The notes under the pieces are model-generated. The model did not search any database and was not told the DNA's origin. It worked only from the letters and a program-made list of their open reading frames with translations. Shown piece by piece: positions 1 to 64,000 of a DNA stretch of 64,000 bases. The DNA is taken from contig NZ_BMCR01000003.1 in assembly GCF_014635285.1 (NCBI RefSeq), positions 372,001 through 436,000 of the forward strand, written 5' to 3'. This stretch comes from Stappia taiwanensis. GTDB taxonomy: Bacteria > Pseudomonadota > Alphaproteobacteria > Rhizobiales > Stappiaceae. Made by a program: the position numbers and the translations under genes. Each line of letters opens with the position of its first letter. Within the stretch, counting starts at the first letter, position 1.

Positions 1-407
1 GCGGCAACGCCGAGGCTGCCGGGGCCGAGCAGGCGCAAGGTGTTGGGGCGGGCGGCCTGAAGGGTGCGGGTGACGAGGTCGTCATCCCAGCGGTCGTAGC
101 CCGGCGACAGGGCAACGGCGGCGCGGGTGCCGGCATCGCCGGCGGCGCGGATCAGCTCCGGAGCGTCTTCCGGCGGGCCGACCAGCAGCATCAGATCGGG
201 TGGGGTGTCGAGATCGGCCAGCCGGCGCTTGGGGCGGAAGCCGTCCGGCAGGTCCTTGCCGCAGCCGATGACGGTCTTCGGTCCGGCGAACCCGGCCTCC
301 TGCAGACGGGCGAGCAAGAGGTCGAAGGCCGGTTCGCCAAGTCGGCAGGGGCCGACGACGGCAAGGGACGTCGGGCGAAACAGGCCCTCCAGATTGCGTA
401 TCGTCAC
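1..407 (-). CDS. Acyl-CoA synthetase (NDP-forming), N-terminal fragment
   Basis: Partial gene, cut off by the left edge of the window; about 135 residues are visible. The product starts VTIRNLEGLFRPTSLAVVGP and contains the CoA-binding Rossmann-like domain of the NDP-forming acetyl/acyl-CoA synthetase family (SLAVVG near the start, LRLLGPGSLGV near the visible end, matching the family's R-x-LGPN-x-LG motif with GS in place of N-C). Family members make acetyl-CoA or succinyl-CoA with ADP or GDP formation; many alphaproteobacterial versions carry a C-terminal GNAT domain and act as lysine acetyltransferases, but that end is not in the window. The start is taken as GTG at 405-407 because AAAGGA lies 7-8 bases upstream. 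Family call is fairly secure; substrate unknown. Confidence 0.72.
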   Translation of the reverse strand, partial: MTIRNLEGLFRPTSLAVVGPCRLGEPAFDLLLARLQEAGFAGPKTVIGCGKDLPDGFRPKRRLADLDTPPDLMLLVGPPEDAPELIRAAGDAGTRAAVALSPGYDRWDDDLVTRTLQAARPNTLRLLGPGSLGVA

Positions 408-616
408 GGCTCGTGTCCTTTACGCCGGCTGGGAAGCGAGCGTGCGGCCGTGCCGGCGCTCCGCTCCCGGGAGAGCGCCCGCGCGGGCGCTGAACGCGCC
501 CCCGCGCGGGGGTAAAGTCGGGCAACCAGCCCCGGTGGTTCCGCCCTTGGAGGTTCTGAAAAACGGAACCTGCCAGTCGGCATGACCGGGGGCATTCGGT
601 CCTGGCGCCAAGTCCT

Positions 617-642
617 TCGGGAAGACCGGGCGGCCTTCCCGA
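617..642 (-). terminator. Possible hairpin terminator after the Usp gene
   Basis: An 8-bp perfect stem (617-624 with 635-642) around a 10-base loop lies just downstream of the minus-strand stress-protein stop codon. There is no clear U-tract after it, so it may stabilise the 3' end rather than terminate on its own. The rest of 408-649 holds GC-rich dyads (around 478-515) and no convincing gene. Confidence 0.35.
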
Positions 643-649
643 GAAGCGC

Positions 650-1477
650 TTAGTGGGCCATCAGCACCGGAACGGTCATGGAGGCGAGAATGTCGCGGGT
701 CGCCCCGCCGAACAGGAATTCCCGCATCCGCGAATGGCCGTAGCCGCCCATGGCGATCATGTCGATGCCCTTGTCGGAGACATAGTTGAGGATCGCATCG
801 GCAACGCCGGTCTGCGGCCGGGGCACCACGTCGATGGTGACGTCGAGACCGTGACGGGCCAGATAGGTGGCGATGTCGGTGCCCGGCTCGCCGGCGGAGC
901 GGCGGCCGGTCTCGACGATCATCACGGTGACCTTTTCGGCCATCTGCAAGAGCGGCAGCGCCGCATGCACCGCGCGGCTGGCGGTCGGGCTGCCGTCCCA
1001 GGCGACGAGCACGTTCTTCATCGGCAGGCCGCCGCCGATATACGGCACCACCATGACCGGCACGCCGGCCTCGAACAGGATCGATTCGATCAGCATCTCC
1101 CGCATCGGCTCCGGCTCATCCGGATTTTCCTGGCCGATGACCACAAGATCGGTCAGCCGGCAATGAGAGACCACCGGGTCGGAGGCACCACCGGTGATCA
1201 TCTCCGCCGTGCGCACCTCGGCGGTGACGCCGGCCTTGCGGGCCATCTCACTAAAGGCGGCGCCGGCATCCTTGGCGGCCTTGAGCGCCTGAGTGCGGGC
1301 GACCTCGATGTAATCGGGCGGCATCGGCGCGGCGATGAAGCCCGGCACGACCGGCTCGAAAGCCACCGCAAGCCCGGTCGCATGGGCGCCGGTGCGCTGT
1401 GCCAGCTCAAGCGCGGCCTGGGCCGTGCGCTGCTTGCCGGCCAGGTCGATCACCGTGAGAATGTCCTTGATCGCCAT
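650..1477 (-). CDS. Tandem-domain universal stress protein (UspA family)
   Basis: 275 aa cytoplasmic protein made of two Usp domains. The N-terminal half begins MAIKDILTVIDLAGKQRTA and the second half restarts near residue 152 (MKNVLVAWDGSPTASRAV). The nucleotide-binding signature appears only in the C-terminal domain (GGYGHSRMREFLFGGATRD near the end, close to the G-2x-G-9x-G motif); the N-terminal copy lacks a clear one, which is common in tandem Usp proteins. A good Shine-Dalgarno (GGAGGGA) precedes the ATG. Usp proteins bind ATP and support survival under stress or starvation. It stands alone, separated by 179 bp from the acyl-CoA dehydrogenase gene upstream on the same strand. Specific role not deducible. 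Confidence 0.9.
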   Translation of the reverse strand: MAIKDILTVIDLAGKQRTAQAALELAQRTGAHATGLAVAFEPVVPGFIAAPMPPDYIEVARTQALKAAKDAGAAFSEMARKAGVTAEVRTAEMITGGASDPVVSHCRLTDLVVIGQENPDEPEPMREMLIESILFEAGVPVMVVPYIGGGLPMKNVLVAWDGSPTASRAVHAALPLLQMAEKVTVMIVETGRRSAGEPGTDIATYLARHGLDVTIDVVPRPQTGVADAILNYVSDKGIDMIAMGGYGHSRMREFLFGGATRDILASMTVPVLMAH

Positions 1478-1656
1478 AAATAGTCCCTCCGTTGTGCAGC
1501 CGTTGGCGCGTCCCTTGTCCTGACGCCATCGACCGGTCTGTGCGGAACGTTACGCGCAATGCGCGTCGCCGGTCCTTGATCGGAATCAATCAATCAACAC
1601 ACGCCCTGATATTTCAAGGGACTGAATGCGCTTTTCACCAAAAGGGCAGGAAGACG

Positions 1657-2811
1657 TCACACCGCCTTCATCGCTTCGCGGGCGATGATCAGCCGCTGGA
1701 TTTCCGAGGTTCCCTCATAGATCGTGGTGATCCGGGCATCGCGGGCAAAGCGTTCCAGCGGATAATCCTGGATATAGCCGGCGCCGCCATGAAGCTGCAG
1801 GGCGGTGTAGGTCGCCCGCTGCGCCGCCTCGGAGGCAAACAGCTTGGCCATCGAGGCCTCCCGGGCAAAGGGTTTGCCGGCATCCTTCAGGGCGGCGGCC
1901 TGGAGAATCAGCAGCCGCGCCGCTTCCAGATCGGTTTCCCGGTCGGCAATCATCCACTGCACCCCTTGCATGTCGGCGATGGCCCGGCCGAATTGCTGGC
2001 GCTCCTTGATATAGGCCTTGGCCCGGTGCATTGCCGCCTGGGCGATTCCCAATGCCAGCGAGGCCACGCCGATACGTCCGCCGGCAAGTTCGCCCACGGC
2101 GATGCGGAACCCATCGTTCTCCACCCCCATCATGGCGCTGGCCGGAACCCGGCAGTCCTGAAAGATCACCTCGTTGGTGGCCGAGCCGGTCTGGCCCATC
2201 TTCTTTTCCGCCTTGCCGACGATCAGCCCCGGGGTGCCGGCCTCCACCAGGAAGCAACTGATGCCCTTGCCCTTGCCCGCATCCCGGTCGGTGACCGCCC
2301 AGACCACGAAGACGCCGGCATATTCGGCGGAGGTGATGTAGAGCTTGGTGCCGTTCAGCACGAAGTGATTGCCGTCGCGCACCGCCCGCGTCTTCATCGC
2401 GGAAGGGTCGGATCCGGCACCGGCCTCGGTCAGGCAGAAGGCGCCGGCGGCATAGGTGCCATCGGTCAGCCGAGGCAGATAGGCCGCCTTCTGCTCCGGC
2501 GAGCCCACCGCCTCGATCACCTCCGCCACCATGTTGGTCACCGACACGGTGACGCCGGTGGCGGCGCAGGCCCGGCCCACTTCCTCCACCGACAGCGCGA
2601 AGGCCACCGCGCCGGCGCCGGTGCCGCCAAACTCCGGCGACACATTGAGGCCCATGAAACCGTTTTCCGCCAGAAGCATCAGGTTGGTGAGAAATGCCGC
2701 GCGGCCGCCGCCCTGGTCCAGCTCTTCGGCGAGCGGCGCGATGCGCTCCTCGGCCAGTCGGCGCGCGCTGTCGCGGATCAGGATTTCTTCCTCGCTGAGG
2801 GAAAACTGCAT
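1657..2811 (-). CDS. Acyl-CoA dehydrogenase
   Basis: 384 aa FAD-dependent acyl-CoA dehydrogenase, the normal family length. It begins MQFSLSEEEILIRDSARRLA (N-terminal helical domain), has the acyl-CoA/FAD-binding signature AFCLTEAGAGSDPSAM and ITSAEYAGVFVVWA in the middle beta domain, and ends with the C-terminal helical bundle. YEGTSEIQR near the C-terminus carries the likely catalytic base Glu366. It oxidises acyl-CoA to enoyl-CoA and passes electrons to ETF. A reading frame extends 34 codons further upstream, but the internal ATG at 2809-2811 is preferred: AAAGGACA sits at the right distance and family homology starts there. It is divergent from dctB with only 58 bp between them. Chain-length or branched-chain specificity cannot be read. 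Confidence 0.92.
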   Translation of the reverse strand: MQFSLSEEEILIRDSARRLAEERIAPLAEELDQGGGRAAFLTNLMLLAENGFMGLNVSPEFGGTGAGAVAFALSVEEVGRACAATGVTVSVTNMVAEVIEAVGSPEQKAAYLPRLTDGTYAAGAFCLTEAGAGSDPSAMKTRAVRDGNHFVLNGTKLYITSAEYAGVFVVWAVTDRDAGKGKGISCFLVEAGTPGLIVGKAEKKMGQTGSATNEVIFQDCRVPASAMMGVENDGFRIAVGELAGGRIGVASLALGIAQAAMHRAKAYIKERQQFGRAIADMQGVQWMIADRETDLEAARLLILQAAALKDAGKPFAREASMAKLFASEAAQRATYTALQLHGGAGYIQDYPLERFARDARITTIYEGTSEIQRLIIAREAMKAV

Positions 2812-2869
2812 CGATGTCCTTTCCGGGCAGCGATGGTCAGGCAAGCGCGCTGCCGCTACGATTGTCGCC

Positions 2870-4732
2870 ATGTCAGACCAACAGGAATACGGGCAGGCCG
2901 CGCCCCTGTCCATGACTGCCGATAAAGACGCCGCCCCCCCTGCCGCCCCCTCCGCGCCCGCCCGTTTGGCGCCTTGGGCAAGGCGCGCCCTGTGGCTGCT
3001 GCCGGCGCTGGCGATCCTCGTTGGCGCCTATTTCGGAGCCGGGTGGGTGGAGGACCGCGCGGCCCTGCGCGGCGACATCAAGGCGCGCGAGCGGCTGACT
3101 CTCTACCGGGAAACGATCCTGCGGGAGCTGGAGAAGTTCCGCTACCTGCCACATGTGCTGGCCCGCGACCCGCGCGCCGTCGGCGTTCTGTCGGCGCCGG
3201 AGAGGGCCGCAAGCACCAACCGTTTCCTGAAGGATCTGGCGGCGATCACCGGCGCTGAAGCGCTCTACATCATGGATGGCAACGGGCGCACGGTCGCGGC
3301 CAGCAACTTCGACACGGCCACGTCCTTCATCGGCAGTTCCTACGGGTTTCGTCCGTATTTTCGCGCCGCGATCAAGGGTGAGGAGGGGCAGTTCTTCGCC
3401 GTTGGCGCCACCACCGGCATTCCCGGCATGTTCTTCGCCCGGGCAACGCCGGAGGGCGCCCCCGCCGCCGGGGTGGTGGTGGTCAAGGTCAACATGGACC
3501 GGCTGGAGCGGAGCTGGCGCGATGGCGGCGAGACCGTCTTCGTCAGCGATGTGCACGGGGTCGTCTTTCTCGGCTCGCGCGATGACTGGCGCTACGCCTC
3601 GATCGCGCCGCTGTCGGACATGGTGGTGGCGGCGATCCGGGCCAATCAGCAATATGGCGGGGTCCCCTTGAGAGCGTTGCAGGACGGCCCGCCCGCCGCC
3701 GAGGTCCTGCGGATCGGTGGCGCTGGCTATCGTCAGGCCCGGCTGAAGGTCGGTCTGCTCGACTGGACCATTCACTATCTGACGCCGATGGCACAGGTGC
3801 GCGCGCCGCGCGCCCTGGTCTGGACCGGGGCGGTCGCCCTCTTGCTGGTCTATCTGATCGCGGCGCTGGTGGTGCGCAGCCAGCGGCTCAGGCGCCAGTC
3901 GGCGGGGCTGCGCCGGTTCAATCGGCGGCTCGTTGAGGAAATCGAGGAACGCCGCCGGGTGGAGACGGAACTGCGCGAGGCCCAGGCAGGGCTGGCGCGT
4001 GCCAGCCGGCTGGCGGCCGTTGGCGAAATGTCGGCGGCGGTGTCCCATGAGCTCAACCAGCCGCTGGCGGCCTTGCGCATGTTCGTCTCCGGCAGCCGGG
4101 TTTTTCTGGAACGGGGCGATCTTGCGTCCGTTCAGGAAAATCTTGGCGAGATCGATGCGCTTCAGGCGCGCATGGCGGCGCTGACCCAGGAACTGAAGCG
4201 TTTCGCCCGGCCGGGGGAATCGCGCGTCGAGCGGGTGGACCTGCGCGACTGCCTGCGCACCAGCGCCAAGCTGATCCGCCCGCGCATTGAGGAAACCGGC
4301 GTTCCCCTCGATCTGTCCCTGCCGGAAACGCCGATGCTCGCGGCGACCGCGCCGCTGCGGGTGGAGCAGGTGCTGGTCAATCTGCTGCGCAATGCCATCG
4401 ACGCCTGCCAGGCCGCGCCCGCGCCGCGGGTTTCCGCGCGTGGCTGGATCGAGGAGGGCCTGGTGCGGATCGAGATCGCCGACAATGGCGACGGGGTGCC
4501 GGCGGAATTGCGGGAGCGGATCTTCGAGCCGTATTTCTCCACCAAGCCGGCCGCCTCCGGGCTGGGCCTCGGCCTTGCCATCTCCGCGCGGATCGTGGAA
4601 GACCTTGGCGGCACTTTGTCGCTGCATGAAAGCGCGGCGGGCGGCGCCGCCTTCGTGCTGGCGCTGCCGGTTGCGCCGCCGCTGACGGGGACGGAGCCCG
4701 GCGAGAAGGCGGGCGAAGCGGAATACGCATGA
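2870..4732 (+). CDS. dctB: C4-dicarboxylate sensor histidine kinase DctB
   Basis: About 620 aa, matching rhizobial DctB. A short cytoplasmic N-terminus is followed by TM1 (about residues 39-59), a periplasmic double-Cache/PAS-like sensor (YRETILRELEKFRYLPHV through the WTIHYLTPM end), TM2 (about 311-333), a coiled coil (EIEERRRVETELREAQ), the H-box AAVSHELNQPLAALRMF with phospho-acceptor His393, and an HATPase_c domain (NLLRNAIDAC; DNGDGVP; GLGLGLAIS). DctB phosphorylates DctD in response to dicarboxylates. The start is uncertain: ATG at 2870 has no clear ribosome site, and ATG at 2912 is the alternative. The stop overlaps the dctD start (ATGA), so the pair is translationally coupled. The adjacent dctPQM operon is the likely target. 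Confidence 0.9.
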   Translation: MSDQQEYGQAAPLSMTADKDAAPPAAPSAPARLAPWARRALWLLPALAILVGAYFGAGWVEDRAALRGDIKARERLTLYRETILRELEKFRYLPHVLARDPRAVGVLSAPERAASTNRFLKDLAAITGAEALYIMDGNGRTVAASNFDTATSFIGSSYGFRPYFRAAIKGEEGQFFAVGATTGIPGMFFARATPEGAPAAGVVVVKVNMDRLERSWRDGGETVFVSDVHGVVFLGSRDDWRYASIAPLSDMVVAAIRANQQYGGVPLRALQDGPPAAEVLRIGGAGYRQARLKVGLLDWTIHYLTPMAQVRAPRALVWTGAVALLLVYLIAALVVRSQRLRRQSAGLRRFNRRLVEEIEERRRVETELREAQAGLARASRLAAVGEMSAAVSHELNQPLAALRMFVSGSRVFLERGDLASVQENLGEIDALQARMAALTQELKRFARPGESRVERVDLRDCLRTSAKLIRPRIEETGVPLDLSLPETPMLAATAPLRVEQVLVNLLRNAIDACQAAPAPRVSARGWIEEGLVRIEIADNGDGVPAELRERIFEPYFSTKPAASGLGLGLAISARIVEDLGGTLSLHESAAGGAAFVLALPVAPPLTGTEPGEKAGEAEYA

Positions 4733-6159
4733 GGGGAGGCAAGGCGGTGGAGGAACTGGCGACACCAGATCCGGCGACAACAGAGGCGGACAAGCCGGAT
4801 CGGCTGCCGGTGCTGATCGTCGATGACGATCCGGCCATGCGCGCTGGGCTGCGCCAGTGGATGCGCCTTGCCGGCTATGAGCCGGTGGAGGCGGTGGACG
4901 CCGAAGCGGCCTTGCAGCGCTTGTCGCCGGGCTTTCCCGGCTGCGTCGTCTCCGATGTGCTGCTGCCCGGGGCGAGCGGCATGGATCTCTTGCGGACGGT
5001 CAAGGGCATCGATCCGGAGCTTCCCGTGGTGCTGCTGACCGGCCATGGCGATGTGCCGATGGCGGTGGAGGCAATGCGCGGCGGCGCCGCCGATTTCATC
5101 GAAAAGCCGTTCGATCCGGATGTGCTGGCGGCGGTTGTCGCGCGGGCGCTCGATCATCGCCGGCTGGTCCTGGAAAACCGGGCGCTGACCCGCCGGCTCG
5201 AAAGCCGCGACGGGCTGGAGGCCCGCCTTATCGGCGACAGCGCTGCCATGCGCCGGGTGCGCGAGGAGATCGCTCATTTCGCCGCCACCGATGCTTCCGT
5301 CCTGGTGATCGGCGAAACGGGAACCGGCAAGGAGGTGGTGGCCCGGGCGCTGCATGAGCTGTCCGGCCGGGCAGGTGGCCCCTTCGTTGCCGTCAATTGC
5401 GCGGCCCTGCCCGACAGCATGGTCGAGGCGGAGCTGTTCGGCCATGAGGCCGGCGCCTTCACCAGCGCCGACAAGGCCCGCGCCGGGCGGATCGAACAGG
5501 CCGATGGCGGTGTCCTGTTTCTCGATGAGCTGACGTCGATGCCATTGGCGCTGCAGCCCAAACTGCTCCGCGCCCTGCAGGAGCGGGAGGTGGACCGGCT
5601 GGGCGGCAAGGCGCCGGTGCCGGTGGATTTGCGCATGGTCAGCGCCGCCAACATGGAGCCCCGTCAGGCGGTCGAGGACAATCTGCTGCGCCAGGACCTT
5701 TTGTTTCGCCTCAATGCTATCGAGATCCGCATTCCGCCGCTCAGGGCACGCGGCGGCGATGTGCGGCAGTTGTTCGACAGTTTCGCCAACCGGTTTTCCG
5801 CCGAATACCGCATGGAGGTGCCGGCGCTCTCCGCCGATGATGCGGCGTTCCTCGCCGGTTATGATTGGCCCGGCAATGTGCGCGAGCTGCGCAACGCCGC
5901 CGAACGCTATGTGCTAGGCGGGGCGATGGGAAGCCCATGCGTGCGCGCGCTTGTCACCGGCGGCCGCACCGAAACGGCGCCAGCCGCCGCCCCGGGTGGG
6001 CGGCTGAAGGATCTGCTGGAAAGCTATGAGCGGCAGGTGATCGCGGACGCTCTGCGCCGACATGAGGGCCGGGTCGCCGATGCGATCGAGGAACTGGACC
6101 TGCCCCGGCGCACCTTCAACGAAAAGATGGCCCGGCTCGGCCTGAGCCGCTCCGGATAG
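4729..6159 (+). CDS. dctD: Sigma-54-dependent response regulator DctD
   Basis: 476 aa NtrC-family activator. The receiver domain (about 27-145) has an acidic pocket D32-D34, phospho-acceptor Asp76 (CVVSDVLLPG) and Lys126 (IEKPF). The AAA+ domain has Walker A GETGTGKE (195-202) and Walker B FLDE (264-267). The Fis-type helix-turn-helix is at the C-terminus (RRHEGRVADAIEELDLPRRT). The sigma-54 contact loop reads GAFTSA (242-247) instead of GAFTGA; all other activator motifs are intact. It follows dctB with a 4-base overlap. A near-consensus sigma-54 promoter lies about 180 bp downstream, in front of dctP, so local activation of the transporter is the natural inference. Confidence 0.92.
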   Translation: MRGGKAVEELATPDPATTEADKPDRLPVLIVDDDPAMRAGLRQWMRLAGYEPVEAVDAEAALQRLSPGFPGCVVSDVLLPGASGMDLLRTVKGIDPELPVVLLTGHGDVPMAVEAMRGGAADFIEKPFDPDVLAAVVARALDHRRLVLENRALTRRLESRDGLEARLIGDSAAMRRVREEIAHFAATDASVLVIGETGTGKEVVARALHELSGRAGGPFVAVNCAALPDSMVEAELFGHEAGAFTSADKARAGRIEQADGGVLFLDELTSMPLALQPKLLRALQEREVDRLGGKAPVPVDLRMVSAANMEPRQAVEDNLLRQDLLFRLNAIEIRIPPLRARGGDVRQLFDSFANRFSAEYRMEVPALSADDAAFLAGYDWPGNVRELRNAAERYVLGGAMGSPCVRALVTGGRTETAPAAAPGGRLKDLLESYERQVIADALRRHEGRVADAIEELDLPRRTFNEKMARLGLSRSG

Positions 6160-6192
6160 GCGTGGCCGGTTTCTGACGCAGGGTGAGCGGAT

Positions 6193-6224
6193 TTTCGCCG
6201 ATGGCCGGCGCAGTATCGGCGAAA
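6193..6224. promoter_or_regulatory. 10-bp perfect dyad, candidate DctD enhancer site
   Basis: TTTCGCCGAT (6193-6202) and ATCGGCGAAA (6215-6224) form a perfect inverted repeat with a 12-base spacer. It lies about 120-150 bp upstream of the sigma-54 promoter, the normal distance for an enhancer bound by an NtrC-family activator. It could also be a dctD 3' hairpin, but there is no U-tract after it. A weaker GTCAC/GTGAC pair lies further downstream near 6249-6274. Binding by DctD is inferred, not shown. Confidence 0.5.
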
Positions 6225-6341
6225 CCTTGCCGAATGGCCTGGGGTGCGTCACTCTTGCTGGTGGCCGCGCGTGACAACAACAACCGAAATCACGCGGGCT
6301 GGCGCCGATGATCGGTTGCGCCCGGGAGGTGCGCCCTCATC

Positions 6342-6357
6342 TGGCATGACGTTTGCC
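6342..6357 (+). promoter_or_regulatory. Sigma-54 (-24/-12) promoter of dctP
   Basis: TGGCATGACGTTTGCC matches the TGGCACG-N4-TTGCW consensus with one mismatch in each half. The GG at 6343-6344 and the GC at 6355-6356 are separated by exactly 10 bases, as required for RpoN. Transcription should begin around 6368, about 100 bases ahead of the dctP ATG. It is consistent with control by the adjacent sigma-54 activator DctD. Confidence 0.82.
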
Positions 6358-6471
6358 TGTATCCGGTCGGTGCCGTGGAGGACGGAGTCGCCGGTGTTTC
6401 GATTGTCGGAACGTCAGGGCAGGAGCACGTCGGGAGAATCGGTGCCAAACGCGCTTTATGGGAGGAATAAT

Positions 6472-7482
6472 ATGACTTTGAGCCGCAAACTGGCCGTTCT
6501 GGGAACGGCGACCCTGCTTTCCGCCGGTTTCGTCGGGGAGACCTTCGCGCTGGAATGGAACGTCTCGCTCTGGGGCAAGCGCCGGGCCTTCACCGAGCAT
6601 GTCGAAAAGCTCGCCGAGCTGGTCAGCGCCAAGACCAACGGCGAATTCACCCTCAATCTGGCCTATGGCGAGGCGCTGTCCAAGTCGCGTGAGAACCTCG
6701 ATGGCATTTCCATCGGCGCGTTCGAGATGGCGCAGTTCTGCGCCTCCTATCACGCCGACAAGAACCCGACCCTGACCGTTCTGGAGCTGCCGTTCCTCGG
6801 CGTGCCGGATCTCAAGACCCAGGTGATGCTCGACAAGGCGGTCTACGCCCATCCGGCGGTGGAAAAGGATCTCGCCCGCTGGAATGCCAAGCTGCTCATG
6901 TCCTCGCCGATGCCGCAGTACAATTTCGTCGGCAAGGGCGACGCGCCGACCAAGGTGTCGGATTTCGAGGGCATGCGCGTGCGCGCGCTCGGCGGCATCG
7001 GCAAGGCGATGGAGACCATCGGCGCGGTTCCGACCACGGTGACCGCCTCGGAGACCTTCCAGGCCATCGACAGCGGCACGGTTCGCGCGGCGTCTTTCGC
7101 CCCGCATGCGCATCTGTCGTTCAAGACCGTGGAGGCCGGCAACTGGTGGACCACCAATCTCAACCCGGGCACGGTGAACTGCCCGGTGGTGGTCAACAAG
7201 GACGCCTATGACGCCTTGCCGGAAAACTACCGCGAGGCGCTGGATTCGTCCGTCGACGAGGCGATCGACCACTATCTGGCGACTTATGACAAGGTCTACG
7301 AGAAGTGGTACCCGACCCTTGAGGAACTGAAAATCGAACAGGTCACGTTCCCCAAGGACCAGCTCGCCGCCTTCAAGGAAAAGGCCGGCAAGCCGCTGTG
7401 GGACGCCTGGGTGGTCGAGATGGACGGCAAGGGCATTCCGGGGCAGGAACTGCTCGATCTCGTTCAGTCGAAGCTGAACTGA
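6472..7482 (+). CDS. dctP: TRAP transporter substrate-binding protein (DctP family)
   Basis: 336 aa periplasmic binding protein with a signal peptide (MTLSRKLAVLGTATLLSAGF; cleavage probably after ETFA). The mature part has the DctP/TRAP fold: LNLAYGEALSKSRENLDGIS early on and the fold's conserved Arg region around FEGMRVRALGG. It captures a carboxylate and delivers it to the DctQM permease. The start is the ATG at 6472, preceded by GGGAGGAAT; the frame is open further upstream but without homology. It lies downstream of dctBD under a sigma-54 promoter, so a dicarboxylate is the likely ligand. However, the WGKRRAFTEHVEKLAEL opening is not that of classical C4-dicarboxylate DctP, so another organic acid is possible. 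Confidence 0.85.
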   Translation: MTLSRKLAVLGTATLLSAGFVGETFALEWNVSLWGKRRAFTEHVEKLAELVSAKTNGEFTLNLAYGEALSKSRENLDGISIGAFEMAQFCASYHADKNPTLTVLELPFLGVPDLKTQVMLDKAVYAHPAVEKDLARWNAKLLMSSPMPQYNFVGKGDAPTKVSDFEGMRVRALGGIGKAMETIGAVPTTVTASETFQAIDSGTVRAASFAPHAHLSFKTVEAGNWWTTNLNPGTVNCPVVVNKDAYDALPENYREALDSSVDEAIDHYLATYDKVYEKWYPTLEELKIEQVTFPKDQLAAFKEKAGKPLWDAWVVEMDGKGIPGQELLDLVQSKLN

Positions 7483-7540
7483 TCCCGCCCGCAGTCTGAC
7501 TTAAAAAAAGCCGGTTTGCCGCAAAGGCCCGGCCCGCCGT

Positions 7541-7564
7541 CCCCGGGTGATCGTGCTCCCGGGG
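7541..7564 (+). promoter_or_regulatory. Intercistronic stem-loop between dctP and dctQ
   Basis: CCCCGGG (7541-7547) pairs with CCCGGGG (7558-7564) around a 10-base loop in the 200-bp gap between dctP and dctQ. No good U-tract follows, so read-through into dctQM is expected. Such structures typically keep binding-protein mRNA more abundant than permease mRNA. A similar hairpin sits at the same place in the TRAP operon at 39-42 kb. Confidence 0.45.
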
Positions 7565-7682
7565 GCGTCTGGCCGGTCGCCTTCCGCCCCTGGGGCCTTG
7601 TTCGATGGTGTGTCATGACGGCGCGCCTCGGGTCGGGGTCTTTTGCGGAGTGGCGCACGGCTGGCTTTCGCCCGGAGTTCCC

Positions 7683-8327
7683 ATGATATCGCCCTCCGCC
7701 TCTCCTGGCCGGCCCGGCACCTATATCCGTTTCGACGGATGGCTGCTCGCCGTGGAAAACGCCTTCAACCTGATTGCCGCCGCCAGCATCCTCATCCTGA
7801 TGCTGCTGGCCGTGGTTCAGATCCTCGGCCGCAACTTCTTCAACCTGCCGGTGCCCGGCTTCATCGACATCACCGAACAGGCGATGGCGGTCTTCGCCTT
7901 CATGGGCGTTGCCTATTGCCAGCGGGTCGGCGGGCATATCCGCATGGAACTGGTGCTCGGCCAGCTGCGCGGCCGCACCCTTTGGGTCGCCGAGCTGGTC
8001 GGCGTCGTGCTGATCTGGCTGGTGATCGCCGCGCTGATCTATGGCTCCTGGTTCCACTTCGAGCGGGCCTGGACCAACGGCGACAGCTCCATCGACATCG
8101 GCCTGCCGATCTGGCCGTCCAAGCTGGTGATCCCGGTGGCGCTGTCGCTCCTGTGGTTGCGGCTCACCATGCAGATCTACGGCTACTGGCGGCTGATCCG
8201 CCATCCTGCCGCCGAACCGATTGCCGTGCCGGTGATCACTGGCATCGAGGAGGCCGCCCGGCATGAGATCGAGGAAGCCTTCGGCGATGAAAACGAAACT
8301 GGCGGCAAGGAGGGAACCGGCCGATGA
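7683..8327 (+). CDS. dctQ: TRAP transporter small permease (DctQ)
   Basis: 214 aa inner-membrane protein with four hydrophobic segments (about residues 30-52, 65-85, 103-125 and 145-165), the usual DctQ topology. Family features include QILGRNFFNLPVPGFIDITE and CQRVGGHIRMELVLGQL. DctQ pairs with DctM to form the Na+-coupled permease. The ATG at 7683 is chosen because CGGAG lies 7 bases upstream and homology begins shortly after; 26 more codons are open upstream. The C-terminal tail after the last membrane segment is longer than usual (about 45 residues, acidic). It overlaps dctM by 4 bases. Confidence 0.9.
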   Translation: MISPSASPGRPGTYIRFDGWLLAVENAFNLIAAASILILMLLAVVQILGRNFFNLPVPGFIDITEQAMAVFAFMGVAYCQRVGGHIRMELVLGQLRGRTLWVAELVGVVLIWLVIAALIYGSWFHFERAWTNGDSSIDIGLPIWPSKLVIPVALSLLWLRLTMQIYGYWRLIRHPAAEPIAVPVITGIEEAARHEIEEAFGDENETGGKEGTGR

Positions 8328-9691
8328 CCCCGTTTGAAATCGGCCTGGTGATGACCGGGGTGCTGTTGCTGCTCGTCGTCTTCGGCGTGCGTGTCGCCTT
8401 CGCCGCCGCCTTTGTCGGCACGGTCGGCCTGATTGCGATCTTCACCCAGAAGCTGGGCTTCGAGAAGGGGCTGGTGGTGGCGCTGAAGATGGCCGGCACC
8501 ATTCCCCATTCCAAATCCGTCACCTATTCCCTGTCGGTGCTGCCGACCTTCATCCTGATCGGCTTTCTGGCGTTCTACGCCGGGTTCACCCGTCAGTTGT
8601 TCGAGGCGGCCAAGCGCTGGCTCGGCTGGCTGCCGGGCGGCATGGCCGTCGGCACCGTGTTCGCCACCGCCGGCTTTGCCGCCGTGTCCGGGGCCTCGGT
8701 CGCCACTGCCGCGGTGTTCGCCCGGGTCGCCATTCCGGAGATGCTCGCCGTCGGCTATTCCAAGCGGCTGTCCGCCGCCGTGGTGGCCGCTGGCGGCACG
8801 CTCGCCTCGCTGATCCCGCCCTCGGCGATCCTGGTGATCTACGCCATTCTGGTGGAACAGTCGGTGGCCAAGCTGCTGCTTGCCGGTTTCCTGCCGGGGG
8901 TCTTCTCGGCGCTGATCTATGTGCTGATCATCGTCGGCATGTCCATGTGGAAGGGCGATGCCCCTGCGGTCGGCGGCTTCACCTGGGGCGAGCGCCTGTC
9001 GTCGGTGCCCGGAACCCTGCCGATCGTCGCTGTTGTCGTCATCATCTTCGTCTCGCTCTACGGCGGCTATGCAACGCCGACGGAAGCGGGTGCGCTGGGC
9101 GCCTTCGTCGTGCTGGTCAGCGCCTTCGTCAACGGCATGCGCAGCAGGCAGCTCTGGCAGGCGCTGCATGAGACGGCCAAGCTGACGGTGATGATCTTCA
9201 CCTTGATCTGGGGCGTCCTGGTCTATGTGCGCTTTCTCGGCTTCGCCGGCCTGCCCGAGGCGTTCAAGCTGTTCATCGTCTCGCTGGAGTTCTCGCCTTG
9301 GATCGTGCTGATCCTGATCCTGTGCGCCTATGCGGTGCTGGGCATGTTCATCGATGCCATTGGCATGCTGATCCTGACCTTGCCGGTGGTCTATCCGGCG
9401 GTGATGGCGCTGAATGGCGGCGAGGGGGTGTCGGCCGCCGACAGCGCCTTCGGCATGTCGGGGGAACTCTGCGCGATCTGGTTCGGCATTCTGGTGGTGA
9501 AGATGGCGGAGCTCTGTCTGATCACTCCACCGATCGGGCTGAACTGCTTCGTCGTTGCCGGGGTGCGGGACGATATTCCGGTGCAGGAGGTGTTCCGGGG
9601 CTGCGTGCCGTTCTTCGTCGCCGACATCCTGACCATCGCCGGGTTGGTCGCCTTCCCGTCGATCATTACCCTGCTGCCGTCGATCATGTGA
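8324..9691 (+). CDS. dctM: TRAP transporter large permease (DctM)
   Basis: 455 aa polytopic membrane protein of the DctM/TRAP-T large-permease family, about 12 hydrophobic segments. Typical signatures include SGASVATAAVFARVAIPEM, the GGTLASLIPPSAILVIYAIL hairpin region and LITPPIGLNCFVVAGV near the C-terminus. It forms the ion-coupled translocation path, working with DctQ and the binding protein DctP. The ATG overlaps the dctQ stop and is preceded by AAGGAGG. It is the last gene of dctPQM and is followed by a strong bidirectional terminator. Confidence 0.93.
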   Translation: MTPFEIGLVMTGVLLLLVVFGVRVAFAAAFVGTVGLIAIFTQKLGFEKGLVVALKMAGTIPHSKSVTYSLSVLPTFILIGFLAFYAGFTRQLFEAAKRWLGWLPGGMAVGTVFATAGFAAVSGASVATAAVFARVAIPEMLAVGYSKRLSAAVVAAGGTLASLIPPSAILVIYAILVEQSVAKLLLAGFLPGVFSALIYVLIIVGMSMWKGDAPAVGGFTWGERLSSVPGTLPIVAVVVIIFVSLYGGYATPTEAGALGAFVVLVSAFVNGMRSRQLWQALHETAKLTVMIFTLIWGVLVYVRFLGFAGLPEAFKLFIVSLEFSPWIVLILILCAYAVLGMFIDAIGMLILTLPVVYPAVMALNGGEGVSAADSAFGMSGELCAIWFGILVVKMAELCLITPPIGLNCFVVAGVRDDIPVQEVFRGCVPFFVADILTIAGLVAFPSIITLLPSIM

Positions 9692-9736
9692 GGCGGGCCG
9701 GTCATCTCACTGGCCGGCCTTCCCCTCGCCGACATG

Positions 9737-9775
9737 AAACGGGCGCCGTCGCATTGCGCGGCGGGCGCCCGTTTT
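9737..9775. terminator. Bidirectional intrinsic terminator between dctM and xseA
   Basis: An 11-bp perfect GC-rich stem (9737-9747 with 9764-9774) with a 16-base loop, flanked by AAA on the left and TTTT on the right. It sits between the convergent dctM and xseA genes and can serve both. A weaker hairpin (about 9695-9719) lies just before it. Confidence 0.8.
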
Positions 9776-9822
9776 GCATGAGAGGACGGTGGGGCGGTAC
9801 TCCGGCCGTCTTCCCTTCCCCT

Positions 9823-11397
9823 TTAAAACAAGGAGCCTTGCCCCTTGGGGGTGGATTTCGCCGATGCCTTTGCTCGGGCGGGCTTTGCCTTGCGCGGCGG
9901 CGGGGATTTGCCATCCCCGGACATGGCCATGACGTCGAGGCGGCTGGCATCGCCGAATTCCACCGAAAGGGCGCTGCCGGCGGCAATGCCGCTGGCGGAG
10001 CGCACCGGCTGGCCGTCCGCATCGCGCACCAGCGCGTAGCCGCGCGCCAGAACGTTCTTGTAGGACAGGCTGTCGAGCAGCTTGGTGGTGGCGTCGAGCC
10101 GTGCTCGCTCCGTGGCCAGCCGTTGCCCGTGGGCACGTTCGGCGCGGGCGGCAAGGCCGCCGAGGCGCTCCCGCGACAGGGCGAGGGTGCGGGCGAGCCG
10201 GTCCGGGGTCAGTCCTCGGGAAGCAGCGGTGAGCGCGTGGCGGCGCTGGTCGGTGCCGGTCACGAGCGCCCGGCGGACCTGTCGGTCGAACTGGGCAAGC
10301 CGGTCGCCGAGCACGGTCAGCGTACGCCGCAGCACATGGGGCGACAGCCGACCGGCGGCGGCGAAATAGCGGCCGCGATGATCGCGCAAACCGGCCCGCA
10401 GCGCCGGTGCCAGCCGTTCGCCGCCATTGTCGAACCGTTGCCGTGGCAGCGCCAGAAGATCGCGCGGGGCGGGCAGGGCGGCGGCTGCGGCGCGCAGCTC
10501 CGTGCGCCGGCTGGCGATCAGCCGCAACAGGCCGGAGATCTGCCGCCGCGACAGATCGTCGAGGCTGGCCAAGAGTTCGGAACGGACCGGAACGGCGAAT
10601 TCCGCCGCGCCCGTTGGGGTGGGCGCGCGCAAGTCGGCGGCATGGTCGATCAGCGTCCAGTCGGTTTCATGCCCGACCGCCGAAATCAGCGGAATGTCGG
10701 ATGCCGCCGCCGCCCGCACGACGATCTCGTCGTTAAAGCCCCAAAGGTCTTCCAGCGAGCCGCCGCCCCGGGCGACGATGATCAGATCCGGGCGCGGGAT
10801 CTGCCCGCCGGGGGTGAGCCGGTTGAATCCGGCGATGCCATTGGCGACCTCCTGGCCCGAGGTTTCGCCCTGCACCCGCGCCGGCCAGACCAGCACATGC
10901 AGCGGAAAGCGGTCGGAGATCCGGTGCAGGATGTCGCGGATGACGGCGCCGCTTGGCGAGGTGACCACGCCGATCACCCGGGGCAGGCCCGGCAGCGGCC
11001 GCTTGCGTGCGGCGTCGAACAGGCCTTCTGCGGCGAGCTTCTTGCGCCGTTCCTCCAAAAGCGCCATCAGCGCGCCGACCCCGGCCGGCTCCAGCGTGTC
11101 GATCACAAGCTGGTATTTGGACTGGCCCGGGAAGGTGGTGATCTTGCCGCTGGCGATCACCTCAAGGCCCTGTTCCGGCTGTATCTTCAGCCGCTTGGCC
11201 TGACCGCGCCAGACAACGCCCGCGATCACCGCGTTGGCGTCCTTCAGGTCGAGATAGATATGACCGGAGGCGGGACGGGAAATCCGTCCCAGTTCGCCGC
11301 GCACCCGCACATGGCCGAAGGTGTCCTCCATCGTGCGCTTGATCGCGCCGGAGATTTCCGACACCGAGTATTCGGCGATGTTGCTGTTCCCGGCCAC
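9823..11397 (-). CDS. xseA: Exodeoxyribonuclease VII large subunit
   Basis: 524 aa. The N-terminal OB-fold (AEYSVSEISGAIKRTMEDTF; GHIYLDLKD; VVWRGQAKRL) is followed by the catalytic core with GVVTSPSGAVIRDILHRIS and ARGGGSLEDLWGFNDE, a long coiled-coil region rich in Arg and Leu, and a basic C-terminal tail. With XseB it degrades single-stranded DNA into oligonucleotides. GTG at 11395-11397 is preferred because AAAGGG precedes it and homology begins directly after; a TTG 15 codons upstream is the alternative. It is divergent from rsmE with about 130 bp between. The stop is just past the terminator shared with dctM. Confidence 0.95.
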   Translation of the reverse strand: MAGNSNIAEYSVSEISGAIKRTMEDTFGHVRVRGELGRISRPASGHIYLDLKDANAVIAGVVWRGQAKRLKIQPEQGLEVIASGKITTFPGQSKYQLVIDTLEPAGVGALMALLEERRKKLAAEGLFDAARKRPLPGLPRVIGVVTSPSGAVIRDILHRISDRFPLHVLVWPARVQGETSGQEVANGIAGFNRLTPGGQIPRPDLIIVARGGGSLEDLWGFNDEIVVRAAAASDIPLISAVGHETDWTLIDHAADLRAPTPTGAAEFAVPVRSELLASLDDLSRRQISGLLRLIASRRTELRAAAAALPAPRDLLALPRQRFDNGGERLAPALRAGLRDHRGRYFAAAGRLSPHVLRRTLTVLGDRLAQFDRQVRRALVTGTDQRRHALTAASRGLTPDRLARTLALSRERLGGLAARAERAHGQRLATERARLDATTKLLDSLSYKNVLARGYALVRDADGQPVRSASGIAAGSALSVEFGDASRLDVMAMSGDGKSPPPRKAKPARAKASAKSTPKGQGSLF

Positions 11398-11524
11398 AAA
11401 TGCATCCCTTTGAGGTGGCGCGTCTTGCGCGCGCGCGGACAAAGTGCGAGGGGAGCGCAGCGGGGCGGCGCCGTCAAGGTGTCCGCCCCCGGTATCGACA
11501 GAGGATTTTCGTCAAGGGACCCCC

Positions 11525-12274
11525 ATGCCCCGTTACGAGTTTCGAATGCAGCGCCTGTTCCTGCCCGCCGATCTGCGCGCCGGAGAGCCGGTCTCCGCTG
11601 ATCGGGCGCAGGCCAATTACCTGCTCAACGTGCTGCGCCTCAAGGATGGCGATCAGGTGCTGGTGTTCAATGGCCGCGATGGCGAATGGCGCGCCGCGCT
11701 GTCGGTGGAAGGGCGCAAGCAGCTCTCGTTGGTGCCGGTGGATCAGACCCGGCCGCAGACCCCGGTGCCGGACCTGCACTACCTGTTCGCGCCGATCAAG
11801 CACGCCCGGCTCGACTACATGGTGCAAAAGGCGGTGGAGATGGGCGCGGGCACCCTGCGACCGGTTGTCACGCGCCACACCCAGTCCTCCCGGGTCAATC
11901 TGGAGCGCATGCGCTCCAATGTGATTGAGGCCTGCGAGCAATGCGGCGTGATCGCCGTGCCAGAGGTGTGCGAGCCGGAACCGCTCGCCCGGGTGCTGGA
12001 GCGCTGGGCGGAGGCCGGCGACGGGCGCCGTCTGGTGTTCTGCGATGAGGGCGAGGCGACCCAGAACCCGCTTCCCGCGCTGAAGAACCTGGCGCCGGGG
12101 CCGTTGGCGGTGCTGATCGGGCCGGAAGGCGGCTTCTCGGAAGAGGAGCGGGCGACGCTGCGCGCCCGCGATTTCGTCACGCCCGTGCCGCTCGGCCCGC
12201 GCGTGCTGCGGGCGGATACGGCGGCGGTCGCCGCGCTGGCGGTGATCCAGGCGGTGATCGGCGACTGGCACTAG
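11525..12274 (+). CDS. rsmE: 16S rRNA (uracil-1498-N3)-methyltransferase RsmE
   Basis: 249 aa SPOUT-class methyltransferase. An N-terminal PUA-like domain ([24 protein letters not shown]-like [15 protein letters not shown]) leads into the SPOUT domain with the knot signature [13 protein letters not shown] and [34 protein letters not shown] is also typical. It methylates U1498 in the decoding region of 16S rRNA using SAM. The ATG at 11525 follows AAGGGACCCCC; a 27-codon upstream extension has no homology. Confidence 0.95.
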
Positions 12275-12405
12275 CGACTGACACTTGCCAGGGAGCAGGA
12301 ACGGGCGGGGCGCTGAAACCCCGGCCGCGATCACGAAAATTCTCATTTGTTTTGCATCGGACGCCTGAGTATGGTGCGCGCCGATCACGTGAAGGATGAC
12401 GGTTC

Positions 12406-13779
12406 ATGGCCCGCGATACCATTGATTCGACCCCGATCGCGGGAGCATCGGAGCTCGCCGCAACGCTTGAGGCGGGATGCAAGCCGCCGGAAGAGTTCCG
12501 GATCGGCACCGAGCATGAGAAGTTCGGCTTCAACACCGCCGATCTGTCGCCCATTCCCTATGAGGGCGAGGGCGGCATCAAGGCAGTGCTGGAAGGCATG
12601 GAAGGCCTTCTGGGCTGGGAGCGGATCGAGGATAACGGTCTGATCATCGGCCTTGCCGATCCGGTTGGCGGCGGCGCCATCTCGATCGAGCCGGGCGGTC
12701 AGTTCGAGTTGTCCGGCGCGCCGCTGGAAAACCTGCATCAGACCTGCCGCGAGACCAACTGCCATTTGGCGCAGGTGCGGCAGGTGGCCGAACCGCTCGG
12801 CATCGGCTTCCTCGGGCTTGGCATGACGCCGACCTGGCGCCGCGACGAGATCCCGGTCATGCCGAAGTCGCGCTACCAGATCATGACCCGCTACATGCCC
12901 AAGGTCGGCACGCTCGGCCTCGACATGATGTACCGCACCTCGACCATTCAGGTGAATCTGGATTTCGCCAGCGAGGCGGACATGCGCCGCAAGATGCGGG
13001 TCGGCCTGGCGCTGCAGCCGCTGGCAACCGCGATCTTCGCCAATTCCCCCTTCACCGATGGCCAGCCGAACGGCTTCCGCTCCTTCCGCGGCGAGATCTG
13101 GAAGGACACGGACAATGACCGGTCCGGCGGGCTGCCTTGTGCCTTCGATGAGGGCTTCGGCTTTGAATCCTACGTGGATTGGGCGCTCGACGTGCCGATG
13201 TATTTCGTCAAGCGCGGCGATGCCTATCACGATGTGACCGGCACCACCTTCCGCGCCTTCATGAACGGCGCGCTGCGCGGCGTCGTGCCGGATCCGGAGC
13301 CGAACATCGGCGACTGGAACAATCACCTGTCGACGCTGTTCCCGGATGTGCGGCTGAAGAAATATCTGGAAATGCGCGGCGCCGATGGCGGGCCGTGGCG
13401 GCGGATCTGCGCGCTGCCGGCACTCTGGGTCGGTCTGCTCTATGATAGCGGCGTGCTCGATCAGGCCGAACAGCTCGTGCGCGACTGGACGGCGGCGGAG
13501 CGCGAGACCTTGCGCAACGAGGTGCCGCGCGGCGGGTTGCAGACACCGTTCCGGGGCGGTCAGGTGCTGGATGTGGCCCGCGAGATGCTGGCGCTGTCCC
13601 GCGAGGGGCTGAAGCGCCGCGCCCGCCTCAATGACGGTGGTCAGGACGAGCGGTTGCATCTGGCGGCGGTGGAGGAAAGCCTTGCCAGCGGGGAAACTCC
13701 CGCCGATGTGATGCTGCGCCGCTATCACGGCGAGTGGAACGGCGACATCAGCCGGGTCTTTGCCGAATACGCCTACTAG
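12406..13779 (+). CDS. gshA: Glutamate-cysteine ligase (plant/alphaproteobacterial type)
   Basis: 457 aa, the usual length of the class III (plant-like) glutamate-cysteine ligase found in Hyphomicrobiales. Signatures include EFRIGTEHEKFGF (ATP/Mg site), ISIEPGGQFELSGAPL, GMTPTWRRDEIPVMPKSRY and YMPKVGTLGLDMMYRT. It joins Glu and Cys with ATP as the first step of glutathione synthesis. GAAGGATGA precedes the ATG at good spacing. No gshB is in the window. Confidence 0.96.
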   Translation: MARDTIDSTPIAGASELAATLEAGCKPPEEFRIGTEHEKFGFNTADLSPIPYEGEGGIKAVLEGMEGLLGWERIEDNGLIIGLADPVGGGAISIEPGGQFELSGAPLENLHQTCRETNCHLAQVRQVAEPLGIGFLGLGMTPTWRRDEIPVMPKSRYQIMTRYMPKVGTLGLDMMYRTSTIQVNLDFASEADMRRKMRVGLALQPLATAIFANSPFTDGQPNGFRSFRGEIWKDTDNDRSGGLPCAFDEGFGFESYVDWALDVPMYFVKRGDAYHDVTGTTFRAFMNGALRGVVPDPEPNIGDWNNHLSTLFPDVRLKKYLEMRGADGGPWRRICALPALWVGLLYDSGVLDQAEQLVRDWTAAERETLRNEVPRGGLQTPFRGGQVLDVAREMLALSREGLKRRARLNDGGQDERLHLAAVEESLASGETPADVMLRRYHGEWNGDISRVFAEYAY

Positions 13780-13869
13780 CAGCGGCGACCGGTCGCGCGG
13801 CGGTTGCCATTTGACCGCCGGCGCGGCTGCGGCGATGATCGTGCCACAACCAGCAACGGGCGAGGCACC

Positions 13870-14622
13870 ATGCCAGACAGCTTACCATCCTTCGAGGCCT
13901 TCGATCCGGCGGCCCTGCGCGAGAGTTTCGCGCGTCAGTTCGGCTGGGGCGAGACCGAGATGTTGCGCGCCGCCGAAGCCCTGATGCCGGCGGCGATCGC
14001 CGGCATGCGCCGGTTCGGCTCCTCCCCCGATGGCTTTGAAGGGCTGATGGCGCTGTTCCCCGGTCCGGCGCGGTTTGCCGCCGGCGCCGATCCCAAGGCC
14101 TTTCTCGGCGAGCCGCTGGCGCTGATCTTCGGTCCGGCGGATACGCAAAAGGCGATTGCACAGTATGTGGCGGGTCAGACCGGGCTGGAACTGCCCGGCG
14201 TGGAAACGATGATGCCGGTGGTGGCGACGCTGGCCCTGGGGCAGATGGTGCGGCGCTTCACGGTCGGCCCGGCGCGTGACCTGCTCGACGCCTTCCTTGC
14301 CGGCTATGCGCGCGGACGGCCGAAGCCGATCCCCAATCCGCTGCAGGCCATGGCGCCCTATACCGAGGCCATGCGCGCCTTCTGGGATGGTTATACCGGT
14401 CTGTTCCCGGCGACGGGCGCCGCCGCCGCCAGCCAGCCGGAGCCGGCGGAATCGGCGGAACCGGAAACGCCGGCGGCTGCGGCGGAGAGCGCCTCGGAGG
14501 GGACGCAGGAGCCCGGCCTGCTCGATACCTGGATCGGCCTTGGCCGCGACATTCAGGACAGTCAGGTGCGCAGCTTCGAGGCCCTGTTCGACAAGCTGGC
14601 CGAAAAGCAGGCCGAGAAATAG
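13870..14622 (+). CDS. DUF937-like protein
   Basis: 250 aa, no signal peptide or membrane segment. The central part (DTQKAIAQYVAGQTGLELPGVETMM with PVVATLALGQMVRRF following) resembles the DUF937 pattern, in which a Q-x-GL-x(n)-LLP-x-LAPL helix pair recurs. An Ala/Pro/Glu-rich linker (about residues 195-225) is followed by a C-terminal helix LLDTWIGLGRDIQDSQVRSF that could oligomerise. The ATG at 13870 is chosen by homology; the Shine-Dalgarno is weak (GCGAGG). Function unknown. A phasin-like or granule-associated role would be speculation. Confidence 0.6.
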   Translation: MPDSLPSFEAFDPAALRESFARQFGWGETEMLRAAEALMPAAIAGMRRFGSSPDGFEGLMALFPGPARFAAGADPKAFLGEPLALIFGPADTQKAIAQYVAGQTGLELPGVETMMPVVATLALGQMVRRFTVGPARDLLDAFLAGYARGRPKPIPNPLQAMAPYTEAMRAFWDGYTGLFPATGAAAASQPEPAESAEPETPAAAAESASEGTQEPGLLDTWIGLGRDIQDSQVRSFEALFDKLAEKQAEK

Positions 14623-14646
14623 GGCTGATCGCAGCGGCGGTTGCGC

Positions 14647-14676
14647 AAAAAAATGCCCGCCTCCGGAGAGGCGGGC
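14647..14676 (-). terminator. Intrinsic terminator of the DUF1127 gene
   Basis: A 9-bp perfect stem (14655-14663 with 14668-14676), a 4-base loop, and a run of seven A on the plus strand (14647-14653), which is a U-tract on the minus strand. It is therefore oriented to stop minus-strand transcription from the DUF1127 gene. The plus-strand DUF937-like gene ends just before it. Confidence 0.8.
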
Positions 14677-14784
14677 AGGTGCGTCGGCGAGGGGCCGACA
14701 GGGCAACAGGTCAGGGCCGGTATGGGAGCCGCCGGCGCTGAGCGGTTGGTCGGGGAAGCGGTGTCTAGCGGGCGCTCTGGTCGG

Positions 14785-15093
14785 TCACGCGCCACGGACC
14801 CCCTTGCGGGCGCGCTCCGCCTGGTGGCGCTCGTTGCGCGCCATCGCCAGCCGGGTGCCCGGATCGACCTCATCGTGAATCAGCACCGCCGCGAGCACAT
14901 CCGTGCGGGAGAGGCCGATGTCCTTCAGCATGTAGTCGTCGTGCGACAGCAGGGCGGCGATCTCGCGCCGGTGCCTGCGCCGTTGCCAGACGGCCGCGAC
15001 ATAGGCGGCAGCCTTGTTGAGGCCCGCCATCAGCCACCCGCGCGTGGGGATCGGGGATACGGATATCGGTTCGCAATTGCAGGCATGGGTCAT
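14785..15093 (-). CDS. DUF1127 small basic protein
   Basis: 102 aa. The C-terminal half holds the DUF1127 (YjiS-like) motif: AAYVAAVWQRRRHRREIAAL followed by LSHDDYMLKDIGLSRTDV. Short Arg-rich DUF1127 proteins in rhizobia and relatives affect phosphate/carbon metabolism and RNA turnover; the longer N-terminus here carries two Cys (CNC). The ATG at 15091-15093 has a good AAAGGAGA. It is divergent from a LysR regulator with a 213-bp AT-richer spacer, a common pairing that suggests control by that regulator. It ends before a strong terminator. Confidence 0.85.
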   Translation of the reverse strand: MTHACNCEPISVSPIPTRGWLMAGLNKAAAYVAAVWQRRRHRREIAALLSHDDYMLKDIGLSRTDVLAAVLIHDEVDPGTRLAMARNERHQAERARKGVRGA

Positions 15094-15306
15094 GACGGCA
15101 GTCTCCTTTCCGGCCCCCGGGTGTGCCGGAAGCCTGGCGTCTCTGGCGGACCGGATATGAGGGCCGCGCGGATCTGTTTTCTGTGTGAGGAAAAGGTAGT
15201 GGGATGCGATCAATCAAACAAACGAATGTTATCTATGGATTGTGATCGATTTTCGTGATGTATTGATGCGAGCCGATGATCATTGCACCCGCTGGAGGAG
15301 GTCGTC

Positions 15307-16188
15307 ATGCCCCATGGACTGGATATCGATCAGCTTCGCACCTTTCTGGCGATTGCCGAACTGGGCAGTTTCACCAAGGCGGCGGAGGCGGTGCACAAGA
15401 CCCAGTCGGCGGTCTCCATGCAGATGCGCCGGCTGGAAGAGCGGCTGGAGCGGCCGATCTTCGTCAAGGATGGCCGCAATTCCCGCCTGACCGAGGATGG
15501 CCATCGGCTGATTGAATACGCCCAGCGGATGATCCGGCTCAATGACGAGACCCTGCTGGCGTTTTCCGAACCGACCATGGTCGGCATGGTCCGGCTCGGC
15601 CTGCCGGACGATTATGCCGAACGGCTGTTGCCGCAGGTGCTGGCGGCCTTCGCCCGGCTCAATCCGGCGATCGAGATCGCGGTGCAATGCCAGGGATCCA
15701 TCTTCACCGGCCAGATGATCGCGCGCGGCGATCTCGATATCGCCATCGTCACCTCCGGCGATTGCGTCGGCTTCCAGGGCGATGTCATCCGCCGCGAGCA
15801 GTTGCATTGGGTCGCGCCGGCAAACCGCTGCATTCACACCGAGGAGCCGGTGCGGCTGGCTCTGGGGCCGACCACCTGTTCCTGGCGTACGCAGGCGGTG
15901 TCGCTGCTCGACCGGCTGAACAGGCGCTATTGCGTCGCCTATTCCTCCTCCAGCGCGGCGGCGCTGATCAGCGCGGTACAGGCCGGGCTGGCGATTGCGG
16001 TGCTGCCGGAAAGCGCGGTGCGGTCGGGCATGCGCATCCTCGGCGAGAACGATGGCTTCCCGGCGCTGCCCCATTGCGACATCACCATGCTGCGCGCCGC
16101 CACCGCGACCGATCCGGTGCATGATGCGCTCTGCGCGCATATTCAGGCGGCCATCGGCAATGTCTCGATGAACATGGCCGCCGCTTGA
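15307..16188 (+). CDS. LysR-family transcriptional regulator
   Basis: 293 aa. The N-terminal winged helix-turn-helix (DIDQLRTFLAIAELGSFTKA and KTQSAVSMQMRRLEERLERP) is followed by a periplasmic-binding-like effector domain (VRLGLPDDYAERLLPQVL onward). GGAGGAGG sits just ahead of the ATG at 15307; eight upstream codons are open. The divergent neighbour is a DUF1127 gene, and the shared promoter has AT-rich dyads (ATCAATC near 15209 and GATTGTGATC near 15238) where a LysR protein could bind. Effector unknown. Confidence 0.92.
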   Translation: MPHGLDIDQLRTFLAIAELGSFTKAAEAVHKTQSAVSMQMRRLEERLERPIFVKDGRNSRLTEDGHRLIEYAQRMIRLNDETLLAFSEPTMVGMVRLGLPDDYAERLLPQVLAAFARLNPAIEIAVQCQGSIFTGQMIARGDLDIAIVTSGDCVGFQGDVIRREQLHWVAPANRCIHTEEPVRLALGPTTCSWRTQAVSLLDRLNRRYCVAYSSSSAAALISAVQAGLAIAVLPESAVRSGMRILGENDGFPALPHCDITMLRAATATDPVHDALCAHIQAAIGNVSMNMAAA

Positions 16189-16207
16189 GGTCATCTTGCG
16201 GCGTCGG

Positions 16208-17191
16208 TTAGGCGGGGTCGCCTGTCGGTGCCCGCCGCCGGGCGCCGCCGCTGCGCAGCACCAGGAGATTGCCCATCAGTACGCAGCCAAGGCCGGCGAG
16301 TGTTTCGGCGGTCCAGTGGAAATCCTCCATCACGGTGGAGACCAGCAGGGCAATCACCGGGAACATCACCGTTGCGTAGCCGGCGCGGGCTGCGCCGATG
16401 CGTCCTAGCAGGGTGAGATAGCAGGCAAAGGCGACCACCGAGGCGAACACCGCCAGATAGATCATGCTGCCCAGATAGGCCGGGCTCCAGTCGATGGCGA
16501 AGGGGGCGCCGCGCAGCGCCGCGAAGGCACCCAGCAGCATGGTGCCGTAGACCATGCCCCAGGCATTGGCCGACAGCACCGGAATGCCCTCCCGCTGGCT
16601 GGCGGTGGAGATCATGTTGCCGAAGCAGAAGGACAGGGTCCCACCGAGGCAGAAGCCGAGACCGATCAGCGCGCCGGTGTCGAAATCGCCAGCCCCGCCC
16701 ATCACCTGCGGCCGGAACAGCAGCGCCACGCCGGTAAAGCCGAGCAGGCCACCAAGCAGCACCCGCCGGCTGATCCGCTGGCCGAAAATGAGGAAGCCGA
16801 GCGCGATGTTGAACACCGAGGTCAGCGAGAACACCACCGACAACAGCCCGGAGGGCACATACTGCCCGCCGTAGTAGAACAGGGTAAAATTGGTGGAGAA
16901 GATGAAAAGGCCAAGCGCGGCGAAGCGCAGATGGGTGCGCAAAGGGAAGCGCAGCGGTGCCCGGGCGACAAGCGCCCAGCCCATCATGATCGAGGCGGCG
17001 ATGAGGAAACGCCAGAAGAGCGATACCTCCGGCGGAACAGTGCCGAGCTGCATCCGCAGCGCATACCAGGAGAAGCCCCAGGTCAGGACGGTGACCCCGT
17101 AAAGGCCGAGGTCGCCGGCCCCCAGGCTCGCGTCCTCGCGCGTGCCGCCGCTGTTGCGCAGGGAAGGGGCCGGCCTTGCAATGCTGGTCAT
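16208..17191 (-). CDS. DMT-family (EamA) transporter
   Basis: 327 aa membrane protein with about ten hydrophobic helices arranged as two EamA repeats. Repeat 1 starts near YGVTVLTWGFSWYAL and includes LFYYGGQYVPSGLLSVVFSL; repeat 2 starts near GALIGLGFCLGGTLSFCFG. EamA proteins usually export amino acids or other metabolites. The basic C-terminal tail is typical. The ribosome site is weak at the ATG. It is convergent with the LysR gene and 129 bp downstream of another minus-strand gene. Substrate unknown. Confidence 0.9.
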   Translation of the reverse strand: MTSIARPAPSLRNSGGTREDASLGAGDLGLYGVTVLTWGFSWYALRMQLGTVPPEVSLFWRFLIAASIMMGWALVARAPLRFPLRTHLRFAALGLFIFSTNFTLFYYGGQYVPSGLLSVVFSLTSVFNIALGFLIFGQRISRRVLLGGLLGFTGVALLFRPQVMGGAGDFDTGALIGLGFCLGGTLSFCFGNMISTASQREGIPVLSANAWGMVYGTMLLGAFAALRGAPFAIDWSPAYLGSMIYLAVFASVVAFACYLTLLGRIGAARAGYATVMFPVIALLVSTVMEDFHWTAETLAGLGCVLMGNLLVLRSGGARRRAPTGDPA

Positions 17192-17320
17192 GTATCGGGT
17201 GCCTGATCGTCGGGAGCCAAGGGGAGGAGGCCAAACTGCCCGAGCCCGCCTTGTCGAACCAATTCTTAATTCTGCGGCGATCCATCGATTTTATTGATCG
17301 ATTGACCGTCCAGGGGGCAC

Positions 17321-17962
17321 TCAATCGGCGGAGGGGTGCCAGCCGGGTCGGTAGGATGCGGCCAGCACCGCGACGATGCTCGGCGGTGTCAGCACCGCGA
17401 CCGTTCCGATATCCACCGCGGAAGAATGAGGCGCAAGGGGCCGGTACCCGTCAAAGCTCCAGACAAGCAGCCGGCCCGTCCGCCAGGTCAGGATCTGGCC
17501 GCCGTGCTGGAAGACGGCGCCATCGGGGAGGCTGTCCGCCGACGCCAGATGTGTGCTTTTGTCGCGGCCGGACAGGCGCTCGCCATGGAGCGCGCGGTCC
17601 ATCTGATCGGCGCTTGGCGGGCGTTCAAGGCCCCGGGCCGCGCCCCAGGCGGCGGCGAAGGCGCGGGCGTCGTCTCGTCGGCACTCGAAACAGGGGCGAT
17701 GGCCGGCGGCAAGGGCGGTGACCTCATCGAGGAAGAACAGCTCGGTGTAGCCGGCGCCCATCACCTCGCGCCGCCGCCCGGCGAAGTCGAGCCGGCAGCA
17801 GATCCAGCGGCGCGAGCGCCAGCGGGCCGGGCCAAGGCGCCGGGTCGCCGGATCGTGCAGCCGCCCGCCGCGATTGCCCATCATGGTGCCGCGCGCGCGG
17901 ACCGCGTGCAGACTGCCATCCGCCGCGACCCGGTTGCAGAGCGGTTGATCAACAGAAGACAT
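17321..17962 (-). CDS. Conserved hypothetical protein with CxxC motif
   Basis: 213 aa, soluble. Distinct conserved-looking blocks are GTMMGNRGGRLHDP, GYTELFFLDEVTALAAGHRP immediately followed by CFECRR, and GAVFQHGGQILTWRTGRLLV. I recall similar unnamed proteins in Hyphomicrobiales but no characterised function. The CxxC in CFECRR and a few further His residues could bind metal, but no full zinc site is visible. GGGAG precedes the ATG. It is divergent from the amino-acid-type binding protein gene at 18.2 kb. Confidence 0.75.
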   Translation of the reverse strand: MSSVDQPLCNRVAADGSLHAVRARGTMMGNRGGRLHDPATRRLGPARWRSRRWICCRLDFAGRRREVMGAGYTELFFLDEVTALAAGHRPCFECRRDDARAFAAAWGAARGLERPPSADQMDRALHGERLSGRDKSTHLASADSLPDGAVFQHGGQILTWRTGRLLVWSFDGYRPLAPHSSAVDIGTVAVLTPPSIVAVLAASYRPGWHPSAD

Positions 17963-18188
17963 GACCGCTGCTCCCTGTGATCATGTGCTGCCTCCCGGGC
18001 ATCTTTCTCATCGGCACAGAGTAGCAACCTCCGGACGTCTTGGCATCGGCGCCCCGATACATCGCACACGGCCAGCGGGGAGGGGGTGAGGAAATCACGC
18101 GGCTCCACTGGTCAGGTGGGAGCGGGATTGATATGAGCGGGAGAGACGCGCCGCACCGGGGGCGGCGGAAATCTGCGAGGGGAATGCC

Positions 18189-18974
18189 ATGAAACTTGTC
18201 GCCGCGCTTGTCGCACTCCTTGGTCTTGGCGCGGTCGCGCCGGCACAGGCTGCCGATCTGCCCGATCTCGGCGGGCGAACGATCGTCGCGGTGACCGAGA
18301 ACGCCTACACGCCGCTCAACTTCGTCGATCCGGCCACGGGCGAGGGCATCGGCTGGGAATACGATGCCATCAACGAGATCGCCCGGCGGCTCAATGCCAA
18401 GGTCGACTGGCAACTGTCGTCCTGGGATACGATGATCGAGGCGGTGCGCAGCGGCCAGTTCGATGTCGGTATGGATGGCATCACCATCACCGATGAGCGC
18501 AAGCAGCAGGTCGATTTCTCCGATCCCTACATGGTCTCCGAACAGTTCATGCTGCTCCGGGCCGATGAGGATCGCTTTGCCAATGCCAAGGAGTTCGCCG
18601 CCGATCCGGAGCTTCTGATCGGCGCCCAGCCGGGCACCACGAATTTCTACGTGGCGGTCTACAACGTGCTCGACGGCGATGAGAAGAACCCGCGCATCAA
18701 GCTGTTCGAGACCTTCGGCGCCAGCGTTCAGGCGCTGCGGGCCGGCGATGTCGACACGGTGCTGATGGATGCGACCTCGGTGCGTGGCTACATCGGCGCC
18801 TCGCCCGGATCGTTCAAGGCGCTCGACGAGCCGCTGGGGACAGAGGAATTCGGCTTCATCTTCACCCCGGGCTCGGATCTCGTCGAGCCGGTCAACGCCG
18901 CCCTGGCCGCCATGCGGGCCGATGGCACCCTGGAAAAGCTGAACAAGAAGTGGTTCTTTGACTACAACCGCTGA
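18189..18974 (+). CDS. ABC transporter substrate-binding protein, polar amino acid type
   Basis: 261 aa with a signal peptide ([21 protein letters not shown]). The mature protein is an SBP_bac_3 (cluster F) binding protein: [59 protein letters not shown] (residues that bind the ligand alpha-amino group in the family) and a typical EKLNKKWF end. It delivers an amino acid or similar small ligand to the following permease. GAGGGGAA precedes the ATG. The permease gene starts inside its last codons. Confidence 0.9.
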
Positions 18975-19824
18975 CACCGGGGCGGCCCCCGCCCGCCGTC
19001 GCCGCAAGCCGGGCCGGGAGTTTCCCTACTGGCTGTTGGTGGCGGTGCTGCTCGCGGTCGGCTTCGCCTGGGTGATCGCCGTCGATGGCGATTACCGGTC
19101 GATCTTCTCCGCCCTGTCCCGTGGCATCGCCACCACGCTTTGGGTCACCTTCGTCGGTTTCGCGCTGGCGAGTGCGCTCGGCCTGCTGGTGGCGCTCGGG
19201 CGTAACTCCCAGCGCCGGCTGGTGCGTGAGGTCTCCACCTTCTACGTGGAGATCGTGCGCGGCATCCCGGTGCTGGTGCTTTTGTTCTACATCGCCTTCG
19301 TCGGCGCGCCGCAGCTGGTGGCCTTGTGGAACTGGGCGCTGTCGCCGCTGATCGACGCCGGCATCGCCGGCAAGATGAACGTGCGCGATTTCGACTTCAC
19401 CTGGCGGGCGATCGTCGCACTGATGATCTCCTATTCGGCCTTCATCGCCGAGGTGTTCCGCGCCGGGATTCAGTCGATCTCCTCTGGCCAGAGCGAGGCG
19501 GCGCGGGCGCTTGGCCTGTCGCGCTTCCAGACCTTCCGCCTTGTGGTGCTTCCGCAGGCGCTGCGCAACATCCTGCCGCCGCTTGGCAATGATTTCGTGG
19601 CGATGGTGAAGGATTCCGCGCTGGTCTCCGTGCTCGGCGTGCAGGACATCACCCAGCTCGGCAAGGTGTATTCCGCCTCCACCTTCCAGTTCTTCGAGAC
19701 CTACAATGTGGTGGCCTATCTCTATCTGGTCATGACCGTATCGCTGTCCCTGCTGGTGCGGGCGCTGGAAGCGCGGCTGCGGCGCAGCGAGGCGGCGCGC
19801 AGCAGCAGCGGCGGAAACACGTGA
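18958..19824 (+). CDS. ABC transporter permease, HisM/GlnP family
   Basis: 288 aa inner-membrane permease. The family EAA loop is [20 protein letters not shown], followed by [19 protein letters not shown]. Several membrane helices lie between about residues 22 and 275. It fits a polar amino-acid uptake system with the preceding binding protein. The start appears to be TTG at 18958, overlapping the upstream gene by 17 bases; no in-frame ATG lies between it and the first membrane helix, so a weakly translated, coupled start is inferred. No ATP-binding gene is adjacent, so the ATPase must be supplied from elsewhere. Confidence 0.85.
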
Positions 19825-19911
19825 AGAGCGGCGGCGTGATCGGGAATGTCGCCGGCACTGCCACCGGCGGCATCGGCCGGCCCCCGGCTCGGCCGGTTTG
19901 ACGCCCGCCGC

Positions 19912-21243
19912 TCAGGGATGCCCCTCGGTGTCGCCGTGGCTCTTGCGGATCCGGCGCACCATCAGAAAGATCACGACGAGCACCACCGGCACGGCCAGCC
20001 CGGTCATGATCTCTGGGGCGGGCAGCAGCGCGCCGAACCGGCTCTTCGTCAGCGCCTTGGTCAGATAGGCCATCAGCCCGACCACATAGTAGCTGACCGC
20101 CGCGACCGACAGCCCCTCCACCGTCTGCTGCAGCCGCAGTTGCAGCCGCGCCCGGCGGTTCATTGCCTCAAGCTGCCCGCGATTCTGCTCCTGCAACTGC
20201 ACATCGACGCGGGTGCGCAGCAAGGTCGCCGCGCGGGCCAGCTTGCGCGACAGGTTGGCCTGGCGCTCCTCCAGCGTCTCGCAGGTGCGCATGGCCGGCG
20301 CCATCCGCCGGGTCAGGAACTCGCTGAAGGTGAAGGAGCCGCCGCGCTGCCGTTCGTCAATCGATTCCAGCCGCTGGCGCACGATCATGTAATAGGCCCG
20401 GCTGGCACCAAACCGGTAGGCGCTGGCGGCCGCGCCCGCCTCCAGATCGGCGGCAAGACGGGTCAGCTCATCGAGCAGCGTCCGGTTGGCATCGAGCCCG
20501 TCGATGGCGCGCATCCGGTCGGCAATGCCAAGCAGCCCCTGTTCGATCGCCAGCACGCGCGGGGCCTGCCGATTGGCCTCCGTCAGCCCCAGCATGGCGA
20601 AGGTGCGGTAGGTCTCAAGCTCAAGAAGGCGCTGGGTCAGAACGCCGGCCTGAACGTCGCTGAGCGACCGGTCGCCGATGATCATGCGGGTCAGGCCATC
20701 GCCATCCTGGCGGAAATCGCTGGCGATGATCGCCGCGCCGTCCTCCACCTCCGAGACCGCCAGGCTGGCGTGGTCGAACCGCTCCAGCTGCCGGGAAAAG
20801 GCCTCTCCATCCGCCTTGACCAGATCGAGACGCACGGCGACGAGCAGCGGCCCGGGCGGGCGGAAGCCGGCGCCGAACGGATGGCCCGCCGGCGCCCCTT
20901 CGATATCGCCCGAGGCCGGCAATGGGCCGTCCCAGGTGTAGGTGACGAACTCGCCATGCAGCTCACGCCGCAGGCCGGTATCGCCGACCCGCACCAGGTG
21001 GTGGCGCACCGCCTCGTCCGGCCCCTGCGCTCCGATCGACTGGCAATAATCCCGGAACCAGGCGTTGTCGGCCACGACCGCCTCTTCGTCGACGACGAAG
21101 CCGTAGCGCAGGAACACACGCGGGCTGGACACCGCACGAAAGGGACGGGCATGCACCTCGCCGAGCGCGAAGCTGCGCGCCGGATGCGGGGTGTAACTGG
21201 GCAGGCCGATATGCGGCGCGGCGTGAATTTGCGTATCTGGCAT
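19912..21243 (-). CDS. DUF3422 family membrane protein
   Basis: 443 aa. HPARSFALGEVHARPFRAVS near the N-terminus is the DUF3422 signature (NEVHARP-type). The middle is largely helical, with coiled-coil-like stretches (QLEAMNRRARLQLRLQQTVE in the C-terminal third). Two membrane segments close the protein (VAAVSYYVVGLMAYLT and GLAVPVVLVVIFLMV), with a short cytoplasmic tail. Function unknown. A TTG ten codons earlier is an alternative start; ATG at 21241-21243 is preferred. It lies 67 bp downstream of takM on the same strand and could be co-transcribed with the TRAP genes. Confidence 0.85.
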   Translation of the reverse strand: MPDTQIHAAPHIGLPSYTPHPARSFALGEVHARPFRAVSSPRVFLRYGFVVDEEAVVADNAWFRDYCQSIGAQGPDEAVRHHLVRVGDTGLRRELHGEFVTYTWDGPLPASGDIEGAPAGHPFGAGFRPPGPLLVAVRLDLVKADGEAFSRQLERFDHASLAVSEVEDGAAIIASDFRQDGDGLTRMIIGDRSLSDVQAGVLTQRLLELETYRTFAMLGLTEANRQAPRVLAIEQGLLGIADRMRAIDGLDANRTLLDELTRLAADLEAGAAASAYRFGASRAYYMIVRQRLESIDERQRGGSFTFSEFLTRRMAPAMRTCETLEERQANLSRKLARAATLLRTRVDVQLQEQNRGQLEAMNRRARLQLRLQQTVEGLSVAAVSYYVVGLMAYLTKALTKSRFGALLPAPEIMTGLAVPVVLVVIFLMVRRIRKSHGDTEGHP

Positions 21244-21310
21244 CGGGCCCGCAAGGCTCCTCGTCTCTGGCAAGCATCAGGCTCCGCTTCGAACGAAGCC
21301 GCCTATCTGA

Positions 21311-22687
21311 TCACAAGAGGAGGTCCGGAAGCCACAGGACGATGCCCGGAAACAGCATGCACAGTGCAAGACCGATGAGTTGCAGCAGCACGAAGGGGAT
21401 GATGCCCTTGTAAATGTGCTGGATCGTGACCTCCGGCGGCGCCACGCCTTTCATGTAGAACAGGGCGAAGCCGAAGGGTGGCGTCAGGAAGGAGGTCTGC
21501 AGATTGGTCGATACCAGGATCGTGAACCAGATCAGCGCGGCCTCGCCAACGCCCTCGAAACCGGCAAGATGCGGCCCGAAATCCAGCCGGCCGACAATCG
21601 GCCCGAACACCGGCAGGACGATCAGGGTGATCTCGACCCAGTCGAAGAAGAAGCCGAGGAAGAACACCATCCCCATCAGCACGAACAGGATGCCCCAGGG
21701 ACCAACGCCGGCCCAGGCGATGAACTCATCGATCAGAGTTTCGCCGCCAAGCCAGCGGAACACCAGCGAGAAGCAGGTGGCGCCGAGAAAGATGCCGAAC
21801 AGCATGGCCGTGGTCAGCGCCGAGCGGTGACACACGTCCTGCAGCACGGAAAAGCCGAGTTTGCGGTTGAGGATCGCCAGCAAGGTCGCGCCGACAGCGC
21901 CCACACCCGCCGCCTCGGTCGGCGTGGCGATCCCGGCGAAGATCGAGCCGAGCACGAGTGAGATCAGGAACACCGGCGGCACGAAGCTCTTCAGGATCAT
22001 CAGCCAGAATTCGGACCGGCTGGTCGGCCCGATCTCAGCGGGCAGTGGCGGCGCGAGCCCGGGTTTCAGTCGGCACAGGACCAGGATATAGACCGCGTAA
22101 AGCGCGGCCAGCAGCAGCCCCGGCATGATCGCGGCGACAAACACCGTGCCGACCGGGATCGACAGAAGGTCCGACATGATCACCAGCATGATCGACGGCG
22201 GGATAAGGATGCCGAGCGTTCCGGAGGAGGCGATGGTGCCGGTGGCCAGCGGCAGGTTGTAGTTGCGCTCCAGCATCACCGGCAGGGCCAAGAGGGTCAT
22301 CATCACCACCGAGGCGCCGATGATCCCGGTGGTCGCCGCCATGATCGTGCCCATCAGCGTCACCGACAGGGCCAGCCCGCCGGGAACGCGCCGGGTCAAC
22401 ACCTGCAGACAATGCAGCAGATCCTTCGCCACGCCGGATTTTTCCAGCATGGTGCCCATGAAGATGAACATGGGGATCGCCACCAGCACCGGGTTTTCCA
22501 TGGTGCCGCCGAAGATGCGGTTGGGAATGATGACGAGGCGCGAGACGTTGAAGGTGCCCAATTCCTGCGCCAGGAACGCAAAGCCGAGCCCGACGCCGCC
22601 GAGGATGAAGGCCACCGGAAAGCCGGAAAACAGCAGCACCCCCAGCGCCACGAACATGAAGATCGGCAGAAGTTCGACAAATGTCAT
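21311..22687 (-). CDS. takM: TRAP transporter large permease, TakM-like
   Basis: 458 aa DctM-family permease. Features include LLFSGFPVAFILGGVGLGFA, GIIGASVVMMTLLALPVML, SGTLGILIPPSIMLVIMSDL and a C-terminal LTPPFGFALFYMKGVAPPEV. The GFALFYMKGVAP sequence and the long TakQ partner place it in the 2-oxoacid/mannitol-type TRAP subgroup rather than the C4-dicarboxylate one. It follows takQ by 16 bp in a takP-takQ-takM operon. It moves its substrate inward with Na+. Confidence 0.88.
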   Translation of the reverse strand: MTFVELLPIFMFVALGVLLFSGFPVAFILGGVGLGFAFLAQELGTFNVSRLVIIPNRIFGGTMENPVLVAIPMFIFMGTMLEKSGVAKDLLHCLQVLTRRVPGGLALSVTLMGTIMAATTGIIGASVVMMTLLALPVMLERNYNLPLATGTIASSGTLGILIPPSIMLVIMSDLLSIPVGTVFVAAIMPGLLLAALYAVYILVLCRLKPGLAPPLPAEIGPTSRSEFWLMILKSFVPPVFLISLVLGSIFAGIATPTEAAGVGAVGATLLAILNRKLGFSVLQDVCHRSALTTAMLFGIFLGATCFSLVFRWLGGETLIDEFIAWAGVGPWGILFVLMGMVFFLGFFFDWVEITLIVLPVFGPIVGRLDFGPHLAGFEGVGEAALIWFTILVSTNLQTSFLTPPFGFALFYMKGVAPPEVTIQHIYKGIIPFVLLQLIGLALCMLFPGIVLWLPDLLL

Positions 22688-22703
22688 TGGCTGAATTCCC
22701 CGA

Positions 22704-23759
22704 TCAATCCGCTATCGGACCATTGACGGCAACATCCTCGGGCAGATCCGCGTGATGGGTGCCGGCATAGTCGTTCACCTGGTCACGCAGATACGTCGGC
22801 CCGAACAGGTAGACGATGCATTTGAAGGCCGCTGACACCCCGGCCGCGAAGAGAAACGCGAAGCCGACAGGCATGGCCGCCTTGATGATCCAGCGATGGC
22901 TGAGGCCGGTCTGGGCGGCGGAGACCTCGCCGATCCGGTAGGACCGCCCCGCGAAGGTCCAGCCGAAGGCGATGATCAGGTAGCAGTAGGTCAGCAGGAA
23001 CAGGACGATGCCCAGAAGTTCCAGCCACACCCGCGAGCGTGCCCGCAGCCTGTCGCGCACCAGCTCGATCCGCACATGGGCGTCATAGCGATAGGCAAAG
23101 CCCAGACACATCAGGAACAGCAGCGAATGCAGATGCCATTCCAGTTCCTGCAGCTTGGTGGAGTCGAAATAGAAGGCGGAGTCGATGATCGTATTGTCGA
23201 AATCGAGCAGCTTGCGCTGGCTGACATCGTAGAAGATCACGATCATGGTCGGGATGAACAGCCAGGAGGCCAGCTTGCCGACGCCAACCACGATCCGGTC
23301 GATGTCGGTCGAGGCGCCGACCATTTCCTCAAAGCCGCGCGGTGCGTGCTGGCGCACCATGGCCACCATCAGCAGCACGATCAGGAGCGCCGCCGTCAGC
23401 CCTGAGATGCCGTCATAGAACTTGAAGAAGCGCTTCGGATTGGCGCCCGCCGCCTTGATCACGGCGGCGAAGCCGTCGGGCGTGACCGCGAAGACGAAGG
23501 CGATGAACACCAGGCCCGCCAGCGCCAACGACAGCCGGGCGCGCGCCAGCCCGCCGATGGTACAGAGCACGAAGCCGGCAATGCACAAGGCATACCCGGG
23601 AATTCCGGGTTCGAAGACAGCCAGGATCGCCAAGGCGATACCGGCAAGACAAAGCAGCGTTGCCACCAACGGAACGGTCCCCCGCGTGCCGATCTCCTCG
23701 CGCCAAGTGGCGCGGGCGATCCAGGTTTGACGTCCCCCGCGCGGCCACCGGGGCCGCAC
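22704..23759 (-). CDS. takQ: TRAP transporter small permease with N-terminal membrane extension, TakQ-like
   Basis: 351 aa, about twice the length of a standard DctQ. The first 140 residues hold extra hydrophobic helices (LVATLLCLAGIALAILAVF; ALCIAGFVLCTIGGLA; LALAGLVFIAFVFAVT; LTAALLIVLLMVAMV). The four-helix DctQ domain then follows (LFIPTMIVIFYDVSQRKLL; LFLMCLGFAYRYDAHVRIEL; LLGIVLFLLTYCYLIIAFGW; GFAFLFAAGVSAAFKCIVYL). Long DctQ partners are known in the TakPQM type. The start codon is a GTG 24 bp after takP. The extension could alter assembly with TakM or bind another partner. Confidence 0.82.
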   Translation of the reverse strand: MRPRWPRGGRQTWIARATWREEIGTRGTVPLVATLLCLAGIALAILAVFEPGIPGYALCIAGFVLCTIGGLARARLSLALAGLVFIAFVFAVTPDGFAAVIKAAGANPKRFFKFYDGISGLTAALLIVLLMVAMVRQHAPRGFEEMVGASTDIDRIVVGVGKLASWLFIPTMIVIFYDVSQRKLLDFDNTIIDSAFYFDSTKLQELEWHLHSLLFLMCLGFAYRYDAHVRIELVRDRLRARSRVWLELLGIVLFLLTYCYLIIAFGWTFAGRSYRIGEVSAAQTGLSHRWIIKAAMPVGFAFLFAAGVSAAFKCIVYLFGPTYLRDQVNDYAGTHHADLPEDVAVNGPIAD

Positions 23760-23783
23760 GGGGCCTTTCAGAAAAACGCCGGG

Positions 23784-24827
23784 TTACTTGAGGTAGCCGA
23801 GGTTCGACCAGGTCTTGTACTGCTCGCGGAAGGCGCTCAGCGACTCCCAGACCTTGACGAAGTTCGGGTTGGCGGCCTTTTCTTCTTCCACCACCTCAAG
23901 CCAGGCTGCCTGCAGCGCTTCGAGGATCTCCGGGTTCCATTGGTGGATGGTCACGCCCTGGGCTTCCAGCTCGGCCAGCGCTGCCGGCTGGATCGCCTCG
24001 CCCTCGGCAATGCCATAGGTGATGTTGGCGTCGCAGACGGTCTCGAACACCGCCTTGGTCTGGTCGTCGAGCGCGTCCCACTCGTCCTTGTTCAGCATCA
24101 ACTCGAAGATGGTCGACTGCTGGTGCCAGCCAGGGAAGTAATAGTGCTTGGCCACCTGATAGAAGCCGAGTTTCTGGTCGATCGCCGGCATCGAGAACTC
24201 GGTGGCATCGATGGTACCAAGCTCAAGCGCGGGGAAGATGTCGCCGCCGGCAAGAAGCTGTGTGGACACCCCGAGCTTCTGCATCACCTTGGCGCCGAGG
24301 CCGAAGAAGCGCATCTTCAGACCCTTGAGATCGTCCACCGAATTGATTTCCTTGCGGAACCAGCCGGAAGCCTCCGGGGCGATGACCGCGCAGGCAAGCG
24401 ACTTGATGCCATAGGCACCATAGACCTCGTCCATCAGTTCCTGTCCGCCGCCGAATTTCATCCAGGCGAGATATTCGGATGCGCGCGGGCCGAAGGGCAC
24501 CGCCGCGAACAGGGACAGCGAGGAATCCTTGCCGGTCCAGTAGCCGGGCGTCGACCAGGCCGCCTGCACCGCGCCTGAAGACACCGCGTCGAACACCTCC
24601 AGCGCCGGCACGATGGCGCCCGGTTCCTGGAATTTCAGATTGATGGTGCCACCGGACACCGCGTTGAGCCGCTCGGACAGAACCTTGCCGAGGGTTCCCA
24701 ACTGCGTCAGCGAGCCGGGATAGGTCGATGCCATGTCCCAATCGACCTGGTCGAGGGCCGAGGCCGGGCCGCTCGCGCCAATCGCAAGCGACGCCGTGAC
24801 GGCAACTGCCGAAATGATTTTCTTCAC
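23784..24827 (-). CDS. takP: TRAP binding protein for 2-oxoacids, TakP-like
   Basis: 347 aa periplasmic protein with a signal peptide (KIISAVAVTASLAIGASGPASA). The mature start VDWDMASTYPGSLTQLGTLG and APEASGWFRKEINSVDDLKG, followed by MRFFGLGAKVMQKLGV, resemble TakP of Rhodobacter, which binds pyruvate and other 2-oxoacids with Na+. The start is GTG at 24825-24827, with GGGAGGA upstream. It faces the gntR-lutABC operon across a 305-bp gap, which supports a lactate/pyruvate-type substrate. Exact ligand is inferred. Confidence 0.85.
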   Translation of the reverse strand: MKKIISAVAVTASLAIGASGPASALDQVDWDMASTYPGSLTQLGTLGKVLSERLNAVSGGTINLKFQEPGAIVPALEVFDAVSSGAVQAAWSTPGYWTGKDSSLSLFAAVPFGPRASEYLAWMKFGGGQELMDEVYGAYGIKSLACAVIAPEASGWFRKEINSVDDLKGLKMRFFGLGAKVMQKLGVSTQLLAGGDIFPALELGTIDATEFSMPAIDQKLGFYQVAKHYYFPGWHQQSTIFELMLNKDEWDALDDQTKAVFETVCDANITYGIAEGEAIQPAALAELEAQGVTIHQWNPEILEALQAAWLEVVEEEKAANPNFVKVWESLSAFREQYKTWSNLGYLK

Positions 24828-25132
24828 TGCACCTGTCCTCCCAAAAGGTTGCGCCGCCTCTTCTCACCCCAGGCGCCGCTTCGGCTTGCGGGTGTCGTGG
24901 CCCCCGCATTCGCGCATGCAAGGCTGTGATGCGTGCCGCCAGCCTCCGTGAAAAAAAACGGATGCTGTAGCCCCGGCCTCCCAACCGGCGCACCAACCTG
25001 CCCTAACTGGATAACAATATTGACCACTGAACGCAACAGGTATTAGTTTGTCAAAACGCAGGGGAATGATCGGGTTTCTCTTGGGATTTGAGTGAAAAAT
25101 CAAGCATATTCGAAAATTCACCGGGTATCCTG
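24828..25132. promoter_or_regulatory. Divergent takP / gntR-lut control region
   Basis: 305 bp without a gene, shared by takPQM (leftward) and gntR-lutABC (rightward). The half near takP is GC-rich; the half near gntR (about 25000-25130) is AT-rich, as expected of promoters and operators. It holds the CAATATTG palindrome at 25015-25022. No convincing -35/-10 pair could be fixed by eye. Confidence 0.6.
25015..25022. promoter_or_regulatory. Palindrome CAATATTG, candidate GntR operator
   Basis: A perfect 8-bp palindrome at the core of a looser dyad (TGG at 25008-25010 to CCA at 25024-25026, with A/T pairs between). It lies about 110 bp ahead of the FadR-type regulator gene and 190 bp ahead of takP. 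FadR-family operators often have short TGGT/ACCA-type dyads, so autoregulation and joint control of both operons is plausible. Inference only. Confidence 0.35.
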
Positions 25133-25963
25133 ATGGTATTCAAGAAAATCGACCACAACCGGACGGCGAATTACGTTGTCGATCAGATCGAGAAGTTGAT
25201 CCTGCAGGGTGTCTTGCGCTCGGGGGACCGGCTGCCTGCCGAACGGGAGCTGGCCAAGAAGGTCGATGTCTCCCGACCGATCCTGCGCGAGGCGATCAAG
25301 ATCCTGGAGGAACGCGAGTTGATCGTGACCCGGCACGGCGGGGGCACCTTCGTCGCCGACTTGATCGGCACGGTCTTTTCCGAGCCCGTGGTCAATCTGA
25401 TCCGTCGGCATCCGCCGGCGATTGTCGACTACTTGGAATACCGCCGGGAAATCGAATGCATGGCTGCGCGCCTCGCGGCCTTGAGGGCAACCCCTGCCGA
25501 CCGCGAGATCATTGGCCGGTTGTTCCGGGCGATGGAAGCGGCGCACGCGCGGGAGGATTTCGAGCAGGAGGCCTCTCTCGATGTGGAGTTTCATCTGGCC
25601 ATCGGCGAGAGCGCGCACAACATCGTCTTGCTGCACACGCTGCGATCCTGCTACCGACTGCTGGCGGATGGGGTTTTCTACCATCGGGGACAGCTCTACC
25701 GTTACCCCGAATCGCGCGATAAACTGTTGCTTCAGCACCAGGCGATCCACGACGCTGTGATGAATGCGGATGCCCAGGCCGCCGTGATGGCTGCTGCAGC
25801 GCATATCGACTATGTCGCGCAAGTGATGCATGAAACGGAGAAGACCAGCTCCTGGAACGCGGTCTCGACGCTGCGCCTGCAGCAGCGGCTCGACAGCGAG
25901 ATGGATGACGGCAAGAAGCGGCGCGCGCCGCGCAAGACGACAGAGGGAAACACCAGTTCATGA
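25133..25963 (+). CDS. FadR-type GntR regulator (LldR/PdhR-like)
   Basis: 276 aa. The N-terminal winged helix (NYVVDQIEKLILQGVLRSGD; LPAERELAKKVDVSRPILRE; RHGGGTFVADL) is followed by a C-terminal all-helical FCD domain with the metal-binding set (the D and H of SLDVEFHLAIGESAHN, later HQAIHDAV and AAHIDYV). LldR, LutR and PdhR regulators of lactate or pyruvate use belong here. ATG at 25133 is preferred over a TTG 15 codons upstream. Its stop overlaps lutA (ATGA), so it is the first gene of a lut operon and probably senses lactate or pyruvate. Confidence 0.88.
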   Translation: MVFKKIDHNRTANYVVDQIEKLILQGVLRSGDRLPAERELAKKVDVSRPILREAIKILEERELIVTRHGGGTFVADLIGTVFSEPVVNLIRRHPPAIVDYLEYRREIECMAARLAALRATPADREIIGRLFRAMEAAHAREDFEQEASLDVEFHLAIGESAHNIVLLHTLRSCYRLLADGVFYHRGQLYRYPESRDKLLLQHQAIHDAVMNADAQAAVMAAAAHIDYVAQVMHETEKTSSWNAVSTLRLQQRLDSEMDDGKKRRAPRKTTEGNTSS

Positions 25964-26766
25964 GTGCAGACGCCGCCCCGGCCCAGACACCGCCCCCGGC
26001 CGGCTTGCCGCCGCGTGTCGGATTGTTCGTCACCTGTCTCGTCGACCTGTTCCGGCCGAGCGTCGGTTTCGCCGCGGTCAAGCTGATGGAGGATGCCGGC
26101 TGCACCGTCGAGGTTCCGGCGGCGCAGACCTGCTGCGGACAGCCCGCCTTCAACTCCGGCGACCGGGCCGATGCCCGCGATATCGCCAAGGCGGTGATCC
26201 GCGCCTTCGAGGGGTATGACTATGTGGTCGCCCCCTCCGGCTCCTGTGCGAGCATGCTGAAGAAGCACTATGTGGAGCTGTTTGACGGCGACCCTGCGGC
26301 GATGGAGCGCGCCAACCTCTTCTCCGCCAAGGTGTTCGAGCTGGTCAGTTTTCTGACCGATGTGCTCGGCCTCGATCAGGTGGAGGCGGCGTTTTCGGGC
26401 TCCGCCACCTATCACGACAGCTGTTCGGGCCTGCGCGAATTGGGCATCGAGCGCCAGCCGCGCAAGCTGCTTCAATCGGTCGAGGGGCTGGAGCTGAAGG
26501 AAATGCAGGACAGCGACGTCTGCTGCGGCTTCGGCGGCACGTTCTGCGTCAAGTATCCGGACATCTCCAACAAGATCGTCAGCGAGAAGACCCGCTGCAT
26601 CGAGGAGAGCGGTGCGGAGCTGTTGCTCGCCGGCGATCTCGGTTGCCTGATGAACATGGCCGGCAAGCTGAAACGGGAGGGCTCGCGCATCGAGGTGCGG
26701 CACGTGGCGGAGGTGCTGGCCGGCATGACCGAGCAGCCGGCCATCGGCGAAAAGAAGCGCGGGTAA
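25960..26766 (+). CDS. lutA: Lactate utilization protein A, CCG-domain subunit
   Basis: 268 aa. Two cysteine-rich CCG repeats are visible: QTCCGQPAFNSGDRAD (first) and DVCCGFGGTFCVKYP (second), each paired with an earlier Cys-containing block (FVTCLVDLFRP; YHDSCSGLREL). LutA/LldE with LutB and LutC oxidises L-lactate to pyruvate in a membrane-linked Fe-S complex. It overlaps gntR by 4 bases and precedes lutB by 67 bp. It is similar to the C-terminal half of GlcF, but the LutBC genes that follow make the assignment clear. Confidence 0.93.
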   Translation: MSADAAPAQTPPPAGLPPRVGLFVTCLVDLFRPSVGFAAVKLMEDAGCTVEVPAAQTCCGQPAFNSGDRADARDIAKAVIRAFEGYDYVVAPSGSCASMLKKHYVELFDGDPAAMERANLFSAKVFELVSFLTDVLGLDQVEAAFSGSATYHDSCSGLRELGIERQPRKLLQSVEGLELKEMQDSDVCCGFGGTFCVKYPDISNKIVSEKTRCIEESGAELLLAGDLGCLMNMAGKLKREGSRIEVRHVAEVLAGMTEQPAIGEKKRG

Positions 26767-26833
26767 GGAGGGCGCGCGGCCGGGACATCGGCGGCGCCAG
26801 CGGCTCTGATCTGCCGCAGGGAGACTGACACAG

Positions 26834-28255
26834 ATGCACATCACCTCGCCGGCCTTCAAGGACAATGCCCGGGCCGCTCTTGACGACGACGCGCTGCAAC
26901 GCGCGCTTGGCAACGTGCGCTCCGGCTTCATCGGCAAGCGGGCCAAGGCTGCGGCGGCGCTGCCGGAATTCGAACAGCTGCGCGACGCGGCGCGCGACAT
27001 CAAGGACCATGTCCTTGCCCATCTCGATCTCTATCTTGAGGCCTATGCGGACAAGGTCGAGGCATCGGGCGGCCATGTCCACTGGGCCCAGGACGCGGAG
27101 GACGCGCGGCGGATCATCCTCGGCATTTGCGAGGCGAAGAAGGCCCGCACGGTGACCAAGGGCAAATCCATGATCACCGAGGAAATCGGCCTCAACGCCT
27201 TTCTGGAGGAGCATGCGGTCACGCCGGTGGAAACGGATCTGGGCGAATACATCATCCAGCTGCGCGGCGAACACCCGAGCCACATCATCGCCCCGGCGGT
27301 GCATGTGAACAAGGATCAGGTGGAGGAGGACTTCCGCCGGGTGCACACCCATCTCGATCCGGCGCGGAACCTCGAAGAGCCGACCACCTTGCTCAGCGAA
27401 GCCCGCGCGGTGCTGCGCGACAAGTATTTCCAGGCCGATATCGGTATCACCGGCGCCAATTTCCTCGTCGCCGAAACCGGCAGCTCGATCATTGTCACCA
27501 ATGAGGGCAATGGCGATCTGACGCAGATCCTGCCGAAGACGCATATCGTCGTCGCCTCGGTGGAAAAGGTGGTGCCGACGCTGGAGGACATGTCGCAGAT
27601 CCTCAGGGTGCTCGCCCGCTCGGCCACCGGTCAGGACATGTCGGTCTACACCACCTTGTCCACCGGCCCGAAGCGGCCGGAGGACCCGGACGGGCCGGAA
27701 GATTACCATGTGGTGCTGCTCGACAACGGCCGTTCGGCCATGCTCGGCAGCGAGTTCCAGGAGATGCTGCGCTGCATCCGCTGCGGCGCCTGCATGAACC
27801 ATTGCCCAGTCTACCATGCAGTCGGCGGCCATGCCTATGGCTGGGTCTACCCGGGCCCGATGGGCGCGGTGCTCACCCCCTCGCTGATCGGGGTCGATCA
27901 GGCCGGGCACCTGCCCAATGCCTCCACCTTCTGCGGCCGCTGCGAAAGCGTCTGCCCGATGCGCATTCCGCTGCCGAAGATGATGCGCCATTGGCGCGAG
28001 CGGGAATTCTCGCGCAATCTCAACCCGGCCGCCGCCCGCTACGGGCTCGGCCTGTGGGCCTTCTTCGCCAAGCGGCCGGCGGTTTATCATGCGGCCATGC
28101 GCCTTGCCATCGGCACCCTGTCACGGCTCGGGCGGCGTTCGGGGCGCTTCGCCTCGCTGCCTTTCGCCGGTGGCTGGACCCGCTTCCGCGACCTGCCCGC
28201 GCCGCAAGGGGCGACGTTTCAGGCCCAATGGGCCAAGAAAAGGAAATCCGCATGA
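26834..28255 (+). CDS. lutB: Lactate utilization protein B, iron-sulfur subunit
   Basis: 473 aa. The N-terminal LUD domain (KGKSMITEEIGLNAFLEEHA; GANFLVAETGSSIIVTNEGN; HIVVASVEKVVPTLEDM) is followed by two 4Fe-4S motifs, CIRCGACMNHCPVY and CGRCESVCPMRIPLPKMM. LutB/LldF is the electron-transferring subunit of L-lactate dehydrogenase LutABC. The C-terminal part (LGLWAFFAKRPAVYHAAMRL) is a typical hydrophobic tail. GGGAGACTGACACAG precedes the ATG. Its stop overlaps the start of lutC. Confidence 0.95.
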   Translation: MHITSPAFKDNARAALDDDALQRALGNVRSGFIGKRAKAAAALPEFEQLRDAARDIKDHVLAHLDLYLEAYADKVEASGGHVHWAQDAEDARRIILGICEAKKARTVTKGKSMITEEIGLNAFLEEHAVTPVETDLGEYIIQLRGEHPSHIIAPAVHVNKDQVEEDFRRVHTHLDPARNLEEPTTLLSEARAVLRDKYFQADIGITGANFLVAETGSSIIVTNEGNGDLTQILPKTHIVVASVEKVVPTLEDMSQILRVLARSATGQDMSVYTTLSTGPKRPEDPDGPEDYHVVLLDNGRSAMLGSEFQEMLRCIRCGACMNHCPVYHAVGGHAYGWVYPGPMGAVLTPSLIGVDQAGHLPNASTFCGRCESVCPMRIPLPKMMRHWREREFSRNLNPAAARYGLGLWAFFAKRPAVYHAAMRLAIGTLSRLGRRSGRFASLPFAGGWTRFRDLPAPQGATFQAQWAKKRKSA

Positions 28256-28929
28256 GCGATGCCCGCAGCGCAATTCTGGCGCGGATGCGCGCCTCTCTGG
28301 GACAAAGGGCCGAGGATGCGGCGCGGCGCGCGGCGGTCGCCGACCGGCTGCAGCGCGCCCCGCGCGGCATTGTCCCCCAACGCGGCCAGCTCGACCCGGC
28401 CGCCCGCACGGAGCTCTTCTGCAAGATGGCGGAGGCGGTTCAGGCCAGCGTCGCCCGCGTTGCCTCGGCCGCAGCCGTGCCGGGCGAAGTCTCCGCCTAT
28501 CTGAAGACGCACAACCTGCCGGCCCGGGTGCGCATGGGCGCCGATGCCCGGCTGGCAGCCATGCCCTGGGCGGGCGAACCGCATCTGGAGATCGCCAGCG
28601 GCCGCGCCGAGGGCTCCGATCTGGCGACCGTCTCTCATGCGATTGGCGGGGTTGCGGAAACGGGAACGCTGGTGCTGACTGCCGGCTCCGACAATCCGAC
28701 GACGCTGAACTTCCTGCCCGAGCATCATATTGCCGTTGTGCGGGAAAGCGATCTGGTTGGCGATTACGAGAGCATCTGGGACCGGCTGCGCCAGATCCAC
28801 GGCAAGGGCGTGATGCCGCGCACCGTCAACATGATCACCGGACCGTCGCGCTCGGCCGATATCGAGCAGACCTTGCTGCTCGGCGCGCATGGCCCGCGCG
28901 CGCTGCACATCATCGTCGTCGCCGACTGA
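28252..28929 (+). CDS. lutC: Lactate utilization protein C
   Basis: 225 aa LUD-domain protein (LutC/LldG). It begins MSDARSAILARMRASLGQR and includes ATVSHAIGGVAETGTLVLTA, FLPEHHIAVVRESDLVGDY and NMITGPSRSADIEQTLLLGA immediately followed by HGPRAL, the family's strongest signature. It completes the LutABC lactate-oxidising complex. The ATG overlaps the lutB stop (ATGA). A hairpin terminator follows at 29025-29050. Confidence 0.95.
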   Translation: MSDARSAILARMRASLGQRAEDAARRAAVADRLQRAPRGIVPQRGQLDPAARTELFCKMAEAVQASVARVASAAAVPGEVSAYLKTHNLPARVRMGADARLAAMPWAGEPHLEIASGRAEGSDLATVSHAIGGVAETGTLVLTAGSDNPTTLNFLPEHHIAVVRESDLVGDYESIWDRLRQIHGKGVMPRTVNMITGPSRSADIEQTLLLGAHGPRALHIIVVAD

Positions 28930-29024
28930 TCGCGGCGGCATCAGAAAACGCTCATTGCCGACCGGGTGGTCACCTGCTGCCGGTGGCGCTCCTTCACCAG
29001 GAAAGCGAGGGCCGTCAAAGTAAA

Positions 29025-29050
29025 CGGGGCCGGACTGGCGTCCGGCCCCG
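29025..29050. terminator. Terminator between lutC and the cytochrome c gene
   Basis: An 11-bp perfect stem (29025-29035 with 29040-29050) and a 4-base loop. The plus-strand flank AAAGTAAA gives a U-rich tail for minus-strand transcripts, so it suits the cytochrome c gene best; it can also block lutC read-through. There is no U-run on the plus side. Confidence 0.7.
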
Positions 29051-29076
29051 CGTTCCGCCATTGCTGGCGGGACGCG

Positions 29077-29475
29077 TCACTTGGTGGTGCCGTCCGCGTT
29101 GAACTGCGCCAGATAGGCGATCACGTTGGCGCGGTCGTCTTCCTTCTTCAGGCCGGCGAACGCCATCTTGCCCTTGGGGATCACGTCCTTCGGCTTGGTC
29201 AGGTAGGCGTCGAGCGTGGCCGCGTCCCAGACCTTGCCCTCTTCCTTGCCGGCCAGCAGCGGCTTGGAATACTTGTAGTCGGCGACTTCGCCCCAGGCGC
29301 GATCGACGACGCCGTTCAGCATCGGGCCGACCTTGTTCTTCGCCTTTTCGCCAACCGCGTGGCAGGCGGCGCACTTGCGGAAGACCTTCTTGCCCTTTTT
29401 CAGGTCGCCGTCGGCGAGCGCACTCGCGGTCATGGCAAGGACGGCGGCGCCGGCGAGCAACATCAGACGTTTCAT
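29077..29475 (-). CDS. Class I c-type cytochrome (c2/c550-like)
   Basis: 132 aa periplasmic cytochrome with a signal peptide (MKRLMLLAGAAVLAMTASALA). The mature protein has one heme site CAACH (GKKVFRKCAACHAVGEKAKN) and a likely Met axial ligand in KGKMAFAGLKKEDDRANVIA, the class I layout. GGGAGAGA precedes ATG at 29473-29475. Soluble c2-type cytochromes shuttle electrons between membrane complexes. It lies between lut and glc, so it could accept electrons from those dehydrogenases, but constitutive respiratory use is equally possible. Confidence 0.93.
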   Translation of the reverse strand: MKRLMLLAGAAVLAMTASALADGDLKKGKKVFRKCAACHAVGEKAKNKVGPMLNGVVDRAWGEVADYKYSKPLLAGKEEGKVWDAATLDAYLTKPKDVIPKGKMAFAGLKKEDDRANVIAYLAQFNADGTTK

Positions 29476-29652
29476 TTGTATCTCTCCCGAGACTTTTGAT
29501 TGCAATAACGCGGCAGTCTGGCTGCGACAGGCCGCGAGCAAGACTTCTGGACACTAGCACGTTGACGGATCACGTCACCCCGTCCGGGCATTTTGTCGCA
29601 TTCTGCTCCACGTTTTCTTCCCCCACGGTCACCCGGCAGGCGGAAAGCGGCC

Positions 29653-30603
29653 CTATCGGGACCAGTTCGCGAGGCCCTTGTCCCAATAGGGTTCAGGACC
29701 GTAGAGCTGGGCCAGGAAGTCGATGAAGAAACGCACCTTGGCGGGCAGGAATCGGCGGGTGGGATAGACCGCGTAAAGGCCGACGTTCTTGGAGGCGCGG
29801 AACTGCGGCAGAACGACCTGTAGTCGTCCTTCACGCAGCTCCGGTCCCACATCCCAGGTGGAGCGAAGGGCAATGCCGAGCCCGGCCAGCAGCGCTTCGC
29901 GGACCACCTCGCTGGAGTTGGTGCGGATCGGCCCGCCCGTGCGGACCAGCTCAAGGCCTTGCGGCCCGTCGAGGCGCCAGATCTCCTGCTGGCGGGTGGA
30001 AATGCAGACGTGATCGTCCTGCAACTCGGCGACCGAGGCCGGCGTGCCGGCGCGCTCCAGATAGGCCGGCGCCGCGCATAGCACCCGGTGCACTGGGGCA
30101 AGGCGCCGGGCGACCAGGCTGCTGTCCTCCAGCTCGGCGATGCGGATCGCCAGATCGTAGCCCTCGCCGACAATGTCGATCAGCTCGTCGCTCAGGTCGA
30201 GGCTGAACGACAGGTCCGGATTGTCCTTGAGGAAACGGGCGAGATGCGGGGCGATGTGCATCCGTCCGAAGGAGGTCGGCGCGCTGACCTTCAGCGTGCC
30301 CCGGGCCCTGTCCGAGCGCCGGGTGACGAAATCCTCCGCCTCTTCGACGGAGGCGAGGATCGCAACCACCCGGGCGTGGTATCCTTGTCCGGCCTCCGTC
30401 AGCGCCAGTTGGCGGGTGGTGCGTTGCAGAAGTCGCGTGCCGAGCCGGTCTTCCAGCCGCCGGAGCCTTTTGGAGACGACCGCCGGCGACAGGCCCAGGT
30501 CCCGGGCGGCGGCGGACATGCTGCCGGCGGCGACGACCCTTGCGAAGATTTCCATGTCGGGGAAGCTGCTCAATTTCAACACACCGGAATTTGTTTTTAT
30601 CAT
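29653..30603 (-). CDS. LysR-family transcriptional regulator (divergent to glcDEF)
   Basis: 316 aa. The helix-turn-helix region is MEIFARVVAAGSMSAAARDL followed by GLSPAVVSKRLRRLEDRLG; the rest is a LysR effector domain of the subgroup with TSFGRMHIAPHLARFLKDNP and DLAIRIAELEDSSLVARRLA. That subgroup often represses or activates nearby operons. The start ATG at 30601-30603 has no clear Shine-Dalgarno; a later ATG at 30553-30555 would cut into the winged helix. It is divergent from glcD with 121 bp between, so glcDEF control is likely. Ligand unknown. Confidence 0.88.
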   Translation of the reverse strand: MIKTNSGVLKLSSFPDMEIFARVVAAGSMSAAARDLGLSPAVVSKRLRRLEDRLGTRLLQRTTRQLALTEAGQGYHARVVAILASVEEAEDFVTRRSDRARGTLKVSAPTSFGRMHIAPHLARFLKDNPDLSFSLDLSDELIDIVGEGYDLAIRIAELEDSSLVARRLAPVHRVLCAAPAYLERAGTPASVAELQDDHVCISTRQQEIWRLDGPQGLELVRTGGPIRTNSSEVVREALLAGLGIALRSTWDVGPELREGRLQVVLPQFRASKNVGLYAVYPTRRFLPAKVRFFIDFLAQLYGPEPYWDKGLANWSR

Positions 30604-30724
30604 TTCTGATCAATAGGCGAGGCGTCAAAGGTCTGTCACAGTTGCGGCAGGGACGCAACGAACCGGCCCGACGTCCGCCCGAAAAGGGCAGGATGTGGCC
30701 CGGCGAAGCGCTAAGGAGGATGCG

Positions 30725-32221
<1,497 letters not shown>

Positions 32222-32234
32222 GAGACAAGAGGGA

Positions 32235-33452
32235 ATGTCTGACAGGTTCATGCCGGAAACGGCGGAAGACGCGCGCGAGATCGTGCGATGGGCGGCGGCC
32301 GAACACGAACCGCTGGAGATCGTCGGCCGGGGTTCAAAACGGGCGCTGGGCCGGCCGGTGCAGGCGGGCCACAGGCTCGACCTGTCGCGCCTTGCCGGGG
32401 TGGAGATGTACGAGCCGGCGGAACTGGTGCTGACCGTTCTGGCCGGCACGCCCATTGCCGAGGTGGAGCGGCTGGTGGCCGACAACGGTCAGGAACTGGC
32501 GTTCGATCCGATGGACTATGGCCCCTTGCTGGGGGGCGCGGCGGGCGATGGCACCATCGGCGGGGTGATTGCCGCGAATCTTTCCGGCTCGAAACGGCTG
32601 AAGCACGGGGCCGCCCGCGATCACATTCTGGGCCTTGAGGCGATTTCCGGGCGCGGCGAGAAGTTCAAGTCCGGCGGGCGGGTGGTCAAGAACGTCACCG
32701 GTTATGACCTGCCGCGCGCGCTCTGCGGCTCTTGGGGAACGCTGGCGGTGGCCACGCGGATCACCCTCAAGGTGCTGCCCCGGGCCGAGACCGAGGCAAG
32801 CGTCCTGTTGCGCGGGCTGGACGGCGCTGCGGCAACTGCGGCAATGACGGCGGCGCTGGGCTCCTCGGCGGAGGTGTCCGCCGCCGCCCACCTTCCGGCG
32901 GGCGTGGTCGAGTGCTGCGGCGAAGATGCTGCCGGTCTTGCCGGCGCGGCGACGCTGTTGCGGCTTGAGGGCTTCGGCCCCTCGGTCGATTACCGGTTCG
33001 AGACCCTGCGCCGGCTGCTCGCCGATCATGGCGCGGTGGAGCGGATCGAGGCGGAGGCTTCGCGCCGCCTCTGGTCGGCAATCCGTGACGTGAAGCCCTT
33101 TGCAGCAAGCAATGACATGGTCTGGCGCGTGTCGCTGGCGCCCACCGCCGGTGCGGGCTTTGCCGAGGATCTGGCAAGCCGGATGGGCTGTTCAAGTTAT
33201 CTCGACTGGTCGGGCGGCCTCGTCTGGTTGGCGCTGCCGGGGGATGACCCGCAGGCGCACGAGGTGCGCGCCGCCATCGCCCGAGCCGGTGGCGGACATG
33301 CCACCTTGATGCGCGCGCCCGAGCCGGTGCGCGCGGTGAGTGATGTGTTCCAGCCGCAGCCCGGCCCGCTGGCCGCGCTGGCCGCGCGGCTGAAAGAGCA
33401 GTTCGATCCGCATGGGGTGTTGAACCCTGGCCGCATGGTTGCTGGGGGCTGA
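32235..33452 (+). CDS. glcE: Glycolate oxidase subunit GlcE
   Basis: 405 aa FAD-binding protein related to GlcD but shorter. Signatures are LEIVGRGSKRALGRPVQAGH, LLGGAAGDGTIGGVIAANLS and GRVVKNVTGYDLPRALCGSW. It completes the flavin part of the GlcDEF complex. The ATG at 32235 has GAGGGA closely upstream; twenty earlier open codons lie inside glcD. It is 13 bp after glcD and 2 bp before glcF. Confidence 0.92.
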   Translation: MSDRFMPETAEDAREIVRWAAAEHEPLEIVGRGSKRALGRPVQAGHRLDLSRLAGVEMYEPAELVLTVLAGTPIAEVERLVADNGQELAFDPMDYGPLLGGAAGDGTIGGVIAANLSGSKRLKHGAARDHILGLEAISGRGEKFKSGGRVVKNVTGYDLPRALCGSWGTLAVATRITLKVLPRAETEASVLLRGLDGAAATAAMTAALGSSAEVSAAAHLPAGVVECCGEDAAGLAGAATLLRLEGFGPSVDYRFETLRRLLADHGAVERIEAEASRRLWSAIRDVKPFAASNDMVWRVSLAPTAGAGFAEDLASRMGCSSYLDWSGGLVWLALPGDDPQAHEVRAAIARAGGGHATLMRAPEPVRAVSDVFQPQPGPLAALAARLKEQFDPHGVLNPGRMVAGG

Positions 33453-33454
33453 GG

Positions 33455-34786
33455 ATGCAGACCAATTTTTCCATTCACCAATTGGCCGACCCGCATGTGG
33501 CCGAAGCGGAAGCGATCCTGCGCAAATGCGTGCATTGCGGCTTCTGCACCGCCACCTGTCCGACCTTCGCGCTCCTGGGCGATGAACTCGACAGCCCGCG
33601 CGGGCGCATCTACCTGATCAAGGACATGCTGGAGAATGACAGGCCGGCGGATGCGCGCACGGTCAAGCATATCGACCGCTGCCTGTCATGCCTCTCCTGC
33701 ATGACCACCTGTCCCTCTGGCGTGCACTACATGCATCTGGTCGACCACGCGCGGGTGCATATCGAGAAGACCTACCGGCGGCCGCTTGGCGATCGGCTGG
33801 TCCGGGGCATGCTTGCCGCCGTGCTGCCCGATCCCGGCCGGTTCCGGTTGGCGCTGAGGGGCGCCCGTCTGGCGCGGCCGCTGGCCGGGCTCGTCGGTTC
33901 CCTTGGCGGGCCGTTCCGGCGGCTGGGGGCGATGCTGGAGCTGGCGCCTGCGCGCATTCCCGCCCGCTCGAAGATGACAGCGCCGGGGCAGTTTCCGGCG
34001 GAGGCCGAGGCGGGGCGCAAGGGCCGGGTTGCCCTGCTCACCGGCTGTGCCCAGCCGGTGCTTGCCCCCGGCATCAACGCGGCGGCGATCCGTCTTCTCA
34101 CCCGCGCCGGCGTCGAGGTGGTGTTGCCGGAGGGCGAGGGCTGCTGCGGGGCGCTGGTGCATCATCTGGGCAAGGAGGAGCCGGCGCTGGAGGCGGCACG
34201 GCGCAATGTCGATGCCTGGATGCGCGAGATCGAGGGCGAGGGGCTCGATGCGATCCTTGTCACCGCCTCCGGCTGCGGCACCACGATCAAGGATTATGGC
34301 TTCATGCTGCGGCTCGACCCAGCCTATGCGGAGAAGGCGGAGCGGGTCTCGGCACTCGCCCGCGATGTGACGGAGTATCTGACAACGCTGGAGCTTCCCG
34401 CCCCGGCGGCACCTGTCGGCCTGACCGTGGCCTATCACTCCGCCTGTTCCATGCAGCATGGGCAGAAAATCACCCGCGAGCCGAAGGATCTGTTGGCGGC
34501 AGCGGGCTTTGCCTTGCGGGATATTCCCGAAGGGCATCTGTGCTGCGGCTCGGCCGGCACCTACAACATCCTGCAGCCGGAGCTTGCCCGGCGCCTGCGC
34601 GACCGCAAGATCGCCAATATCGAGACTACCCAGCCGGATCTGATCGCCACCGGCAACATCGGCTGCATGACGCAGATCGGCGGCGGCACGGAGCTGCCGA
34701 TCGTGCATACGGTGGAGCTGCTCGACTGGGCTCATGGCGGGCCTGTGCCGGAAACGCTGGCGCGCCATCGTCCGGCGGCGGAATAG
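33455..34786 (+). CDS. glcF: Glycolate oxidase iron-sulfur subunit GlcF
   Basis: 443 aa. Two N-terminal 4Fe-4S motifs (CVHCGFCTATCPTF; CLSCLSCMTTCPSGVHY) are followed by two CCG domains (GEGCCGALVHHLGKEEPALE; GHLCCGSAGTYNILQPELAR) with earlier Cys partners (LLTGCAQPVL; YHSACSMQH). It carries electrons from GlcDE to the membrane quinone pool. It starts 2 bp after glcE and ends the glcDEF operon. The gap to the next gene shows no obvious terminator. Confidence 0.94.
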   Translation: MQTNFSIHQLADPHVAEAEAILRKCVHCGFCTATCPTFALLGDELDSPRGRIYLIKDMLENDRPADARTVKHIDRCLSCLSCMTTCPSGVHYMHLVDHARVHIEKTYRRPLGDRLVRGMLAAVLPDPGRFRLALRGARLARPLAGLVGSLGGPFRRLGAMLELAPARIPARSKMTAPGQFPAEAEAGRKGRVALLTGCAQPVLAPGINAAAIRLLTRAGVEVVLPEGEGCCGALVHHLGKEEPALEAARRNVDAWMREIEGEGLDAILVTASGCGTTIKDYGFMLRLDPAYAEKAERVSALARDVTEYLTTLELPAPAAPVGLTVAYHSACSMQHGQKITREPKDLLAAAGFALRDIPEGHLCCGSAGTYNILQPELARRLRDRKIANIETTQPDLIATGNIGCMTQIGGGTELPIVHTVELLDWAHGGPVPETLARHRPAAE

Positions 34787-34877
34787 CGGGAAGAAGGAAT
34801 GTGCCGGCGGCTTGAGCGCCCTTCCGCCTGATTGCCCTGCCTGGTGGGGCGGGCGTTCTCCGCGTCAGTTCTCCGCC

Positions 34878-35552
34878 TCAGTTCGGGGCGGCGGTGGCGG
34901 TGGTGACTGTCAGTGCCGGGCGCTCCGGCGCGAACTGGAGGGCCACATGGATATAGATGATGGAGGTCAGCACGGCGGCAAGAGCCGCCCCCAGCACCAG
35001 CGCGGTGGAGGCGGGCGCGCGCAGCCGCTGGCGCAGGTTCAAGGGCGCCTCGGGCGCCGGCTCGGAGGGGGCTTCGCCTGTTTTCTCCATGGGGCCAGTT
35101 TGCCTCGCGGGGGATGAGGCCGGTGTGCCGTCCGCAGGCGTGGCAGGCACCGGCGTTTCCTCCGGCGGGACGCTCTGCCCGGCCTCCGCGTCTGCTGTGG
35201 TGTCGCTGAACACCGGTTCATAGCCGATGTCGGCAAGCCGGATCTGGATCGCGTCATCGGCGCCGGCATCCGCATAGTAGGATTTCAGCAGGTTGCGCAG
35301 CCGTGAGGCATTGACCCGGACAATCGGATTGCTGCGCGGATTGAAGTTGTCGTGTTGATTGAACACCGCGCCGGCGATGGCCGTTTCGGTCAGGTCCTCC
35401 GCCGTACCCTCAAGCTTGGCGGTGACCAGATAGGTCAGGAGGCTGCTGACCTTGGGCGAGCGGGCCAGCGGCGGGGTCTCCAGCAGGGCGGTCAGGGTGG
35501 CGCGGACCTCTCGTGCCGAAGGCCGGGTGTCGCGGTTCGTCTCGTTCGCCAT
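34878..35552 (-). CDS. Single-TM protein with adenylate-cyclase-associated regulatory domain
   Basis: 224 aa. The N-terminal 110 residues (ALLETPPLARSPKVSSLLTY; NQHDNFNPRSNPIVRVNASR; LRNLLKSYYADAGADDAIQI) match the domain found at the front of many rhizobial adenylate cyclase-like and TPR proteins, where F-D-P-R-x-D-P-I-V-R-V is typical. Here a Pro/Ala-rich linker and one membrane segment (TALVLGAALAAVLTSIIYIH) follow directly, with a short tail, so the usual cyclase or TPR part is absent. GGGGGAGAGG precedes ATG at 35550-35552. Role unknown; a membrane-held DNA- or partner-binding regulator is one possibility. Confidence 0.7.
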   Translation of the reverse strand: MANETNRDTRPSAREVRATLTALLETPPLARSPKVSSLLTYLVTAKLEGTAEDLTETAIAGAVFNQHDNFNPRSNPIVRVNASRLRNLLKSYYADAGADDAIQIRLADIGYEPVFSDTTADAEAGQSVPPEETPVPATPADGTPASSPARQTGPMEKTGEAPSEPAPEAPLNLRQRLRAPASTALVLGAALAAVLTSIIYIHVALQFAPERPALTVTTATAAPN

Positions 35553-35671
35553 CCTCTCCCCCAAAGATATGGCTCGGCCGATCAAGGAGATCCGCCAAGG
35601 GCTCCTAGCGAATATAGTTAATTTTTACGATGTCAACAGCGCCGAGGGGGTGAGAGGAGCTTAAGACGAAG

Positions 35672-35692
35672 AAAACCCGGCACGAGGCCGGG
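35672..35692 (-). terminator. Terminator of the L,D-transpeptidase gene
   Basis: Stem CCCGGC/GCCGGG (35676-35681 with 35687-35692), 5-base loop, and AAAA at 35672-35675 that reads as a U-tract on the minus strand. It lies 50 bp beyond the transpeptidase stop codon. Confidence 0.7.
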
Positions 35693-35741
35693 CTTGGAAG
35701 TTCCGCGGGGAAGCGGTTGTGGGGTCGGCAGGGAGCGGACG

Positions 35742-36458
35742 TCAGATGACGTGCACGCTCGCCCCCACCGGGACCCGGTTATAAAGGTCGATCACGTCTT
35801 CGTTGCGCATCCGGATGCATCCGGACGACACCGCCCGGCCGATGGTCCAGGGCTCGTTCGAGCCGTGGATCCGGTAGAGCGTCGAGCCGAGGTAGAGCGC
35901 GCGGGCGCCGAGCGGGTTTTTCGGCCCGCCGGGGACGAAGCTCGGCAGGTTGGGTTGTCGTTTGCGCATCTCCGCAGGGGGGCGCCAGTCCGGCCATTCC
36001 GCCTTGCGGCTGACCTTGTGCTTGCCGGCCCATTCGAAACCCGGGCGACCGACGCCGACCCCATAGCGTTTGGCGAAGCCGCCCGGCTCGACCAGATAGA
36101 GATAGCGCTGGCGCGTGTCGATGACGATCGAGCCCGGTTTGTGCTTGCCGTTATAGGCGACGGTGGTGGGCAGGAAACGCGGGTCGATACCGCGCTTCGC
36201 CCGACGCTTCGCGCTCGCCTGCGGGCGCACCGCGCTGTAGCGGCTGGCGCGCGGGGGCGCCGTGATCGGCCGGGTGGTGACGCGCGGGCGCACCGCGCGG
36301 CGGTCGGGCCGCAGCTGCAGCACCCAGGGTTCGGTCAGGTCCGGGCTCAGCAACAGGGGCGGAGCGGACACCCGGCTCTGGTAGTCGGCGGCCGCCGGCA
36401 GCAGGGCCGGGCCAAACAGCAGCGCCAGGGCGAGGGCAATTGCACGGTTTCGCATCAT
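35742..36458 (-). CDS. L,D-transpeptidase (YkuD domain)
   Basis: 238 aa. A signal peptide (MMRNRAIALALALLFGPALL) leads to an Arg-rich linker and a C-terminal YkuD domain: GSIVIDTRQRYLYLVEPGGF, VGVGRPGFEWAGKHKVSRKA and the catalytic block RIHGSNEPWTIGRAVSSGCI then RM, giving the His-x(n)-Ser-x-Gly-Cys-x-Arg motif. It makes 3-3 peptidoglycan crosslinks or attaches proteins to the wall in the periplasm. ATG at 36456-36458 starts a good signal sequence; the upstream extension has none. A terminator follows at 35672-35692. Confidence 0.93.
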   Translation of the reverse strand: MMRNRAIALALALLFGPALLPAAADYQSRVSAPPLLLSPDLTEPWVLQLRPDRRAVRPRVTTRPITAPPRASRYSAVRPQASAKRRAKRGIDPRFLPTTVAYNGKHKPGSIVIDTRQRYLYLVEPGGFAKRYGVGVGRPGFEWAGKHKVSRKAEWPDWRPPAEMRKRQPNLPSFVPGGPKNPLGARALYLGSTLYRIHGSNEPWTIGRAVSSGCIRMRNEDVIDLYNRVPVGASVHVI

Positions 36459-36639
36459 CGACGTACTCGCAACCTCTTCGTCGGACTCACCTGCGGACCG
36501 GGCTGTGCAAGAAAACCCGCCTGCCGACTTTTGCCGGTGGGCTTGCTCCCTCGCGCGCATCGGCGAAAGCCGGTGCGTTTACCATCCGCGAGAGGCAACG
36601 ATAGGGCGAAAGAAACTGTCAATCATGAATCGGCGCGGG

Positions 36640-36691
36640 ACCCTTTTCGGGAATCTGGCCGCGTGGTTAGCGTTCGGTTGCCGAAAAGGGT
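36640..36691. repeat. 11-bp inverted repeat with an overlapping alternative stem
   Basis: ACCCTTTTCGG (36640-36650) and CCGAAAAGGGT (36681-36691) are perfect inverted repeats 30 bases apart. A second pair, AGCGTT (36669-36674) and AACGCT (36693-36698), overlaps the right arm, so the two stems would exclude each other. The sequence lies between the DUF2927 gene and the L,D-transpeptidase gene, both on the minus strand. It may be a terminator or attenuator; no other content is seen in 36459-36750. Confidence 0.5.
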
Positions 36692-36750
36692 TAACGCTCT
36701 GTTTCGCCGTGCAAACCGGCGTGTCCTGAGCGGTCCACCCCGGACCGGGT

Positions 36751-37488
36751 TCAGCGCACCAGCGGCCGGATCTCGCGCACGATCGAGGGCAGCATCGGCT
36801 CCACCTCCTTCGGCCGCATCCCCGGCTTGATCCGGCGGTGATACAGCATGTTGAGGATATACTTGTCGAAGACGGTGAACCGGCTGTGGCGCGAGCGGTC
36901 GTTGAACACCGAGTGGGCCAGGTCCGGATCGTCGTTCATGGGGCCAAGCCCCTGCAAAAGCTCTTCCACCAGGCAACGGCGGAACAGGAAGTTGCCCTCG
37001 TTGGAGACGATCACCGCCGTGGAGCGGGAAATCCCCCGGCGGTCCGAGGCAACGCGCACGAGGCAGCGGCCGGGCACATCGGCCTTCGGGTCCTTGTAGA
37101 TATAGCGGCGGACCACGTCGTCATACTGGTCGCGGTCGACCACATAGACGATGAAATTGGCTTCTTCCGGCGCGGCAACGACCATGGTCGACAGGCCGTG
37201 GATGTCGCGTCCGATGGTCTTGATGAAGCCGTAGACCATCGGCCGGCGGTTCTTGCGCGCCAGGTTGTGAACGTAGAAGCGCACCGGGCCGACGTATTTC
37301 TTGACCAGATAGGGCTGCCAGCTCCACGAGCGGTACTCAAGTCCGAACACCGTCTTCATGAAACCGTTGACCAGCTCTTCTGTCGAAAACGTGTAGGGCG
37401 CGGCCCGGGCCTGCCCGGCCAGCGGCACGCTCGCCAGAAGAAAAGCGCAGGCAATCAGAGACATAAAAGGCGATTTGAAACGGCGCAC
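36751..37488 (-). CDS. DUF2927 family secreted protein
   Basis: 245 aa. A signal peptide (VRRFKSPFMSLIACAFLLAS then VPLAGQARA) is followed by a DUF2927-type domain: YTFSTEELVNGFMKTVFGLE, RFYVHNLARKNRRPMVYGFI, ISRSTAVIVSNEGNFLFRRC and VEELLQGLGPMNDDPDLAHS. Two Cys (CLVRVA; RRCLVEELLQ) may pair in the periplasm. GTG at 37486-37488 is chosen because GGAAG lies upstream and it gives a proper basic n-region; ATG at 37462-37464 would drop the basic residues. Function unknown in this family; likely cell-envelope located. Confidence 0.75.
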   Translation of the reverse strand: MRRFKSPFMSLIACAFLLASVPLAGQARAAPYTFSTEELVNGFMKTVFGLEYRSWSWQPYLVKKYVGPVRFYVHNLARKNRRPMVYGFIKTIGRDIHGLSTMVVAAPEEANFIVYVVDRDQYDDVVRRYIYKDPKADVPGRCLVRVASDRRGISRSTAVIVSNEGNFLFRRCLVEELLQGLGPMNDDPDLAHSVFNDRSRHSRFTVFDKYILNMLYHRRIKPGMRPKEVEPMLPSIVREIRPLVR

Positions 37489-37710
37489 GAGGAGCTTCCA
37501 GATGCCGGATCGGGTGGATCCGCGATGTTCGATGGTGTGACAATACTCAATCCCCCGCAAATGCGGAACGATGAACTGTCTCGATCACGAAACAGCCCGT
37601 CGCCCGCATCTATTTCAGATGCGGGAACAATTCCTTAAATCTCGACCCTTATACCCTTGCTGGAGATGCCGCACAGCCCACAGACACGACATGTGGAGAC
37701 GAATATCGAG

Positions 37711-38433
37711 ATGATGGCCACCAAACGAGCTTTCCGGGCGGAGCGCCTGCTGCAGCAAACCCGCAACGACGGGGCGCCGGCAGCCGCCATGGACGATCGC
37801 CATCATCAGGAGCTGATGTCGGAGATCGCCTCGATCAAGGAATTGATTCGCCCCAGCGAAGAGGTGGGCGAGCATGTTCTGGCCCAGTTCAAGGCGGAGC
37901 TCGGCGAAGCCGTCAAGCTCAAGGCGGAGCTGGATTCGATCTACGAGGCGATTGCCAAGACCAAGCGGGAAATCGCCACGCTGCACAACACCACCGGCGC
38001 CCAAAGCCAGGACATGGTGCGGGTCACCAATGAGCTGGATGCGGTGGTGATGGGCACGGAAGGGGCCACCGAGGGCATTCTGTCCGCCGCCGAATTCATC
38101 GACGAGACCGCCAACACCCTGGGCGCCCGCCTGTCGGGGCAGGACGCGGAACTGGCCGGCGATATCCAGGACCGGGTGGTCAAGATCTTCGAGGCCTGCA
38201 ATTTCCAGGATCTGACCGGCCAGCGCATCACCAAGGTGATCGGCACGCTGCGCTTCGTCGAGGACCGGATCATCCGCATGATGGAAATCTGGGGCGGGAT
38301 CGAGAGCTTCAAGAGCATCGAGCCGGAGCAACAGCCGCCGAAGGCCGGCGACGCGGCGCTGCTGCACGGGCCGGCGCTGGAGGCCGACGAGGGCGTTGCC
38401 AGCCAGGACGATATCGACGCGCTGTTCGCCTGA
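37711..38433 (+). CDS. cheZ: CheZ-like chemotaxis protein phosphatase
   Basis: About 240 aa, mostly helical. EACNFQDLTGQRITKVIGTL contains the CheZ active-site signature with the catalytic Gln of QDLTGQ. The extreme C-terminus ASQDDIDALFA resembles the CheY-docking peptide of CheZ, joined by a flexible linker rich in Pro, Ala and Glu. Such a protein removes phosphate from CheY. The start is uncertain: ATG at 37711 (GGAG 12 bases upstream), GTG at 37693 or ATG at 37666 are all in frame. No other che genes are beside it; a chemoreceptor lies at 53.4 kb. Confidence 0.82.
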   Translation: MMATKRAFRAERLLQQTRNDGAPAAAMDDRHHQELMSEIASIKELIRPSEEVGEHVLAQFKAELGEAVKLKAELDSIYEAIAKTKREIATLHNTTGAQSQDMVRVTNELDAVVMGTEGATEGILSAAEFIDETANTLGARLSGQDAELAGDIQDRVVKIFEACNFQDLTGQRITKVIGTLRFVEDRIIRMMEIWGGIESFKSIEPEQQPPKAGDAALLHGPALEADEGVASQDDIDALFA

Positions 38434-38435
38434 TC

Positions 38436-38458
38436 GCGGCGCGGGCCGCTCGTTTTTT
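38436..38458 (+). terminator. Intrinsic terminator of the CheZ-like gene
   Basis: GCGGC (38436-38440) and GCCGC (38445-38449) pair around GCGG and are followed by TCG and six T (38453-38458). It starts 3 bp after the stop codon. A second hairpin, GATCCGCA/TGCGGATC (38463-38470 with 38492-38499), sits between it and tag. Confidence 0.75.
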
Positions 38459-38555
38459 CTCAGATCCGCAAGGGAACCGGTTCCGCTTTCCTGCGGATCG
38501 GCTATTATGAACAAACAAGGAACATTTGTGCGCGCAGGTCGGGAAGGGCTGGTGA

Positions 38556-39194
38556 ATGTCGGAATTGCCTGAGGGGATCATTGCTGGAGAGGACGGCGAG
38601 CCGCGCTGTTGGTGGCACGGCAATCTGCCGGACTATCTCGCCTATCACGATACCGAATGGGGCCGCCCGGTCGCGGACGACCGGCGCCTGTTCGAGAAGA
38701 TCTGTCTCGAAGGGTTTCAGTCGGGCCTCTCCTGGCTGACGATCCTGCGCAAGCGGGAGAATTTCCGCTCTGCCTTCAGTGGCTTCGATTTTAATGAGGT
38801 GGCGGAGTTCACCGACGCCGATGTCGAGCGCTGCGTGGCCGATGCCGGCATCGTCCGCCATCGCGGCAAGATCGTGTCGGTGATCAACAACGCCCGCCGG
38901 GCCCAGGAGCTGGTTGCTGAGAAGGGGTCGCTGGCCGCCTATTTCTGGAGCTGGGAGCCGGGCGCCGACGAGCGACCGGAACGGTGCGATCACGCCACCC
39001 TGTCCAAGCTTGGCAAGACGGAGGTGTCCACCGCCCTGTCGAAGGACCTGAAACGGCGCGGCTGGAGCTTCGTCGGACCGACCACCGTCTATGCCTTCAT
39101 GCAGGCCATGGGCATGGTCAACGACCATCTGGAGGGGTGCTGCGTGCGGGCCGAGGTGGAGGCGGCGCGGGGCGCCTTCCTGCGGCCGACCTGA
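38556..39194 (+). CDS. tag: DNA-3-methyladenine glycosylase I
   Basis: 212 aa. Signatures of Tag: RCWWHGNLPDYLAYHDTEWG, FEKICLEGFQSGLSWLTILR and IVRHRGKIVSVINNARRAQE, plus FVGPTTVYAFMQAMGMVNDH near the C-terminus. The zinc-binding Cys and His positions are represented by the N-terminal Cys and C-terminal H/C residues (NDHLEGCCV). It removes 3-methyladenine from alkylated DNA. The gene stands alone, after the terminator of cheZ and before the third TRAP operon. Confidence 0.95.
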   Translation: MSELPEGIIAGEDGEPRCWWHGNLPDYLAYHDTEWGRPVADDRRLFEKICLEGFQSGLSWLTILRKRENFRSAFSGFDFNEVAEFTDADVERCVADAGIVRHRGKIVSVINNARRAQELVAEKGSLAAYFWSWEPGADERPERCDHATLSKLGKTEVSTALSKDLKRRGWSFVGPTTVYAFMQAMGMVNDHLEGCCVRAEVEAARGAFLRPT

Positions 39195-39378
39195 GGAGCT
39201 TCTTCGGGCAATTGCCTTTTTTGGTAGGGCGCAGCGTTGCGCGCGCCCGCTTCAACCGGTTAAATCACCGCGCGATAGGCGATGGGGCGGGCGACCGGCG
39301 ACAGTGCGGTGGCCATGCGTCTTTTCGCTGAAAAAACAACAGGGACGCGGGTCTACGCGGACCCTTGGGGAGAAAACG

Positions 39379-40377
39379 ATGAAACTCGCTCGATTCGCCG
39401 CCGGCCTGGCCGCAGGCCTGGCCATGACCGTTTCCGCCGCGCTGGCCGAACAGACCACCTTGCGGATCACCCTGCAGCTGCCGATGAAGAGCCATCTCGG
39501 CCAGAACCTTCTGGTGTTCAAGGAGAAGGTCGAGGCGGCGTCCAACGGCGAGGTCGCCGTCGAGATCTATGATTCGGCGCAGCTCTACAAGGACAAGGAA
39601 GTCCCGCAGGCGGTCGGCTCCGGCGCCATCGAAATGGGAGTCGTCTCGCTCACCCGCTATGTCGGCGACGTGCCGGCGGTGGATCTGTTCTACATGCCGT
39701 TCCTGCTCAACAGCGAGGAGCTGGTGCGCAAGGCCGTGGCCCCGGGCAGCCCCGTGCGCGGGCCGCTGGACGAGGCGATTCTCGACACCGGCAGCCGCGT
39801 GTTGTGGTGGCAGGCCTATGGCGGCTCCGTGCTTCTGTCCAATGGCGGCCCGATCAAGACCCCGGCCGATCTTGCCGGCAAGAAGGTGCGCGTCTTCGGC
39901 AAGACCCTGGGCGAATGGGTCAAGGCCGCGGGCGGCGCGCCGACGCTGATTTCCGGCTCCGAGCAGTACATCGCCTACCAGCGCGGCACCGTCGACATCG
40001 GCATGACCGGCGTCTCCGGCGTCAAGAGTCGCCGTCTTTGGGAGGTGATGGACACCATCACCCTGACCAACAACGCCGATGTGGAATTCGTCGTCGTGGT
40101 CAACGAGGACTTCTGGAAAGGCCTGCCCGAGCAGCATCGCGCCTGGATCAACGAAGCCGCGCTGGCCGCGGAAAAGGACGTGCGCGACAAGATGTCGACC
40201 ATCGAGGCGGAGGCCATCAAGATGGCGGCCGACAACGGCATGACCATCTACACCCCGACCGCCGAGGAAATCGCGGTGTGGAAGGCGTCCGCGCAGCCGG
40301 TCTATGACCAGTTCGCCGCCGATGCGGGCGAGCTTGGCCAGAAGGTCCTCGACGCGGCCCGCTCCTTCCAGAACTGA
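39379..40377 (+). CDS. TRAP transporter substrate-binding protein (third system)
   Basis: 332 aa with a signal peptide (MKLARFAAGLAAGLAMTVSA then ALA). The mature DctP fold includes LRITLQLPMKSHLGQNLLVF, YDSAQLYKDKEVPQAVGSGA and the conserved KVRVFGKTLGEWVKAAGGAP. GGGGAGAA precedes the ATG. It is most like C4-dicarboxylate-type DctP proteins by the KSHLGQN opening, but the downstream lyase-family gene suggests a more unusual di- or tricarboxylate. It is separated from its dctQ by a perfect hairpin. Confidence 0.87.
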   Translation: MKLARFAAGLAAGLAMTVSAALAEQTTLRITLQLPMKSHLGQNLLVFKEKVEAASNGEVAVEIYDSAQLYKDKEVPQAVGSGAIEMGVVSLTRYVGDVPAVDLFYMPFLLNSEELVRKAVAPGSPVRGPLDEAILDTGSRVLWWQAYGGSVLLSNGGPIKTPADLAGKKVRVFGKTLGEWVKAAGGAPTLISGSEQYIAYQRGTVDIGMTGVSGVKSRRLWEVMDTITLTNNADVEFVVVVNEDFWKGLPEQHRAWINEAALAAEKDVRDKMSTIEAEAIKMAADNGMTIYTPTAEEIAVWKASAQPVYDQFAADAGELGQKVLDAARSFQN

Positions 40378-40401
40378 GCCGTCTTTAAAGTACATGCAAC
40401 C

Positions 40402-40426
40402 GCCGGAACGGGCCTCCCGTTCCGGC
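40402..40426 (+). promoter_or_regulatory. Perfect hairpin between the binding protein and DctQ genes
   Basis: GCCGGAACGGG (40402-40412) pairs with CCCGTTCCGGC (40416-40426), an 11-bp perfect stem with a 3-base loop, followed by ACTTTTC. It could be a partial terminator or an RNA-stabilising element that raises the binding-protein level relative to the permease. The dctQ start lies only 20 bases further. Confidence 0.65.
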
Positions 40427-40445
40427 ACTTTTCATGGAATGCCCG

Positions 40446-40955
40446 ATGACCCGACTGGTCGACCGCCTGTCGGCCCTTGCCGGTACTTTTGCCGGCTGGG
40501 CCTATTTCGTCACCGCGCTGATGCTCGGATACGAGGTTTTCATGCGCTACCTGTTCGTCGCGCCGACGATCTGGGCGGAGGAGCTGTCGCGCCTGCTCTT
40601 GGTCTGGGCCACCTTCGCCGGCGCCGCGCTGCTGCTGCACCGGCGCCAGCACATCACCATCACGCTCTTGACCGACCGTCTGTCGCCCCGCGCCCGGCAG
40701 ATGCAGGAAATCATCGCCCTCTTGTTCATCGCCGCGCTTGGGGGCGTCATCGTCTACCTTGGCGGCGGCATCGCCCTGCATTCCTTCGAGCGGGCGCGAA
40801 CCACCGGCTCGATGCTCGATCTTCCGGCCTGGTGGGCGGAAGCCGCCCTGCCGCTCTGTTTCTCCCTTCTCGCGATCCAGGCGCTGATCGAGGCGGTGCG
40901 CGTCGCGCTCAACGGCGTCAACGATCGCCCGGCCGCCCCCCGCGTGGAGCATTGA
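40446..40955 (+). CDS. TRAP transporter small permease (DctQ, third system)
   Basis: 169 aa with four hydrophobic segments (about 12-34, 43-65, 83-105, 123-147). YEVFMRYLFVAPTIWAEELS and LLLHRRQHITITLLTDRLSP are DctQ signatures. ATG at 40446 is preferred, with GGAA 9 bases upstream; ATG at 40434 is four codons earlier and sits right after the hairpin with no ribosome site. dctM follows after 9 bp. Confidence 0.88.
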   Translation: MTRLVDRLSALAGTFAGWAYFVTALMLGYEVFMRYLFVAPTIWAEELSRLLLVWATFAGAALLLHRRQHITITLLTDRLSPRARQMQEIIALLFIAALGGVIVYLGGGIALHSFERARTTGSMLDLPAWWAEAALPLCFSLLAIQALIEAVRVALNGVNDRPAAPRVEH

Positions 40956-40964
40956 CGGACAGCC

Positions 40965-42239
40965 ATGACCACAGTCTTCATTCTCGCCGGCCTGTTCTCG
41001 CTGCTTCTGGCCGGTATTCCGGTGGCCTTCGCCCTCGCCGGGCTGGGCTTTCTCCTCCTGGCGCTGGGCGGGTTCTCGCCGTTGATGGTGCCGCAGGGGC
41101 TGTTGTCCGCCGCCGACAGTTTCGTGCTGATCTCCGTGCCGCTGTTCCTGCTGATGTCCAATGTCCTCCTGAAGGGCGGGGTGGGGCGGGACCTGTTCGC
41201 CGCCGTTCAGGCCTGGGTCGGCCATTGGCCGGGCGGTCTCGCGGTGGCGACGATCCTGTCCTGCGGTATCTTCGCGGCGATCTCCGGCTCCTCCGTCGCC
41301 ACCGCCGCGACCATCGGCACGGTGGCCATCCCGGAGATGACCGAGCGCGGCTATCCGCGCCGCTTCGTGCTGGGCCTGCTGGCCGCCGGCGGCACGCTCG
41401 GCATTCTCATTCCGCCGTCGATCCCGATGATCGTCTACGGGGTGATCACCGAGGAATCGATCATCGCGCTGTTCCTTGCCGGCGTCGGTCCGGGGCTGTT
41501 GCTGATGGGCCTGTTCATTCTCTGGTCGATGCTCTACGCGCGTTTTGCCAGCGACTATCGCCCGAGCCCGCGCGCGGGCTGGGACGAGCGCTTCAGCACG
41601 CTTTTGCGCGCGCTGCCGACCATCCTGCTCGCCGCGCTGGTGATCCTGGGCATCTACGGCGGCGTCTTCACCCCCACCGAGGCGGCCGCGGTCGGGTTCC
41701 TCGGGGCTCTGGTGGTCGTCGGCCTGCTGCTGCGCACCCTCGACTGGCCGAAGTTCAAGGAAGCGGTGATGGAGGCGATGACCACCTCCGTTGCCATCCT
41801 CTTGATCGTCGCCGGCGCCAAGGTGTTCGGCAAGGCGATCACCCTCTACCGGATCCCGCAGGACATCTCCATGGCCCTGTCGGAGCATATTTCCACCGCC
41901 GGCGTGTTCGTCGCCGTGGTGGCCCTGGTGCTCCTGGTGATGGGCCTCTTCCTGGAATCCCTGTCGATGATGCTGATCATGGTGCCGGTTCTGGCCGGTG
42001 CGCTGACGGCGCTCGGGCTCGATCCGGTCTGGTTCGGCGTGTTCTTCGTCATCATGGTCGAATGCGCGCTGATCACCCCGCCGGTGGGGCTCAACCTCTA
42101 TGTGATCCAGGCGGTGGGGAAGGCCAGCATGGGCGAGGTCTCCGCCGGTGTCTGGCCGTTCCTGGCGATCATGCTGTCGAGCGTTCTCATCATCTTCTGG
42201 TGGCCGGATCTGGTGCTCTATCTGCCGTTCAAGTTCTAG
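40965..42239 (+). CDS. TRAP transporter large permease (DctM, third system)
   Basis: 424 aa DctM permease with about 12 hydrophobic helices. Signatures include SGSSVATAATIGTVAIPEMT, GGTLGILIPPSIPMIVYGVI and ITPPVGLNLYVIQAVGKASM. It is the translocating subunit for the binding protein at 39379. The lyase-family gene begins 35 bp after its stop, so the two are likely one transcript. Confidence 0.93.
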   Translation: MTTVFILAGLFSLLLAGIPVAFALAGLGFLLLALGGFSPLMVPQGLLSAADSFVLISVPLFLLMSNVLLKGGVGRDLFAAVQAWVGHWPGGLAVATILSCGIFAAISGSSVATAATIGTVAIPEMTERGYPRRFVLGLLAAGGTLGILIPPSIPMIVYGVITEESIIALFLAGVGPGLLLMGLFILWSMLYARFASDYRPSPRAGWDERFSTLLRALPTILLAALVILGIYGGVFTPTEAAAVGFLGALVVVGLLLRTLDWPKFKEAVMEAMTTSVAILLIVAGAKVFGKAITLYRIPQDISMALSEHISTAGVFVAVVALVLLVMGLFLESLSMMLIMVPVLAGALTALGLDPVWFGVFFVIMVECALITPPVGLNLYVIQAVGKASMGEVSAGVWPFLAIMLSSVLIIFWWPDLVLYLPFKF

Positions 42240-42274
42240 GCCGCTGGCCAAACCCGTTTGAAAGGTTCTCCGCG

Positions 42275-43144
42275 ATGACCTCTCCCGCCGCGCGCCTGCG
42301 CGCCCATCTCACCGACACGCCGCTGACGGTGATGCCCTGCTGCTTCGACGGGCTGTCGGCCAAGCTGATCGGCGATGCCGGCTTTCCGGTCACCTTCATG
42401 TCCGGCTTTGCCGTCTCCGCCGCCCGTCTCGGTGCGCCGGATACCGGCCTGATCTCCTATGGCGAGATGGTCGATCAGGGGCGCAATGTCTGCGCCGCCA
42501 CCCCCTCGCTGGTGATCGGCGATGGCGACACCGGCTATGGCAATGCACTCAACGTCAAGCGCACGGTGAAGGGCTATGCCCAGGCCGGCTTTGCCGCGAT
42601 CATGATCGAGGACCAGCTTGCGCCCAAGCGCTGCGGCCACACCCGGGGCAAGCTGGTGGTGGACCGGGTGCAGGCGGTCGACCGGATCAAGGCGGCGGTC
42701 GATGCGCGCGAGGACGGCGCGGATATCCTGATCCTCGCCCGCACCGATGCTCGCCACGGACATGGGCTTGACGAGGCACTGGAGCGGGCGCGGCTGTTCC
42801 GCGAGGCCGGCGCCGATCTGCTCTTTGTCGAGGCGCCCCAGTCGGTGGAGGAAATGGAGACCGTGTGCCGCGAGGTGCCGGGCATCCACATGGCCAATCT
42901 GGTGGAGGGCGGGGCAACGCCGATGCTCTCCCATGCGGAGCTGGAACAGATCGGCTATCGGCTGGCCGCCTATCCGCTGACGCTTTTGTCGGCGGCCACC
43001 AAGGCGATGGTCTCGGCGTTGCAAGTGATGGCGGCGGGCGAGCATCCCGGTTCCGCGCTGCTCGATTTCGCCGAGCTGCGCCGGCATGTCGGCTTCGACG
43101 CCTATTACGCGGAAGAGGAAGCCTACGCCGACAAGCGGTCCTGA
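42275..43144 (+). CDS. Isocitrate lyase/PEP mutase family protein (PrpB-like)
   Basis: 289 aa TIM-barrel enzyme. It begins ARLRAHLTDTPLTVMPCCFD and carries GDGDTGYGNALNVKRTVKGY (Mg-binding Asp), MIEDQLAPKRCGHTRGK (the active-site loop Cys-Gly-His) and ILARTDARHGHGLDEALERA. The KRCGH loop means C-C bond lyase activity, as in methylisocitrate lyase or dimethylmalate lyase, rather than PEP mutase. GAAAGG precedes the ATG at 42275. The link to the TRAP transporter suggests it cleaves the imported branched or hydroxy di/tricarboxylate. Exact substrate is not deducible. Confidence 0.88.
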   Translation: MTSPAARLRAHLTDTPLTVMPCCFDGLSAKLIGDAGFPVTFMSGFAVSAARLGAPDTGLISYGEMVDQGRNVCAATPSLVIGDGDTGYGNALNVKRTVKGYAQAGFAAIMIEDQLAPKRCGHTRGKLVVDRVQAVDRIKAAVDAREDGADILILARTDARHGHGLDEALERARLFREAGADLLFVEAPQSVEEMETVCREVPGIHMANLVEGGATPMLSHAELEQIGYRLAAYPLTLLSAATKAMVSALQVMAAGEHPGSALLDFAELRRHVGFDAYYAEEEAYADKRS

Positions 43145-43320
43145 GCGACGCTTCGGGACCGGCGGGAGACGGGCGGCACGCTGGATGATCCAGATGGGCC
43201 GCCCTTGCGTAGCCTCATGCAAGGTTCGGAAAAACGCGCGGGTGCACGGCCTCCCGGTTCAGCCGCCCCGCGCATCCACTCCGCGTTTCGCGGAAGGTCC
43301 CATGCAGGATCGCCGGACCC

Positions 43321-43356
43321 GAGGCCGCTCTCGTCCCCCCGGAGCGGCCTCTTTTT
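43321..43356 (+). terminator. Strong intrinsic terminator of the third TRAP operon
   Basis: GAGGCCGCTC (43321-43330) pairs perfectly with GAGCGGCCTC (43342-43351), an 11-base loop between them and five T after (43352-43356). It closes the dctPQM-lyase transcript and faces the convergent amidase gene. The rest of 43145-43371 shows no gene. Confidence 0.9.
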
Positions 43357-43371
43357 CGTTCAGGTGACTTT

Positions 43372-44802
43372 TCAGGCGTTGCCGGGTGTCCGCTCGGTCC
43401 AGTCGGTGGCCGCGTCATAGGCCTTGGCGCAGGCCAGCAGCCCGAGATCGTCGCGCGGCCGGCCGATCAGCTGAAATCCGGTGGGCAGACCGCCAGGACC
43501 GAAGCCGGCGGGCAGGGCAATCGCCGGCAGCCCGAGAATGCTGACGCCGACAACCACCTCCATCCAGCGATGATAGGTATCCATCGTGCGACCGGCGATG
43601 GCTTTCGGCCAGTCGAGATCGACGTCGAAGGGAAAGACCTGCGCGCTCGGTGCGACGAGATAGTCATATTTGCCGAACAGCGACAGCACCGCCCGGTGCC
43701 AGGCGCTGCGGGTGAGCGAAGCTGCCTCGATGGCCTGCATGTCCAGCGCCCGGCCGCCCTCGATCTCCCAGATCGCTTCGGGCTTCAGGTGCTCGCGTTT
43801 TTGCGGGTCGTCATAGAGCTGGGCCAGCTTGGCGGCCACCCGCCACTGGCGAAGCGCCACCCAGGCCTGCCACAGCCGCTCCATGTCAAAGCCGGTGCCG
43901 GTCTCTTCCACATGGGCGCCGAGCCCGGCGAGGACGTCGAGCGCCTTGCGGTTGAGATCGAGGATGCCGTCCTCGAACGGCAGATACCCGCCGAAATCGC
44001 CGAGCCAGCCGATCCGCAGGCCCTTGACGCTGCTGCGTAGCTCCCCGGCGAACTCCTGCCCGTCGCCGTCGAGCGATTGCGGCGCGCGTGGATCGTAGCC
44101 CGCCTGCACAGCAAGCAACATCGCCAGATCACCCACCGAGCGGGCCATCGGTCCGTCGGTCGCCATCGTATCCATGAACAGCTCGGGGCCGGGACCGCCG
44201 GGCACCCGCCCGTAGCTGGGGCGAAAGCCGATCACGTTGGTGAAGGCGGCGGGATTGCGCAAGGAGCCCATCATGTCGCTGCCATCGGCCACCGGCACCA
44301 GCCGGGCGGCAAGTGCCGCCGCAGCGCCGCCGCTCGATCCGCCGGCGCTGCGGCTAAGATCGTAGGGGTTGCGGGTGGGGCCGAACAGCGGATTGTAGGT
44401 GTGCGAGCCGAGGCCGAATTCCGGTGTGTTGGTCTTGCCGATGAAGATGGCACCGGCGGCGCGGATGCGCGCCGCGTGAATGCTGTCCTCATCGGGTTTG
44501 AAACGGGCGAACAGCGGCGAGCCCATGCTGGTCACGAGCCCGGCGGTCATCGACAGGTCCTTCACCGCATGGGGAAAGCCGTGCATCCAGCCGCGCGACA
44601 GACCGCGCGCCAGCTCCTGATCCCGGGCTTCCGCCTCGGCGAGAAGCTCTTCGGCCGGGCGCAGCGAGACGATGGCATTGATCGCCGGGTTCTGCGCGTC
44701 GATGCGGGACAAAAACGCCGCCATCACCTCCCGGCAGGAAAGCTGGCGGGCGTGAATGGCCGTGGACAGCTCCCGGGCGGAAAGGGTGGTCGGATCGCTC
44801 AT
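43372..44802 (-). CDS. Amidase (amidase-signature family)
   Basis: 476 aa. The Ser-cisSer-Lys triad is visible: Lys in HGFPHAVKDLSMTAGLVTSM, the cis-Ser and nucleophile within RSAGGSSGGAAAALAARLVP and VADGSDMMGSLRNPAAFTNV (the usual DGSDxGGS reads DGSDMMGS). No signal peptide, so cytoplasmic. Substrate unknown; related enzymes hydrolyse amides, nitrile-derived amides or oligomer linkages. Only 3 bp separate it from hisG, with GGCGGA in the end of hisG as a possible ribosome site, so it looks coupled to the histidine genes. Confidence 0.9.
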   Translation of the reverse strand: MSDPTTLSARELSTAIHARQLSCREVMAAFLSRIDAQNPAINAIVSLRPAEELLAEAEARDQELARGLSRGWMHGFPHAVKDLSMTAGLVTSMGSPLFARFKPDEDSIHAARIRAAGAIFIGKTNTPEFGLGSHTYNPLFGPTRNPYDLSRSAGGSSGGAAAALAARLVPVADGSDMMGSLRNPAAFTNVIGFRPSYGRVPGGPGPELFMDTMATDGPMARSVGDLAMLLAVQAGYDPRAPQSLDGDGQEFAGELRSSVKGLRIGWLGDFGGYLPFEDGILDLNRKALDVLAGLGAHVEETGTGFDMERLWQAWVALRQWRVAAKLAQLYDDPQKREHLKPEAIWEIEGGRALDMQAIEAASLTRSAWHRAVLSLFGKYDYLVAPSAQVFPFDVDLDWPKAIAGRTMDTYHRWMEVVVGVSILGLPAIALPAGFGPGGLPTGFQLIGRPRDDLGLLACAKAYDAATDWTERTPGNA

Positions 44803-44805
44803 GCT

Positions 44806-45774
44806 CTATCCGCCGACCTTGGCGCTCAGCGGGTCGTACAGCGGATTGGCGGTGCCGAACACATAGTCGAGCGTGGTGACGCTGACATGCGGCGCCCCGT
44901 GCTCGCGCAGCAGGCTGGCGCAGTCGGCGGCGTGCTCGGCCGGGCAGTGCAGCAGGAGCGGCTGGCCCACCTGGGTGCCGAAGGGCGCGACGCAGCCATA
45001 CTGCTCGGCGGCGCTGCGGGCGGTGAACTCCGGTGCGGCGACCAGCGCGCGGATCTCGCGCACGCCGCGGGCGCGCTCTTCCGCCGCGATCCGGTCGAGG
45101 ATCGCCCGGGCCGAGGCCAGCGCCTCTGGCGACCAGGTGGCGGCGAGCGAGGCAACCAGATGCGCTTCGCTCTTCAGGATCACGCCGTCGTCCAGTACCT
45201 TCAGGTCGTTGGCGGTCAGGGTCGAGCCGGTGCTGGTGATGTCGACGATCAGCTCGGCGGTTCCGGCCGCCGGGGCGCCTTCGGTGGCGCCGGCGCTCTC
45301 AACGATGCGGTAGTCGGCGATGCCGTGGGCGGCGAAGAAGCCCCGGGTCAGCGCAACGTATTTGGTCGCAACCCGCATGCGCCGGCCATGCCTTGCGCGG
45401 AACGCGGAGGCGACATCGGCAAGATCGGCCATGGTGTTGACGTCGATCCACGACGCGGGCGCGGCGACCACCACATTGGCGTGGCCGAAGCCGAGCGGGG
45501 TGACGATATGCACCGCCGTGTCCGGCTTGGCGATGGTCTCATGCACCAGATCCAGCCCGGTGACGCCGAGATGGGCGGTGCCGGCGGCCAGTTCGCGGGC
45601 GATTTCCGAGGCGGAGAGGAAGGCGATTTCCACGCCGTCGAAGCCGGCCAGCCGGCCCCGGTAGTTGCGCGCGCCGCCGGGCTGGCGCACGGACAGCCCC
45701 GCCCGGGCGAAGAAGGCGTGGGTGTTGTCCTGCAGGCGGCCCTTGGAGGGAATGGCGATGATCAAACCGGTCAT
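44806..45774 (-). CDS. hisG: ATP phosphoribosyltransferase, catalytic subunit (rhizobial long HisGS)
   Basis: 322 aa. Signatures: [40 protein letters not shown] and the PRPP loop [20 protein letters not shown] followed by ITSTGSTL. It catalyses the first step of histidine synthesis and needs HisZ. Classic HisZ-dependent HisG is about 210-230 aa; the extra 100 C-terminal residues here match the longer form known in Bradyrhizobium-type bacteria rather than the usual regulatory ACT-like domain. ATG at 45772-45774 follows GAGGATG. It lies 7 bp after hisZ. Confidence 0.93.
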
Positions 45775-45781
45775 GACATCC

Positions 45782-46888
45782 TCAAAGACGGTCGAGCCAG
45801 ATGGAAAAGCCGGTGGCCGGAACATGCGCGCCGGCACCGAGAAGGGCGAGGAGCTTGTCGTAGCGCCCGCCGCCGATCAACTGGCCCGCCTCGGGGTTGG
45901 ACCGTGAGTGTATTTCAAAGACAAAGCCGGTGTAATAGTCGAGACGCCGGCCGAAGTCGGCGGAAAATCGCAAGCCATCCAGCGCGATCCCGCGGGCGTC
46001 GAGCGCCGCCAGCCGGTCGCGGAAGCGGGCGAGCGGGGCGGCAAGGTCGAGGCCGGTGTCGGCGGCGAACCGCTCCAGCGCGGCAAGCGCCTCTTCCGGC
46101 GTGCCGGAGATGTCGAGGAAGCGCGACAGAACATCCGCCGCCCGGTCGGTGGTGACGTCGTGGCTGGCGAGTGCCGCCTGTTCCAGCATCCGTTCGGCGA
46201 TGTCCTCGGTGCTCCGCCCGCCGATGGGGCGCAGGCCGGTCAGCGCCAGCAGCTCGGCCACGGCGCCGCGCGCCGCCTCCGGGTCAAGCCCGTCCAGCGC
46301 TCGGGCCAGCGCCGGGGCGGCGGGGGCGGTGTCGTGGGCGCCGCCGCGCATCCGTTCGATCGCCTGATCGAGTTCGGCCCGCTCGCCGAACAGGTCGCCA
46401 AGCCGGCGATGCCAGGCGGCCGGCAGGCCGAGCCCGTCGAGCACCGCCCGGAACAGCGCCTCGTCGCCGATCTGGATCATCGGATCGGCAACACCGAGAC
46501 GGTCCAGCGCGGTCAGGGCGAGGGCGAAGATATCCGCGTCCGCCGTTTCCAGATCCGTGCGCCCGAGGCATTCCACCCCGGCCTGCAGGAACTCGCCGGT
46601 GCCCTCGGGCCGCTGGCGGAACACCTTGCCGCAATAGCTGTAGCGCCCGGCGCGGGCCGGATCGCCATCGGAAATATGCTGGCGGCAGACCGGAATGGTG
46701 TAGTCCGGGCGCAGGCACAGCTCCTCGCCGGCCTGGTCGGCGGACAGATACATGCGCCCGCGAATGTCCTCGCCGATCAGGTCGAGAAACACCCGCGAGG
46801 GCTGCAGGATCGCCGGTTCGACCGGGGTGTAGTCGGTCTGCGCGAACAGTTTGCGCAGCCCGTCGGTGCGGGTCCGGGTCTCGCTCAT
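45782..46888 (-). CDS. hisZ: ATP phosphoribosyltransferase regulatory subunit HisZ
   Basis: 368 aa class II tRNA-synthetase-like protein without the anticodon-binding domain. It has [37 protein letters not shown] and [20 protein letters not shown], which parallel HisS motifs but with HisZ-type changes. It binds HisG and mediates histidine feedback. It overlaps hisS by 4 bases (ATGA) and is followed by hisG. Confidence 0.93.
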
Positions 46889-48360
46889 TCGCCGCTCTCC
46901 GATGCCTTGTCGCGATCCTCCGCCTGGGCGGTCAGCATCCGCGTCACCGCCGCGACGATGTCGCCCTCGGCCACGGTTTCCTGTGCCGGACGGCTTTCGC
47001 GCCAGGTGACATTGTCGGTGATCTCGCCGGACAGCCGCTTGCCCTCGATCAGGTCCTTGATCTGCACCACGCCCTGTTCGCGCTCGTCCGAGCCCTGGAT
47101 GATCGCCAGCGGACAGCCGCGCCGGTCGGCGTATTTGAGCTGGTTGCCGAACTTCTTCCAGTTGCCCTGGTACATTTCGGCGCGAATGCCGGCGGCGCGC
47201 AAGGTCTGGGTCATCTTCTGGTAGCGGCCGAGCGCTTCAAGGCCGCCGTCCATCACGGTGACCAGCACCGGCGCCAGCACCTCCTCGCGGCCCAGCTTGC
47301 CGAGGTTCTTCAGCGCGGTCATCAGCCGCGACACGCCGATGGAAAAGCCGGTGGCCGGAACGTCACGGCCGGTGAAGCGCTTGACCAGCCCGTCATAGCG
47401 GCCACCGCCACCGACCGAGCCGAACTGCACCACTTCGCCCTTTTCATTGGTGACGGGGAACAGCAGCTCCGCCTCGTAGACCGGGCCGGTGTAATATTCG
47501 AGGCCGCGCACCACGGACGGGTCGATCTTGATCCGGTCCGCGCCGTAGTCGCAGGCGGTGAAGATCTCCGCCATCTGGTCGAGTTCAGCCTGGCCCTCGG
47601 TGTCGAGCCGGGTCGTGCCCGCCATATAGCCGAGGATCAGGTCGATTGCGTCCGCGCCCAGCTCCGCGCCCTTGGTGAAGTCGCCGCTTTCGTCCTTGCG
47701 GCCTTCGCCGAGCAGCAGGCGCACGCCTTCGGGGCCGAACTTGTCGAGCTTGTCGATGGCCCGGAGCACGGTCAGTCGCCGTTCGGCATTCTCCTCGCCG
47801 CCCAGGCCGATGGCCTCCATCACCCCGTCGAGCACCTTGCGGTTGTTGACGCGGATGACATAGGAGCCGCGGGGGATGCCGAGCGCTTCCATGGTGTCGG
47901 CCATCATCATGCACATTTCCGCATCCGCCTGGACGCCGGGGGCGCCGATGGTGTCGGCGTCGAACTGCATGAACTGGCGGAACCGGCCGGGGCCGGGCTT
48001 TTCGTTGCGGAACACCCAGCCAGCCCGGTAGGTGCGGTAGGGCAGCTGGATCTCGTTGATGTTCTCCGCCACATGCCGGGCCAGCGGCGCGGTCAGGTCG
48101 TAACGCAGGGACATCCACTGCTCGTCGTCGTCCTGCACGGAGAAGACGCCGGCATTGGGCCGGTCGGTGTCGGGCAGGAACTTGCCGAGGCAGTCGGTGT
48201 ATTCGAAGGCCGGGGTCTCGACCGGATCGAAGCCATAATGCTCATAGACCGCCCGGATCTTCGCCAGCATCGCGTCGCTGGCGCGAATATCGGCGGCGGA
48301 GCGGTCGACAAAGCCACGCGGCAGGCGGGCCTTGAGCTTGAACGTCTTGGGTTTGGCCAT
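46885..48360 (-). CDS. hisS: Histidine-tRNA ligase
   Basis: 491 aa. Class II motifs: [18 protein letters not shown] (N-terminus), [20 protein letters not shown] then [12 protein letters not shown] (motif 2), [18 protein letters not shown], and the His-specific [20 protein letters not shown] (with motif 3 [12 protein letters not shown]). The C-terminal anticodon-binding domain is present. ATG at 48358-48360 matches homology; the 46-codon upstream extension does not. It is the first gene of hisS-hisZ-hisG-amidase. Confidence 0.95.
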
Positions 48361-48581
48361 CGGATTTCCGGAAGATGCGGCATAGCGCGAAAGAATTGCG
48401 GGACAGGCCGGTTTCCTAGACGAAACAGCCGTTAAGGGCAAGGCGGGGGCGGAGCTTGCTGCCCGGGGCCTTCCCCCGCGACGCCTCGGCACTTGCAATG
48501 CGGGGCGTTCCGACTATGGTCCCCCGCGTCTTCGCGGCCGCAGGATCCGCCGCCGCGTTTTGAAGTTTTGCTGGAGACACC

Positions 48582-49775
48582 ATGCCGGGCGACGGCGCTT
48601 CACCCTCTGAACTGGCCGCATCCGTGGCACCGCGCACCGCGACGCCTGCCGCCGCGACGACGACTGCCGCGACCTTGGCCCCTGCGACCTTGTCCATAGT
48701 GCTGCCCACCTTCAACGAGCGCGACAACGTGCCGGTGCTGGTGGAGCGGCTCGACAAGGTGCTGGTCGGCGTGGCCTGGGAAGTGATCGTCGTCGACGAC
48801 AATTCCCCCGACGGCACGGCGGATGCGGCGCGGGCGCTGGCGGCGCGCGATCCGCGCGTGCGGGTCATCCGCCGGGTGGGGCGGCGCGGGCTCTCCGGCG
48901 CCTGCATCGAGGGCATGCTGGCCTCTTCCGCCGATTTCGTCGCGGTGATGGATGCCGATCTTCAGCACGATGAGACCCTGTTGCCGAAGATGCTGGCGAC
49001 GCTTTCCGCCGACGAGGCCGATCTGGTGGTGGCCAGCCGCCATGTGGAAGGCGGTGCGGTCGGCAACGGGCTCTCCTCGGTGCGCGCCTCCGGGTCGGGC
49101 CTTGCCAACACGCTGGCGCGCCGGCTCTTGCAGGTGGACCTGAGCGACCCGATGAGCGGGTTCTTCATGATCCGCCGGCGGGAAGTGGAGCGGCTGGCGC
49201 CGAGGCTGTCGGCGCAAGGCTTCAAGATCCTGCTCGATATCGCCGCCAGCGCGCGCGGCGAGTTGCGCATCGCCGAACTTCCCTATGTGTTCCGCGAAAG
49301 GCTGCACGGGCAAAGCAAGCTCGACACCCTTGTCGCCCTCGATTTCCTGGGTCTGCTCTTGTCCAAGCTTGTCGGCGATTTCGTTTCCGTCCGCTTCCTG
49401 ATGTTCATGATGGTCGGCGCCTCCGGTGTGGTGGTGCACATGCTGGCGCTGTTCGGCGGGCTGGAATTGCTCGGTCTTGAGTTCCAGAGCGCGCAGACGG
49501 CGGCGACCTTCGTGGCGATGACCACGAATTTCTACCTCAACAACCGGCTGACCTACCGCGACCGGCGGCTGAAGGGCTGGCGCGCCTTGCGCGGGCTGCT
49601 CAGCTTCTATCTGGTGTGCAGCTTCGGCGTCATCGCCAATGTGGGCGTGGCCACGCTGGTCTATGAGGAAAACGCCGGACGGCTGATGACCGGCATTGCC
49701 GGTGCCGCCGGCGCGGTGATGGGCGCGGTCTGGAACTACGCCGCCAGCTCCGTGCTGACCTGGCGCAAGGCCTGA
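48582..49775 (+). CDS. GT2 glycosyltransferase fused to a GtrA-like membrane domain
   Basis: 397 aa. After an Ala/Thr-rich N-terminus, the GT2 (DPM1/ArnC-like) domain runs from about residue 37 to 260: SIVLPTFNERDNVPVLVERL, EVIVVDDNSPDGTADAARAL, the metal motif AVMDADLQHDETLLPKML and MSGFFMIRRREVERLAP. Four C-terminal helices form a GtrA domain (FLMFMMVGASGVVVHMLALF; TNFYLNNRLTYRDRR). It should make a polyprenyl-phosphate sugar at the inner membrane, with GtrA assisting flipping. GGAGACACC precedes the ATG. It is followed after 4 bp by an ArnT-like transferase. Confidence 0.92.
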   Translation: MPGDGASPSELAASVAPRTATPAAATTTAATLAPATLSIVLPTFNERDNVPVLVERLDKVLVGVAWEVIVVDDNSPDGTADAARALAARDPRVRVIRRVGRRGLSGACIEGMLASSADFVAVMDADLQHDETLLPKMLATLSADEADLVVASRHVEGGAVGNGLSSVRASGSGLANTLARRLLQVDLSDPMSGFFMIRRREVERLAPRLSAQGFKILLDIAASARGELRIAELPYVFRERLHGQSKLDTLVALDFLGLLLSKLVGDFVSVRFLMFMMVGASGVVVHMLALFGGLELLGLEFQSAQTAATFVAMTTNFYLNNRLTYRDRRLKGWRALRGLLSFYLVCSFGVIANVGVATLVYEENAGRLMTGIAGAAGAVMGAVWNYAASSVLTWRKA

Positions 49776-49779
49776 GCCG

Positions 49780-51327
49780 ATGTCGGGCGCGCGCATGCCG
49801 GGCCGGGACGGTGAGACGCAGAGCGCCGGGATCGGGGGCGCGGATGTGCCGCGCTGGCTGAGGCCCGGACCGCTCGTCGCTCTGGTTGTCGTCCTGACGC
49901 TGCTGCGGCTTGTGGTCGCCGCCTCCTCCGGTCTTGCCGAGGACGAGGCCTATTACCGGCTCTGGGGTCTTCATCCCGCGACCGGCTATTACGATCATCC
50001 GCCGATGATCGGTTGGTGGATCTGGCTTGGCCAATGGCTTGCCGGCGACACCGCTCTTGGCATCCGTATCATCGGCGTTCTGTCCGGTGCGCTCGGCTCG
50101 CTGGCGCTGTGGCGCACGGCGGCGCTGTTGTTCGGCCGCACCACCGCCGGCTGGACGGTGCTCCTCTTCAACGCAACGCTCTTGATCGGCATCGGCAGTC
50201 TGATTGCCACGCCCGATGCGCCGTCCGTGCTGTTCTGGGGCCTGACCATCTGGGCGCTGGCGGAGCTGACGAAGGGCCGCAATGCCAACTGGTGGCTGGC
50301 GGTCGGGCTTTTCGCCGGGCTCGGCCTTGCCTCGAAATATTCGGTGCTGTTTCTCGGCGCGGGCATCGTGCTCTGGCTGCTTCTGGTGCCCGACGCGCGC
50401 CGCTGGTGGCGGTCCTGGCAGCTCTGGGCCGGCGGTGCGTTGGCGCTTCTGATCGTCCTGCCGGTGGTGCTGTGGAACGCCGATCACCAATGGGCGTCCT
50501 TCTACAAGCAGTTCGGCCGGGCCGTGCCCCATGGCTGGACGCTGAAATACCTGCTGGAGTTCATAGGCGCGCTGGCCGGGCTGCTCAACCCGCTGATCGC
50601 GGTGCTGGCGGTGATCGGTGCGGCGCGGATGATCCGTGGCACCTTGAAGGGGGAGGCGGCGGCCGGCTTGCTGATCTGGACCAGCCTGCCGTTCCTTGCT
50701 TATCTCGTCTTCCATAGCTTTCATGCCCGGGTGCAGGGCAACTGGCCGGCGCCGCTGTTCCCGGCGCTGGTGATGATGGCGGCAGTGGTCGCGAGCGCAC
50801 CGCCGCAGCGCCTTGCCCGGCTGTGGCGCGGCTGTGCCGTGATCGCCGTGCCGCTTGGTCTGGCGGTGTCGCTGGTCGTCTATGTCCATGCGGTGAGCCC
50901 GCTGACCGGCACGCTGGCGCGCAAGGACCCGACCTTCCAGACCCGTGGTTGGCCGGAGATCGGCGCCGCTCTGACCGATCTGGCTGGGCGGCACGACGCG
51001 CGCTGGATCGCCACACAGGCCTATGGCCTCAACGGGCAGCTTGCCTTTACCCTGCGCGGCGTCTTGCCGGTGGAGCAGGTTACCGAGCGCATCCGCTATG
51101 TGATGCAGCCGGATCTGGCTTCCGAAACCGCCCGTCGGCCGGCGCTGTTTGTTGCCGAGGCGCGGCGCGATCCGGGGGCGGAGGCGCTCGCAGCGCGCTT
51201 TGGCAAGGTCGAGCGGGTGGCCGAGCTGGTCCGCTCCGTTTCCGGTGTGCCGCTGGAAACGCTGGTGGTCTACCGCGTGGCCGAGCCGTCCGGCGACCCG
51301 CGCGATCCGGTTTACCCTTTACCCTGA
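49780..51327 (+). CDS. GT39/ArnT-like polyprenyl-phosphate glycosyltransferase
   Basis: 515 aa polytopic protein with 10-12 hydrophobic helices. SSGLAEDEAYYRLWGLHP has the acidic first-loop motif (E-D-E) typical of PMT/ArnT enzymes, followed by GYYDHPPMIGWWIWLGQWLA. It transfers sugars from polyprenyl phosphate to periplasmic acceptors such as lipid A or proteins. The C-terminal periplasmic part runs from about residue 375. It starts 4 bp after the GT2-GtrA gene, which likely supplies its donor. Acceptor unknown. Confidence 0.88.
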   Translation: MSGARMPGRDGETQSAGIGGADVPRWLRPGPLVALVVVLTLLRLVVAASSGLAEDEAYYRLWGLHPATGYYDHPPMIGWWIWLGQWLAGDTALGIRIIGVLSGALGSLALWRTAALLFGRTTAGWTVLLFNATLLIGIGSLIATPDAPSVLFWGLTIWALAELTKGRNANWWLAVGLFAGLGLASKYSVLFLGAGIVLWLLLVPDARRWWRSWQLWAGGALALLIVLPVVLWNADHQWASFYKQFGRAVPHGWTLKYLLEFIGALAGLLNPLIAVLAVIGAARMIRGTLKGEAAAGLLIWTSLPFLAYLVFHSFHARVQGNWPAPLFPALVMMAAVVASAPPQRLARLWRGCAVIAVPLGLAVSLVVYVHAVSPLTGTLARKDPTFQTRGWPEIGAALTDLAGRHDARWIATQAYGLNGQLAFTLRGVLPVEQVTERIRYVMQPDLASETARRPALFVAEARRDPGAEALAARFGKVERVAELVRSVSGVPLETLVVYRVAEPSGDPRDPVYPLP

Positions 51328-51424
51328 TTGGGGTTCTGACAGGGCGTGACCGTCTGGTCTAAGCGGGTATAAAGGGGAACCTGTTGTTTTCGTTCCGCCC
51401 GCTTCGCCCTGAAAGACCTTTTTG

Positions 51425-52213
51425 ATGCGACGTATCCTGCTGACCGCGCCGGACTATGGGCTTGCCTTCGGCGTTGACCGCGCGCAGCGCGAGCTCGTTG
51501 CCGCCGGGCTTTTGTCCGCCGTCGGCTGCATGGTGGTGTCCGATCTGTGGACCCGCGAATACCTGCCCTTGCGCGATACGGTCGATGCCGCGCGCCATGA
51601 AACGCGTGTCGGGCTGACGGTCACCCTGTGCGGACCGCATGCGCCCCTGTCGGGGGCGGCGCGAGAGCGGTTCGGCGAGACCTTTCCCGGTCCCTTCTGG
51701 TGGCGCTGGCGCAGCGCGCTGCGGCTCTTGCCCGAGGAGGTGCTGGCGGCGGAGGTCGATGCCCAGTTCCACCGCTTTGAGGACTACTACCAGCGCCCGG
51801 CGGATTTCGTGCATGTCGGCGATGATCTGATGGCAGTGCCGCGCGTCGCCCAGGTGGTGCTGCGGCAGGCGAGCCAGCGCGCCATGCCGCCGCAGGTGAT
51901 TGCGCCTGGCAAGGGGCGCCGGGGGTTGCGCGCGCTGCACCGTGCGGCGGAAGCGCTCGGCCTGGAGGTGCGTCCGCGCGGGCCGGGCTTTCCCTTTCCC
52001 GGCGCCCAGGCCGATTTGCGGGCGCATGTCTGGCGCGGGTTGAACGGGGTGCCGGATGGGGCGGTGGTGATGTGCCAGCCAGGGGAGGCCGATGATCGCC
52101 TGCGCCGCAGCGAGCCGCCGGTGGCTCAGGCCGCGCGGGCGGAGCTGTTCGGTTTCCTGAAGAGCGAGGAGTTTTCGCTGCTCCTGGTGGAAAAGGACAT
52201 CTTCCTCTATTGA
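51425..52213 (+). CDS. ChbG/HpnK (YdjC)-fold protein with degenerate active site
   Basis: 262 aa. The overall pattern fits the ChbG/HpnK/NaxD deacetylase family: RRILLTAPDYGLAFGVDRAQ, RVGLTVTLCGPHAPLSG, EVDAQFHRFEDYYQRPADFV and GAVVMCQPGEADDRLRR. Compared with the family consensus from memory, the key positions are changed: the ADD motif reads A-P-D (residues 8-10), the GLHL His reads Thr65, the HxHxH segment reads VGDDLM (131-136), and the C-terminal HPG reads QPG (218-220). It is therefore probably not an active metal deacetylase. ATG at 51425 follows TTTTTG; ribosome site weak. It is 97 bp after the ArnT-like gene. Confidence 0.75.
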   Translation: MRRILLTAPDYGLAFGVDRAQRELVAAGLLSAVGCMVVSDLWTREYLPLRDTVDAARHETRVGLTVTLCGPHAPLSGAARERFGETFPGPFWWRWRSALRLLPEEVLAAEVDAQFHRFEDYYQRPADFVHVGDDLMAVPRVAQVVLRQASQRAMPPQVIAPGKGRRGLRALHRAAEALGLEVRPRGPGFPFPGAQADLRAHVWRGLNGVPDGAVVMCQPGEADDRLRRSEPPVAQAARAELFGFLKSEEFSLLLVEKDIFLY

Positions 52214-52234
52214 CGACATGGTCAAAAGGAGCGG

Positions 52235-52288
52235 GCCCATACGAAAACGGCCCCCCGCGGGGATGGGGAGCCGTTTTCGTATGGGCCG
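52235..52288 (+). terminator. 18-bp perfect inverted repeat, likely terminator
   Basis: GGCCCATACGAAAACGGC (52235-52252) pairs perfectly with 52271-52288 around an 18-base G/C-rich loop. It begins 21 bp after the ChbG-fold gene. The T-run (four T) lies inside the right arm, not after it, so this is an unusual terminator or a 3'-end protecting hairpin. Confidence 0.65.
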
Positions 52289-52314
52289 GTCGCGAGGTCA
52301 GGAAAGCGACCGGC

Positions 52315-52354
52315 TGTTGTCCTTGATATAGGGAGCTTCCGGCCGGACAACAGT
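52315..52354. repeat. 9-bp inverted repeat upstream of the Crp-family gene
   Basis: CTGTTGTCC (52315-52323) and GGACAACAG (52346-52354) are perfect inverted repeats with a 22-base spacer. They lie about 160-195 bp ahead of the Crp-type regulator and after the terminator-like hairpin. Possibly an operator or a leader structure. The rest of 52289-52510 shows no gene. Confidence 0.45.
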
Positions 52355-52510
52355 GATGGGCATCACACAATCCGTTTTGTCGGAACGGAAACGACACTAA
52401 GCTGTTTTGGCTCCCGCCCAGGTGGCAGGCGGGAGCAGCGCGGCAGGCATGCTGGAGGGGCAGGGCCGGGGCGCCGCGCGAGGGCGGGCACACGAACGGG
52501 GCAGAATACA

Positions 52511-53200
52511 ATGGTTGAGCTGCAAAGGTTTCTGGAGAACAGCTTCTCGCTGGAGGGGCTGTCGGGCGATCTGGCGTCCGGGCTGGCGGCTCTGGCGCGG
52601 CCGATGTCGGTCAAGCCCGGGGCGATCCTGTTTGAATCCGGCGATCCGGGCAACGGCTGCTATGCCATTCTGGAAGGCTCGCTCAAGGTCTCGATTGTCA
52701 GCGTCGAGGGGGACGAGCAGTTTCTCGCGGTGATGGGGCCGGGCAGCATCGTCGGCGAACTGGCGCTTCTGGACGGGCGGGCGCGTTCGGCCAATGTCAC
52801 GGCGCTGAAGGCCTCGCGTCTGGCCTTCATCGACAAATATGCCTTCGAGCGCTTCGCCGATGCCAATCCGGCGGTCTACCGCCATATGCTGTCGATTGTC
52901 GGCAAGCGGTTGCGCCAGGCCAACGACGTGCTTGCCGCGCGCTCCTTCCTGCCGCTTCCCGGACGGGTGGCCCAGACCTTGTTGCAACTGGCCGAGACCT
53001 TCGGCAAGCCGGTGGAGAAAGACCGGATCCTCATTCACTACAAGCTTTCCCAATCGGACATCGCCAATATGGCTGGCGCGGCGCGGGAAAACGTCAGCCG
53101 GGTGCTGAATGACTGGAAGCGGGCGGGAACCATCAGCCGGATTTCCGGATATTACTGCCTGGAGAAGCCGGATCTTCTGAAACAGGCCTCGGCGCTCTAG
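52511..53200 (+). CDS. Crp/Fnr-family transcriptional regulator
   Basis: 229 aa. The cNMP-binding-like N-terminal domain has ILFESGDPGNGCYAILEGSL and GPGSIVGELALLDGRARSAN; a dimer helix follows, then a C-terminal HTH (KLSQSDIANMAGAARENVSR then VLNDWKRAGTI). No Fe-S cysteine set is present, so it is not an FNR oxygen sensor. GELALLDGRARSA resembles the cAMP phosphate-binding cassette but with changes, so the ligand is uncertain. The Shine-Dalgarno is weak (GGGGCAG). Target genes unknown; the chemoreceptor gene follows at 53429. Confidence 0.9.
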   Translation: MVELQRFLENSFSLEGLSGDLASGLAALARPMSVKPGAILFESGDPGNGCYAILEGSLKVSIVSVEGDEQFLAVMGPGSIVGELALLDGRARSANVTALKASRLAFIDKYAFERFADANPAVYRHMLSIVGKRLRQANDVLAARSFLPLPGRVAQTLLQLAETFGKPVEKDRILIHYKLSQSDIANMAGAARENVSRVLNDWKRAGTISRISGYYCLEKPDLLKQASAL

Positions 53201-53368
53201 CAGCGCGCGGCCTGCTGCGAGGCTTTCCCGGAACCGCCGTTTCCGCGACGTCGCGACGTCATTTTACGCAATTCGGGCATGAAAATTCTTTTGCGTGCAT
53301 TGATCGAAGGATGCATCCGGAAATAGAAAATAGTCAGAAATCGCAGGGGGTTAAGCCGTCGGTAACAA

Positions 53369-53392
53369 GGTTGATCGTAGCAAGGATCAACC
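53369..53392. promoter_or_regulatory. 8-bp palindrome upstream of the chemoreceptor gene
   Basis: GGTTGATC (53369-53376) and GATCAACC (53385-53392) with an 8-base spacer, about 37 bp ahead of the chemoreceptor ATG. The size and position suit an operator or leader hairpin. The TTGATC/GATCAA halves recall an FNR/Crp site but the spacing is too wide for a standard one. Confidence 0.4.
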
Positions 53393-53428
53393 AGAGGGTG
53401 CCGATGGGCCAAATGCGAGGTTCGCCAG

Positions 53429-55483
53429 ATGCGGTTTTCTGATCTTTCCATTCGCAACAAGCTTCTTCTCAGTGCCGGCGCACTGTTTCTCGTGTCCCTG
53501 CTTGGCGTGAGCCTCACCGGATCGGTGGTGATGACCTCCGCGACCCGGGATCTGGCGCATGAGCAAGCCCGCGCCCTGCTTGAGGCCTATGCCGAAGACG
53601 TGTCGGGCTCGGTGATCGAGCCGGTGACCGTTGCCAAGACCGCCGCCGCGACCGTGGAAGGGCTCATCCAGGGCGGCATGCGCGATCGCGACAGCCTTGG
53701 CGATCTGATGATCCGCACCGTGGAAGCCAATCCGGAACTGGTGGGCATGACGCTGGCCTTCGAGCCGAATGCGCTCGATGGCAAGGATGCGGAGTTCACC
53801 TCGCACAAGTATTCCGACGCCACCGGCCGCTTCGTGCCCTATTTCTTCTTCGGCCCCGACCGCACGGTGAAGGTCGAGCAGCTGGTGATGACCAAGGAGG
53901 CGGGCACCGAGGGCTGGTATGATGCGCCGGTGCGCAACAACCGTTCGTCGATCACCCCGCCTTACACCTATCCGCTGAACGGCAAGGACGTCCTGATGAC
54001 CACGGTCAGCTGGGTGCTGCGCGAGGCCGGCAAGCCGGTTGGCATCGTCACCGCCGACATGGCCCTGACCGATATCGTCGAACGGATGTCCACGCACACT
54101 CCCTTCGGCGCCGGACGGGTTCGCCTCGTTGGCGGCGACAACCTGTGGGTCTCGACCGACGAGGCGGACAAGCTCGGCAAGCCCGTGGCCGATGCCAGCG
54201 TGCTGGAGCTGATCCGCCAGGCGGAGAGTGCCGGCTATGGCGAGAGCATCGACGACCGGTTCCAGGCGGCCGTGCCGGTTGCCTTCCCCGGGGTGGAGAA
54301 CAAGTGGTACGTCACCGTCGACATTCCCTATGACGTGATGATGGCCGGCGCCATCAGCGCGCGCAACACCATGCTGGCGATCTCCGGCGGCTTGCTGGTG
54401 CTGGTCCTCGTTTTCGTCTGGTTCGGTGCCGGTGCGGTTGCCCGTCCGGTGGTGCGGCTCACCGAGGTGATGCGGCGTCTGGCCGATGGGGATACCTCGG
54501 TCGACACCTCGATCGGCGCGCGCAAGGACGAGATTGGCGACATGGCCGTTGCCGTCGAGACCTTCAGGGAAAACGCCATCGAGCGTCAGCGTCTTGAAGC
54601 GGCGCAAGGCGAGGAGACCAGCGCGCGGATTGCCCGTCAGGCCCGCACCGAGGCGCTGATCACCGATTTCCGCAGCAAGGTGCAGGAGCTGATCGGTACC
54701 GTCAGCCAGACCGCCAGCGGCCTTGGCGAGACCGCCCGCGAGTTGACCGAGACCGCGCGCGACAATGCCGAACGCTCGGTCGCGACCTCGCAGGCCAGCT
54801 CCGAGGCGACCGACAATGTGCAGACCGTCGCCAGCGCGGCGGAGGAGCTGAGCGCCTCCATCGCCGAGATCTCCCGCCAGGTCGGTCAGACCACCCAGGT
54901 GGTCGATCAGGCGACGCAGGGCACCCACGCGACCAACGAGAAGGTCGCCAGCCTTGCCCAGGCCGCCAACAAGATCGGCGAAGTGGTCAGCCTCATTCAG
55001 GCGATTGCCGAACAGACCAACTTGCTGGCCCTGAATGCCACCATCGAGGCGGCGCGGGCCGGCGAGGCCGGACGGGGCTTTGCCGTCGTCGCGGCGGAGG
55101 TGAAGGAACTGGCGACCCAGACCTCCAAGGCCACGGAAGAGATCGGCGCGCAGATTTCCTCGATCCAGGGATCGACCGGCGAGGCCGTGTCGGCGATTGG
55201 CGAGATCGCGCAGATCATGCAGGAGGTCAACGGCTACACCGCCTCGATTGCCAGCGCGGTGGAGCAGCAGGGCGCGGCAACGAGCGACATTTCCCGCAGC
55301 GTGCAGCAGGCGGCGCAAGGCACCGGCGCGGTGACCCGCCACATGGGCGAGCTTGCCCAGGCGGTGGAAAGCACCAGCATGGCGGCGGAAAACGTGCTGT
55401 CGGCCTCCGGCGCGATGAGCGACAACACCGATGCCCTGCGCAGCGAGATCGACCGCTTCCTGCAGGATGTGGCCGCCGCCTGA
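53429..55483 (+). CDS. Methyl-accepting chemotaxis protein with Cache sensor
   Basis: 684 aa. TM1 (about 12-33), a periplasmic dCache-type sensor (about 40-300; [20 protein letters not shown] then [20 protein letters not shown] is the PAS-like core), TM2 (about 309-331), HAMP ([20 protein letters not shown]) and a signalling domain whose hairpin tip contains [20 protein letters not shown] immediately followed by [20 protein letters not shown]. It relays an external signal (often amino or organic acids) to CheA. The C-terminus lacks a CheR-tethering pentapeptide. It is transcribed alone and ends in a strong terminator. Confidence 0.95.
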
Positions 55484-55514
55484 CCGGCGCGGATCACAGG
55501 ACAGAACCGAAAAG

Positions 55515-55541
55515 ACGGCGGGGCAGGTCCCCGCCGTTTTT
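55515..55541. terminator. Bidirectional terminator between the chemoreceptor and nsrR
   Basis: A 9-bp perfect stem (55515-55523 with 55529-55537), 5-base loop and a T-run at 55537-55541; AAAA at 55510-55513 gives a U-tract on the minus strand as well. It serves the convergent chemoreceptor and Rrf2-type genes. Confidence 0.85.
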
Positions 55542-55598
55542 GCGTGCGCCAATGCATCCCGGCCCCCGCGCCGGGATCGGGGAGCCACCGGATGCGCG

Positions 55599-56033
55599 CT
55601 ACGGCGCCAGCCGTTCGAGCGAGCGGGCCGGCTGGGTGCCTTTCAGCAGATCCTCCAGCGTCCAGCGGTCGAGGCTGTCCAGAAACGCCTCCGCCGCCTC
55701 GGCCATCGCCCCTTTGAGGGCGCAGAGCGGCAGGAAGGAGCAGGCGCAGGGCCCCTCGCGCAGGCAGGCGACCACCGCCAGATCCTGCTCCATCAGCCGC
55801 ACCACCGCACCGGCACGGATCTCCGACGGCGGGCGCAAGAGGCGCACGCCGCCGCCGCGCCCGCGGGTGGTCTCCACCAGACCGGCCTGCGCCAGCCGGG
55901 CAACCAGCTTCATCACATGGGACTTCGCCAGCCCGAGGGTGCGGCTGAGCGTGTCGATGGTCTGCGGCTCATCGACCTGCCCCAGCCGCATCAGGATACG
56001 CAAGGCGAAATCGCTTGCCTGGTTCAGTCGCAT
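55599..56033 (-). CDS. nsrR: Rrf2-family regulator, NsrR-like
   Basis: 144 aa. The Rrf2 winged helix has MRLNQASDFALRILMRLGQV, LAKSHVMKLVARLAQAGLVE and TRGRGGGVRLLRPPSEIRAG. Cys residues ACLREGPCACSFLPLCALKG (C-x5-C-x-C-x5-C) match the NsrR Fe-S ligand region, with one extra Cys. NsrR senses nitric oxide through its cluster and derepresses detoxification genes. It is divergent from a truncated hemoglobin, a typical target, and a long dyad spans the shared promoter. Confidence 0.82.
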   Translation of the reverse strand: MRLNQASDFALRILMRLGQVDEPQTIDTLSRTLGLAKSHVMKLVARLAQAGLVETTRGRGGGVRLLRPPSEIRAGAVVRLMEQDLAVVACLREGPCACSFLPLCALKGAMAEAAEAFLDSLDRWTLEDLLKGTQPARSLERLAP

Positions 56034-56046
56034 GGGACCCTCAAAA

Positions 56047-56112
56047 CATTCATTTCATATGTTGCTTTTACCGCGCGAGCATGGCAAATAAAAGATGCGC
56101 ATGAAATGAATG
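56047..56112. promoter_or_regulatory. 12-bp inverted repeat in the nsrR/hemoglobin control region
   Basis: CATTCATTTCAT (56047-56058) and ATGAAATGAATG (56101-56112) are perfect reverse complements, 42 bases apart. The left copy sits 14 bp from the nsrR start and the right copy 31 bp from the hemoglobin start, giving each promoter one copy. NsrR sites are AT-rich half-sites of similar length, so these are probably its operators. Inference from position and symmetry. Confidence 0.65.
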
Positions 56113-56142
56113 ATAGGCAAAGCCGAGACAGGCAGGGTGACG

Positions 56143-56628
56143 ATGACCGGCACGGGCGAAAGGGACGACGCGGAACTTCGGGTGGTCTCGGCACAGATGC
56201 GCCGGGCGCCGGCCCATGCGGATATCGACGCGGAAAAGATCGACCGGTTGGTCGAGGAGTTCTACGGGCGCATCCGCCGCCATTCCCGTCTGGGGCCGAT
56301 TTTCGAGACGCGCCTTGCCGGGCGCTGGCCGGAGCATCTGGCGATCATGAAGCGGTTCTGGTCGTCGGTGCTGCTGAAGACCGGCAGCTACAAGGGCCAG
56401 CCGGTGCCGGTGCACCAGAAGCTGTCGGAGGTTGTTTCCGAGGATTTCGAGCTGTGGCTTGGCGAATTCCGTGAGGTCTGCCGGGAGATCTTCTCACCGG
56501 GCGCGGCCCGGGCGGTGATCGAGGCGGGCGAGCGGATCGCCCAGAGCCTGTGGTTCGCCCGCTTCGGCTTTGCCGGGTCGGAACCGCCGCAGGGGCTGAC
56601 GCAAACGCAAAAAAAGGAGACCGTGTGA
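56143..56628 (+). CDS. Group III truncated hemoglobin
   Basis: 161 aa, typical of group III trHb. ADIDAEKIDRLVEEFYGRIR opens the domain and ARLGPIF-type RLGPIFETRLAGRWPEHLAI then MKRFWSSVLLKTGSYKGQPV contains the family's W-PEHL and FW-SS patterns; the likely proximal His is in VHQKL and a Trp lies in SLWFARFGF. Group III trHbs bind oxygen and NO. ATG at 56143 is preferred (AGGGTGACG upstream). It is divergent from nsrR, which suggests NO-inducible expression, and its stop overlaps the next small gene. Confidence 0.88.
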   Translation: MTGTGERDDAELRVVSAQMRRAPAHADIDAEKIDRLVEEFYGRIRRHSRLGPIFETRLAGRWPEHLAIMKRFWSSVLLKTGSYKGQPVPVHQKLSEVVSEDFELWLGEFREVCREIFSPGAARAVIEAGERIAQSLWFARFGFAGSEPPQGLTQTQKKETV

Positions 56629-56846
56629 TGCTGGAAGCTGTCGTGCTTGTTGCGGAAGTCGGCGCGTTTGCGTGGCTGGTGCTGTTCTCCGTGCTGCTTG
56701 TCTCCATGGCCGCCGATAGCAAATGGCGGCCCGCGCCCCGGCTCGACCGGATCGGCCGGTCGCTGGTCGGCAATGCCCGAGCGGCCCTGACTGTCGGCGT
56801 GGTTGCGCTCGCCGCGCTCGCCGCCCATGACTTCGCCCTGTTCTGA
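56628..56846 (+). CDS. Small two-helix membrane protein (72 aa)
   Basis: 72 aa with two hydrophobic helices (VAEVGAFAWLVLFSVLLVSM and ALTVGVVALAALAAHDFAL) and a short basic loop between. AAAAAGGAGACC precedes the ATG, which overlaps the hemoglobin stop (TGATG), so translation is coupled. I do not recognise a family. Position in an NsrR-linked operon suggests a role near NO stress or a respiratory membrane complex. Confidence 0.7.
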   Translation: MLEAVVLVAEVGAFAWLVLFSVLLVSMAADSKWRPAPRLDRIGRSLVGNARAALTVGVVALAALAAHDFALF

Positions 56847-56859
56847 AGGAGGTGGTGTG

Positions 56860-56973
56860 ATGAAACGGCTCTTCTCGCCGCGCCTGGCCCATTGGCTCCC
56901 GGCCCTTTTGATCTGGGTGGCGGCGCCGATGCCGCTGTGGATCATGCTGGCGATGATCTGGATCTACGAATAG
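56860..56973 (+). CDS. 37-aa single-helix membrane microprotein
   Basis: 37 residues: MKRLFSPRLAHWLPALLI then WVAAPMPLWIMLAMIWIYE. It is nearly all one hydrophobic, Trp-rich helix with a basic N-terminus, the look of a bacterial membrane microprotein that modifies a larger complex. AAGGAGG lies 8 bases ahead of the ATG, a near-perfect ribosome site, and the gene starts 13 bp after the 72-aa gene. No known microprotein (CydX, KdpF and the like) clearly matches. Confidence 0.7.
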   Translation: MKRLFSPRLAHWLPALLIWVAAPMPLWIMLAMIWIYE

Positions 56974-56981
56974 CGCCTTTA

Positions 56982-56993
56982 GGGGGGGGGGGG
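56982..56993. repeat. Run of 12 G
   Basis: An uninterrupted G12 tract starts 9 bp after the microprotein stop codon. Homopolymers of this length are prone to slippage and to sequencing error. It lies outside any gene, so a length change would act on the 3' end of the operon only. Confidence 0.9.
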
Positions 56994-57000
56994 CGTCTGG

Positions 57001-57053
57001 CCGCATGGGGCGCCGGGGTGGTGAGGCAAAGCTTGCGTCGACACCCCATGCGG
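57001..57053 (+). terminator. Long-loop inverted repeat after the microprotein gene
   Basis: CCGCATGGGG (57001-57010) and CCCCATGCGG (57044-57053) form a perfect 10-bp stem with a 33-base loop; TCTTTTCTG follows a few bases later. It is probably the terminator of the hemoglobin operon. It also directly follows the G12 run. Confidence 0.55.
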
Positions 57054-57151
57054 TCGCGTCTTTTCTGTGGGCAAGCGATTTCCGCTGACAGCGGAATGGA
57101 TTAAGCTCCGGCGGTGAGCCTGCCCATCGCCGCATCCGGAGCCTTCCCAAC

Positions 57152-57568
57152 GTGACCGACCAGACCGACCAGACCGAGACCGAAGCGCCCTCGGGTGAGC
57201 TGACCCTGCGCACCATGGCCATGCCGGCCGACACCAATGCGGCGGGCGATATCTTCGGCGGCTGGGTGTTGTCGCAGATGGATCTGGCGGGCGGTATCGC
57301 CGCCGGACAGCGCGCGCTCGGCCGGGTGGTGACCATCTCCGTCGACCGGATGACCTTCATCCGCCCGGTGCAGGTCGGCGATGTGCTCTGCGTCTATTGC
57401 TCGATCCCGACTGTCGGCCGCACCTCGATGAAGGTGGCGATAGAGGCCTGGGCCCTGCGCCACCGCCACGGCGGACGGGAAAAGGTCACCGACGCCACCT
57501 TCACCTTCGTCGCCGTCGATGACACCGGCCGCCCCCGCCCGGTCCCCCCGCTCGACGCCGAGGGGTGA
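57152..57568 (+). CDS. Acyl-CoA thioesterase, YciA/BFIT-type hotdog protein
   Basis: 138 aa hotdog-fold protein. LTLRTMAMPADTNAAGDIFG then GWVLSQMDLAGGIAAGQRAL is the YciA/acyl-CoA hydrolase signature with the catalytic Asp (GDIFGGWVLSQMD); VVTISVDRMTFIRPVQVGDV follows. It hydrolyses acyl-CoA in the cytoplasm. The start is GTG at 57152, with weak ribosome site. A Pro-rich C-terminal tail ends the protein. The AT-rich island begins directly after. Confidence 0.92.
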   Translation: MTDQTDQTETEAPSGELTLRTMAMPADTNAAGDIFGGWVLSQMDLAGGIAAGQRALGRVVTISVDRMTFIRPVQVGDVLCVYCSIPTVGRTSMKVAIEAWALRHRHGGREKVTDATFTFVAVDDTGRPRPVPPLDAEG

Positions 57569-57589
57569 GGGCTTTAGGGGAATAGGGAA

Positions 57590-58330
57590 TTCTTGATTTT
57601 GATTTCTTGGCTTGGTGTGCAGGAAGTATATCTTTCTATTTTCTGCACATATCGCTTTCCCCAGCGTATAAGCGAAAAAGAAATGGCCTGTCTTTTCTAT
57701 TTTCTATTTGTAGGCCGAATATTAATACGCATCTATTTTCGTCAAGGCGAGCGGACCGAAATCCCAGATTTGTTGAAAATATTGGATCCGGGTTCCATAT
57801 CTCATACGATCCTCCCTGAACGAGTCGGCTTCGAAGTTTCTTGAAATCGTTTTGAAACTCCGTTTCGTGTTTCATCGTAAATTCATTATAACTTTCTTTA
57901 AATAATACCTTGCATTCGCGGCGAGTTTTTCCGCTACTGGTTGGATGATGGGCTTCTATTATATTGTAGAGACTATTTTGTTTTTCCCAGATAATTTCCT
58001 TTATATCATAACCTGGATAAATTGGGTCAGTCAAAATAGGGTGAGTAATTGGAGGAAATGTTGTTACACGCTTTCCCAATTTTCGCAGGCCAAATTTATC
58101 TAAGCTTTTTTTAGTTTCAATTGATTTTCGACAAATTTCAAATAGATCAACCCAATTGGTAGAGTATTCGTTATTTTGATTTGCGTGTGATGTGGAGGTG
58201 GGAATTAGTAATGAAAAAGTCAATATTATTTTAATAAATTTTATAATTAATGTATTTTGGGGTTTATACATAATTAATATTCCTTTTTACGTATAACTTT
58301 GAAGAGTAAGATGTAATAAGTCGTGGAAAT
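57590..58330. other. AT-rich island, probably acquired by transfer
   Basis: Base composition drops abruptly from GC-rich to mostly A+T across about 740 bp, then recovers. It contains one orphan gene on the minus strand with AT-rich codon choice (many AAA, AAT, ATT, TTT). No integrase, transposase, tRNA or terminal repeat is seen at either side, so the mechanism of entry is unknown. Boundaries are approximate. Confidence 0.8.
57636..58271 (-). CDS. Orphan secreted hypothetical protein
   Basis: 211 aa in the AT-rich island. The N-terminus is a signal peptide (KFIKIILTFSLLIPTSTSHA). The mature part is charged, with Cys at FEICRKS, RRECKVLF, ENRCVLIF and SDMCRK, which could form two disulfides in the periplasm. 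No family recognised. AAAAGGAAT lies 9-10 bases before the ATG, a proper ribosome site in AT-rich context, and the frame is intact, so it looks like a functional recent arrival. Codon use differs sharply from all neighbours. Confidence 0.7.
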   Translation of the reverse strand: MYKPQNTLIIKFIKIILTFSLLIPTSTSHANQNNEYSTNWVDLFEICRKSIETKKSLDKFGLRKLGKRVTTFPPITHPILTDPIYPGYDIKEIIWEKQNSLYNIIEAHHPTSSGKTRRECKVLFKESYNEFTMKHETEFQNDFKKLRSRLVQGGSYEIWNPDPIFSTNLGFRSARLDENRCVLIFGLQIENRKDRPFLFRLYAGESDMCRK

Positions 58331-58518
58331 TACGTGGGTCGGCCTCCACAGGAGAAATCGTCCAACTTCGCTAGGCTTGCTCCGGTGGTCATATGCACCT
58401 GGGCGTGTCGACAACCATGCGCTTCCGATCAACTGCGTACAACCCCGACCACCATTCGCGGTACCCCACTAGCCGAGCAGGCCATCCACGAGAATGTAAG
58501 AGGAATGCGTGCTCCCCC
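58272..58518. other. Unassigned spacer between the island and the ABC genes
   Basis: About 250 bp. The first 60 bases are AT-rich; from about 58335 the composition is moderate with open frames in several directions, none with a recognisable domain or ribosome site. It may be a decayed gene remnant. No terminator for the downstream minus-strand ATPase gene is clear. Confidence 0.4.
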
Positions 58519-59277
58519 CTACACCCCTTCGGCGGGTGGGTCGGCGAGGCGGCCGTCGATCAGGTGCAGGCGGCGATCCATCCGCGCGGCCATGTCGAGA
58601 TCATGGGTGACGGCGATCACCGACTTGCCGCGCCGGTCCACCAGATCGCGCAAGATTTCGAACACCTGCTCGGAGGATTTGCTGTCAAGGCTGCCGGTCG
58701 GCTCGTCGGCGAGGATCACCGGCGGTTGGTTGGCGAGCGCCCGCGCCACCGCCACCCGCTGGCGCTGGCCGCCCGACAGTTGATCCGGCCGCTTGTCCAC
58801 ATGATCGGCCAGGCCGAGATCGGAGAGCAGCCCGACCGCCTCATCCCGCATGGCGTCATGGGAGAGCTTGCCCAGCTTGCGCATGGGGATCATGACGTTT
58901 TCCGCCACGGTGAATTCCGGCAAGAGGAAGTGGAACTGGAAGACGAAACCCAGCGTGCTGAGCCGCAGCCGCGCCCGCTTGGCCTCGCTGTGCAGGTGGG
59001 TCGGCTTGCCATTGACAAGCACCTCGCCGCTCGTCGGCGTGTCGAGCAGGCCCAGGAGGTAAAGCAGCGAGGATTTGCCCGAGCCGGACGGCCCGGTGAT
59101 GGCGACGAACTCGCCGCGCTTGATCTCAAGGTCGATGTCGCGCACCAGCGTCACCGGCACCAGGCCGGGCAGGATGCGCGTCAGCCCGCGCGCCTCGATC
59201 AGCGGCCCGGCTTCGGCCTCGGTTGTCGCGCCGGGGCCGTCGTGGGTGCTGGTCGCAGCGGTTTCGGACGCGCTCAT
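58519..59277 (-). CDS. ABC transporter ATP-binding protein (MacB/LolD type)
   Basis: 252 aa. Walker A GPSGSGKSSLLYLLGLLDTP, Q-loop FVFQFHFLLPEFTVAENVMI, signature LSGGQRQRVAVARALANQPP, Walker B VILADEPTGSLDSKSSEQ and His switch VIAVTHDLDMA are all intact. LPEFTVAENV and LLDTPTSGEV place it with LolD/MacB ATPases, which power lipoprotein or small-molecule export. It overlaps the permease gene by 4 bases and is the last of adaptor-permease-ATPase. Confidence 0.93.
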   Translation of the reverse strand: MSASETAATSTHDGPGATTEAEAGPLIEARGLTRILPGLVPVTLVRDIDLEIKRGEFVAITGPSGSGKSSLLYLLGLLDTPTSGEVLVNGKPTHLHSEAKRARLRLSTLGFVFQFHFLLPEFTVAENVMIPMRKLGKLSHDAMRDEAVGLLSDLGLADHVDKRPDQLSGGQRQRVAVARALANQPPVILADEPTGSLDSKSSEQVFEILRDLVDRRGKSVIAVTHDLDMAARMDRRLHLIDGRLADPPAEGV

Positions 59278-60512
59278 GCCGCCCCCCGGATGATATCGAC
59301 CGGGTTGAGCCGGGCGGCGCGGCGGGCCGGCAGGTAGCCCGCGACCCCGGCGGAGAAAAGGGCGAAGGCGCAGGCGATCAGGTAATGCACCGGGCTGTAG
59401 TAGAGCGGCAGCGAAGTCAATTCGATCTCGGTCTTCACCTCGAAGGTGAGCGAGCCGAGCGTCAGGCTGAGCGCGTAGCCAAGGCCGGAGCCGAGCACCG
59501 AGCCGACCAGGCCGATCAGCAGCCCCTCGGTGAGGAAGATCCGCCGGATGTCCGATTGTTCGAAGCCGAGCGACTTGAGAATGGCGATATCCCGCGATTT
59601 CTCATGGACGATGGTCGAGACGATGGTGAAGATGCCAAAGCCCGCGACGAGCAGGATCGCGCCGACCACCGTGTACATGATGATGTTGCGCACCACGAGA
59701 ACCTCCATCAGCCCCTCGTTCGCCTCCTGCCAGGAGGTGGCGCGGTAGCCGGTCATGCGCTCCACCCGGGCGGCGATCGCGCGCGCGGCGTTGACGTCGT
59801 CGAGCCGGATCGACAGGCGGTTGATGGCATTGGGCCGGGAGAACAGCACCTGCGCGGTCTTCAGCACCGTGTAGCCGGTGGCGTCGTCCGCCTGGGTCAC
59901 GCCGGTGTGGTAAAGGCCGATCACCTTCAGCCGGCGCACCGCCCCGGAGGAGGCGGAGACCGCCACCGTGTCGCCGAGGCTGGCGCCGAGCTTGTCGGCG
60001 ACCCCATCGCCGATGATCAGCCCGTTGAGATTGGCCGCAAGGTCGAGGAACGAGCCGGCGCGCATGTCCTCGGCAATGGTGGAGATCTTCAGATGGGCGG
60101 CCGGATCGACCCCGGTGAGCGAGATCGCCACATCCTTGCCGCCGTAGCGCAGCACCGCCTGGCCGTTCAGCGAGGCGGCCATGCGCCCGGGCAGCCAGCT
60201 TGCCAGCATCGCCCGCAGCCGCACCGGATTGCGCAGGCCCCGTGTGTCGTCATCCGGCCGCGCGCCGATCACATTGACCGCGTCGAACCGGGTGGCGGCG
60301 GGGGGAGGGGGCGGATCGCGCTGATCATCGGTCACCTCCACATGCGGGATGGCATCGACCAGCGTGGCGATGAAGTCATGCTGGGAGCCCTCCATCAGCG
60401 CCGCCATGGCAATGGAAAAGCCGACGCCAAGGGTCACCCCCAGCACCGAGACGACGCTCTGGCGCAGCCGTCCGGCCACATGGGTCAGCGCGATCGACAG
60501 GATCAGCGGCAT
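59274..60512 (-). CDS. ABC transporter permease, MacB/FtsX family
   Basis: 412 aa. One N-terminal helix (SILSIALTHVAGRL and SVVSVLGVTLGVGFSIAMAA), a large periplasmic domain (about 45-285) and three C-terminal FtsX helices (IIMYTVVGAILLVAGFGIFT; GLLIGLVGSVLGSGLGYALS; YLIACAFALFSAGVAGYLPA followed by RRAARLNPVDIIRG). This is the MacB/LolCE layout, a mechanotransmission exporter. It lies 3 bp after the adaptor gene and overlaps the ATPase gene. Substrate unknown. Confidence 0.92.
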   Translation of the reverse strand: MPLILSIALTHVAGRLRQSVVSVLGVTLGVGFSIAMAALMEGSQHDFIATLVDAIPHVEVTDDQRDPPPPPAATRFDAVNVIGARPDDDTRGLRNPVRLRAMLASWLPGRMAASLNGQAVLRYGGKDVAISLTGVDPAAHLKISTIAEDMRAGSFLDLAANLNGLIIGDGVADKLGASLGDTVAVSASSGAVRRLKVIGLYHTGVTQADDATGYTVLKTAQVLFSRPNAINRLSIRLDDVNAARAIAARVERMTGYRATSWQEANEGLMEVLVVRNIIMYTVVGAILLVAGFGIFTIVSTIVHEKSRDIAILKSLGFEQSDIRRIFLTEGLLIGLVGSVLGSGLGYALSLTLGSLTFEVKTEIELTSLPLYYSPVHYLIACAFALFSAGVAGYLPARRAARLNPVDIIRGAA

Positions 60513-60515
60513 GGC

Positions 60516-61559
60516 TCAACCCTCCGGCGCGCCGGAGACGGGGGCTGCATCGGCGCGCGCCTGCGCCTTCGCCCTCTGGCCATCGCGCAAGGCATCGCTC
60601 CAGGTGGCGACGATCCGCTCGTCTTCGGCAAGCCCGTCCAGCACCTCCACCGTGGTGGTGCCGCGAATGCCGATCATCAACTGGCGGGTTTCCAGCCGGC
60701 CGTCATCGCGCAAGACATGCACCCGGTCGCCGTCGAGCGCCGCCAGCGGGATCAGCAGCGTGTCGGCGACCTGACGCACGATCACGTTGACATCGCTGGT
60801 CATGCCGATCATCAGCGGCGTCTCGGCCGGGAAGGTGAGATAGACCCGGTAGGTCTTCAGGATCGGATCGCCTTTTGGCGTGATCCGGTCGACGCGGGCG
60901 TCGAAGGTGCTGCCGGGAAAGGCGTCGGCCCGCACCAGCGCGGTCTGGCCGGCGCGAATGAGCGGAATGTCTTCCTCGTTGATGTCGGCGACGATCTGCA
61001 GCGGTTCGGCCTGTCCGACCCAGAACAGCACCTCGCCCGGCTCGGCCACCTCGCCAACTTCGCCATCGCGGCGCAGCACCTTGCCGTCCATCGGCGCACG
61101 CAGCTCATAATCGGCAAGGCGCGCCGACTGCGCCGCCACCAGCGCCACGTTGCGCGAATGATCGTTCTCCACCCGGTCGAAGGCCTGGCGGGAGATCACC
61201 CGCCGCTCGACAAGGCCCGCCGCCCGCTCCAGCTCCTGCGCCGACAGCTTCTCGCGCGCCTGAAGCTCGGCGAGCGTTGCCCGGGCGTCCGAGGCGTCGA
61301 GCCGGCCGAGGACGGTGCCACGAGTGACCGTCTCGCCCTCGCAATTGCACAGCTCGATGATGCGCTCGCGCAGCACACTGGTCACCTTGGCCCAGCGGAC
61401 CGGCTCGACGACGCCGGTGGCATAGACCACATCGGCGGCGCTGCCGCGATGGGGCTGAACGATGGCCACCACCACCGGCCGGTCCTTCCACCACCAGGCG
61501 CCGGCCAGGCCTGCCGCCAGCAGCAGAAGAAGAATGAGGAACGTTCGCCAGCCGGTCAT
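60516..61559 (-). CDS. Periplasmic adaptor (MacA/HlyD family)
   Basis: 347 aa membrane-fusion protein. One N-terminal anchor helix (TFLILLLLLAAGLAGAWWW), a barrel-sandwich half (VVYATGVVEPVRWAKVTSVL; CEGETVTRGTVLGRLDASDA), a coiled-coil hairpin (AREKLSAQELERAAGLVERR through NVALVAAQSARLADY), then lipoyl and beta-barrel parts (LRAPMDGKVLRRDGEVGEVA; FPAETPLMIGMTSDVNVIV). It links the MacB-like permease to an outer-membrane channel; no TolC gene is present here. It is first of the three-gene operon. Confidence 0.9.
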   Translation of the reverse strand: MTGWRTFLILLLLLAAGLAGAWWWKDRPVVVAIVQPHRGSAADVVYATGVVEPVRWAKVTSVLRERIIELCNCEGETVTRGTVLGRLDASDARATLAELQAREKLSAQELERAAGLVERRVISRQAFDRVENDHSRNVALVAAQSARLADYELRAPMDGKVLRRDGEVGEVAEPGEVLFWVGQAEPLQIVADINEEDIPLIRAGQTALVRADAFPGSTFDARVDRITPKGDPILKTYRVYLTFPAETPLMIGMTSDVNVIVRQVADTLLIPLAALDGDRVHVLRDDGRLETRQLMIGIRGTTTVEVLDGLAEDERIVATWSDALRDGQRAKAQARADAAPVSGAPEG

Positions 61560-61829
61560 CGCGCTGCATCCAGGTCAAGAGTGCCGAAGGGTACGGAGAA
61601 TGATACGGGTCTCAATCGCTTGCCTCTTGCCCTTGATGTTTCGGGCGAGCCTATCACCGCTTCGGCCGGGCCATCCATCCGCAGAAGCGCGGAAGACGGA
61701 GGGTAAGGTGGATTGCTACACGCAACCGGCGAGGTGGAAACACTTTGTTTACCATGTCTGGCCGAAAATCCGGCGACAAATCAATTTGATGCCGACTGCT
61801 CGGCTGAGAAACAAGGGGGTCGCCAAAGC

Positions 61830-63317
<1,488 letters not shown>

Positions 63318-63492
63318 TCTTGTTGTTTTTCCAGGGCCGGTCTATACGGTGCGCCGCGAATGCTTGGGTGCCGCGGGCGCATCCGCGTCCGGTCGGGGGC
63401 GGATGCTGCGGTTGCCGGGCAATGATCACATGGCGGGTCCTGCAGCCGGAAGAGGCGGTTGCCGATGCGCCGAGCCAGCGGCTGTGGGGCGA

Positions 63493-64000
63493 ATGATGAC
63501 CAAGGCTCTTTTTTCCGGATGCGGCCCGGTTGCGGCTGCCGCCCTGCTTCTGACGGTGAGCCATATCCTGCCCGTTTCCGCCGAAAGCCCGGAAAACCTG
63601 CCGAAGGATGCTCCGGCAAGTGCTGCGGCCGCGACGCCAGAAGCTGCCCTGTCGAAGGCCCAGGCTGAACTGGACACCGCCTGGCGGGCGCTGGAGCCGC
63701 TCGGCTTTTCCGCTGGCCTCTTCGTCGAAGCGGGCAGTGTCGTCGGCTATGGCGCCTATGTGCCGCGCGCCAAGGCCAGCTTCGCCCCCACCGACACCCT
63801 GGTCGTCTATGCCCAGCCGGTCGGCTATGGCTATCGGGAAACGGAGACGGGCTATGGCATCCGGCTGACCGCCGATTACACCCTGCTCACCCCGTCCGGA
63901 CAGGTTCTGGCGGAGGAAAAGGGATTTGCCCGCCTCACGTCCGACAGCCGGGAGAAGCGCCGCGAGCTTTACATCACGCTGCGGCTCGGCTTCGACGGCC
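63493..64000 (+). CDS. Secreted hypothetical protein, N-terminal part
   Basis: Partial; cut by the right edge after about 169 residues with the frame still open. A signal peptide (MTKALFSGCGPVAAAALLLT then VSHILPVSA) leads to an Ala/Pro-rich stretch and a beta-rich domain: GAYVPRAKASFAPTDTLVVY, GYGIRLTADYTLLTPSGQVL and ELYITLRLGFDG. Similar unnamed proteins occur in Hyphomicrobiales; function unknown. Two adjacent ATG codons (63493 and 63496) are possible starts with a weak GGGGCGA ahead of them. Confidence 0.72.
   Translation, partial: MMTKALFSGCGPVAAAALLLTVSHILPVSAESPENLPKDAPASAAAATPEAALSKAQAELDTAWRALEPLGFSAGLFVEAGSVVGYGAYVPRAKASFAPTDTLVVYAQPVGYGYRETETGYGIRLTADYTLLTPSGQVLAEEKGFARLTSDSREKRRELYITLRLGFDG

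Follow-up and report, generated by a model that had tools for sequence, protein, structure and literature searches.

An Rrf2-linked pair of predicted membrane microproteins with a group III truncated hemoglobin as frequent partner in Stappiaceae

Introduction

For group III truncated hemoglobins (trHbs), neither the physiological role nor the electron donor is settled, to our knowledge. One relative of the globin considered here is Ctb of Campylobacter jejuni, likewise a group III trHb and the source of its best solved match (2ig3). According to PMC3820574, Ctb shows NO-linked regulation in its own host via NssR; the Ctb regulator is of the Crp-Fnr type, whereas the one described here belongs to the Rrf2 family. 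The same text reports an NsrR-linked truncated hemoglobin with a partner gene in Legionella, where glbN and a ferredoxin reductase gene form a bicistronic operon. Its partner is thus a reductase, while here the partners are membrane microproteins. Class 3 truncated hemoglobins are present in rhizobia (PMC4648194), and the truncated hemoglobin of Helicobacter pullorum is described as induced by reactive nitrogen species, with an NO reaction much slower than that of the single-domain hemoglobin (PMC5577044).

The NsrR-controlled operons of NO detoxification (hmp, hcp-hcr, dnrN/ytfE, nnrS), as presented in PMC1274295, share with our locus an Rrf2-type regulator, a target palindrome of the type gATGyAT-N5-ATrCATc and a globin output. 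That 2005 report gives no NsrR ortholog in alphaproteobacteria, except in R. capsulatus E1F1. Our locus differs from these operons in that the globin is a group III trHb and the constant output consists of two unnamed membrane microproteins.

In genome annotation, membrane microproteins are readily overlooked. Small respiratory subunits of the CydX / CcoM type have one or two helices and roughly 30-75 aa. The two proteins described here, P2 and P3, resemble them in helix number and size range, but have no credible match in Pfam, NCBIfam or the PDB, and no oxidase gene was noticed by eye beside their genes.

We analysed a stretch of 64,000 nucleotides from Stappia taiwanensis (contig NZ_BMCR01000003.1, positions 372,001 to 436,000; hereafter the window). 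The initial annotation knew of no described system with the composition reported below, and we likewise found no account of such an operon in open-licence full-text literature, nor in Pfam or NCBIfam. We propose that it is an NO-responsive operon in which an NsrR-like switch would control a P2-P3 membrane microcomplex as core output, with the globin as partner, so that respiration would be protected from NO. We put the probability of this reading at roughly 45%.

Results

Organisation of the locus

The window's genome comprises 4.4 Mb in 20 contigs. On the plus strand, a trHb gene (P0001, 161 aa; 56143..56628) is followed by the genes for P2 (56628..56846), a 72-aa predicted membrane microprotein with two helices, and P3 (56860..56973), a 37-aa predicted single-helix microprotein with the motif ~LP-x-LLIW-x3-P-x-P-L-[WY]. 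The trHb stop and the P2 start share one base in TGATG, the A of TGA being the A of ATG, and 13 bases separate P2 from P3; AAGGAG lies 5' of P2 and AAGGAGG 5' of P3. A trHb translationally coupled to a 72-aa protein and followed by a 37-aa one, each small frame with its own ribosome site, was what the initial annotation had described, and its coordinates proved exact. An Rrf2-family regulator gene, NsrR/RirA-like by its matches (P0004, 144 aa; 55599..56033, minus strand), is divergent from the globin operon.

On the 3' side of P3, an inverted repeat with 15-nt arms, 87% complementary and followed by TCGCGTCTTTTC (57001..57053, plus strand), could serve as operon terminator, judging by its sequence. 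A run of twelve G is found soon after the P3 stop (56982-56993), and an acyl-CoA thioesterase-like gene, named by eye, lies 3' of the cassette (57152-57568). Thioesterase-like frames are also present 3' of trHb in several relatives without P2-P3, and the cassette may therefore sit within an older trHb-thioesterase neighbourhood.

P2 and P3 are conserved genes

In the largest sets of close relatives, pooled dN/dS was 0.14 for P2 (22 sequences, 231 pairs) and 0.17 for P3 (23 sequences, 253 pairs), most of the change falling at third codon positions. Most starts of either gene are ATG with a GGAG-like stretch just 5'; these starts were chosen by us, and the 164-base P2-P3 gap at one locus (L122) probably reflects a wrong start. 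Val6 and Glu10, the latter in helix 1, are invariant over 28 members of P2, Ala9 and Gly57 being nearly so; over 26 members of P3 the invariant residues are P23 and P25, with P14, W19 and L26 nearly so. Relatives outside the family share 22-42% (P2) and 35-50% (P3) amino-acid identity.

On the grounds of this purifying selection and conservation, we conclude that P2 and P3 are genuine conserved genes and represent two unnamed protein families. The earlier claim of two real small membrane-type proteins is thus upheld, since the pair occurs in 53 of the 87 Stappiaceae genomes and a membrane location is predicted for both. That the frames are very short and match no database family would also suit chance ORFs, or conservation of a non-coding sequence for some other reason. 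However, the low dN/dS values, the conserved start regions and the distant relatives led us to reject this explanation, to which we give next to no credence.

With regard to topology, lysine and arginine average 4.79 in the P2 loop vs 0-0.04 in the other P2 segments, and the charge of P3 is located at its N end. By the positive-inside rule, the P2 loop and the P3 N end would face the cytoplasm and both P2 ends would lie outside. An AlphaFold2 model of P2, built on a two-sequence alignment and of modest confidence (mean pLDDT 77.6), predicts a helix pair at residues 2-33 and 37-71. The P2 and P3 alignments contain no conserved His or Cys, so that a redox role of their own is not evident.

The globin belongs to group III

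The window's trHb has the Campylobacter group III trHb 2ig3 as its best solved relative in a PDB sequence comparison (E 1.8e-16, residues 28-136); the general Pfam trHb model PF01152 matched nothing in the window's genome, including this globin. Columns Y41, F54, H65, H91 and W105, which we take to be Tyr B10, Phe CD1, His E7, His F8 and Trp G8, do not vary in any of the 49 cassette globins. Its homology to 2ig3 places the window's globin in group III, and it should be a functional heme protein. The globin of Stappia indica, the only named relative returned by the genome-contig search, is 95% identical to it.

Among globins without P2-P3, 11 of 51 carry Tyr in place of His at the proximal-His column. 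In genomes of genus g6 (L112-L117, L119, L128-L131), another trHb-like frame, divergent, lies near the first, and the globins with Tyr may be these additional frames. Outside the family, G713 has a second trHb placed tail to tail with another Rrf2 gene (L151:1339-2455).

The P2-P3 pair tracks the regulator gene more closely than the globin

A trHb match was found in 82 of the 87 family genomes, and 81 of these 82 were read at the trHb locus, the weak match in G028 being left out. The resulting 96 trHb genes, a count that leaves out some extra copies (for example that of G021 on contig C7) and duplicate loci (L046, L063-L068), comprise 46 with Rrf2, P2 and P3, seven with Rrf2 only and 43 with none of them. 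A lack of conservation beside the trHb genes of relatives had been set beforehand as a refuting condition, and the outcome does not refute the initial reading: both small proteins are found at 46 of the 96 trHb genes, neither at 50 and one alone at 0, and the order trHb-P2-P3 is kept at 46 of the 81 loci. An Rrf2 gene lies within 1.2 kb of 46/46 trHb genes with P2-P3 vs 7/50 without (Fisher p 2.8e-20, a value overstated since the rows are related).

The pair is also found without an adjacent trHb in nine genomes, seven of genus g6 with an Rrf2 gene near (L032-L038) plus G108 and G343; it stands beside Rrf2 in eight of the nine. In the regulator tree, pair-less loci are nested among pair loci at three places, namely a well-supported clade of four (L097, L100, L101, L104), L121 and, without such support, L009, and we read them as joint losses of P2 and P3.

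Outside the family, a P2 profile built on family members only confirmed G108, G275 and G343 in a class sample of 385 genomes, the other 13 matches being partial. The corresponding P3 profile confirmed G275, G558, G713 and G511 in an order sample of 297, with seven other weak non-family matches. The second protein lies beside the first in all six confirmed genomes, and this adjacency, recovered with the family-only profiles (A1, A2), constitutes the independent evidence for pairing. A further P3 profile (A4), run on the 385 genomes, already held rows from G108, G275 and G343, which makes refinding them circular; it returned no further full-length match there, with partial ones in G132 and G127. 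In one genome, G855, a 43-residue frame contains the P3 motif, and the locus lacks P2. In a phylum sample of 398 genomes we found no credible P3, or pair, beyond alphaproteobacteria.

All six non-family genomes with the pair possess a trHb relative, placed within the cassette in G275, G558, G713 and G511 and elsewhere in the genome in G108 and G343. This association would fit a simpler role for P2 and P3 as a mere membrane anchor or receptor, keeping the globin at the cytoplasmic membrane near an electron donor. By the chosen starts, 41 of 50 cassettes have overlapping trHb and P2 frames, the basic P2 loop is predicted to be cytoplasmic, and other globins have been reported at membranes (PMC3820574). 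The nine genomes with the pair and no adjacent trHb speak against such a role, as do 14 unlinked g6 trHb genes that lack an NsrR-type site (see below), and we consider it unlikely. Given these same two observations, we find no support for the initial suggestion, as worded, that the three proteins act as one set: P2-P3 is tied more tightly to the Rrf2 gene than to the globin, and trHb is a frequent but optional partner. The NO-responsive operon that we favour has P2-P3 at its core.

The regulator resembles NsrR

The window's regulator matches the Pfam Rrf2 family with 111.1 bits. On the NCBIfam models it reaches 92.0 bits for RirA (cut-off 193) and 91.3 bits for NsrR (cut-off 182), both below threshold, and its best solved relative is NsrR (5n07, E 7.3e-19). 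Its cysteines, placed towards the C terminus as expected of NsrR for Fe-S cluster ligands, are spaced X5, X1, X5 (C-X5-C-X-C-X5-C). The C-X5-C element is found in 65 of 66 regulators (63 from loci and three paralogs), the commonest spacing being X7, X5 (42 of 66). The NsrR link of the initial annotation therefore holds in part: an NsrR-like Rrf2 regulator does adjoin the operon, but it scores 91.3 bits vs a cut-off of 182, with RirA equal at 92.0. From its sequence, we regard this divergent regulator as NsrR-like, not formally NsrR.

The equal scores raise the possibility that the regulator is RirA-like and that the module answers iron or Fe-S shortage instead of NO. Two cassette regulators do score clearly higher on RirA than on NsrR (L085, 110.7 vs 97.3 bits; L032, 110.6 vs 93.8). 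On the other hand, a distinct RirA-like gene is found in the window's genome (L140; 190.7 bits, cut-off 193), the best solved relative is NsrR, and the sites described below match the published NsrR palindrome, all of which make a response to iron or Fe-S shortage quite improbable in our view. As for the NO-operon reading itself, it is weakened by the regulator tree, where the pair-adjacent regulators do not fall into a single clean clade and some of them sit on long branches.

The window's genome also contains another NsrR-like Rrf2 gene (L141; G000:C5, near 227349-229059), divergent from nnrS and matching the NsrR model with 119.5 bits (cut-off 182). At another family locus (L042:3392-7205, G083), trHb is divergent from Rrf2, and after it come a gene similar to 5-formyl-THF cyclo-ligase, then nnrS and then an nnrU-like gene (names assigned by eye, except nnrS). 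We set aside the idea that NnrS replaces P2-P3 in G083, whose regulator groups with the NnrS-linked one and not with that of the cassette.

Operator-like sites lie upstream of most regulator genes

Between the regulator and the globin, the window contains an NsrR-type palindrome, GATGCGCATGAAATGAATG (56094..56112), a degenerate version of the AAAGATGCATYTNAAATGAATGTT of relatives. On its own it scores 10/14 against the consensus (p 0.17 in shuffles), and it sits where many relatives have 12/14 sites. In aligned upstream regions, many relatives show the same palindrome immediately 5' of the globin gene, along with a second element close to the regulator. This second element reads AAAACATTCATTTCATATGTTG in the window (56043..56064) and, aligned by eye, AAACATTCATYTNAKATGTTG in many relatives; it is probably the regulator-side operator.

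We scored sites as matches out of 14 to the consensus gATGyAT-N5-ATrCATc (PMC1274295) and compared them with dinucleotide shuffles. Over 63 Rrf2 upstream regions (56 with the pair, seven without; loci L001 and L003 of the near relative Stappia indica were left out, and the stretch scored for L081 is P3 coding sequence and not promoter), the best match averaged 11.65/14 vs 8.73 in the shuffles; 44 of the 63 reached p<=0.01 and 19 missed it. As controls we chose two groups from the 43 trHb genes without Rrf2 and pair, leaving out two further G021 copies. The best matches of 15 such genes were 8-10, with 0/15 at p<=0.05, and the 14 unlinked g6 trHb genes likewise gave 0/14 at p<=0.05.

The window's own weak match and the 19 regions that missed p<=0.01 count against the NO-operon reading, as do the nine loci with the pair and no adjacent trHb, where the stretch of up to 150 bases 5' of P2 reached p<=0.05 in only three (L032, L034, L082). 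L033 and L081 scored 10/14, and L035-L038 were at background; in some of these loci palindromes lie further upstream. In G343, the trHb gene shares a contig with P2-P3, at a distance of about 75 kb, and carries an 11/14 site (p 0.03), which could keep the separated trHb and P2-P3 within one regulon. The best site at the unlinked trHb locus of G108 is 9/14.

Candidate respiratory partners

We found no credible relative of P2 or P3 in Pfam, NCBIfam or PDB sequences, with single sequences or alignments. The best matches were weak: DUF6346 (E 0.0075, in 2 of 15 P2 members) and, among solved small subunits, 6lum_E (E 0.98). CydX-type and other known small respiratory subunits gave no curated-family or solved-subunit match, and a plasmid search with a g6-type P2 gave no match.

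P2 and P3 might nonetheless work independently of the globin, as CydX-like accessory subunits of a membrane complex in respiration or NO handling (bd or heme-copper oxidase, NO reductase or NnrS), their co-transcription with trHb reflecting shared regulation only. Their size, predicted topology and pairing suit small subunits, the pair stands beside the regulator without trHb in g6 genomes, and a second NsrR-like gene adjoins nnrS in the window's genome. We are doubtful of this explanation, since it lacks a sequence match to any solved small subunit, no oxidase gene was noticed among the listed ORFs around the pair (by eye, without annotation) and nnrS occurs in 66 of the 87 family genomes, being absent from several with the pair (e.g., G010, G011, G035, G038, G039). 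Given that cydA is universal (87/87) and nnrS is found in 66/87, co-occurrence cannot single out a respiratory partner.

Discussion

We favour the reading of the locus as an NO-responsive operon with P2-P3 as its core output. The regulator would be a repressor of the Rrf2 family, NsrR-like and, by homology, with an Fe-S cluster; attack of NO on this cluster would free the operon. P2 and P3, probably co-dependent, would then form one microcomplex of three membrane helices, as expected from their being gained and lost together.

The group III globin would be a cytoplasmic NO/O2-binding partner, carried on the same message in most pair-bearing genomes and coupled in translation. Beyond this point we can only guess. 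The microcomplex may attach to a terminal oxidase or a comparable complex in the manner of a small accessory subunit, and the globin, where co-encoded, may dock at it and so concentrate NO/O2 chemistry there. The likely job of the operon would be to guard the respiratory membrane against NO.

Tentatively, and with only a modest chance of being right, the idea can be extended: P2-P3 may be the first of a new class of NO-induced, three-helix membrane microcomplexes which fit onto a respiratory enzyme and recruit trHb where it is co-encoded, so that an NO-sensing switch would alter the make-up of the respiratory chain.

The P2-P3 pair, usually placed beside an NO-type switch gene, suggests that the bacterial NO response has a small membrane component not described so far, and it may represent a novel type of small respiratory subunit. 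Where the pair stands without an adjacent globin, the parts played by the globin and by the microproteins can be tested separately. An operon with paired microproteins under a candidate NO switch would also offer a concrete place to seek the partner of trHb.
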